A DNA stretch of 33,719 nt from positions 1-33,719 of IMG/VR virus record IMGVR_UViG_3300017687_000010; one strand, given 5' to 3'. The notes below the pieces were generated by a model that had not been told where the DNA came from, searched no databases, and worked only from the letters and a program-made list of their open reading frames with translations. This stretch comes from a virus. Each line of letters begins with the position of its first letter. Within the stretch, counting starts at the first letter, position 1. The translations under genes were made by a program, and so were the position numbers. Positions 1-33,719 of this stretch are shown in pieces.

Positions 1-2427
1 ATGAACTCTGACCTGATCAAGGTACAGCAGGAGATGGAAGCCAAGCAGGCTGGCCTGGGTTTTGACCGCTACTACAAGGAGGTGGATGACAAGAAGGCAA
101 GCAGGGAGGAAAGCGCAACCGAGTATGGCCGCCGGATGATGGGCGTGGGTATCCCGCCCCTGGCCAAACGCATCTCTGAGTTCGTTACCAAGGCGAACAC
201 CGGGCGGGCCGGTCGCAAGCACCTGGCCGCCACGCTGATCTCCCAGGTGGACCCCCAGGTTGTCGCCTACTTGACTCTCAAGTCCATGCTGGATTGCGTC
301 TCCACCACCCCCAAGATACGTCAGATCGTGTCCAGGGTGGGCCGCCTGGTTGAGTTGGAGGTTCGCTTCGGCCGATTCAAGGAGAAGGCCAAGCCCCTTT
401 TCAACAAGGTGGTGGACCAGGTGAAGAAGCAGCCCCATGCCCGCGCCAACACCGTCCTGGTACACGTCGCCAACAAGTTCGACGTTGACCCTGAGTGGGA
501 GCCGTGGACTGCCTCGCAGAAGGCGTCGGTCGGCCTGGCCCTGGTCACCCTGACCCTGGAGACCTTGCCCTGGTTCACCAGCCACACCCTGAGGACCGGC
601 AAGAACAAGTCCACCCGTGTCATCCAGGCCACCCGCGAGTGCCTGGACCTGATTCAGGAGGTTAACGCTCAGAGTGACCTGCTGACCCCGTTCTACCTGC
701 CCATGGTGGTCCCGCCTCGTCGCTGGGAGGGGCCGGTGGGCGGTGGCTACCTGACCGGCATCATCCCCGAGCGCACCCTGGTCAAGACCCACAACAAGGA
801 GTACCTGGAGGAGTTGGCCAACCGGGTGGAGGACATGCCCGAGGTCTACCGTGCGGTGAACGCGATGCAGGAGACTCCCTGGCGCATCAACCAGAACGTG
901 CTGGAGACCCTCAAAGGGCTGTGGGAGACGGGCGGCAAGATTGCCGGTCTGCCCCCGACGGACGACAAGCCCCTGCCGGAGAAGCCGGAGGACATCGAGA
1001 CCAACAAGGATTCCCTGCGCGACTGGAAACGCGAGGCCTCCCTGATCCACGCCGAGAATGCCAAGCTGGTGTCGAAGCGCCTGCAGATCGCCAAGATCAT
1101 ATGGATCGGTGAGATGTTCCGCGACTTCGAGGCCATCTACTTCCCTCACCAGCTAGACTTTCGTGGCCGGGCCTATCCCATGCCCATGTTCCTCAACCCT
1201 CAGGGCATGGACGTGTCCAAGGGATGCCTGGAGTTCGCCGAGGGCAAGGCCATCGAGACCCCCGAGCAGTCCCGCTGGCTGGCCATCCACGGTGCCAACT
1301 GCTGGGGCGAGGACAAGGTGTCGTTCGACGACCGCGTGAAGTGGGTGGTCGAGAACCTGCAGATGATCCATGAGATCGCCGACGATCCCCTGACCCACCT
1401 GGCCTGGACCGAGGCGGACAAGCCGTTTCAGTTCCTGGCCTTCTGCTTCGAGTGGTCCGAGTTCGTGGCCCACGGATACGGTTACAAGAGCCGCATCCCG
1501 GTGGCCATGGACGGCAGCAACAACGGGCTGCAGAACTTCGCCGCCTTGTTGAGGGACGAGATCAGCGGTAAGGCAGTAAACCTGATCCCGGCCGAGACCC
1601 CGCAGGACATCTACCAGGTGGTGGCTGACAAGACCATCGAGAAGCTCAAGGGTAAGGCGACCAAGGGAGATCAACTGGCGGCCAACTGGCTGGCCTTCGG
1701 GATCGACAGGAAATGCACCAAGCGCCCGGTGATGGTGCTGCCCTACGGTGCCAAGCCCTACTCCTGCCGCCGGTACATCCTGGACTACATGAGGGACAAG
1801 ATCGAGGCCAAAGGGTTCAACCCGTTCGGCGATGATCTGTTCCCGGCCGCCGCCTACCTAGCGGACATCGTGTGGGATGCCATCGGCGCGACCGTGGTGG
1901 CCGCCCGCGAGGCCATGGACTGGCTGGTGGAGGCGTCCCGCGTGGCCTCCAAGGAAGGCCTGCCCCTGACCTGGACCACCCCTACCGGGTTCCCGGTACT
2001 CCAGGCGTACAAGGCCTTCGACCTCCGCCTGGTGAAGACCGTGGTGGGTGACCCGGTGTACATCAAGATTCCCGTCGCCCGAGACGAGATCAACAAGCGC
2101 AAGCAGGCCTCCGGCGTCAGTCCCAACTACGTCCACAGCTTGGATGCCAGCCACCTGATGAAGACCATCTGCCTGTCCCTGGACCGGGGAGTGTCGTGCT
2201 TCGGCATGGTCCATGACAGCTACGCCACCCATGCGGCGGACGCCCCGGTGCTGGCCGACTGCCTGCGCCAGGCCTTCATTGATATGTACGGCAGCAGTGA
2301 TGTGCTGGCCGACTTCGCCAGGGAAATCTCCGCCGTCCTTCCAGACGGTGTTGAACTTCCGCCCCTGCCTCCCAAGGGAAACCTCTGTCTCGATAGCGTG
2401 GCAGAGGCAGGCTATTTTTTTGCGTAA
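1..2427 (+). CDS. Single-subunit DNA-directed RNA polymerase, T7 gp1 type
   Basis: This 808-residue protein is a T7-type phage RNA polymerase that transcribes the phage middle and late genes from its own promoters. Catalytic motifs are visible: the palm motif DGSNNGLQNF with metal-binding D504, the fingers motif with K574 and Y582 in the T7 K631/Y639 spacing, and the second palm aspartate D739 in VHDSY. The promoter specificity loop should lie near residues 670-692 and differs from T7, which fits the non-T7 promoter found at 2465 and 10916. The C-terminus ends FFA, like the FAFA foot of T7 polymerase. It is about 75 residues shorter than the 883-residue T7 enzyme. The gene starts at the first base of the window, so the RBS cannot be seen and a start further upstream is possible. 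Confidence 0.98.
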   Translation: MNSDLIKVQQEMEAKQAGLGFDRYYKEVDDKKASREESATEYGRRMMGVGIPPLAKRISEFVTKANTGRAGRKHLAATLISQVDPQVVAYLTLKSMLDCVSTTPKIRQIVSRVGRLVELEVRFGRFKEKAKPLFNKVVDQVKKQPHARANTVLVHVANKFDVDPEWEPWTASQKASVGLALVTLTLETLPWFTSHTLRTGKNKSTRVIQATRECLDLIQEVNAQSDLLTPFYLPMVVPPRRWEGPVGGGYLTGIIPERTLVKTHNKEYLEELANRVEDMPEVYRAVNAMQETPWRINQNVLETLKGLWETGGKIAGLPPTDDKPLPEKPEDIETNKDSLRDWKREASLIHAENAKLVSKRLQIAKIIWIGEMFRDFEAIYFPHQLDFRGRAYPMPMFLNPQGMDVSKGCLEFAEGKAIETPEQSRWLAIHGANCWGEDKVSFDDRVKWVVENLQMIHEIADDPLTHLAWTEADKPFQFLAFCFEWSEFVAHGYGYKSRIPVAMDGSNNGLQNFAALLRDEISGKAVNLIPAETPQDIYQVVADKTIEKLKGKATKGDQLAANWLAFGIDRKCTKRPVMVLPYGAKPYSCRRYILDYMRDKIEAKGFNPFGDDLFPAAAYLADIVWDAIGATVVAAREAMDWLVEASRVASKEGLPLTWTTPTGFPVLQAYKAFDLRLVKTVVGDPVYIKIPVARDEINKRKQASGVSPNYVHSLDASHLMKTICLSLDRGVSCFGMVHDSYATHAADAPVLADCLRQAFIDMYGSSDVLADFAREISAVLPDGVELPPLPPKGNLCLDSVAEAGYFFA
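2393..2421 (+). terminator. Possible weak intrinsic terminator at the 3' end of the RNA polymerase gene
   Basis: A 5-bp stem (ATAGC at 2393-2397 with GCTAT at 2411-2415) has a 13-base loop and leads directly into a run of seven T (2415-2421). The T run is made by two TTT phenylalanine codons, in a genome that mostly uses TTC. A terminator after the polymerase gene would separate host-transcribed early genes from phage-transcribed genes, as TE does in T7. The stem is short and lies inside coding sequence, so this is tentative. Confidence 0.3.
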
Positions 2428-2464
2428 ATAGTCCTGAAATCGGGACATTCCCTGGTCTGCGATG

Positions 2465-2485
2465 AATTAAGTTGCCCTTATGGTC
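2465..2485 (+). promoter_or_regulatory. Phage RNA polymerase promoter, copy 1
   Basis: The 17 bases AATTAAGTTGCCCTTAT at 2465-2481 recur exactly at 10916-10932, and both are followed by RGTC. The end CCTTATRG aligns with CACTATAG of the T7 class III promoter, with G2483 as the expected +1. The two copies lie in intergenic or stop-codon positions in front of gene groups, as T7 promoters do. It would drive the replication block from 2544 onwards. Assignment to the polymerase encoded at 1-2427 is inference. Confidence 0.8.
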
Positions 2486-2501
2486 TGCGAAACACTCGCA
2501 G
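2485..2501 (+). other. 5' RNA hairpin just after promoter copy 1
   Basis: CTGCG at 2485-2489 pairs with CGCAG at 2497-2501 around a 7-base loop. If transcription starts at G2483, the transcript begins with this hairpin from +3. A 5' stem-loop could protect the mRNA or aid promoter clearance. The second promoter copy is also followed by a hairpin. Confidence 0.45.
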
Positions 2502-2543
2502 GCGCACATGCCAACCCCTGACAGCAAGGAGAGTGAAACCCAA

Positions 2544-2801
2544 ATGTTCAATCGAGACCAGTTCAACAACGCTGACCTTCGACAGGTGAGCAACGCCTCG
2601 ATGGCTGCCATCGACGCCCTCCAGGCATTCGACCCCGAGGTGCAGATGGCCGCCATTGGTGCGGTGTCCATCCTGCTGGCCGCCCATGTGGACATGCCCT
2701 TGGGCGACGTGCTGGGCAGCGTGGACCGGATGATGAGCGACGCCGAGGGCAAGCGCCCCGAGTTCGCCGCCGTCGAGATGTACATGAAGGAGGAACTGTG
2801 A
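2544..2801 (+). CDS. Small protein of unknown function (85 aa)
   Basis: I do not recognise this family. The start is ATG 2544, with the ribosome-binding stretch AAGGAG near 2525-2531. The frame is open further upstream through ATG 2508 and a TTG at 2472, but the TTG lies inside the phage promoter, so 2544 is preferred. The protein has alanine- and methionine-rich amphipathic stretches and no cysteine. It looks mostly helical, with no membrane segment or signal peptide. It is the first gene after promoter copy 1, where T7 has its variable class II genes (gp1.x). Its TGA overlaps the ATG of the next gene by one base, which suggests translational coupling. Confidence 0.75.
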   Translation: MFNRDQFNNADLRQVSNASMAAIDALQAFDPEVQMAAIGAVSILLAAHVDMPLGDVLGSVDRMMSDAEGKRPEFAAVEMYMKEEL

Positions 2802-3040
2802 TGCCGCCCACCTGCTACGACTGCACCCGCTGGAGCAAGCGACCGGGCGGCCCGACCGAGTTGGTCCCGGCCGACGGACTGTGCCGAATCAACCACGGCT
2901 TCTGCTGGCCTGCCACCTCGACCGACCGGGCCTGCGACGCCTTCGATCCCCGGCAGCTTCCCCTTTATCACGGCAGCATGGCGAACCCGAGGGTGATCTT
3001 CATGCTCATGTTCGACTGCCCGCTGGGGAGCATGTGCTGA
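2801..3040 (+). CDS. Small cysteine-rich protein, possible zinc-binding (79 aa)
   Basis: The product is unknown. Cysteines at residues 5, 8, 28, 35 and 45, with histidine 32 between them, suggest a small metal-binding fold; the first pair is a CxxC knuckle. The start is ATG 2801, which shares one base with the preceding TGA and has AAGGAGG about 6 bases upstream. A GTG at 2798 in the same frame is less well placed. The stop TGA overlaps the ATG of the next gene. It lies in the small-gene cluster before the SSB gene. Confidence 0.65.
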   Translation: MPPTCYDCTRWSKRPGGPTELVPADGLCRINHGFCWPATSTDRACDAFDPRQLPLYHGSMANPRVIFMLMFDCPLGSMC

Positions 3041-3171
3041 TGGCGCTCCCGGCAATCGAGGTAGCAGTCCTGCTGCTGAAAGCAGACAAGCCCCTCCCCC
3101 TGGACCTTCAAGAAGAACTGATGGCCGACGGCGTGGATGTCGCGGCCCTGGAGGATAAGTATGGCGCGTAA
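3040..3171 (+). CDS. Very small protein of unknown function (43 aa)
   Basis: This short frame starts at ATG 3040, overlapping the previous TGA by one base, with GGGGAG at 3025-3030. It reads MALPAIEVAVLLLKADK and then an acidic helical segment rich in leucine, aspartate and glutamate. The frame contains the start of the SSB gene and overlaps it by 11 bases. The tight overlap on both sides and the G/C-ending codons support a real gene, but no family is recognised. Confidence 0.55.
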   Translation: MALPAIEVAVLLLKADKPLPLDLQEELMADGVDVAALEDKYGA

Positions 3172-3823
3172 AGCGTGGTTCCGTAGCGTGACCCCCAAGG
3201 GAGTCGCATTCTTCCCCAAGCTGGATGAGCCGGACACCCGGTTCGACACCGACGGCGTGTACAAGATCGGCCTGCTGCTGGACGAGCAGGAGGGCGAGAA
3301 GTTCCTGGCCTTCCTGAACGAGAAACGCGACGAGGCGGTGGAGTTCATCAAGGACACCCGCGAGGACATCAAGCCCGCCAAGCTCAAGAAGATGGGCGCG
3401 GCCGACGTTTCCTGCAAGATGGAGGAAGACGACGAGGGCGAGGAGACCGGCAACTACATCTTCAACTTCAAGATGAAGGCCAAGGTCACCTCCAAGAAGA
3501 CCGGCAAGACCTACGAGTTCCGCCCCGGCGTGTTCGACGCCAAGGGCAACGCCATCGACCCCACCGAGACCCCCATTTGGGGTGGCTCCGTGGTCAAGAT
3601 CGCATACGAGCTGTCCCCCTACTACACCCCCAAGGACAACGAGGCCGGTGTGAGCCTGCGCCTGGAAGCGGTGCAGGTCATCGAGCGCCAGGGTCCGGGT
3701 GAGCGTAGCGCCAGCAGCTACGGCTTCGGCGAGGAGGATGGCTTCGACGCTTCCAAGGAGGCCGGTGCTTTCGACGAGGCTCCCGCAGACGGCGACGACG
3801 ACGATGGCGCGGGGGACTTTTAG
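3161..3823 (+). CDS. Single-stranded DNA-binding protein, T7 gp2.5 type
   Basis: This 220-residue protein has the size and layout of T7 gp2.5 (232 aa): an N-terminal OB-fold region, with the early motif VTPKGVAFFPKL, and a long acidic tail ending DDDDGAGDF with a terminal phenylalanine. In T7 this acidic tail with its last Phe contacts the DNA polymerase and the primase-helicase. The protein would coat single-stranded DNA during replication and recombination. ATG 3161 has GGAGGA at 3150-3155. An upstream ATG at 3137 in the same frame adds only MSRPWRIS and has no good RBS. The 3' end overlaps the endonuclease gene by 20 bases. Confidence 0.92.
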   Translation: MARKAWFRSVTPKGVAFFPKLDEPDTRFDTDGVYKIGLLLDEQEGEKFLAFLNEKRDEAVEFIKDTREDIKPAKLKKMGAADVSCKMEEDDEGEETGNYIFNFKMKAKVTSKKTGKTYEFRPGVFDAKGNAIDPTETPIWGGSVVKIAYELSPYYTPKDNEAGVSLRLEAVQVIERQGPGERSASSYGFGEEDGFDASKEAGAFDEAPADGDDDDGAGDF

Positions 3824-4292
3824 AGGGCGAAGCCGGTGGGCAGCGTACCACGAACAGCGGAAAAAGACAGGCTATCGTAGCGGGCTTGAGGTGAATTTGG
3901 CCCAGAACCTGGAGCGTGAGGGACTGATCTTTCTCTACGAGCCAGGCCGGGTCGAGTACACCGTGCCCGCAAGAACGGCGCGGTACACCCCCGACTTCAT
4001 CCTCCCCAACGCAATCATCATCGAGGCCAAGGGCCGGTTCGAGACGAGCGACAGGCACAAGCACCTGCTGATCAAGGAGCAGCTGCCCGACCTGGACATC
4101 CGCTTCGTCTTCTCCAACCCCAACGCCAAGATCAGCAAGCGGTCCACAACCACCTACGCCCTGTGGTGCAAGCATCACGGGTTCAAGTATGCCGCCCGCC
4201 GGGTTCCCACCAAATGGTTGGAGGAACCTCTGAACAGGAGAAGCGCCGATGCCCTCGCTCAATGGGGTATCTCGCTGCCTCAGGACGGTTAG
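3804..4292 (+). CDS. Endonuclease I, Holliday-junction resolvase, T7 gp3 type
   Basis: This 162-residue protein matches T7 endonuclease I (149 aa). It carries SGLE with E29, TPDF with D64, and IEAKG with E74 and K76, the PD-(D/E)xK active site of this family. By comparison with T7, the position of the second glutamate (T7 E35) appears to be L44, with E46 close by. The enzyme resolves branched DNA and helps degrade the host chromosome. ATG 3804 lies inside the SSB 3' end with no strong RBS, so translation is probably coupled to SSB. The next downstream in-frame start would remove the catalytic E29, which supports ATG 3804. Its 3' end overlaps the amidase by 44 bases. Confidence 0.9.
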   Translation: MARGTFRGRSRWAAYHEQRKKTGYRSGLEVNLAQNLEREGLIFLYEPGRVEYTVPARTARYTPDFILPNAIIIEAKGRFETSDRHKHLLIKEQLPDLDIRFVFSNPNAKISKRSTTTYALWCKHHGFKYAARRVPTKWLEEPLNRRSADALAQWGISLPQDG

Positions 4293-4776
4293 TCTGCTGA
4301 TCCTGGTGATCAGCCTTTTCATCGCCAACCCTCACACAACCGGAGCAGCCAAGATGGCCAACCTGCCAGAGATGGTGGTGGTCCACTGCTCTGCCACGCC
4401 CGCGAAGATGGACGTAGGGGCGAAGGAGATTGATCGCTGGCACCGCCAACGCGGATGGCTAGGGATCGGCTACCACTACGTCATTCGGCGCGACGGCACG
4501 GTCGAAGAAGGCAGGCCGGAGGATCGCCCCGGCGCTCACGCCTACGGCTACAACAAGGTATCCATCGGCATCTGCCTGGTGGGCGGCCTGAGTACCCGCA
4601 AGCGACCGTACAACAACTTCACCAAGGAACAATTCGCCGCCCTGCGGAAGCTGATCGATAGTATCTTCCTCCGCTATCGCATCCGGCGGGTTGTCGGACA
4701 CCGAGACCTGGACCCTCACAAGGACTGTCCGAGCTTCGATGTGAAGTCGTGGGCAGAGCATGTGGGTCTCCTTTAA
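4249..4776 (+). CDS. N-acetylmuramoyl-L-alanine amidase (endolysin), T7 gp3.5 type with N-terminal hydrophobic segment
   Basis: This zinc amidase cuts the bond between muramic acid and the peptide stem of peptidoglycan. Counted from ATG 4249, zinc ligands H46, H151 and C160 and catalytic Y75 and K158 correspond to T7 H17, H122, C130, Y46 and K128. T7 lysozyme also binds and inhibits the phage RNA polymerase; whether this one does is unknown. Unlike T7 lysozyme it has a 35-residue N-terminal extension with R9, R12, a hydrophobic run at 13-26, and a possible signal-peptidase site near GAA 32-34. ATG 4249 has AGGAG at 4236-4240. A second start, ATG 4354 with GGAG at 4342-4345, would give a soluble 140-residue T7-like form. 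The gene may therefore make two products. Confidence 0.93.
   Translation: MPSLNGVSRCLRTVSLLILVISLFIANPHTTGAAKMANLPEMVVVHCSATPAKMDVGAKEIDRWHRQRGWLGIGYHYVIRRDGTVEEGRPEDRPGAHAYGYNKVSIGICLVGGLSTRKRPYNNFTKEQFAALRKLIDSIFLRYRIRRVVGHRDLDPHKDCPSFDVKSWAEHVGLL
4342..4356 (+). promoter_or_regulatory. Candidate internal ribosome-binding site and start codon of the amidase gene
   Basis: GGAG at 4342-4345 precedes ATG 4354 by 8 bases, in frame with the amidase. Translation from here gives MANLPEM and then the VHCSAT core, very like the N-terminus of T7 lysozyme, and removes the hydrophobic leader. Use of both starts is inference. Confidence 0.45.
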
Positions 4777-5230
4777 GTGGTGCCCTAGATGTAAGGCGAT
4801 GGTTCACCGGACGCTGTTCAGTAGGAACCGCTGCACCTCAGACGGGCTGCAGTGCTACTGCAAGAGCTGCAAGAGCAAAGCGAACAGGCGGAGGAACAAG
4901 GCGTCTCGCACCCTAGCCAAGATGGTGGAGACCACTGCCAAGCAGAAACTGCCTCCCGTCGAGTTCACCATCGACGACATCTACGAGGCCTACAAAACCA
5001 AAACGCACTGCGACCTCACCGGCCTGCCCTTCTCCTGGGAACTCAGCGAGAGGGGCGTGGCCGAGGACGCACCGTCAGCTGACCGCATCGACCCGGCCAA
5101 AGGCTACACCAAGGACAACGTCCGGTGGGTCTGCTGGTGGGTCAACCGCGCTCTAGGCACCATGACCGACGACGAGTTCTTCGCCCGCATCAGGGACATG
5201 CTCGTCGCCTACGGACGTGCCTGCCGGTAG
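4760..5230 (+). CDS. HNH-type nuclease-like protein with N-terminal zinc motif (156 aa)
   Basis: The N-terminus carries two CxxC pairs (C8/C11 and C34/C37) in the pattern seen before phage HNH domains (CPxC, then DGLQ, then YCKSC). The C-terminal half contains HCDLTGLPF, then SADRID, then GYTKDNVRWV, the layout of HNH-family proteins common in phages. These are often free-standing homing endonucleases or recombination nucleases. ATG 4760 overlaps the amidase by 17 bases and lacks a strong RBS, but keeps the first CxxC pair; ATG 4799 would lose it. The gene sits between amidase and the winged-helix gene, a usual place for homing nuclease insertion in T7-like genomes. Activity is not certain. 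Confidence 0.78.
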   Translation: MWVSFKWCPRCKAMVHRTLFSRNRCTSDGLQCYCKSCKSKANRRRNKASRTLAKMVETTAKQKLPPVEFTIDDIYEAYKTKTHCDLTGLPFSWELSERGVAEDAPSADRIDPAKGYTKDNVRWVCWWVNRALGTMTDDEFFARIRDMLVAYGRACR

Positions 5231-5275
5231 CGCACCTCAAATCCTCTCAACAACCGAGAACGAAAGGAGTCACCC

Positions 5276-5632
5276 ATGACTCAGACCATGAAGATCGCCG
5301 CTTACAACCAGAACCAGAAGCTCCTGTTCCACATGGCCAACAGCAAGTCCGGCATCACCCGCCAGGACGCCATGGTGAACCTGGGCATCGCCAACGTCAC
5401 CGCCCGCATCAGCGACCTGGACAACATGATGTTCTGGAGCCGCCTGGGCTACGGCCAGGGCACCGTGATCGGCCAGGTGGGCCGCACCAAGCTGACCCAC
5501 CCGGCGACCGGCCAGACCTACATGCGCTATCGCCTGAGCGCCGAGCAACGCAACAAGCTGGTGGCCGAGGGCTTCCTGGTCAAGGGCGTGGACGGCGTCT
5601 ACTACCCCACCAACAAGGTCAAGACCTGGTAG
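5276..5632 (+). CDS. Winged-helix DNA-binding protein, HTH_39-like (118 aa)
   Basis: Residues around 25-50 read as a helix-turn-helix: SGITRQDAMVNLG, then a recognition helix with TARISDLDN. The pattern is that of small phage winged-helix proteins of the HTH_39 kind, and the later LSAEQRNKLVAEGFL part would form the wing. Its target is unknown; it could be a regulator or a replication accessory. ATG 5276 has a strong AAAGGAG about 9 bases upstream, after a 45-base spacer, one of the longer gaps in this block. It ends 2 bases before the primase-helicase start, so the two are probably coupled. Confidence 0.72.
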   Translation: MTQTMKIAAYNQNQKLLFHMANSKSGITRQDAMVNLGIANVTARISDLDNMMFWSRLGYGQGTVIGQVGRTKLTHPATGQTYMRYRLSAEQRNKLVAEGFLVKGVDGVYYPTNKVKTW

Positions 5633-5634
5633 CG

Positions 5635-7293
5635 ATGCCTACCTCCGAAACGGAGTCCTACTTCATTCGGCATGAACCGTGCCCCGAGTGCGGATCGAGC
5701 GATGCCTGCTCTGTCTGGAGCGACGGGCACAGGTTCTGCCATTCCTGCGATACCTACTTCCCTCCTGACGGAGGCCAACCGGAGCGGAGGGTGATGGCCA
5801 AAGACCTCATCGAGCGCGGCGACTACATGCCCCTCAGTAAGCGGGGCATCAGCCAAGCCACCGCCGCCAAGTTCGACTACAGCGTGAGCCGGATGCCCAA
5901 GGATGACCCCCACGGTCACGCCGGGCAGGTCTGTCAGGTGGCCCACTACCGCAACCAGCAAGGCCAGGTGTGCGCCCAGCACATCCGCTTCCCCGACAAG
6001 GACTTCATCTGGCGGGGCAAGGCCAAGGGAGTACAGCTGTTCGGCCAGCACATCTGGCGTACCGGCGGCAGGCGCGTGATCGTCACCGAGGGCGAGATAG
6101 ACGCCATGTCCGTCAGCCAACTGCAGGGCAACAAGTACCCCGTGGTCTCTATCCCTTCCGGCGCAAAGGGTGCCAAGAAGGCATTCCAGGATAACATGGA
6201 GTGGCTCGAAACCTTCGAGTCCGTGGTGATCTGCTTCGATATGGACGAGCCTGGGCAGGATGCGGCGCGTGACTGCGCCCTGCTGCTAACCCCTGGCCGC
6301 GCCAAGATCGCCCACCTTCCCCTCAAGGACGCCAACGAGATGCTCCTGGCCGACAGGGGCGACGAGCTTATGCGAGCCTTGTGGGACGCCAAGCCCTACC
6401 GGCCGGACGGCATCATCTCCGGCCGCGACCTCAGGGAGCGAGTCAAGAAAGAGCCGGTGCCTGGATTCACGGTGCCGTATCCCGAGCTGCAAGAGAAGAC
6501 CATGGGTGTCCGGCCTGGAGAAATCTGGTTGTTCACCGCTGGCAGCGGCATCGGCAAGTCCACCCTGGTGCAGGAGCTGGCCTATGACCTGGCCATGACT
6601 CACGGCCAGACGGTGGGCGTCCTGGCCCTGGAGGAAAATGTCGAGCGCACCGGCCAGCGGTACATCGGCATCCACCTGAACAAGCCGATCCACCTGACCC
6701 GCGAAGGTGTCACCGACGAGGACATCGACCGGGCCTTCGACGAGACCCTGGATACCGACCGCTGGTGGTTCTACGAACACTTCGGCAGCTCCGAGATCGA
6801 CAACCTGCTTTCCAAGATCAGGTACATGATCGTCGGCTTGGGCTGCAAGTTCATCATCCTGGACCACATCAGCATCGTCGTCTCCGGCCTGGACGAGGAC
6901 GACGGCAACGAACGCAAAACCATCGACAAGCTGATGACCAAACTCCGTTCCCTGGTTGAGGAGACCGGGGCAGGGTGCCTGGCCATCGTCCACCTCAAGC
7001 GCCCCGGCGGCACCGGCAAGAGCTGGAACGAAGGGCGCATCCCCACCCTGACCGACCTGCGCGGCTCCGGCGGTCTCGAACAGTTGAGCGACATCGTGGT
7101 CGCTGGCTACCGGGACCAGACCAGCAACAGCGAACAGGACGTGATGGGCCTGCGGGTTCTCAAAAACAGACCAGTGGGCAAGACCGGCGATGCCGGGAAG
7201 GCCCGCTACTACCACGACACCGGCCGACTGCTGGCCTATGAGGACTGCCCCTTTGGGGACGAGTCGGACGGTGCTGAGGGAGAAGACTTCTGA
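5635..7293 (+). CDS. DNA primase-helicase, T7 gp4 type
   Basis: This 552-residue bifunctional enzyme synthesises RNA primers and unwinds DNA at the phage fork (T7 gp4 is 566 aa). In order: a zinc-binding domain with C16, C19, C35 and C38; a TOPRIM primase core with E152, D202 and D204; a RecA-type helicase with Walker A GSGIGKST (K308), LEE near residue 335, Walker B D410 in ILDHIS, an IVHLK histidine and the arginine-finger stretch VLKNRP. The C-terminus is acidic and ends DF, as in T7, where the tail docks on the DNA polymerase. The frame is open upstream to 5125, but that part overlaps a better gene. ATG 5635 gives the T7-like N-terminus. A likely internal start lies at 5794. Confidence 0.97.
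   Translation: MPTSETESYFIRHEPCPECGSSDACSVWSDGHRFCHSCDTYFPPDGGQPERRVMAKDLIERGDYMPLSKRGISQATAAKFDYSVSRMPKDDPHGHAGQVCQVAHYRNQQGQVCAQHIRFPDKDFIWRGKAKGVQLFGQHIWRTGGRRVIVTEGEIDAMSVSQLQGNKYPVVSIPSGAKGAKKAFQDNMEWLETFESVVICFDMDEPGQDAARDCALLLTPGRAKIAHLPLKDANEMLLADRGDELMRALWDAKPYRPDGIISGRDLRERVKKEPVPGFTVPYPELQEKTMGVRPGEIWLFTAGSGIGKSTLVQELAYDLAMTHGQTVGVLALEENVERTGQRYIGIHLNKPIHLTREGVTDEDIDRAFDETLDTDRWWFYEHFGSSEIDNLLSKIRYMIVGLGCKFIILDHISIVVSGLDEDDGNERKTIDKLMTKLRSLVEETGAGCLAIVHLKRPGGTGKSWNEGRIPTLTDLRGSGGLEQLSDIVVAGYRDQTSNSEQDVMGLRVLKNRPVGKTGDAGKARYYHDTGRLLAYEDCPFGDESDGAEGEDF
5781..5796 (+). promoter_or_regulatory. Internal ribosome-binding site and start for a short helicase form, gp4B-like
   Basis: GGAGCGGAGG at 5781-5790 precedes an in-frame ATG at 5794 (codon 54). 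This lies between the zinc domain and the primase core, like the internal start at codon 64 that makes the zinc-less gp4B in T7. The purine-rich block is striking inside coding sequence. Confidence 0.6.
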
Positions 7294-7787
7294 TGAACGA
7301 CACCCATGTCAAGGCGAAGCTCTACATCCAAGGCAAGCTGTTCCGCGAGGAATACCTGGCCCGTCCGCTGCCCGTGGTCAAGGTGGCCGTGTCCCCTTCC
7401 ATCTCCACCCACTTCATTCGGGCTTACAGCGAGACGCTGAACAGCCTCAGGAACCTCCAAATCTACGAGGTCGAGTTCAAGTGCGTGGGACTGGAGGGCA
7501 GCTTCCTGTCCGAGCAGTGCTACCGCTACGAGTGCAACCTGGGCGACCTGCTGCATGAGAAGGAAGCAGCTCACCGCCGCGAGGTCGTGAACCTGGAGGC
7601 CCAGGTTGAGAACCTGAAGCACCAGCTGCACCTGGCCGAGACCACCAGCAAGGCGCTCAACCAGTCCCTCAAGGAGCTGCGCGAGGAGCGCAACGAACTG
7701 GTCTCCAAGGTGGCCCGCGCCGACGTGCTGCTGGATCACGCCAAGGCCGAGCTGGGGGCCGACCCCTGCGCGGCGATGGACTTCTGA
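7293..7787 (+). CDS. Coiled-coil protein of unknown function (164 aa)
   Basis: I do not recognise the family. The N-terminal 85 residues look like a small mixed beta domain (KAKLYIQGKLFREEYL, then IYEVEFKCVGLEG). Residues about 90-155 are charged with heptad leucines and should form a coiled coil, so the protein probably oligomerises or bridges partners. ATG 7293 shares one base with the primase-helicase TGA, and a purine-rich GAGGGAGAA lies upstream, so translation is probably coupled. It sits between helicase and DNA polymerase, which suggests a replication accessory role, but this is inference from position only. Confidence 0.75.
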   Translation: MNDTHVKAKLYIQGKLFREEYLARPLPVVKVAVSPSISTHFIRAYSETLNSLRNLQIYEVEFKCVGLEGSFLSEQCYRYECNLGDLLHEKEAAHRREVVNLEAQVENLKHQLHLAETTSKALNQSLKELREERNELVSKVARADVLLDHAKAELGADPCAAMDF

Positions 7788-7788
7788 G

Positions 7789-8070
7789 ATGCTGTGGATT
7801 GAGTACCTCCACACCTTGGCCGAGCAGGTCAGGCTTCGCGGAGATACCCCGAAACACGCGGTGTGCGGCAGCCACGCCTATCGCTGCCTGCTGCGTGAAG
7901 CTGCTGAGGCGTCGCTTCCTGGGGCGCTGCCGGTCCTGGCTCCGCCTCCCGACTCCGACCTACACATCTTCGGCATCAAGGTGATCAAGGACACCTCCCT
8001 CAACCCCACCTACATGGCAATCAAGTACCGACCTGGGCAAGGCCTCAAGACCTGGCCGCCCAGCGGTTAG
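7789..8070 (+). CDS. Protein of unknown function (93 aa)
   Basis: No family is recognised. The frame starts at ATG 7789, one base after the previous stop, and is followed by the DNA polymerase gene after a 14-base gap holding the polymerase RBS. The sequence has a helical N-terminal half (LHTLAEQVRL, CLLREAAEA), a proline-rich middle and a basic C-terminal part (IKYRPGQGLKTW). There is no membrane segment. Codon use matches its neighbours, supporting a real gene. Confidence 0.65.
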   Translation: MLWIEYLHTLAEQVRLRGDTPKHAVCGSHAYRCLLREAAEASLPGALPVLAPPPDSDLHIFGIKVIKDTSLNPTYMAIKYRPGQGLKTWPPSG

Positions 8071-8084
8071 GACAAGGAGGCCCG

Positions 8085-9938
8085 ATGGCCCTTCTCTTTG
8101 ACATAGAAACCAACGGACTGCTGGACGAGCTGACCACGATCCACTCCATCGTGATCAAGGACACAGAGTCGGGCGAGACGGCAAGCTGCGCTGATCAACC
8201 GGGATGGCTTCCCATAGCTGTGGGGCTGGACATGCTGGAACGGGCTGACATGATCGTCGGCCACAACATTATCACCTTCGACATCCCGGCCATCCAAAAA
8301 CTGTACCCAGGCTGGCAGCCCAAGGGAGTCGTCCGCGACACCTTGGTGCTGTCGCGCCTGATCTGGTCCGACATCTTTCCGCTGGACATGAAGCTGCGCC
8401 GGAAGAACCCGAGCTTCCCCGGCAACCTTATGGGCAGCCACTCTCTCAAGGCCTGGGGATATCGCCTGGGCGTTCTCAAAGGCAACTTCGGCGAGACCAC
8501 CGACTGGTCCGAGTGGACCCCCGAGATGCAGTCCTACTGCGAACAGGACGTGGAGGTCACCGACGCCCTCTGGAAGCTGGTCCTCAGCAAGGACTACTCC
8601 GAGGAGGCCATCGAGCTGGAGCATCGAGTCCGTGAGATCATCTGGAAGCAAGAACAGAACGGCGTCTTCTTCGACGAGAAGGCAGCCGAGGCACTGTATG
8701 CCGAGCTGGCCCCCAAGCGGGCGGCCCTGGAGCGCCAACTGCGGACCATCTTCGAGCCGTGGTGGGTGCCCGCCTCCAAGCACCAGTCCACCGGAAAGCC
8801 AAAGCTGTTCATCCCGAAACGCGACAACCGCAAGATGGGCTACGTCCAGGGCGCGGCGATGTGCAAGATAAAGCTGGTCGAGTTCAACCCCGGCTCGAAT
8901 GAGCATATCGCCGACCGGCTGATCAAGCTGCGCGGCTGGAACCCCATCGAGTTCACCAAGACCGGGCTGCCGAAGATCGACGAGGACATCCTCAAGAGCC
9001 TTCCGTACCCCGAAGCTGAACCCATCGCCGAGTACCTGATGCTCACCAAGCGCATCAGCCAGATCGCCGAGGGCAACCAGGCCTGGCTCCGGTGCGTGAA
9101 GAACGGAAAAATCCACGGCGGTGTGGTGACCAACGGGGCCGCCACCGGCCGCATGACCCACCGCTACCCCAACCTGGCCCAGGTGCCGAGTCTCTACAAC
9201 AAGAAGGGGCCGGTGCCCTACGGCAAGGAATGCCGGGAGATGTTCTACGCTCCCAAGGGCTACGTCATGTTGGGGTGCGACGCCTCCGGCCTGGAGCTGC
9301 GAATGCTGGCTCACTACATGGGCCGGTGGGACGGCGGTGCCTACGCTCAGGAAGTCCTGGGCGGCGACATCCACACCGTGAACCAGAAGGCCGCCGGGCT
9401 GCCCGCCCGAGACCCGGCCAAGACCTTCATCTACGCCTTCCTCTACGGGGCAGGCAACCCGCTCCTGGGCGGCATCCTGCGACCTGACGCATCCAAGGAG
9501 ATTCGCGGCAAGATCGGAGCGCGGCTCCGCGCCAAGTTCCTCAGGGGGCTGCCCGCCCTCAAGATGCTCCAGGACGGTGTGAAGCTGGCCGCTAAGAAGC
9601 GCGGCTGGCTGCGCGGCCTGGACGGCAGGCAGCTGCCGGTGCGCTCCCAGCACTCCGCCTTGAACACCCTGCTTCAGGGGGCCGGGGCCATCGTGATGAA
9701 GAAGGCCACCGTCCTGCAGTGGGACATGCTGCATGAGGCTGGCTACATCGAGGGCAAGGACTGGTTCCAGGTTCTCAACGTACACGACGAGAACCAGCTC
9801 TACGTCAAGGAGGGACTTGAGGACAAGATCGGCCCCATCTGCGTCGAGGCCATTCGCAAGGCCGGTGAACACTTCAACCTGAGAATCCCCTTGGACGGGG
9901 AGTACAAGTCCGGCCGGAACTGGGCCGAGACCCACTAG
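8085..9938 (+). CDS. DNA polymerase, family A, T7 gp5 type
   Basis: This 617-residue polymerase replicates the phage genome. The N-terminal 3'-5' exonuclease has FDIET (D6, E8), a GHNIITFDIP motif and a YCEQDVEVTD motif. The polymerase has motif A CDASGLELRM (D399), motif B with K446, F448 and Y450 (Y450 matches T7 Y526, so dideoxynucleotide acceptance is expected) and motif C VHDEN (D568). It is about 87 residues shorter than T7 gp5 (704 aa). The thumb loop that forms the thioredoxin-binding domain in T7 is reduced to roughly 45 residues between WWVPASK and EFNPGS. Processivity may therefore depend differently on thioredoxin. ATG 8085 follows AAGGAGG closely. Confidence 0.97.
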   Translation: MALLFDIETNGLLDELTTIHSIVIKDTESGETASCADQPGWLPIAVGLDMLERADMIVGHNIITFDIPAIQKLYPGWQPKGVVRDTLVLSRLIWSDIFPLDMKLRRKNPSFPGNLMGSHSLKAWGYRLGVLKGNFGETTDWSEWTPEMQSYCEQDVEVTDALWKLVLSKDYSEEAIELEHRVREIIWKQEQNGVFFDEKAAEALYAELAPKRAALERQLRTIFEPWWVPASKHQSTGKPKLFIPKRDNRKMGYVQGAAMCKIKLVEFNPGSNEHIADRLIKLRGWNPIEFTKTGLPKIDEDILKSLPYPEAEPIAEYLMLTKRISQIAEGNQAWLRCVKNGKIHGGVVTNGAATGRMTHRYPNLAQVPSLYNKKGPVPYGKECREMFYAPKGYVMLGCDASGLELRMLAHYMGRWDGGAYAQEVLGGDIHTVNQKAAGLPARDPAKTFIYAFLYGAGNPLLGGILRPDASKEIRGKIGARLRAKFLRGLPALKMLQDGVKLAAKKRGWLRGLDGRQLPVRSQHSALNTLLQGAGAIVMKKATVLQWDMLHEAGYIEGKDWFQVLNVHDENQLYVKEGLEDKIGPICVEAIRKAGEHFNLRIPLDGEYKSGRNWAETH

Positions 9939-9947
9939 GAGATAACC

Positions 9948-10157
9948 ATGGCCCTGCTCAGACTCTGCGACATCTGCCGTGAGGAGATCACCCACTCGCA
10001 AGACCTGCGGGAGATCACCATCGCGGCTCCCGAGAACTCCGGCTCCGCCTTCGTGCGCCGCCGGTACGACCTGTGCCCCACCTGCGGTGCCTGGCTGAAC
10101 TCCGTGATCCAGGCAGCTGAGAACCGGAGGGAGCGTCCATGCGTACACTTCTGCTAG
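9948..10157 (+). CDS. Small zinc-knuckle protein (69 aa)
   Basis: Two CxxC pairs (C7/C10 and C43/C46) flank a basic stretch VRRRYDL. This pattern predicts a small zinc ribbon. The function is unknown, and nucleic acid binding is only an inference from the fold. ATG 9948 has AGGAGATAACC just upstream. The 3' end overlaps the exonuclease start by 19 bases, and the exonuclease RBS lies inside this gene. Confidence 0.72.
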   Translation: MALLRLCDICREEITHSQDLREITIAAPENSGSAFVRRRYDLCPTCGAWLNSVIQAAENRRERPCVHFC

Positions 10158-10921
10158 ACGCCGACATCCTGATCTACCAGGTGAGCGCCGTCCATGAGAC
10201 CGCCATCGAGTGGCACAAGGACTTCTGGACGCTGCACGGGGACGCCAGGCTGGCCAAGATTTCCCTGGACGACACCGTGGATCAGATCATGGACGAGCTG
10301 AACGCGGACAACGTGGTGATGGCCCTGTCCGCCACCGACCGCTCCAGCAACTGGCGTCTCGAAATCCTCCCCACCTACAAGTACAACCGCGACGGGCGCA
10401 AGCCGCTCGTCTACAAGGCCCTGGTCCAGCACGTCCTGGACAACTACGTCACCTTGGAGCGCCCCACGCTCGAAGGCGACGACGTGCTGGGCATCCTGTC
10501 CACCATGGGAGCCAAGCCTTTCGAGATGGTCACCGGCATCAAGCCAGGTGAGCGTGTCCTGGTCTCCCTGGACAAAGACCTCAAGACCATCCCAGGCCTG
10601 TACCAACGACGGCGCGGCGAGGACATCCGCGAGATCAGCGAAGACGAGGCCAACTGGCATCACCTGTTCCAGGCGCTGACCGGCGACACCACCGACGGCT
10701 ACAAGGGGTGCCCCGGCATCGGCCCCAAGACCGCCAAGAGGATTCTCCCTCCAATAGGCGCTTCGGTCCCTGAGCTGTGGGAGGCGGTGGTCGCCGCCTA
10801 CAGGAAGAAGAACCTGGGAGAGGAGGCCGCCCTGGTGCAGGCGCAGGTGGCCAGGATATGTCGCGTAAGTGACTACAACTTCAAGCAAAAGCGGGTGATC
10901 CCCTGGACGCCTGACAATTAA
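10139..10921 (+). CDS. 5'-3' exonuclease, FEN-like, T7 gp6 type
   Basis: This 260-residue nuclease (T7 gp6 is 300 aa) belongs to the FEN/5'-exonuclease fold. Acidic metal ligands are seen in LLLDADILIY at the N-terminus, LEGDDVLG near residue 115 and SLDKDL near 145, followed by TGDTTDGYKG. Next comes the helix-hairpin-helix CPGIGPKTAKRIL near 200-212. It removes RNA primers and degrades host DNA to nucleotides for reuse. ATG 10139 has GGAGGGAG upstream inside the previous gene. The stop codon TAA at 10919-10921 lies within promoter copy 2. Confidence 0.95.
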   Translation: MRTLLLDADILIYQVSAVHETAIEWHKDFWTLHGDARLAKISLDDTVDQIMDELNADNVVMALSATDRSSNWRLEILPTYKYNRDGRKPLVYKALVQHVLDNYVTLERPTLEGDDVLGILSTMGAKPFEMVTGIKPGERVLVSLDKDLKTIPGLYQRRRGEDIREISEDEANWHHLFQALTGDTTDGYKGCPGIGPKTAKRILPPIGASVPELWEAVVAAYRKKNLGEEAALVQAQVARICRVSDYNFKQKRVIPWTPDN

Positions 10922-10936
10922 GTTGCCCTTATAGTC
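10916..10936 (+). promoter_or_regulatory. Phage RNA polymerase promoter, copy 2
   Basis: AATTAAGTTGCCCTTAT at 10916-10932 is identical to the copy at 2465-2481 over 17 bases, then ATAGTC-like sequence with G10934 as the expected +1. It overlaps the exonuclease stop codon. It should drive the nucleotide-metabolism cassette and, by read-through, the virion genes, since no other good copy was found by eye downstream. Confidence 0.82.
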
Positions 10937-10945
10937 CAAGGAAAA

Positions 10946-10986
10946 ACGTCTGGTGGTCCTGAGGTGGCTGCCGGGCGTCTTTCTTT
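10946..10986 (+). terminator. 5' leader hairpin after promoter copy 2, terminator- or attenuator-like
   Basis: ACGTCTGGTGGTC at 10946-10958 pairs with GGCTGCCGGGCGT at 10966-10978, 13 pairs of which five are G-U, around a 7-base loop, and is followed by CTTTCTTT. It begins about 13 bases after the expected transcription start. As RNA it could be an attenuator, an RNase III site or a protective 5' hairpin. It may also end transcripts arriving from upstream. The G-U pairs mean the structure exists only in the + strand transcript. Confidence 0.5.
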
Positions 10987-11005
10987 GGATTTACAGGAGT
11001 TGGTT

Positions 11006-11389
11006 ATGCAAGCACACGACCCTGCTGCCGAATACGAAGCGTACAAGCTTCAACAAAAAGGCCTAGCCCCAACCAACGAGGTTGTGGTCAACGAGGCCGG
11101 TGGCAAGAACAGCCCCATACCTTACGCCTTCCATCTGGTTCCGCCTGAGGCCTTGTTCGCCCTGGCCAACGTGTTTGGCGAAGGAGCCAAGAAGTACGAG
11201 CGGGACAACTGGCACAACATTCCGGCCGAGGACTGCATCAACCATGCGCTTGGCCACCTAGTCGGTTACCTGGCCGGTGATCGATCCGACGATCACTTGG
11301 GACACGCCATTTGCCGCATCGCCATGGCCATCCGCCAGGACCAGCACGGTCTGCTGACCATGGAGGACATCCTGGGAGGTGAGGCATGA
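11006..11389 (+). CDS. DUF5664-type protein, putative dATP/dGTP diphosphohydrolase-related (127 aa)
   Basis: The motif order FGEGAKKYERDNWHNI, then HALGHLVGYLAGDRSDDHLGHAICR, is that of the phage DUF5664 family, often named dATP/dGTP diphosphohydrolase N-terminal domain. The histidines and acidic residues in the second motif are the likely metal site, as in all-alpha nucleotide pyrophosphohydrolases. A role in dNTP pool control fits its place in front of the P-loop NTPase and the ribonucleotide reductase. ATG 11006 has AGGAG at 10995-10999; the open frame extends upstream to 10964 but runs through the leader hairpin. Activity is inferred from the family name only. Confidence 0.78.
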   Translation: MQAHDPAAEYEAYKLQQKGLAPTNEVVVNEAGGKNSPIPYAFHLVPPEALFALANVFGEGAKKYERDNWHNIPAEDCINHALGHLVGYLAGDRSDDHLGHAICRIAMAIRQDQHGLLTMEDILGGEA

Positions 11390-11610
11390 GGTTCTACATC
11401 GGAGCCATCGACGCCGAGCTGAACAAGGACGCCGACCTGGCCGCCGCCATGATCGAAGCACAGCAGCAGCCTCCCCGAGCTTTACGCCGCCGCCTGTGTA
11501 AGGCGATGGGTATGCCGTGGGAGAGCTTCCAGGCCCTGGTCAAGGTGCGGCTTGAGCGTAAGGAGATCGAACCTTCCCTGCACAAGCAGATGGGCGGAGG
11601 CAACCGATGA
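11386..11610 (+). CDS. Small protein of unknown function (74 aa)
   Basis: No family is recognised. The start ATG 11386 overlaps the previous stop (ATGA), and the stop overlaps the next ATG in the same way, so the gene is locked into the nucleotide-metabolism operon. The protein is basic in its second half (RALRRRLCKAMGMPWESF, then VRLERKEIEPSLHKQMGGGNR) and probably helical. It has no membrane segment. Confidence 0.7.
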   Translation: MRFYIGAIDAELNKDADLAAAMIEAQQQPPRALRRRLCKAMGMPWESFQALVKVRLERKEIEPSLHKQMGGGNR

Positions 11611-12113
11611 AGGTGATCAACTTGTTCGGTGGTCCCGGTTGCGGCAAATCCACCACGGCGGCCGGGCTGTTCTACAAGCTCAAGATGCAGCAGATATTCA
11701 AGGTCGAGCTGGTGCGTGAGTACGCCAAAGACCTGGTCTATCAGGGCACCCTCGACAAGGCCCTTCCGGCCGAGCTGCTGATCGAGCAGTACAAGCGCCA
11801 GAAAATACTCGACGGTCAGGTGGACCTGATCATCACCGACAGCCCCGTCCTGCTCCCCCTGTTCTACGACGTGGACGCGGTGGTCGAGAGCATGTCCGCA
11901 CGGCTGTTTCGTGAGTTCGACAACATGAACTTCCTGCTGCGACGCTCCAAGGAGTACGAGCCGTATGGCCGGGTGCAAACCCTGGAGCAGGCTTGTGACA
12001 TCGACTGGGGCATCAAGGTGTTCCTCCGTCACAACTCCATCCCGTTCGAGTCGATCCCCTACGACGAGGCGGTGGACATCATCTTCGAGCGTGTGCAGGA
12101 GATCATGCAGTGA
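11607..12113 (+). CDS. P-loop NTPase / nucleotide kinase-like protein (168 aa)
   Basis: The N-terminus reads INLFGGPGCGKST with Walker A lysine K14. A Walker B-like segment LIITDSP has D78. The size and the basic stretch FLLRRSKEYEPYGR fit AAA_28-type phage kinases, related in appearance to NadR/Ttd14-like nucleotide kinases, but the substrate cannot be told from the sequence. Placement directly before the ribonucleotide reductase suggests nucleotide or cofactor metabolism. ATG 11607 overlaps the previous stop; its own TGA overlaps the GTG start of the reductase. Confidence 0.82.
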   Translation: MKVINLFGGPGCGKSTTAAGLFYKLKMQQIFKVELVREYAKDLVYQGTLDKALPAELLIEQYKRQKILDGQVDLIITDSPVLLPLFYDVDAVVESMSARLFREFDNMNFLLRRSKEYEPYGRVQTLEQACDIDWGIKVFLRHNSIPFESIPYDEAVDIIFERVQEIMQ

Positions 12114-14050
12114 ACCCATCAACCCGTGCTGAACTGATAACCAGAAGGACATACAACCGACCCCTGGAGGATGGCTCCTTCGAGACCTGGAAGGACACTG
12201 TCAACCGGGTGATCATGCATCAGCAGTGGCTGTGGCAGCGGGCCAACGGGCGCTCCCAGGCCACCGAGCTGATCGAGCTGCAGCAGCTGCTGCTTTCCCG
12301 CAAGGCCTCCGTGGCCGGGCGCACCCTGTGGCTGGGCGGCACCGAGACCGCCAAGCGCCGGGAGGCGTCGCAGTTCAACTGTTCGTTCCTCAAGATCGAG
12401 ACGGTCAACGACATCGTGGACTGCTTCTGGCTGCTCCTGCAAGGGTGCGGCGTGGGCTTCCGGCCGATCACCGGAACCCTCAGCGGCTTCGCTCGTCGCA
12501 TTCCGACGGTGGATGTTGTGAGATCAACCCGCCGCAGTAAAGGAGGCAGTGATCAAAATGAGGAAATCTGGGACGCGGACTCGCGTACCTGGACGATCAA
12601 GGTTGGCGACTCTGCTGAAGGCTGGGCTAAGTCTGCCGGGAAGTTGCTTGCTGGCAAGTATCCTGCTGATCGCCTTGTATTTGACCTGTCCGAAATTCGC
12701 CCAGCCGGAAGCTATCTGGCTGGCTATGGTTGGACTTCTCTTGGTGACGAGCAGCTATCAGTAGCCTTCCCGGCCATGGCCGCCATCCTCAACAAGAGGG
12801 CAGGGCAGTTGCTGACCAAGCTCGACATCCTCGACCTGGTCAACTGGCTGGGCACCACCCTGTCCAGCCGCCGCGCCGCCGAGATCGGCTTGATCTCCTA
12901 CGGTGACCCTGAGTGGGATGCCTTCGCCACCGCCAAGGATCGCTATTGGGAGGACAACCGACAGCGGGCGCAATCCAACAACTCGCTCATCTTCTGGGAC
13001 CAACCCAGCCACAAGGAACTGGAGCATGTGTTCGACCTGATGCTCCAGTGCGGCGGGTCGGAGCCTGGATTCATCAACGGCCAGGAGGCCCGCCGGAGGG
13101 CACCATGGTTCTCTGGCGTTAATCCCTGCGGGGAAGTCCTGCTGGCCAATAAATCATTCTGCAATCTGGCCGAGGTAAACCTGGCCGCGTTCAAGGACGA
13201 CTACCTGGGCCTGGAGCGGGCAGTCTGGCTGATGGCCAGGGCCTCCTACAGGCAAACCCTGGTGAACCTGGAGGACGGCATTCTGTCGCCCGCCTGGCAC
13301 CAGAACAATGAGTTCCTCCGCCTGTGTGGCGTCGGTCTAACCGGGGTGGTGCGCCGTCCCGACCTGACACCTTTCGACTTTCGCCAGCTGAGGAACGCGG
13401 CGACCGCAGGGGCCTACTCGATGGCTGCCGAGCTTGGCACTCAGATGCCCAAGAACGTCACCACCATCAAGCCCAGCGGCACCGTGAGCAAGATCATGGA
13501 CACGACCGAGGGAGTCCACAAGCCCGCCGGTCGCTACATCTTCAACCACGTCAGCTTCCAGTCCGCCGATCCTCTGGTCGGTGAGATGGAGGCGGCCGGT
13601 TACCACACCTTCCCCAGCCCCTTCGAGCCGGGTATCACCGTGGTGCGTATGCCGGTGGAATGGCCGGATGTCCCGTTCGAGGAAGTCGGAGGGATGCCGG
13701 TCAACCTGGAAAGCGCCACGGAGCAGCTTGAACGCTACAAGATGCTGATGCAGTCCTACTGCGACCAGAACGTCAGCATCACTGTCTCCTACGACAAGGA
13801 GGAGATTCCGAGCATCATCGACTGGCTGGAAAACAACTGGTCAACCTACGTCGGTGTGTCCTTCCTCCCCCGCGTCGATCCCACCAAGACGGCAGAGGAT
13901 GTCGGGTATGCGTACCTGCCTCAGGAAGTCGTCACTAAGGAGCGTTTCACTGACTATGTGAAGCGCCTCCGCCCCATCCAGCTTGACAAGGTCCAGGGCA
14001 ACTCTCCCGTCGAGGACGAGTGCGCCACCGGGGCCTGTCCCATTCGCTAG
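12110..14050 (+). CDS. nrdJ: Adenosylcobalamin-dependent ribonucleoside-triphosphate reductase, class II
   Basis: This 646-residue enzyme reduces ribonucleotides to deoxyribonucleotides using vitamin B12. It matches the monomeric Lactobacillus leichmannii RTPR pattern: C91 and C351 as the redox pair, C340 as the thiyl radical cysteine and E342 in NPCGE (RTPR C119, C419, C408, E410), with the same 11-residue C340-C351 spacing. The C-terminal CATGAC (C638, C643) matches the RTPR C731/C736 pair. It is shorter than the 739-residue RTPR. The start is GTG 12110, overlapping the previous TGA, with AGGAG at 12097-12101. Codons at about 12508-12765 and 13119-13175 have unusually many A/T third positions compared with the rest of the gene, which suggests recombined segments. 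The host must supply cobalamin. Confidence 0.93.
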   Translation: MNPSTRAELITRRTYNRPLEDGSFETWKDTVNRVIMHQQWLWQRANGRSQATELIELQQLLLSRKASVAGRTLWLGGTETAKRREASQFNCSFLKIETVNDIVDCFWLLLQGCGVGFRPITGTLSGFARRIPTVDVVRSTRRSKGGSDQNEEIWDADSRTWTIKVGDSAEGWAKSAGKLLAGKYPADRLVFDLSEIRPAGSYLAGYGWTSLGDEQLSVAFPAMAAILNKRAGQLLTKLDILDLVNWLGTTLSSRRAAEIGLISYGDPEWDAFATAKDRYWEDNRQRAQSNNSLIFWDQPSHKELEHVFDLMLQCGGSEPGFINGQEARRRAPWFSGVNPCGEVLLANKSFCNLAEVNLAAFKDDYLGLERAVWLMARASYRQTLVNLEDGILSPAWHQNNEFLRLCGVGLTGVVRRPDLTPFDFRQLRNAATAGAYSMAAELGTQMPKNVTTIKPSGTVSKIMDTTEGVHKPAGRYIFNHVSFQSADPLVGEMEAAGYHTFPSPFEPGITVVRMPVEWPDVPFEEVGGMPVNLESATEQLERYKMLMQSYCDQNVSITVSYDKEEIPSIIDWLENNWSTYVGVSFLPRVDPTKTAEDVGYAYLPQEVVTKERFTDYVKRLRPIQLDKVQGNSPVEDECATGACPIR

Positions 14051-14056
14051 ACCTTT

Positions 14057-14109
14057 GAGTGCCTGAGGTTCCCGCCCTGTAAGCCGGGGAGCTGGGGCCT
14101 TGGGCGCTC
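14057..14109 (+). terminator. Long hairpin after the reductase gene: terminator or RNA-processing site
   Basis: GAGTGCCTGAGGTTCC at 14057-14072 pairs with GGGGCCTTGGGCGCTC at 14094-14109, a 16-pair stem with several G-U pairs and a 21-base loop. The pyrimidine-rich ATCTCCTTTCCTCT follows and runs into the tRNA-Asn gene at 14123. There is no clean T run, so partial termination or RNase cleavage releasing the tRNA 5' end are both possible. Confidence 0.5.
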
Positions 14110-14122
14110 ATCTCCTTTCCTC

Positions 14123-14196
14123 TGAGGCGTAGTTCAACGGCAGAACACGCGGCTGTTAACCGCGAGATGCTGGTTCGAGTCCAGCCGCCCCAGCCA
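14123..14196 (+). tRNA. tRNA-Asn (anticodon GUU)
   Basis: A full 74-base cloverleaf with encoded CCA is visible. The 7-bp acceptor TGAGGCG pairs with CGCCCCA with one A-C mismatch. The D arm is GTTC/GAAC, the anticodon stem CGCGG/CCGCG has loop CTGTTAA (anticodon 14155-14157), the variable loop is 4 bases, and the T arm GCTGG/CCAGC has loop TTCGAGT. U1 and G73 match Asn tRNAs of Gram-negative bacteria. It serves AAC and AAU codons; AAC is very common in this phage. Confidence 0.92.
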
Positions 14197-14214
14197 TCCT
14201 TCCTGGAGGCAGTA

Positions 14215-14373
14215 GTGCCAGACCCCCACGAAATTCATGAGGTTGAAATCGAGTTCACCGACGAAGGCGACTTCGAGGTCGTCGATGTGATCCTCGTACC
14301 CGAAGGCGACTTCGAGATTGAGTTCATCCCCGACATCGAGCTTCTCTGCGCGGTGAACGGAGACGAGGACTAG
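14215..14373 (+). CDS. Hyperacidic small protein with internal repeat (52 aa)
   Basis: No family is recognised. The preferred start is GTG 14215 with TGGAGG at 14204-14209; an in-frame ATG at 14167 lies inside the tRNA and is rejected. The product has 19 Asp/Glu in 52 residues and no Lys or Arg. It holds two copies of EGDFE, 13 residues apart, encoded by an exact 16-base direct repeat (14262-14277 and 14301-14316). Alternating acidic and hydrophobic residues (VEIEF, FEIEF) suggest beta strands with one acidic face. Such composition can mimic DNA, as T7 Ocr does, but a role as a binding partner for a basic protein is equally possible. Confidence 0.65.
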   Translation: MPDPHEIHEVEIEFTDEGDFEVVDVILVPEGDFEIEFIPDIELLCAVNGDED

Positions 14374-14375
14374 CC

Positions 14376-14561
14376 ATGTCCCGCCGCATTCCCACCCCTG
14401 ATCCCGCCCTAGTCGAGGCCCTGGATCGCCTTTATCCCGACAAGTGCCCCGATCCTAAGGATTCCGAGCGGCAAATCTGGATCAAGGTCGGCCAGCGGTC
14501 TGTCGTCCGCAAACTCCAACAGGCCCTTGAGGACGGTCTCTCCGTCTTCGAGACCAACTAA
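14376..14561 (+). CDS. Small conserved-looking phage protein upstream of portal (61 aa)
   Basis: The sequence PTPDPALVEALDRLYPDK, then DPKDSERQIWIKVGQRSVVRKL, resembles a short protein often found just before the portal gene in podoviruses. Its function is not known to me. It is helical with a charged C-terminal half and has no membrane segment. ATG 14376 starts two bases after the previous TAG, with GAGG upstream. Confidence 0.72.
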   Translation: MSRRIPTPDPALVEALDRLYPDKCPDPKDSERQIWIKVGQRSVVRKLQQALEDGLSVFETN

Positions 14562-14574
14562 CGGAGAACCCACC

Positions 14575-14880
14575 ATGTGTCTCGCCCCTGACGTACCCGA
14601 CATTCCCGAGCCGCCGAAGTACGAGCCTCCTAAGATCGAGATTCCCAGCTTCGAGGTTCCCGAGATCGAGCCGACCCCGCCCGCGCCCCCGCCCGCCACT
14701 CCTTCGGCCCTTTCCCTGGCCAAGCTCTCCCCCGAGAAACGCAAGGAAGGCCCCGGCCGCACCGCCGGTCGCTCCACCAACTCCCCGACGGCTGGCAAGA
14801 AGGGCACCAAGGCGCTTCGCATCGGCCTGTCCCTGCCCGTCGAAGACGGTCCCTCCGGCCTCCAGATTCCGAAAGGCTAA
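14575..14880 (+). CDS. Proline-rich virion-associated protein, T7 gp7.3-like (101 aa)
   Basis: The N-terminal half is a proline-glutamate repeat region (IPEPPKYEPPKIEIP, FEVPEIEPTPPAPPP). The C-terminal half is basic with GKKGTKALRIGL and ends GLQIPKG, resembling the GGKKSLSVARSSGGGINI tail of T7 gp7.3, a tail or host-range protein encoded directly before the portal. The position before the portal agrees. ATG 14575 has ACGGAGAA upstream; the open frame extends to 14527 but without an RBS. The gene begins MCL, which is not a lipobox on its own. The assignment rests on position and tail motif only. Confidence 0.65.
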   Translation: MCLAPDVPDIPEPPKYEPPKIEIPSFEVPEIEPTPPAPPPATPSALSLAKLSPEKRKEGPGRTAGRSTNSPTAGKKGTKALRIGLSLPVEDGPSGLQIPKG

Positions 14881-14883
14881 ACC

Positions 14884-16515
14884 ATGAGCGACGCCCCTAC
14901 CGCTGATCGTGGCGTAGGGGGGACGGCAGAAGCCCGCTATCGGCAGCTTGAGCCGCAGAGGAACATCTACCTGAACAGGGCCAGGGAGTGCGCCAAGTTC
15001 ACCATGCCGCACCTGATTCGGCAGCATGAAGGCGCTACCCAAAGCGACGACATCAAGACTCCCTGGCAGGCCCTAGGCGCGAGGGGAGTCAAGAACATCG
15101 CGGCCAAGATGCTTCTCCTGCTCCTCCCTCCCAACGACCCATTCTTCAAACTCCAACCCGACAGCATGGTCCTCGATCAACTGCCTCCCGGCGAAGACGG
15201 CAAGCAGCAGAAGACCGAGATGGAGAAGGCCCTAGGCAAGATCGAGCGTTCCGTCCAGGAAGACATCGAGGCGTCGTCCGACCGCGTGGTTGTGGACGAG
15301 GCTCTGAAGCACCTGGTGGTCGCGGGCAACGGTCTCCTGCACGACACCGAGTACGGTCTCAGGTTCTACCACCTGGACCGCTACGTCTGCGTCCGTGATC
15401 CCGAGGGCAACGTTATCGAGACCGTGTCCCTGGAGATGGTCTCCCCGTCCGCCCTGGACCAGGAGACCCTCGACGCGATCTCCCAGACCCAGCAGTACAA
15501 GGACGCCTTCTCCAAGGACCGCGACTCTGTCGAGCGGAGCCTCCACATCTTCACCCACGTCAAGCTCGAAGGAAATATGTGGACCGAGTACCAGGAGTGC
15601 TTCGGCATCAAGATTCCTGGCTCCGAGGCCACCTATCCCCAGGACAAGTGTCCCTGGATTGTCCTGCGCTGGTCCCACCTTGACGGCGAGGACTACGGCC
15701 GGAGCTACGTTGAGGAAATCCTGGGCGACCTCAAGTCCCTAGAGACCCTCTGGCAAGCTGTGGTCGAAGGCTCCGTTGCCTCCGCCCGCGTCCTGGGCCT
15801 GGTGCATCCCAACGGGACCACCAGCGTCAAGACCCTGAACGAGGCCAAGAACGGCGACTTCGTGGAGGGCACTGCCGACGACGTGGACTTCCTCCAGCTG
15901 GAGAAGTTCGCGGACTTTCAGGTAGCCTACAAGGCCATCGAGTCCCTGACCGAGCGCCTGTCTTTCGCCTTCATGCTCAACACCGCCATCCAGCGTAACG
16001 CCGAGCGGGTCACCGCCGAGGAGATTCGCTACATGGCCGGTGAGCTGGAGGATGCGCTGGGCGGTGCCTACGCCATTCTCTCCCAGGAGTTTCAGCTCCC
16101 CTACGTCCGCGCCAGGATGGCCCGCCTGCAAAGGGCTGGCCGGATTCCGGCTCTCCCCGAGAAGCTGGTGCGGCCCACCATCGTGACCGGCCTGGAAGCC
16201 CTTGGCCGTGGCCACGACCGCAACAAGCTCATGCAGTTCATCTCCGACATCACCAACACCGTCGGCCCCGAGATCGCCGTACAGGTGCTAAATGTCGCCG
16301 AGCTGATCGACCGCCTTGGAATTTCCGAAGGCGTGAACACCGATGGCCTGATCAAGACCCCCGAGCAAATCGCTGCCGAGAAGCAGCAGACCCAGATGCA
16401 GCAGATGATGCAGATGTTCGGCCCTGAAGCTCTCAAGCAGATGGGTGGTCTGGCCCAGGCCGGTATCAAACAAGGCGGCGCTGGAGCCGCCCCACAACCA
16501 GGAGGTACTGAGTAA
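14884..16515 (+). CDS. Portal (head-tail connector) protein, T7 gp8 type
   Basis: This 543-residue protein matches T7 gp8 (536 aa) in length and position before the scaffold and capsid genes. Twelve copies would form the ring through which DNA enters and leaves the capsid. Typical segments are the N-terminal RYRQLEPQRNIYLNRARECAKFTMP, the AAKMLLLLLPPNDPFFKL region, a wing with WSHLDGEDYGRSYVEE, and the clip/crown helix ERVTAEEIRYMAGELEDALGGAY. The last 45 residues are glutamine- and methionine-rich, as is usual for portal barrels. ATG 14884 follows the previous stop by three bases with AAAGG upstream. Confidence 0.95.
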   Translation: MSDAPTADRGVGGTAEARYRQLEPQRNIYLNRARECAKFTMPHLIRQHEGATQSDDIKTPWQALGARGVKNIAAKMLLLLLPPNDPFFKLQPDSMVLDQLPPGEDGKQQKTEMEKALGKIERSVQEDIEASSDRVVVDEALKHLVVAGNGLLHDTEYGLRFYHLDRYVCVRDPEGNVIETVSLEMVSPSALDQETLDAISQTQQYKDAFSKDRDSVERSLHIFTHVKLEGNMWTEYQECFGIKIPGSEATYPQDKCPWIVLRWSHLDGEDYGRSYVEEILGDLKSLETLWQAVVEGSVASARVLGLVHPNGTTSVKTLNEAKNGDFVEGTADDVDFLQLEKFADFQVAYKAIESLTERLSFAFMLNTAIQRNAERVTAEEIRYMAGELEDALGGAYAILSQEFQLPYVRARMARLQRAGRIPALPEKLVRPTIVTGLEALGRGHDRNKLMQFISDITNTVGPEIAVQVLNVAELIDRLGISEGVNTDGLIKTPEQIAAEKQQTQMQQMMQMFGPEALKQMGGLAQAGIKQGGAGAAPQPGGTE

Positions 16516-16733
16516 TGGCCCCCAAGAAAGAATCTGCCGCAGACGTTGTGGCTGACCTGGAAGCCCAAGGTAAGGGCACCCGCGTCAGCTCCAACGAGGA
16601 GCGCCCCCCGGTGAAGGCTCCCGGCCGCGCCAACGTGGCCAACCTGGGACAGGTGGAGTTCGTTCAGCGAGACCCTGTGGTGATCGAAGACCCGCAGGGC
16701 GCTCCCGCTGGAACCACCATCATCCACCGATGA
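16515..16733 (+). CDS. Small protein of unknown function between portal and scaffold (72 aa)
   Basis: The protein is low in complexity and charged, with a basic proline-containing middle (ERPPVKAPGRANVANLGQVEFVQRDPVVIEDPQG). It is probably disordered. ATG 16515 overlaps the portal TAA by one base and has AGGAGG at 16500-16505. No family is recognised; its place suggests a role in head assembly. Confidence 0.7.
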   Translation: MAPKKESAADVVADLEAQGKGTRVSSNEERPPVKAPGRANVANLGQVEFVQRDPVVIEDPQGAPAGTTIIHR

Positions 16734-16748
16734 CCGGCCGGAGGAACC

Positions 16749-17588
16749 ATGTCTGAATCTGTGGCTGTAAGCAGCGTTACCCCGAAGGAGACCCCCAAGG
16801 ACGGCATCGACCTGGCCCCTGGCCAGAACCCCGAGACCGGCCTGATCGAGAAAACCGGCGACGATCAGTTCGTCATGCCCGACAAGTTCCAGGGCAAGAG
16901 CGCCGAGGAGATTGCCAGGGCCTACGCCGAGCTGGAGAAGAAGCTGGGCGCTGGTAAAGAAGAAACCCCGGCCGCCAGCGAGGACCAGGAGCAGCCTGAG
17001 GGCGACGACAAGGACGGCACCGACTCCGCCGAGGAGATGCAGGAGGCCGCCACGGAAGCCATCAAGGTGGCTGGCCTGGAGATGGCCGACTTCACCAAGG
17101 AGTTCGAGGAAAGCGGTCAGCTATCCGAGGATTCCTACAAACGCCTGGAGGAGGCCGGGTTCCCTAAGGCGGTGGTTGATACCTACCTGCGCGGCATCCA
17201 GAATGCCGTCAGCGAGGCCCAGGCCCTGTCCGAGAACCAGGTGCTGACCCTGCAGAACGAGGTGGGCGGTCCCCAGGCCTACCAGGTCATGGCTCAGTGG
17301 GCCGTGTCCAACCTGACCGAGGCCGAGCGGGCGGACTTCGATACCGCCGTCGGTTCCGGCGACGTAGCCAAGGCCAGGAGCGCCATCCTGAACCTGCATG
17401 GGCGCTATGTGGCCTCCATGGGTCAGCCTCCGAGGACTTCCGTGCGAGGCAAGACCTCTACCCCCACGGTGCAGCCCTTCGCCAGCTACGCCCAGGTCAA
17501 GGAGGCCATGTCCGATCCGCGCTACGCCAACGACCCGGCCTTCCGTGCCGAGGTGGTAAAGCGCATCGCCGCGTCCCCGAACCTCTAA
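16749..17588 (+). CDS. Capsid assembly scaffolding protein, T7 gp9 type
   Basis: The 279-residue protein has the gp9 layout: acidic disordered N-terminal half (EEMQEAATEAIKV, LSEDSYKRLEEAGFPKAVVDTYLRG), a helical middle, and a basic C-terminus with MSDPRYANDPAFRAEVVKRI that closely matches the end of T7 gp9 (MSDPRYRTD...). Scaffolding proteins guide capsid subunits into the procapsid and then leave. ATG 16749 has GGAGGAACC upstream. It lies in the expected place, before the capsid gene, although here an extra small gene and a tRNA intervene. Confidence 0.94.
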   Translation: MSESVAVSSVTPKETPKDGIDLAPGQNPETGLIEKTGDDQFVMPDKFQGKSAEEIARAYAELEKKLGAGKEETPAASEDQEQPEGDDKDGTDSAEEMQEAATEAIKVAGLEMADFTKEFEESGQLSEDSYKRLEEAGFPKAVVDTYLRGIQNAVSEAQALSENQVLTLQNEVGGPQAYQVMAQWAVSNLTEAERADFDTAVGSGDVAKARSAILNLHGRYVASMGQPPRTSVRGKTSTPTVQPFASYAQVKEAMSDPRYANDPAFRAEVVKRIAASPNL

Positions 17589-17604
17589 ACCCAACGGAGA
17601 ACCT

Positions 17605-17760
17605 ATGGACTGGATTGTGGAGAACTGGGCCGCCATCGGCACCGCCTCCCTCGCTGTGGCCGGTGCTGTGGTGGCCATCACCAAGATCACCAAGAACACC
17701 ACCGACGACGATTGGGCCGCCAAGCTCACGGCTGCCGTCAAGAAGGTGTTCGGCCGTTAA
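17605..17760 (+). CDS. Small single-span membrane protein, holin candidate (51 aa)
   Basis: The 51 residues begin MDWIVENWAAIG, continue with a hydrophobic run at about 9-26 rich in Ala, Val and Ile, then charged TKITKNTTDDDWAAKL and a basic end VKKVFGR. This is the pattern of short phage membrane proteins often annotated as holins (W near the start, one membrane span, then a KxT..DD linker and a basic helix). ATG 17605 has CGGAGAACC 5-10 bases upstream. If it is a holin it would work with the amidase at 4249. The family link is by pattern only. Confidence 0.68.
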   Translation: MDWIVENWAAIGTASLAVAGAVVAITKITKNTTDDDWAAKLTAAVKKVFGR

Positions 17761-17783
17761 TTTCTGCCTAGGCGGGGGCTGGC

Positions 17784-17810
17784 GGCCGGGCATCCACCGG
17801 CCCTTTCCTT
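17784..17810 (+). terminator. Intrinsic terminator candidate after the small membrane protein gene
   Basis: GGCCGG at 17784-17789 pairs with CCGGCC at 17797-17802 around a 7-base loop, followed by the pyrimidine-rich CTTTCCTT. The stem is short but all G-C. It would limit transcription into the tRNA and capsid region. Confidence 0.45.
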
Positions 17811-17878
17811 GGGAAGAACCAGAGGCGTTCCAAAGTCCCCACCTAGCTAGGCCAGCTAGGCCCCCTCTGGTTCTTCCC
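17811..17878. repeat. 15-bp perfect inverted repeat with tandem 9-mer in its loop
   Basis: GGGAAGAACCAGAGG at 17811-17825 is perfectly complementary to CCTCTGGTTCTTCCC at 17864-17878. The 38-base loop holds the palindrome CCTAGCTAGG and a tandem repeat AGCTAGGCC x2 at 17845-17862. No T run follows, and the tRNA-Thr starts 17 bases later. It could be an RNase III site for tRNA release, a protein-binding site or a recombination scar. Confidence 0.85.
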
Positions 17879-17895
17879 TAAAGCGATTCCCTTGA

Positions 17896-17969
17896 GCTGG
17901 TGTAGTTCAACGGCAGAACTGCGGTTTAGTAATCCGCCAATGTGGGTTCGATTCCTACCTCCAGCTCCA
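17896..17969 (+). tRNA. tRNA-Thr (anticodon AGU)
   Basis: A 74-base cloverleaf with encoded CCA has the same arm lengths as the tRNA-Asn at 14123. Acceptor GCTGGTG pairs with CTCCAGC with one T-T mismatch; D arm GTTC/GAAC; anticodon stem GCGGT/TCCGC with a T-T mismatch at the loop end; loop TTAGTAA; 4-base variable loop; T arm GTGGG/CCTAC with loop TTCGATT. G1-C72, C2-G71, G35 and U36 are ThrRS identity elements in E. coli. A34 is unusual for a bacterial tRNA-Thr, and base 73 is U. The D-arm block of 18 bases is identical to that of the tRNA-Asn. The two mismatches leave some doubt about function. Confidence 0.78.
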
Positions 17970-18146
17970 AACATCCTTTCTCAGCTGATGATCCGACGCA
18001 GGTGCCCCTATCCAGGGGGCCTTAGCTTCTCTGACCAACAGCGCCCAGCGGCAAGCCCTCTGCGGAGGACAACTTGGGTGCGAAGCTGCTGCCACGTCTG
18101 GAAGCGATCATCACCATCCAAACGTACCTGAGAAAGGAAAAGTCCA
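17970..18146 (+). other. Leader between tRNA-Thr and capsid gene: hairpin and possible relic coding sequence
   Basis: This 177-base stretch has no standard gene. GCCCC at 18004-18008 pairs with GGGGC at 18016-18020. In one frame 17989-18059 reads like coding sequence (SDAGAPIQGALASLTNSAQ...), and in another frame 18059-18144 does too (AEDNLGAKLLPRLEAII...), which suggests a frameshifted relic. A weak resemblance to the phage promoter at 17997-18011 is too degenerate to call. Confidence 0.5.
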
Positions 18147-18184
18147 ATGACCAACGCGACTCTGTCCCGCGTGGGCGTGATTGA
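18074..18184 (+). CDS. Possible short leader ORF overlapping the capsid start (36 aa)
   Basis: TTG 18074 has GGAGG at 18064-18068, five bases upstream. The product begins MGAKLLPRLEAIITIQTYLRK and its codons mostly end in G or C like real genes here. It runs through the capsid RBS and ends 38 bases inside the capsid gene in another frame, so its translation could affect capsid translation. It could equally be the 3' remnant of a decayed gene that lost its start. Confidence 0.33.
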   Translation: MGAKLLPRLEAIITIQTYLRKEKSNDQRDSVPRGRD

Positions 18185-19109
18185 CACCACCACCGACGGG
18201 TCTTGGGCGCAGGATAACGCCCTGTTCCTGAAGGTCTTCGCTGGCGAGGTGCTGACCGCGTTCGACGAGACCAACGTGATGCTGCCGCTCCACCGTGTGC
18301 GCCAGATCACCAGTGGCAAGTCCGCCCAGTTCCCCGTGATGTGGAAGGCCGACGCGCACTACCATGTACCGGGTGAGCCGATCCTGGGTAACTCCCAGAT
18401 CAAGCACGGCGAGAAGACCATCAACATCGACGATCTCCTGATCGCCGACGCCGTGATCTACAGCCTGGACGAGCTGAAGAACCACTACGAGGTTCGTGCC
18501 GAGTACAGCAAGCAGCTGGGCGCGGCCCTGGCCCGTACCATGGACAAGAACACCCTGCAGGTCGCCCTCCTGGCGGCCCGTGCGTCCGCCAACGTTACCG
18601 GCGGCTTTGGTGGCACCCAGATCACCAACGCCTCCGCCAAGACCGACGGCGAGGTTCTGGCTGGCCTGATCTTCCAGGCGGCCCAGACCTTCGACGAGCA
18701 GGACATCCCGGCGACCGACCGCCACTGCGTCCTCAAGCCTGCTCAGTACAGCCTGCTGGCTCAGACCACCAAGCTGCTGAACAAGGACTGGGGCGGCGCT
18801 GGCGTGTACGCCGACGGCTCCATTTACCGGGTGGCCGGTATCCCGCTCACCAAGAGCAACAACCTGCCCTCCAGCCTGATCTCCGCCACTACCGGCGCGA
18901 ACAACACTTACAACGGTGACTTCAGCAACACCGCCGCTGCCGTGTTCCATCGGGACGCCATCGGCACCGTGAAGCTGCAGAACCTGGTGACCGAGATGAC
19001 CTCCGGTGACTTCGCCGTCATGTACCAGGCTACCCTCCTGGTGGCCAAGATGGCGGTGGGTCACGGCATCCTGCGCCCCGAGTGCGCCGTCGAGATCGCC
19101 ACTGCCTAG
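18147..19109 (+). CDS. Major capsid protein, T7 gp10A type
   Basis: This 320-residue protein (T7 gp10A is 345 aa) forms the icosahedral shell with the HK97 fold. Typical segments are FLKVFAGEVLTAFDETNVML at the N-terminus, HRVRQITSGKSAQFPVMWKADAHYH, the INIDDLLIADAVIYSLDELKNHYE region, and VLKPAQYSLLAQTTKLLNKDWGG. ATG 18147 has AGAAAGGAAAA upstream. No T7-like slippery frameshift site was seen near the end, so a gp10B form is not predicted. A 5-bp hairpin with a GAAA tetraloop (19104-19117) covers the stop codon, and a strong terminator follows. Confidence 0.96.
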   Translation: MTNATLSRVGVIDTTTDGSWAQDNALFLKVFAGEVLTAFDETNVMLPLHRVRQITSGKSAQFPVMWKADAHYHVPGEPILGNSQIKHGEKTINIDDLLIADAVIYSLDELKNHYEVRAEYSKQLGAALARTMDKNTLQVALLAARASANVTGGFGGTQITNASAKTDGEVLAGLIFQAAQTFDEQDIPATDRHCVLKPAQYSLLAQTTKLLNKDWGGAGVYADGSIYRVAGIPLTKSNNLPSSLISATTGANNTYNGDFSNTAAAVFHRDAIGTVKLQNLVTEMTSGDFAVMYQATLLVAKMAVGHGILRPECAVEIATA

Positions 19110-19130
19110 AAATAGGCAAGCCTGAACCCA

Positions 19131-19171
19131 AGGGGAGGCTCCTTTTAATCGAGGGGCCTCCCCTCTTTTTT
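19131..19171 (+). terminator. Strong intrinsic terminator after the capsid gene, T-phi-like
   Basis: AGGGGAGGCTCC at 19131-19142 pairs with GGGGCCTCCCCT at 19153-19164, 12 consecutive pairs including one G-U, with a 10-base loop, followed by CTTTTTT. T7 has its main phage-polymerase terminator at the same place. It would give more capsid mRNA than tail mRNA. Confidence 0.9.
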
Positions 19172-19187
19172 CCTCTGGAGAGTCCTA

Positions 19188-19757
19188 ATGGATCAGACCC
19201 CCACGACCGAGCTTGAGGCGGTGAACGCCCTTATCGCCGTCCTAGGCGAGGCTCCCATCAACAGCCTCGACGGTCAGCTGACCATGGACGTGATGGCCGC
19301 CCAGAAGACCCTGCACCGGGTGAGTCGGGTGGTCCAGACGGAAGGCTGGCAGTTCAACATCGAGGACGAGTTCGAGCTGACTCCCGACGTGGACGGCTAC
19401 ATCAACGTCCCTAACAACTACATCAGGGTCAACCCTGACCCCCGCTACCACCTCCCCAGGAAGATCACCCGCCGTGGCACCCGGCTGTACGACCGGACCA
19501 ACCACACCTACCAGTTCGAGGACAAGGTGCTCGCCACTGTGACCCTGTTCCTTCCCTTCGAGGAGCTGCCTGAGACCGCCCGCTACTACATCACCGTCAA
19601 GGCGGGACGGGAGTTCCAGGATGAGTACGTCGGAAGCGACACCCTGCATGGATTCGACCAGGTCGATGAGGTTCGTGCCAGGGCGATCCTGCTCGATCAG
19701 GAGGGGAGGACCGGCCAATACAACATCCTCAACGCCTTCCCGAACATCAGGAGATAA
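19188..19757 (+). CDS. Tail tubular protein A, T7 gp11 type
   Basis: This 189-residue protein (T7 gp11 is 196 aa) forms the ring that joins the portal to the tail nozzle. It has the family pattern ELEAVNALIAVLGEAPINSL at the N-terminus, LHRVSRVVQTEGWQFN, and YITVKAGREFQDEYVGS. ATG 19188 has TGGAGAG upstream, 17 bases after the terminator. It ends two bases before the tail tube B start. Confidence 0.95.
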   Translation: MDQTPTTELEAVNALIAVLGEAPINSLDGQLTMDVMAAQKTLHRVSRVVQTEGWQFNIEDEFELTPDVDGYINVPNNYIRVNPDPRYHLPRKITRRGTRLYDRTNHTYQFEDKVLATVTLFLPFEELPETARYYITVKAGREFQDEYVGSDTLHGFDQVDEVRARAILLDQEGRTGQYNILNAFPNIRR

Positions 19758-19759
19758 CC

Positions 19760-22120
19760 ATGCTGGTGAGTATCCCCATCCCCAACATGATCAACGGCGT
19801 CTCCCAGCAGGCGGCTCCCCTCCGGCTGCCGTCTCAGGGGCAGCTCCAGGTTAACTGCCTGGACTCCGTTGTTGAGGGTAAGGGGAAGCGCCCGGCAACG
19901 TACCACGAAGCCAAGCTGCTGACCGGCACCCTCTCCGAAGTCTTTATCCACACCATCAACCGCGACGTGAACGAGCGGTACAAGGTCATCATCACCGACG
20001 GTGACCTCAAGGTCTTCGACCTGGCTGGCAACGAGAAGACCGTGGCCTTCCCCGACGGCAAGACCTACCTGGACGTTGACAGCCCCCGAGAAGACTTCGC
20101 CGTGGTGACCATCGCGGACTACACCTTCGTGGTCAACAAGGCCAAGACGGTAGCTATGAAGGACGCGGCCGTGAGCGCCAGCCCTGACCGGGGCTACGAG
20201 GCCATCGTCTGGATTCAGCAGGTCAACTACGACACCGACTTCTCCATCACGGTGGACGGCAACACCGCCTCCACCAGCATCGGCTCGGCTCCGCCTATCA
20301 AGTCCACCACCGTGGCCTCCAGCCTCCAGTCCTCCCTGGCCACCGCCCTTGGGGCCAACTACACCGTCACCCAGCAGCAGTCCACTATCTGGATCAAGCG
20401 TAACGACGGGGCTGACTTCAACGTCTCCATCGAAGACAGCCGGGGCAATACCCACATGAAGCTGATCAAGGGTCAGGCCCAGCGATTCAGCGACCTGCCC
20501 ACCGTGGCCCCGGCGAACTTCGTGTGTGAGGTCGTGGGCGACAAGTCCAGCGACTTCGACAACTACTACGTCAAGTTCGTCCCCAACAACGACAGTGCCA
20601 CCTTCGACGAGGGCGTGTGGGTCGAGACGGTCAAGCCTGGCATCGAGTGGGAGCTGGACGGCTCCACCATGCCTTACGCCCTAATCCGCGAGTCGGACGG
20701 AAGCTTCTCCTTCGAGCAGCTAGTTTGGGGTAAGCGGGAGGCGGGCGACGCGGACAGCGCCCCTGACCCTAGCTTCGTGGGCCGCACGATCAACGACATC
20801 TTCTTCTTCCAGAACCGGCTGGGGCTATGCGCCGACGAGAACGTCATCATGTCCCGCGCCGCCTACTTCTTCGATTTCTTCCCCTCCACCGTAACCACCA
20901 TCGTGGACAGCGACCCGGTGGACGCGGCGGCCAGCCACACCAAGGTGAGCATCCTTTATCACGCCATCCCTTGGGACGAGAAGGTGCTGTTCTTCAGCGA
21001 CCAAACCCAGTTCGTGCTGGACCTAGACGGCGGAATCCTGTCCCCCAAGAACGCCCCCATCAAGCCCATCACCAGCTTCGAGTCCTCCACCAAGGCCTCC
21101 CCGGTGGGCGCAGGTAAGAACATCTTCTTCGCCGTGAGCCGGGGCGAGTACACCTCCATCCAGGAGTATTACGTCCTGCCCGACAGCGACACCGAAGACG
21201 CCGCCGACAGCACCGGACACGTCCCTCAGTACATCCCGAAGAACGTCTTCAAGATGGCAGTGACGGACAACGAGCGCGTCCTCCTGGCCCTGTCCGGCGA
21301 CGAGCCGAGCAACCTATACGTCTACCGCTACCACTGGCTGAACACCGAGAAGGTCCAGTCCAGCTGGAGCTACTGGACCTTCCCCGACGCCAGCATCCTC
21401 AACGCGGACTTCATAGAGTCCACGATGTACCTGGTGCTGCAGAGGACGGATGGTGTCTACCTGGAGCGCCTGGAGCTGTCTCCGGCCCTGAAGGATACAG
21501 GTGAGCCGATCCACTACCACCTGGACCGCAAGATCACCGAGGCCGCCTGCGCCAGCGTGACCTACGATTCGGTGAACGACGAGACCACCTTCAACCTGCC
21601 CTACGCCATTGACCTCGCCAGCGACTACGTCGTGGTCATGCGCGGGGCGACCACCCCCGGCCGCATCCTCCAGACCGTCTCCAAGACCGCCACATCCATC
21701 GTCGTGGAAGGCGACCACACCAACAGCGATGTCTTCATCGGCCTGAACTACGAGGCCCGCTTCGAGTTCTCTGAGTTCACCCTCAAGGAGACCAGCTCTA
21801 GCGGTGCCAAGAACGTCGTGGCGTCCGGTCGCCTCCAGCTGAGGACCATCACCATGGTCTACAACGAGACCGGCTACTTCGAGGTCGAGGTCACTCCGCT
21901 CTACCGCGACACCTCCACCTTCGTCTTCTCCGGCCGGATCATCGGGGACGGCAGCAACGTCCTCGACCAGATCGCCCTCCACTCCGGCACCCGCAAGTTC
22001 GCCCTGATGTCCAAGTCGGACCAGGTGCGGGTAGCCCTCACCAATCGCACCTTCCTTCCATGCAAATTCGTCAGCGCCGAAGTCGAGGCGTTCTTCCACA
22101 CCCGAAGCCGCAGGAGTTGA
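19760..22120 (+). CDS. Tail tubular protein B (nozzle), T7 gp12 type
   Basis: The 786-residue protein has the size of T7 gp12 (794 aa) and the signature start SIPIPNMINGVSQQAAPLRL. The central part includes FVGRTINDIFFFQNRLGLCADENVIMSRA, conserved in podovirus nozzle proteins. Six copies form the tail nozzle, and fibres attach near the junction with gp11. ATG 19760 follows AGGAGATAACC. The gene ends two bases before the gp13-like gene. Confidence 0.96.
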   Translation: MLVSIPIPNMINGVSQQAAPLRLPSQGQLQVNCLDSVVEGKGKRPATYHEAKLLTGTLSEVFIHTINRDVNERYKVIITDGDLKVFDLAGNEKTVAFPDGKTYLDVDSPREDFAVVTIADYTFVVNKAKTVAMKDAAVSASPDRGYEAIVWIQQVNYDTDFSITVDGNTASTSIGSAPPIKSTTVASSLQSSLATALGANYTVTQQQSTIWIKRNDGADFNVSIEDSRGNTHMKLIKGQAQRFSDLPTVAPANFVCEVVGDKSSDFDNYYVKFVPNNDSATFDEGVWVETVKPGIEWELDGSTMPYALIRESDGSFSFEQLVWGKREAGDADSAPDPSFVGRTINDIFFFQNRLGLCADENVIMSRAAYFFDFFPSTVTTIVDSDPVDAAASHTKVSILYHAIPWDEKVLFFSDQTQFVLDLDGGILSPKNAPIKPITSFESSTKASPVGAGKNIFFAVSRGEYTSIQEYYVLPDSDTEDAADSTGHVPQYIPKNVFKMAVTDNERVLLALSGDEPSNLYVYRYHWLNTEKVQSSWSYWTFPDASILNADFIESTMYLVLQRTDGVYLERLELSPALKDTGEPIHYHLDRKITEAACASVTYDSVNDETTFNLPYAIDLASDYVVVMRGATTPGRILQTVSKTATSIVVEGDHTNSDVFIGLNYEARFEFSEFTLKETSSSGAKNVVASGRLQLRTITMVYNETGYFEVEVTPLYRDTSTFVFSGRIIGDGSNVLDQIALHSGTRKFALMSKSDQVRVALTNRTFLPCKFVSAEVEAFFHTRSRRS

Positions 22121-22122
22121 CC

Positions 22123-22590
22123 ATGGGATACGTCCGCGAGGCCACCGCCCAAGACGCTTTTGAACTAGCCCCGAAACTGCGACAGGCCGACCTGGACGAG
22201 ATCGAAGCCCGTTCCGGCAGGGAGCCTATCAACGTGCTGCTCGAAGGAATCACCTATTCGGCAGTACCGGCCGCCGTGATCGGAGACAAGGAGGAAGTGA
22301 TCGCCCTGTTCGGCGTCACCCCCACACCGATGGCTGGCGTCGGGGCAATCTGGCTGCTTGGGTCGGATGGTCTCTGGACGTATCGCTGGCAGTTCCTCAA
22401 GGAGAGCCGCCAGTGGGTTGAAGACCTGAACAAGGCCTGGCCCGTCCTCTGGAACCTCGTCTACGCCGAGAACGAGCTGCACATCAAGTGGCTCAAGTGG
22501 CTTGGCTTCGAGTTCGTCAAGCTCCACGAAAAGTATGGAGTCGCCCAGAAACCCTTCTGGGAGTTCATCAGGAGAAACCCAGATGTGTGA
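22123..22590 (+). CDS. Internal virion protein gp13-like, GNAT-fold (155 aa)
   Basis: The protein begins VREATAQDAFELAPKLRQADLDEI and continues with GVTPTPMAGVGAIWLLGSDGLWTYRWQFL and then LHIKWLKWLGFEF, the pattern of T7 gp13 and of phage GNAT-like proteins. T7 gp13 (138 aa) is needed for assembly of the internal core. A transferase activity is not known in the T7 member. ATG 22123 has CAGGAGTT upstream. It overlaps gp14 by 8 bases. Confidence 0.82.
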   Translation: MGYVREATAQDAFELAPKLRQADLDEIEARSGREPINVLLEGITYSAVPAAVIGDKEEVIALFGVTPTPMAGVGAIWLLGSDGLWTYRWQFLKESRQWVEDLNKAWPVLWNLVYAENELHIKWLKWLGFEFVKLHEKYGVAQKPFWEFIRRNPDV

Positions 22591-23302
22591 ACCAACCACC
22601 CTGGCAGCCATTTCCATTGGCACCACGGTATTCACTACCGGCCTGAGCCTTGCCTCCCAGTACCAGCAAATCGCCGCCAACTACGACTACCAGGTCAAGA
22701 TGGCTCACTACCGGAACTCCATCTACGAGCAGCAGATGGAGCAGTCCCTGGGCAACCTCAAGACCCAGATGGCGTGGCAGGCGGCTTCCGTCAACTACCA
22801 AAACAAACTCTACCTGGAGAACGCCGAAGCAGCCAACCAGGCCTACATCGAGGAGGTCGCGGCTGTAGGGCAGCAGCAAGTCGAGGCTGGCGAGGCTGCC
22901 TCCCAGGAGCTGGAGGACATCCGCCGGGCCGCCCAGGAAAGGGTAGGCCAGGCCCTGGCATCCAACCAGTTCTCCGGCATGAACCTGGACGCCGTCCTGG
23001 CGGACACCTACCGGCAGGAGGCGCGATACCGCGACGCCGTCCTCTACAACCTGGATGTAGGCAACCGGCAGAGGGAGCGCAGCAAGGAAAGCCTGCGCCG
23101 TGGGGCTGAGAGTAAGATCAACGCCTTCACCTTCAACACCCCTCAACCCGCCCAGATGAACTTCCCGACCATGGCTGTAAGCCCGATACAGCAGCAGACC
23201 CTGGACTGGGGCAGCGCTCTTGGCAACATCGGCAACAGCGTGTTCGGCGCGTTCACCAACTTCGCAACCCGCGATCCCAAGACCGGCAAGTACACGTTCT
23301 AG
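22583..23302 (+). CDS. Internal virion protein B, T7 gp14 type
   Basis: The 239-residue protein has an N-terminal hydrophobic stretch (ISIGTTVFTTGLSLASQ) and then long glutamine- and alanine-rich helices, with NQFSGMNLDAVLADTYRQEARYRDAVLYN matching the gp14 pattern. In T7, gp14 is ejected first and inserts in the outer membrane. ATG 22583 has AGGAGA at 22570-22575; the frame is open to 22502, but that part is serine-rich noise over gp13. T7 gp14 is 196 aa, so this one is longer. Confidence 0.88.
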   Translation: MCEPTTLAAISIGTTVFTTGLSLASQYQQIAANYDYQVKMAHYRNSIYEQQMEQSLGNLKTQMAWQAASVNYQNKLYLENAEAANQAYIEEVAAVGQQQVEAGEAASQELEDIRRAAQERVGQALASNQFSGMNLDAVLADTYRQEARYRDAVLYNLDVGNRQRERSKESLRRGAESKINAFTFNTPQPAQMNFPTMAVSPIQQQTLDWGSALGNIGNSVFGAFTNFATRDPKTGKYTF

Positions 23303-23314
23303 CAAGGAGCAAGG

Positions 23315-25330
23315 ATGGCACCACTACAACTTAAGGAGCTGAAGGAAGCTCCGCGTCGCCGGGCGGCCGCCTCTCCTGTGGATATGTACAGCGGCTATGC
23401 GAAGGGCTACGCCCCGGCGCGTCCCGTGATGGACACCTTCATCGCACCCAGTGTTCTCCCGGCCAAGCCCGCCGACAGCAACCCGCTGGGCCAGCTCTCC
23501 AAGGCCCTGGCTACCGTCCAGCCCGGCCTGAACCAGTTCCTCAACAAGACGCATGAGGACGAGGGGAAGGCCGCCCAGGCCGCCGCCATCGAGGCCGCCA
23601 GGCTTCGCGAGAACATCGACGCGACCTGGGACGAGTTCTACCGGCGCAACCCCAACGCTCCCCGCGCCATGGACCCCAGGTTCAAGGCGGCCTACATGAG
23701 GGAGAATCTGCGGCTGAATGCTCAGACCTGGGGACGCACCCTGTTCGAGCAGATTCAGCAGAATCCTGACGGCATCCTGGACCCCGAGGCCAGCCAGGAG
23801 CAGGTAGAGGAGTTCCTCCAGAAGCAGGCCACCGGCCTTCTCAAGAAGTACGAGGACACCGACCCCCTGGCCAAGGCAACCGCCCTGCATCCGGTCATGG
23901 ACGACTGGCTCAACAAGGCGGCCGGGAAGATCACCCAGCTGCGCCTCCAGCGCCTGGAGGATGCCCGCTACGAGACCGCCTCCCAGACCTTCACTGAGTG
24001 GGTCAAGGCGGACCTGGAGTCCAACGTCTCCGCCGAGCAGATCGGCCGCCGCATCGCGCTCCATGCCAAGGAGCTGGTCAAGTCCGGCCTGAATGGCACC
24101 AAGGTCAACGACCTCATCTGGCAGTCCTACGTCGCCCTGGCGACCAAGCTGGATGATCCCGACCTGGCTGTCGAGCTGGCCGCCGCAACCAAGACCCGAC
24201 CGGACGATCCGAAGTCTCCCAACCTCCTGGACATCGGCAGGATCGGCATCAGGGCCGACTCCCTTAAGGAGTCCCTGACCAACCAGAAGCTGGAGCGTTA
24301 CCGGCTGGCCAGGGCGCAGGAGAAGGACCGCCGCGACGAGGCTGTCCGCGTCCTGAGCAACACCCTGGCCGACCGCCTGAACGAAGACCCCCTAGCCGAC
24401 GTGACCGACCTGCGCGAGAAGGCGCGGGCGCAGGGCGTCCTGGCTCAGTTCGACGCGACCCACCACACCATCCGCAAGGGGATGCTGGAAAGCGCCGAGG
24501 TGGCCTACGACGATCCTGAGACCGTCCGGTCGATCCGCACTGCGATGAACCGGGGATATCATGAGCTGGCCCGCAAGCTGGCCGACGTGGCCGCCCGCGA
24601 CCGCAAGCTCAAGAGTACGACCTACCGCTCCATCCAGGCCCGCCCCAGGACCGAGGAGAGCTACGAGCGGAAGGTCACCGCCTACGAAAGTTACTCCCGC
24701 TACCGCGACATGCTCCTGGAGCGCGTCAAGCGGACCTTCACCACCGGAGACGCCAACCCCCTCACCGGGACCAAGCAGCTCTCCCCCGAGGGTCTCGACC
24801 TGATCGACGACATCAACCTGGAGTGGTCCGACGAGATGAGGGAGTGGCTCAAGGAGTACCGGCAGGAGCATGACGGCGCATACCCGTCCGACCTGGAGGT
24901 CTCCCGCAAGGCCCGCGACCTGTTCAAGGAGATGCGGAAGTCCATGCCCAAGCCGCCCGACAACGGGCTGAGCCTGAAAAGCCCCAGCGCAGAGGCGGCG
25001 GCGGCCAAGACCGGCGGACAGCAGACTCAGCAGCAGCAGGCTTCCCCGTTCCCCACGAAGCTCAACATCGCCCTGAGCGATCTCAGCTCCAGCACCCAAG
25101 GCGCAGGCGACGCCCCGGTTGATGACCTGGCCGTGATGGTCCAGGAGCAGCTGGGCCTACTGTACCCCTCGCAGGGTGCCCGCCTGGTGCAGAGCCTCAA
25201 GTCGATCCTCAAGAGCCAGTACGACTTCCCTTACGACGAAACCAACCCCCATCACCAGCAATACCTCCGAGCTGTCATCGAGCAGTACCTGCCCCTGTGG
25301 CGGTCGGAGAAGGAAGGGAGCGGGGGATAA
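23315..25330 (+). CDS. Internal virion protein C, T7 gp15 type
   Basis: This 671-residue protein (T7 gp15 is 747 aa) is almost all helical and lies between gp14 and gp16. In T7, gp15 forms the periplasmic tube of the ejectosome and binds gp16. Recognisable features are the N-terminal KLEEAPRRR-like basic segment (KELKEAPRRRAAASP), the helical repeats in the middle and a glutamine-rich linker near residue 565-575. ATG 23315 has AAGGAGCAAGG upstream. Assignment relies on position, length and composition. Confidence 0.88.
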   Translation: MAPLQLKELKEAPRRRAAASPVDMYSGYAKGYAPARPVMDTFIAPSVLPAKPADSNPLGQLSKALATVQPGLNQFLNKTHEDEGKAAQAAAIEAARLRENIDATWDEFYRRNPNAPRAMDPRFKAAYMRENLRLNAQTWGRTLFEQIQQNPDGILDPEASQEQVEEFLQKQATGLLKKYEDTDPLAKATALHPVMDDWLNKAAGKITQLRLQRLEDARYETASQTFTEWVKADLESNVSAEQIGRRIALHAKELVKSGLNGTKVNDLIWQSYVALATKLDDPDLAVELAAATKTRPDDPKSPNLLDIGRIGIRADSLKESLTNQKLERYRLARAQEKDRRDEAVRVLSNTLADRLNEDPLADVTDLREKARAQGVLAQFDATHHTIRKGMLESAEVAYDDPETVRSIRTAMNRGYHELARKLADVAARDRKLKSTTYRSIQARPRTEESYERKVTAYESYSRYRDMLLERVKRTFTTGDANPLTGTKQLSPEGLDLIDDINLEWSDEMREWLKEYRQEHDGAYPSDLEVSRKARDLFKEMRKSMPKPPDNGLSLKSPSAEAAAAKTGGQQTQQQQASPFPTKLNIALSDLSSSTQGAGDAPVDDLAVMVQEQLGLLYPSQGARLVQSLKSILKSQYDFPYDETNPHHQQYLRAVIEQYLPLWRSEKEGSGG

Positions 25331-25340
25331 GGAGAGATAA

Positions 25341-28300
25341 GTGGCTGAACTAGACCTCACCAACGTTGTCAGCCAGATTCCTGGTGTCGCCCCGACCATC
25401 ATCCGCCCTGATCAAACCCAGCCCCAGAACAATGACCCCGGCGTGGGCGACTACGCCTGGGACGCCGCCAAGGGTGTCGTCGGCGGAGTGCGCGACGCGG
25501 CCCAGGAAACCATCGACTTCGGCCACACCATCGTGAACGGCATTGATGATGTCCTGGGAACCGACGCCATCAACGACCAGACCCCATCCTGGCTGACCCT
25601 TCCCGAGGTCCACACCGAGACCGTGGCCGGTGACATCACCAGGGGCGTTTCCCAGTTCCTGGCCGGGTTCATCGGCGCGGGCAAGTTCATCAAAGTGGCC
25701 AAGATCGGCGGCATGATCGCCAAGACCGGCTCTGCCGCCAAGTTCATCCAGCCCGCCGTCCAGGGTGCCATCGCGGACTTCACCGTGTTCGACCCCCACG
25801 AACAGCGCCTGTCCGACCTGGTGGAAAAGCACACGCCCTTCGGCAGCGCCCTCACCAGATACCTGGCGTCCGACCCCAACGACTCCGAAATGGAGGGGCG
25901 CTTCAAGCAGGTGCTCGAAGGTATGCTGGTCGGGGGGATTACCGACGCGGCCCTGACCGGATTCCGTGGCCTCAGGAAGTTCTACCACCTGAAAAGCACC
26001 GATCCGCAGGCGGCAGCTAAAGTATTTGCTGAAAGTGCGGATGAAGTAGATTCTCTAACCAAGCAGCTCGACGAGGCTTACGCGGTCAAAGCGGCTGCCG
26101 AGGACGAGGCGGTCAACAAAGCCGCCGAGAGAATCTCCATCGGCTCCCGTGTGAAGGCCGCCGACAACGGTGCCGTCGGGACGGTCACCGAAATCGACAA
26201 GGTCAACCGCACCGCCAAGGTAGAGTATCTCGATCCCGAGACCAGCCGAGTCAAGTACGCGGACATCCCCCTTCAGCAGCTCGATGGCGACGCCTTCCGG
26301 CACGTTAACGCCGAAGTCCCCGAGCAGCTTGTCCGCGCTTCCAAGGACATGCCTGTCGAGGAGGCGGTGGACATCATCGCCGCCAAGAAGTCCATCAACG
26401 ACATCTCCCCCGACGACTTCAAGAACAAGTCCTTCGTGCAGTGGCAAGGGGCCAAAGACCTAGCCGCCTACACCGACGAGCTGATGGACGCCACCGAGCA
26501 TCTCCGCGAGACCAAGCCCTACGACGTGACCAAGTTCAAGGCGAGGGTGACCCGTGAGATGGATCAGCTGGGCGGCGACGTGGCTAGGGTTTTCGCTGGA
26601 GTCGAGAACGACGCCAAGGCCCTGCACAAGATGGCCGCCCGGTACAACATCATGTCCAGCGTCACCGAGGAACTGGGCCGCCGGACCCTCCAGCTGAGGG
26701 ACAAGGTCTTCAATGGCGCGGCCACCGAGGTGGAGGAGGCCATGTTCGTCCACCACGCCAAGCTGTGGGCCGAGGCAGCCAACACCCTCAAGAATGCCTC
26801 CCAGGCCTGGGGCAGCGGGTTCTACCACCTGCGCGGGGCGAACCGCAAGGTGCCCAACCTGAGCCTGGAGAACATCCGCGAGATCGTCACCAAGACCGGC
26901 GGGCGCAAGCAGGTCCACAAGCTGGCCCAGCAGATGAAGGCCGCCGACAATCCCAAAGCCATGCTTAACCTGCTGTCCGGCTCCAAGTGGGGCCGCCGCA
27001 TGGACGTGGCCAACGAGTGGTTCATCAACGCGATCCTCAGCGGTCCCAAGACCCACATGGTCAACACCATGTCCAACACCTTCAAGGCTCTCCTGACCCC
27101 GGCCGAGACCTACATCGGCGGGATCATCGAAGGTGGTCAGCGGGGCGCTGTCGCCCGGCGCGAGGCCGCCCAGATGTTCGTGGGCATGAAGGAGTACCTG
27201 TGGACCGCCACCAAGCTGGCCGCCAAGTCCTTCAAGATGGACCAGCCCATCCTGGACCCCATCGCCACTACCATGGACACCGGCTACATCCATGCCATCA
27301 GCTCCCGCAACCGTCGCCTGGGCCAGGGCCTCGAAGCTGGCCTCCGGGGCGGTGACCTGCGGGAGTTCATCGACAACACCCCCAAGTCCGGCCTGGACCA
27401 CCTCATCGACGGCATCGGCACCCTGGTGCGCCTGCCCACCCGCTTTATGATGGGCATGGACGAGCTGGCCAAGCAGGTCAACTACCGCGCTCATCTCCAC
27501 GCCAAGCTCTACACCGCTGGCCTGGACAAGGGCATCACCGATCCTCAGAAGCTGGCCGAGTTCATCGCGGATCAGATGGATCGAGCCTTCGACGAGGCCG
27601 GTGGTGCGCTGGCCAAGGACAGCCTGCAGTATTCCCGAAGGGTCACCTACACCGAGACCCTGGACCGGGGCTTCGGCAAGAGCCTGCAGGAGATGGCCGG
27701 GCGTTCCCCCTGGATGCGGCAGATCGTGCCGTTCATCCGCACTCCCACCAACATCATCCTGGATGTCTGGGATCACACCCCGTTCATCGGCAAGCACATG
27801 AAGCGCATGAAGGCCGACCTGGACTTCGCCTCTCATGGCGATCCCTCCAGAGTCGCCCTGGCCCGAGGCAAGATGGCTGTCGGCAAGCTGGTATGGCTGT
27901 CGGCCGCCACGGCGTCCATGTCCGGTATGCTGACCGGCGGCGGCCCCCGTGATGGAAAGAAGCGGGCGCAGCTGATGGAAACCGGCTGGCGGCCCTACTC
28001 GTTTAAGGTGGGTGACAAGTACATCCCCTATCAGCGGGTGGAGCCGTTCGGCACCGTCCTAGGTCTCATGGCTGACTTCTTCGACGTGGTCGGTAACGAG
28101 TACGACGACGATGAGGCCATCGGCCAGTTCGCTTCCGCCATGATCGCCTCCGTGGCCTCGAACATCACCTCCAAGACCTATCTCAAGGGACTGATGGACG
28201 CGACCAACGTGATGCACGACCCGGCCCGCTACGCCGAGTCCTGGGTGGCCCAGCAGGCCGCCGCCCGGCTGCCCTTCAGCTCTATGCTGGGGCAGATTAG

Positions 28301-28853
28301 GCAGGAGGTCGATCCCGCCCTGCGCGAAGCCAGGGGCATCGTGGACGCCATGATGAACAAGACCCCCGGCCTGAGCGACAACCTTCCGGCCAGGCGTTCC
28401 TGGGTGACCGGGGAGCCTCTGTACTACCCCGGCGGCTCCGGCTGGAATCCCTTCGCCGCGTCCGAGGCCAAGAACGACCCTGTCCTCTCCGAGCTGGCCA
28501 GGCTGGACCACGGGTTCAGCGGTCCTCCGAGGAAGGTCGGCGGCGTCGAGATCGACACGGCGCAGCACTCCCGCTACGCCGAGCTGATGGGCACGGTCAA
28601 GATGCAGGGCAAAACTCTGCATGAGTACCTGGGCGAACTCTACAAGAGCCAGGTCTACAAAGAGCTGCCTGATTCCACCAGCGAATACGAAGGAGGCAAG
28701 CTGCGTCTCACCAAGAAGGTGATCGGGGCTTACCAACGAGCGGCCCGCATGTTCCTCCTGCGTGAGGATCAGCAGCTTCTCCAAAAGGTACTGCAAGCCC
28801 GCCTGGAGCAACTTCAGCTCCTGCAGCGTCAGACCTCCGCACCTCAACAGTAA
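25341..28853 (+). CDS. Internal virion protein D, T7 gp16 type, without an N-terminal transglycosylase domain
   Basis: This 1170-residue protein is in the place of T7 gp16 (1318 aa), the inner-membrane part of the DNA ejection channel. The usual soluble lytic transglycosylase domain with its catalytic ES motif is not visible at the N-terminus; instead there are hydrophobic glycine-rich segments (AGFIGAGKFIKVAKIGGMIAKTG). A beta-rich segment at about residues 265-312 (GSRVKAADNGAVGTVTEID, then AKVEYLDP) looks like a KOW/SH3 module. Later segments NEWFINAILSGPKTHMVNT and PFIRTPTNIILDVWD are typical of phage internal proteins of this class. The start is GTG 25341 with AAGGAGAG upstream. Confidence 0.88.
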   Translation: MAELDLTNVVSQIPGVAPTIIRPDQTQPQNNDPGVGDYAWDAAKGVVGGVRDAAQETIDFGHTIVNGIDDVLGTDAINDQTPSWLTLPEVHTETVAGDITRGVSQFLAGFIGAGKFIKVAKIGGMIAKTGSAAKFIQPAVQGAIADFTVFDPHEQRLSDLVEKHTPFGSALTRYLASDPNDSEMEGRFKQVLEGMLVGGITDAALTGFRGLRKFYHLKSTDPQAAAKVFAESADEVDSLTKQLDEAYAVKAAAEDEAVNKAAERISIGSRVKAADNGAVGTVTEIDKVNRTAKVEYLDPETSRVKYADIPLQQLDGDAFRHVNAEVPEQLVRASKDMPVEEAVDIIAAKKSINDISPDDFKNKSFVQWQGAKDLAAYTDELMDATEHLRETKPYDVTKFKARVTREMDQLGGDVARVFAGVENDAKALHKMAARYNIMSSVTEELGRRTLQLRDKVFNGAATEVEEAMFVHHAKLWAEAANTLKNASQAWGSGFYHLRGANRKVPNLSLENIREIVTKTGGRKQVHKLAQQMKAADNPKAMLNLLSGSKWGRRMDVANEWFINAILSGPKTHMVNTMSNTFKALLTPAETYIGGIIEGGQRGAVARREAAQMFVGMKEYLWTATKLAAKSFKMDQPILDPIATTMDTGYIHAISSRNRRLGQGLEAGLRGGDLREFIDNTPKSGLDHLIDGIGTLVRLPTRFMMGMDELAKQVNYRAHLHAKLYTAGLDKGITDPQKLAEFIADQMDRAFDEAGGALAKDSLQYSRRVTYTETLDRGFGKSLQEMAGRSPWMRQIVPFIRTPTNIILDVWDHTPFIGKHMKRMKADLDFASHGDPSRVALARGKMAVGKLVWLSAATASMSGMLTGGGPRDGKKRAQLMETGWRPYSFKVGDKYIPYQRVEPFGTVLGLMADFFDVVGNEYDDDEAIGQFASAMIASVASNITSKTYLKGLMDATNVMHDPARYAESWVAQQAAARLPFSSMLGQIRQEVDPALREARGIVDAMMNKTPGLSDNLPARRSWVTGEPLYYPGGSGWNPFAASEAKNDPVLSELARLDHGFSGPPRKVGGVEIDTAQHSRYAELMGTVKMQGKTLHEYLGELYKSQVYKELPDSTSEYEGGKLRLTKKVIGAYQRAARMFLLREDQQLLQKVLQARLEQLQLLQRQTSAPQQ

Positions 28854-28865
28854 GACCAACCTAGC

Positions 28866-28889
28866 GGGTGGCCCCTTCGGGGGCCGCCC
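28866..28889 (+). terminator. Stable UUCG-capped hairpin between gp16 and tail fibre
   Basis: GGGTGGCCCC at 28866-28875 pairs with GGGGCCGCCC at 28880-28889, 10 pairs with one G-U, around a TTCG tetraloop. No T run follows; the fibre RBS starts two bases later. It may protect the mRNA ends, stop transcription partly, or be cut by RNase III. Confidence 0.7.
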
Positions 28890-28903
28890 ATCAGGAGATA
28901 AAT

Positions 28904-30067
28904 ATGCCTCTTTCGTACCAAGAGTACGCTGGGGATGGCCTCACCACGCAGTATGCCTTCACGTTCCCTTACATCAAGCAGGCCTACGTCCATGCGTATG
29001 TCTACGACCCGACCCTGAAAAGCAGACCGGAGGCAACGGACGAGGTGACCTTCAGCTGGGTGAACGCCTCCACCATCGAGCTTGCTTCCCCGGCTGCCGT
29101 CGGTAAGACCATCCGCATCACCCGAGAGACCGAGCGCACCAACCTGGTGAACTTTGAGGGTGGCAGCACCCTGACCGAGGCGGACCTAGACAAGAACGCC
29201 ACCCAGCTGATCCACATCGCCCAGGAAGCCGACGACGCGGTTACCGACCAGGTATCTGACGCCGAGGCGGCGAGAGATGCGTCCATAGCCGCCCAGGCAG
29301 CTGCGGAGATGGCGCAGTCCGCCGCAGAGACCGCCGAGACCAACGCGGAAGCCGCGCAGACCGGAGCCGAGGCCGCCGAGGCTAAGGCCGAGGACTGGGC
29401 CAACGAGGCGGAAGACGTAGAGGTCGAGACCGGCCTGTACTCCGCCAAGCACTACGCCGCCAAGGCCGATGCGTGGGCAAACGAGGCCGAGGATGTCGAG
29501 ATCGAGACCGGCAAATACTCTGCCTACCACCACAGGTCCAAGGCCGAGGACGCCCAGGCGGCCGCTGAGGCTGCCCTGGCCAGCGCCCATCTGCCCATCA
29601 TCCAGGCCGGGGACGCGGACAAGGCCCTTATCGTCAAGGATGACGAGTCAGGTTATGAGCTTGGCCTGGCTCTCCCCACCATCAACGCCGGGGACGCCGG
29701 TAAACACCTGGCGGTCAACTCCGGCGAGACCGGCCCCGAGTGGGTCGATCCCCCGTCTCCCATCAACGTCCGCACGGCTGTTCTCCTGGGCGCGGTCCAG
29801 GTAGACAGCGACGCCTTCATCATCCCCTGCGGCATCGCCGGGACCATCGTGAAGGTCGGTGCCCGCCTGCGCGGCGGAACCAGCTGCGCCGTGGCCTTCA
29901 AGCTGAACGGATCGACCTCCATCGGGAGCGTCACCGCGACCACGACCGGCGCGGAAAGCACCGTCAGTCAGGCCTGCGCCGCGCTTGATTACGTCCAACT
30001 GGATACCGGCACCCTGTCCGGCAGCCCGACGGACCTCACCGTTTACCTCTGGATTCAGCCCAGCTAG
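28904..30067 (+). CDS. Tail fibre protein with T7 gp17-type N-terminal domain (387 aa)
   Basis: Residues about 1-115 follow the T7 gp17 head-binding domain (YQEYAGDGLTTQYAFTFPYI, then TIRITRETERTNLVNFEGGSTLTEADLDKNATQ, then IHIAQEA). Residues 120-220 are alanine- and glutamate-rich and should form a trimeric coiled coil; they contain two copies of WANEAEDVE in units 26 residues apart. The last 90 residues are Thr/Ser-rich beta sequence. At 387 aa it is shorter than T7 gp17 (553 aa), so receptor binding is probably left to the glycine-rich protein at 30376. ATG 28904 has AGGAGAT upstream, after the UUCG hairpin. Confidence 0.9.
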   Translation: MPLSYQEYAGDGLTTQYAFTFPYIKQAYVHAYVYDPTLKSRPEATDEVTFSWVNASTIELASPAAVGKTIRITRETERTNLVNFEGGSTLTEADLDKNATQLIHIAQEADDAVTDQVSDAEAARDASIAAQAAAEMAQSAAETAETNAEAAQTGAEAAEAKAEDWANEAEDVEVETGLYSAKHYAAKADAWANEAEDVEIETGKYSAYHHRSKAEDAQAAAEAALASAHLPIIQAGDADKALIVKDDESGYELGLALPTINAGDAGKHLAVNSGETGPEWVDPPSPINVRTAVLLGAVQVDSDAFIIPCGIAGTIVKVGARLRGGTSCAVAFKLNGSTSIGSVTATTTGAESTVSQACAALDYVQLDTGTLSGSPTDLTVYLWIQPS

Positions 30068-30078
30068 GAGGACGCACC

Positions 30079-30366
30079 TTGGCTACTGGAGTGAAGATCA
30101 AAGTTAAGTATAAGGGCAAGTCCGAGACCGGCCCCGTGGTGACGGTCGAGTACACGCCGGTCACCGGACCGAATGCCGGGAAGACGATGGAATACACCAA
30201 GGCCTACCGGCCGGGTGCTGATGCCCGCGAAATCCTGGCGACTGCCAGGCAGGGCATCGAAAGCATCCTGACCGCCGAGGCTGCCCCTGAACCCGACCTG
30301 ACCCCCTACCTCGACAAAGAAATGGACCTCGCCGAGCTTCCTGCTGTGGAGGTCCAAGCCCTATAG
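30079..30366 (+). CDS. Protein of unknown function between fibre and glycine-rich protein (95 aa)
   Basis: The start is TTG 30079, with the perfect RBS AGGAGG at 30066-30071. The N-terminal half is basic and beta-like (GVKIKVKYKGKSETG, VVTVEYTP), the C-terminal half acidic and helical. No family is recognised. It sits between fibre and adhesin candidate, so it could join them or help their folding, but this is inference from position. A reverse-strand match to the phage promoter core lies inside it (30109-30119). Confidence 0.7.
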   Translation: MATGVKIKVKYKGKSETGPVVTVEYTPVTGPNAGKTMEYTKAYRPGADAREILATARQGIESILTAEAAPEPDLTPYLDKEMDLAELPAVEVQAL

Positions 30367-30375
30367 GAGACATCC

Positions 30376-31473
30376 ATGACCACCTACTCTGGAGACCAGG
30401 CCGGGGCTAACCTTACTCTGGCCAACGGTGATGTGCTGTCCGGCGACATCACCAACGTCGGTTTCTTCTACGTTCCAGTCGGTGTCACCGTCTCCGTCCC
30501 GACCTTCAGCGGCTCCACCGGAGGTAAGAGCCGCGTCTTCTGCAAGTACGCCCTGATCGGAGGCACGGTTGATGCCAGGGAGAAGGGGTATGGCGGGGGC
30601 GGTGCCGGTGGTGGCGGAGCTTCGGCTCACACCGGGTCGGTAGATAACCAGTTCCCAGGCGGCGCTGGCGGCTCCGGCGAGAAAGGTGGCTCCAACGGTT
30701 CGGCCGGTGGAAACGTCATCGGCGGAGTTGACTACGGACGTCCTGGCGGCAACGGAGGCAACGGCGGCGGCCCCTACGGTGGCCCTGCCGGTGGCGGCGG
30801 AAGCGGCGGCACTCGTTGCGCCACGCACGGAGGCGACGGCGGCAACGGAGGCAAGGGCGGCTACAAAAGCTCCCAGGCCAACGGCGACAGCTCGACCGAC
30901 GAAGATGTCGATCTTGGCGGCGGCGGCGGCGGGGGCGGCGGCGGCGGAGCTGGCATGTGGTGTGGATCCGGCCAATGGGGCAACGGCGGCGCTGGCGGAG
31001 GTGCTGGCGCTGAGGGCGGCGGCGCGTTCGCGGTGTTCGCTCAGTTCAGTCTCGTTGTGACCGGCAGCATCCTCACCAGCGGCGGCGCTACCGGCGGCAA
31101 CGGCTCCATCCCTCCCGGCACCCCCAACGGCAGCGGTGCGGCCGGTGGTTCCGCAACCAGCGCAGGCTCCCGAGCTGGCGCGGCAGGCACCACCTGCGGC
31201 GACGGCTGGTACTCCGGCGACGGAGGCGACGGCGGTGTCGGCGCGGGCGGCGGTGTCCTCCTGGTGTGCCCCGGCCCGTGGGGCATCATCGTGTCCGGCA
31301 CCATCGACACTCGCGGCGGCAACAGCGATACGAGTAACTTTGGCTCCCTCAAAATCTTCGGCGTAGACGGTAAGGTGGACCTCACCGGAGCCACCATCTA
31401 CGCGGGCTGGAACAGCTCGTATGGAACCCCCTACAACCCGAAGAACAAGCAGTTCAAGCAAGCCTGCTGCTAG
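30376..31473 (+). CDS. Glycine-rich protein, receptor-binding tip (adhesin) candidate (365 aa)
   Basis: Residues about 70-305 are made of Gly-rich segments such as GGNGGNGGGPYGGPAGG and a run of 11 glycines, separated by short varied loops. This is the kind of sequence that forms packed polyglycine II helices in tail-tip adhesins such as gp38 of Salmonella phage S16. The two ends read like the beta-rich caps of glycine-rich surface proteins (YALIGGTVDAREKGYGGGG, and SGTIDTRGGNSD). Six spaced cysteines and a C-terminal CC are present. ATG 30376 has AGGAGA upstream. The place after the fibre gene supports a host-recognition role; the fold assignment is inference. Confidence 0.75.
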   Translation: MTTYSGDQAGANLTLANGDVLSGDITNVGFFYVPVGVTVSVPTFSGSTGGKSRVFCKYALIGGTVDAREKGYGGGGAGGGGASAHTGSVDNQFPGGAGGSGEKGGSNGSAGGNVIGGVDYGRPGGNGGNGGGPYGGPAGGGGSGGTRCATHGGDGGNGGKGGYKSSQANGDSSTDEDVDLGGGGGGGGGGGAGMWCGSGQWGNGGAGGGAGAEGGGAFAVFAQFSLVVTGSILTSGGATGGNGSIPPGTPNGSGAAGGSATSAGSRAGAAGTTCGDGWYSGDGGDGGVGAGGGVLLVCPGPWGIIVSGTIDTRGGNSDTSNFGSLKIFGVDGKVDLTGATIYAGWNSSYGTPYNPKNKQFKQACC

Positions 31474-31485
31474 AGGAAGCACAGC

Positions 31486-31803
31486 ATGGAACCAACCATC
31501 GTCAAACTCGTATTCGTGATGCTGGGGCTGATCCTCTCCATCCTCAGTTCGATCACCCTCTACCTGGTACGCAAGACCGCAACCAACACCGACCGACGCC
31601 TGAGCGCCATCGAGAAGACCCAAGGAGAACACATCAGGACGCTGCAGGCTCTCACCGAGCGCCTTCTCAAGGACTATCCCGACAAGGAAGACTGCGACAA
31701 GCGGCACTTCGGGTGCGACCGTCTCCTGGGAGACCATGAAACCCGCATCCGTGTCCTGGAGCATCAGGCGCACGTTCACGGCGAAGCACAACCCGCCACC
31801 TAA
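31486..31803 (+). CDS. Membrane protein with N-terminal span and coiled coil; holin or inner-spanin candidate (105 aa)
   Basis: Residues about 5-26 (IVKLVFVMLGLILSILSSIT) form one membrane span, followed by RK and a charged coiled-coil region to the end, with C65 and C73. T7 has its holin gp17.5 at this place, between fibre and small terminase. One N-terminal span followed by a coiled coil is also the shape of inner-membrane spanins. The topology cannot be decided from the sequence. ATG 31486 has GAGGAAG upstream. Confidence 0.68.
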   Translation: MEPTIVKLVFVMLGLILSILSSITLYLVRKTATNTDRRLSAIEKTQGEHIRTLQALTERLLKDYPDKEDCDKRHFGCDRLLGDHETRIRVLEHQAHVHGEAQPAT

Positions 31804-31815
31804 GGAGTCCAGCCT

Positions 31816-32046
31816 ATGGCCAAGCAAGCCACCGAAGACCAGCTGGGTGAACTCCATGCGGCCCTGGCCCGCGTTCTGAAATCTCGAATCGAGAATGGAG
31901 ACGCCACGGCGGCCGACCTGAACTGCGCCCGGCAGTTCCTCAAGGACAACGGCATCGAAGCCATCCCCGGCGAGAACAAGAGCCTGGATGAGCTGACCAA
32001 GGCTGTCCGCGAGTTCAACCCGGACGAAATCCACAAACCCCACTGA
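31816..32046 (+). CDS. Terminase small subunit, T7 gp18-like (76 aa)
   Basis: The sequence DQLGELHAALARVLKSRIENGDATAADLNCARQFLKDNGIEAIPG matches the phage small terminase pattern of the DNA_Packaging_2 kind. It binds concatemeric DNA and brings it to the large subunit. ATG 31816 has AAGGAG at 31802-31807. It lies directly before the large terminase, as in T7, although T7 has a spanin gene between them. Confidence 0.88.
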   Translation: MAKQATEDQLGELHAALARVLKSRIENGDATAADLNCARQFLKDNGIEAIPGENKSLDELTKAVREFNPDEIHKPH

Positions 32047-32060
32047 CACAAGGAAAACCC

Positions 32061-33719
32061 ATGATCGAAGTACCGGGGCTGCCGCCCCTACCGGACGAGT
32101 TCGGCGATTTTCGCCGTGCCCTGTACCTGATCTGGCGTCACCTGAATCTCCCCCCGCCCACCCGCGTCCAGCTCGATATTGCCCACTTCCTCCAACACGG
32201 CCCGAGACGGAAGATCATCCAAGCCTTCCGTGGAGTGGGCAAGAGCTGGATCACTTCCGCCTACGTTGACTGGCTGCTCCGGCTGAACCCTCAGCTGAAC
32301 ATCCTGGTGGTGTCCGCCTCCAAGGAACGCGCCGACAACTTCTCCACCTTTACCCTCCAGCTGCTCTACGGCATGGACGTTTTCCAGTGCCTGATCCCCA
32401 GATCGAACCAGCGAGAGTCCAAAGTGGCCTTCGACGTTGCTCCGGCCGAGGCTGACCACGCCCCCTCCGTGAAGTCCGTGGGTATCTTCGGACAGATGAC
32501 CGGCTCCCGCGCCGACATCATCATCGCCGACGACATCGAGGTGGCCAACAACTCTGAGACTCAGCTGAAGCGAGACAAGCTCTCCGAGGCGGTCAAGGAG
32601 TTCGACGCCATCCTCAAGCCCGGCGGGATGATCACCTACCTGGGCACCCCTCAGACCGAAGAGACCGTCTACAGCGTCCTGCCGGAGCGCGGCTACACCA
32701 AGCGGGTGTGGCCCGCCAGGTATCCCACCGGCAAGGAGCTGGAAGTATATGGGGCGGACCTGGCTCCCATGCTGCGGGAAGACCTGGAGTATGGCCACGC
32801 CAAGGAAGCCGAGCCTACCGATGCCATGCGCTTCAACGAGGAAGACCTCCAGGAGCGCGAGGCGTCCTACGGGCGCTCCGGCTTCGCCCTGCAGTACATG
32901 CTCAACACCGCCCTGTCCGACCAGGACCGCTACCCGCTCAAGCTGCGCGACCTCATCGTGTACCCCCTGAGTGGTGAGATGGCCCCTGAGAAGCTGGTCT
33001 GGGCGGCTGACCACCGTACCATCCTGGAAGACCTACCCAACGTGGGCATGAAGGGCGACCGCCTGTACGGCCCTGGGTTCATCGCAGACAAGTACGCCCC
33101 CTACACCGGCTGCATCCTAGCCATCGACCCCTCCGGCCGGGGCAAGGACGAGACCACCTACGCGGTCATCAAGATGCTCCACGGCTACCTGTTCCTGATG
33201 GAGGCCGGGGGCTTCCAGGACGGCTACGACGACAAAGTCCTCCAGAACCTCTGTCACATCGCCAAGAAGCATGAGGCCAAGAGGATCATCATCGAGTCCA
33301 ACTTCGGTGACGGCATGTTCACCAGGCTCCTCCAGCCTCACCTGCAGCGTATCTACCCCTGCACCTGCGAGGAAGTCCGGCACAGCATCCAGAAGGAGCG
33401 CCGGATCATCGACACCCTGGAGCCGGTGATGAACCAGCACAAGCTGGTGGTCAACCGCCAGGTGATCCTGGACGACTATGAGTCGGTAAAGCACCTTCCG
33501 CCCGAGCAGGCTGTCCGGCGCAGGTTGTTCTACCAGATGACCCGCCTGACCTCCGAGCGAGGCTCCCTGGCCCACGACGACCGCATCGACGTGCTGGCCA
33601 TCGGGGTTGCCTACTGGGTCGAGCAGATGGGCCAGGACGCTGACAAGAGGATCAGTCAGCGCCGTGAGCAGGAGCTGATGGAGGAGCTGAAGGTCTTCAC
33701 CGGAGAGTCCGCCCTCAGC
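32061..33719 (+). CDS. Terminase large subunit, T7 gp19 type (cut by the window end)
   Basis: The 553 visible codons run to the last base without a stop; T7 gp19 has 586 residues, so about 30-40 are missing. The N-terminal ATPase has Walker A FRGVGKSW (K61) and Walker B IIIADDIE (D157, D158). The nuclease domain has AIDPSGRGKDE (D356), IIIESNFGDG and HDDRIDVL (D510). It pumps DNA into the procapsid and cuts concatemers. ATG 32061 has AAGGAAAA upstream. What follows is not in the window. Confidence 0.96.
   Translation, partial: MIEVPGLPPLPDEFGDFRRALYLIWRHLNLPPPTRVQLDIAHFLQHGPRRKIIQAFRGVGKSWITSAYVDWLLRLNPQLNILVVSASKERADNFSTFTLQLLYGMDVFQCLIPRSNQRESKVAFDVAPAEADHAPSVKSVGIFGQMTGSRADIIIADDIEVANNSETQLKRDKLSEAVKEFDAILKPGGMITYLGTPQTEETVYSVLPERGYTKRVWPARYPTGKELEVYGADLAPMLREDLEYGHAKEAEPTDAMRFNEEDLQEREASYGRSGFALQYMLNTALSDQDRYPLKLRDLIVYPLSGEMAPEKLVWAADHRTILEDLPNVGMKGDRLYGPGFIADKYAPYTGCILAIDPSGRGKDETTYAVIKMLHGYLFLMEAGGFQDGYDDKVLQNLCHIAKKHEAKRIIIESNFGDGMFTRLLQPHLQRIYPCTCEEVRHSIQKERRIIDTLEPVMNQHKLVVNRQVILDDYESVKHLPPEQAVRRRLFYQMTRLTSERGSLAHDDRIDVLAIGVAYWVEQMGQDADKRISQRREQELMEELKVFTGESALS

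Follow-up and report, generated by a model that had tools for sequence, protein, structure and literature searches.

The window analyzed here is the complete IMG/VR virus record IMGVR_UViG_3300017687_000010 (positions 1 to 33,719; 33,719 bases). Its genes follow a T7-like order, with RNA polymerase (1–2427), SSB, endonuclease I, amidase, an endonuclease VII-like HNH gene, primase/helicase, DNA polymerase, and, further on, the large terminase; several of these names were assigned from position and from reading of the translations. The order 2.5-3-3.5-3.8-4 is common to T7 and the window phage. The record opens exactly on the start codon of the RNA polymerase gene (1–2427, plus strand), as though it had been cut at the edge of a gene, and is without the early region.

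The endonuclease I gene (T7 gene 3) occupies 3804–4292 on the plus strand (phrog_945, 5e-49), with the start at 3804 assigned by eye. An open frame at 4249–4776 (plus strand) encodes a 175-aa protein composed of an N-terminal leader and an Amidase_2 domain (Pfam Amidase_2, 8e-23; phrog_822 amidase, 9e-66), and its first 44 nt overlap the endonuclease I gene, whereas gene 3.5 of T7 overlaps gene 3 by 1 nt. A second ATG in the same frame, at 4354, lies 10 residues before the zinc-binding His, the family's ordinary start position, and begins a 140-aa form (4354–4776, plus strand) that ends at the same stop, 4776.

The nearest solved structures to the amidase, by sequence as well as by predicted fold, are those of T7 lysozyme (1lba and 1aro), with 1lba as the best match of the predicted fold in the PDB (E 4e-14, rmsd 1.2). 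The AF2 model is confident from about residue 41, with a core pLDDT above 90, and renders the leader as a detached, low-confidence helix (residues 12–25) followed by a disordered linker. The zinc and catalytic residues H46, Y75, H151, K158, and C160 align with those of T7; in A4, K158 is nearly invariant and the other four are fully so. Judged by its sequence, the amidase is this phage's T7 gene 3.5 product, a zinc amidase of the T7 lysozyme family.

Several other features of the record were observed. A 21-mer (AATTAAGTTGCCCTTATRGTC) occurs on the plus strand at 2465–2485 and 10916–10936, two copies at or just past gene ends where none would be expected by chance, and is a candidate promoter for the phage RNA polymerase; it was not found in the relative L214. 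In L214, a small membrane protein (phrog_1374, function not assigned) is encoded at 7903–8118 (plus strand) between the DNA polymerase and exonuclease genes, a place held in the window by an unrelated 69-aa ORF. The record also contains a tRNA-Asn (14123–14196) and a tRNA called as Thr with the anticodon AGT (17896–17969, plus strand), in which, by our own reading, a U·U mismatch adjoins the anticodon loop. An anticodon with A at the wobble position, as in this tRNA-Thr, is unusual in bacteria.

The N-terminal leader and its conservation

The leader comprises 35 codons (4249–4353, plus strand; MPSLNGVSRCLRTVSLLILVISLFIANPHTTGAAK). Two basic residues, R9 and R12, precede a 14-residue hydrophobic run (TVSLLILVISLFIA, residues 13–26, 4285–4326, plus strand), giving the basic N-region and the H-region of 7–15 residues that characterize Sec signals. 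The next eight residues, NPHTTGAA (residues 27–34, 4327–4350, plus strand), form a possible signal-peptide C-region that obeys the −3/−1 rule at GAA|K. A preliminary description of this DNA had proposed that the amidase carries a hydrophobic leader absent from T7 lysozyme, and this holds: residues 13–26 are hydrophobic, and T7 lysozyme is without such a leader. Where it overlaps the end of the endonuclease I gene, in its first 44 nt, the leader evolves under the constraint of that gene; the hydrophobic run lies almost wholly past the endonuclease stop at 4292.

Insertion scores were computed with a hydrophobicity scale and a set of E. coli signal peptides (n = 13) that were both written from general knowledge. 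On this scale, the best 14-residue segment of the leader scored −2.63, more favorable than the 13 E. coli signal peptides and phiKMV gp45. Its 19-residue score of +2.27 (+3.32 in the close relative described below) lies at the bottom of the range spanned by signal peptides (+2.4 to +8.1) or slightly under it, and does not reach that of a stable anchor; by contrast, an ORF at 31486 in the same record reached −1.68, like a true membrane helix. The window has 942 open starts in other frames, of which only two, overlapping at one site, led into a stretch as hydrophobic. As such stretches follow only about 0.2% of these starts, the leader is not a frame accident.

Relatives were sought among viral contigs with endonuclease, RNA polymerase, DNA polymerase, and amidase alignments and with a DNA pattern, and among genome contigs by alignment. 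The sole close relative found, contig IMGVR_UViG_3300014656_000595 (L001), has an amidase core 81% identical to that of the window and retains the leader (VPCPIGGSSFRRAASLLTLIILLIAHPTTGAAK), with GTG at the site of the window's ATG and an AAGGAG displaced by a few bases (duplex energy −8.2). The preliminary description would have counted a leader that is absent or non-hydrophobic in close relatives against its proposal; the one close relative keeps it. Over codons 15–35, dS is 0.33, dN is 0.11, and 79% of residues are identical (80% in the core); the two gaps between the leaders are each 3 nt and in frame (−3, −3). Within the 44-nt overlap, changes at the three codon positions number 3/7/4, mainly at the amidase second position, which is the endonuclease third; past the endonuclease stop they number 3/1/6, mainly at the amidase third position, like the core (22/14/51).

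The nonoverlapping part of the leader is 0.84 identical in the two phages, against 0.63–0.77 for their spacers; spacers of more than 13 nt reach 0.63–0.73. Most of the spacers carry indels that would disrupt a frame. In neutral simulations with ten substitutions, so few replacements arose with p of about 0.10, or about 0.045 when an open, equally hydrophobic frame was added, the in-frame gaps not being counted. Because it rests on one pair, this is good, though not overwhelming, evidence that one close relative conserves the leader as coding sequence. The same comparison bears on the reading in which, as in T7, the short form is the sole product and the upstream open frame is untranslated or incidental. 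That reading accords with the short form being the family norm, but it must accommodate a leader conserved in frame, a ribosome site for the long start that was kept though moved, spacers that are more diverged and carry frame-breaking indels, and the rarity of such a leader by chance; we regard it as improbable.

Beyond these two phages, none of the 154 distinct amidase loci displayed a convincing hydrophobic leader. Two candidates were rejected: that of locus L281 proved to be the endonuclease read in another frame, and that of L300 had only a GTG upstream, with an ATG start behind it. Among cultured phages, the closest endonuclease relative comes from Limnohabitans, and the amidase of that phage is leaderless.

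Two start codons and the RNA polymerase question

Both starts bear the ribosome sites that the preliminary description had assigned to them, at different strengths. An AGGAG (4236–4240, plus strand) lies 8 nt before ATG 4249 and pairs with the anti-Shine–Dalgarno sequence at −7.4, while a possible site, GGAG (4342–4345, plus strand), lies at the same distance before ATG 4354 and reaches −5.8. Energies for most genes of the phage range from about −5 to −12. Because an energy of −7 is attained at 12% of all the window's ATGs and one of −6 at 24%, the first site can be called good and the second ordinary. The region around the long-form start is fairly structured (opening energy 13.2, high among the values for other genes), and mRNA accessibility of the two starts revealed no consistent difference across the window phage and L001.

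The position of the second start fits the T7-like form expected of it. In 87 of the 139 relatives whose upstream gene could be identified, the nearest ATG lies 10–12 residues before the zinc His, the modal range; with 10 residues, ATG 4354 falls within it and therefore stands where the family usually starts. In the window, 91 nt separate the upstream stop from the zinc His, against a median of 29 in the relatives. A phage promoter between the two starts was considered and rejected, as the only repeated promoter-like 21-mer sits elsewhere.

Sequence features speak both for and against two products of the gene, which had also been proposed. The GGAG and ATG of the second start are both kept in L001 (duplex energy −6.2), and the position is that of the family; the ribosome site is weak, and a synonymous-constraint test between the window and L001 detected no excess conservation at the second start (2/8 vs 37/105, Fisher p 0.71). 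The identity of TTGAAKMA in L001 does not decide the matter, since a cleavage site could also explain it. From these sequence features, real use of both starts is plausible, at odds a little short of even. A serious competitor is that only the long form is made, every molecule being exported, and that ATG 4354 is left over from the ancestral start. Its ribosome site, no better than those of about a quarter of random ATGs, and the missing synonymous signal would suit a relic; retention of both ATG and GGAG in L001, exactly at the start position of the relatives, would not, and we put this reading at rather less than an even chance.

The preliminary description further envisaged that two products might divide the two jobs of T7 lysozyme, so that the short form, in the cytoplasm, would inhibit the phage RNA polymerase and the long form would cut the wall. 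Lysozymes of several T7-like Pseudomonas phages do inhibit their own RNA polymerases, and T7-type lysozymes need the N-terminal tail to inhibit (PMC10138996); the retained downstream start would also suit such a role. However, of the 17 residues of T7 RNA polymerase listed as contacting lysozyme (PMC5445346), two are identical in the window polymerase (36% identity overall), and two others lie in a deletion that removes the stretch with 720–721. The tail of the short form, MANLPE, is about 7 residues shorter than that of T7 (MARVQFKQREST). A T7-type role of this kind is not supported and the division of labor very doubtful; the short form and the polymerase might still have a co-evolved contact, though nothing speaks for it.

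Proposed export route and lysis setting

Our best reading is that the amidase is a Sec-exported variant of T7 lysozyme, with a leader whose properties fall in the range of signal peptides or signal-arrest-release (SAR) segments. A Tat signal was rejected by eye, the twin-arginine consensus being absent. Between the two remaining types, the short run rich in Leu, Ile, and Val, followed by Pro, Thr, Gly, and Ala-Ala, leans toward a cleavable signal. A small signal-peptidase PSSM lent this no support: built from 13 signal peptides, of which 8 were placed correctly in leave-one-out trials, and thus on too few to settle the question, it gave the window leader no higher score than shuffled versions.

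In the alternative, the leader would be an uncleaved SAR segment that tethers the amidase in an inactive state until the membrane potential is lost, as in phiKMV and P1. Such endolysins are known in the Autographiviridae, from phiKMV and JG068 (PMC3765740), and the lack of a strong site in the cleavage matrix is in keeping with one here. SAR segments are weakly hydrophobic, rich in Gly and Ala, and without a C-region; the segment of phiKMV gp45 is Gly/Ala-rich. The window run, however, is only 14 residues long and strongly hydrophobic, contains one Ala and no Gly, and is followed by a C-region-like stretch with Pro and Gly that places Ala at −1 and Gly at −3. We consider a SAR segment the less likely of the two types.

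Secreted endolysins with Sec signals are established for the phages fOg44 (PMC6116005) and TP712 (PMC6832245), and in both the enzyme waits until a holin or another agent collapses the membrane potential (PMC6116005, PMC6832245). This would be the default model of lysis for the window phage. Two ORFs may encode its holin. One, of 51 aa with a single predicted helix (17605–17760, plus strand), lies between the scaffold and capsid genes and has a weak match to phrog_9685 (function not assigned). The other, of 105 aa (31486–31803, plus strand), is the one with the membrane-like insertion score; it has one helix and a coiled-coil-like character, lies before TerS at the position of T7 gene 17.5, weakly matches a holin family (phrog_1296, E 0.0055), and lacks relatives in the phage collection. 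Between TerS and TerL, no spanin pair could be seen. Holin-independent export, as the preliminary description suggested, would be consistent with the leader, but claiming it is not warranted, because the record may be incomplete.

Taken together, the two starts, the leader with its coding conservation in one relative, and the T7 lysozyme fold with its catalytic residues lead us to propose, with a probability of about two in three for the explanation as a whole, that the T7 gene 3.5 amidase of a small lineage gained an N-terminal export leader. Ribosomes would begin at ATG 4249, within the end of the endonuclease gene, and the leader would direct the amidase through the host Sec machinery, to be cut off afterward or to hold the enzyme at the inner membrane until release. 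The amidase would thus be in the periplasm ahead of lysis, and the holin would time lysis through collapse of the membrane potential instead of through release of the enzyme. The ancestral start, ATG 4354, was kept and may, at about even odds, still give some leaderless cytoplasmic amidase; in this explanation a dual product is secondary. A more tentative extension, to which we give clearly less than even odds, is that one gene yields two enzymes of nearly the same mature sequence by choice of start codon, one exported by Sec from birth and one cytoplasmic until the holin acts. Were both starts used, an enzyme cleaved at A34|K35 and one begun at M36 would have nearly the same N-terminus.

Comparison with known endolysins

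The window amidase shares with T7 lysozyme (the gene 3.5 amidase, 1lba/1aro) its fold and its zinc and catalytic residues. The T7 enzyme is without a leader and uses a longer N-terminal tail to bind RNA polymerase, whereas the window amidase has a leader and, in its short form, a shorter tail. T7-type amidases are otherwise leaderless among the relatives examined and are taken to await the holin in the cytoplasm. Gain of the leader would show how phage lysis can switch from a holin-released to a host-exported enzyme when some 60 nt change between two genes while the old start stays where it was. In the openly licensed papers searched, we found no description of a T7-type amidase with an export leader, nor of an endolysin gene with two starts of which only one adds an export leader.

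Two groups of exported endolysins resemble the window amidase in part. Lys44 of fOg44 and LysTP712 of TP712 likewise possess an N-terminal export leader of the signal-peptide type; they belong to phages of Gram-positive hosts and their cleavage has been shown, whereas the window enzyme is a single-domain T7-type amidase whose leader may be cleaved. The SAR endolysins phiKMV gp45 and JG068 gp47 come from the same virus family and also carry an N-terminal hydrophobic export segment, but they are lysozyme-type enzymes with a Gly/Ala-rich segment, without a C-region, and with the gene in a late lysis block.

Endolysin genes that give two polypeptides are known from Ms6 (LysA), phage 2638A, Lys170, and CTP1L (PMC9430671), and, like the window gene, have a second start inside the frame that is served by a ribosome site of its own. 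Their short product is a C-terminal part without whole domains, whereas the two window forms would differ by the export leader only. Gram-negative phages were set aside in that work as unlikely to have internal endolysin starts (PMC9430671); if both starts are used, the window gene would provide, in such phages, a compact means of placing one enzyme in two compartments. Each part is already known, from T7 lysozyme, from Sec-signal and SAR endolysins, and from endolysin genes with internal starts.
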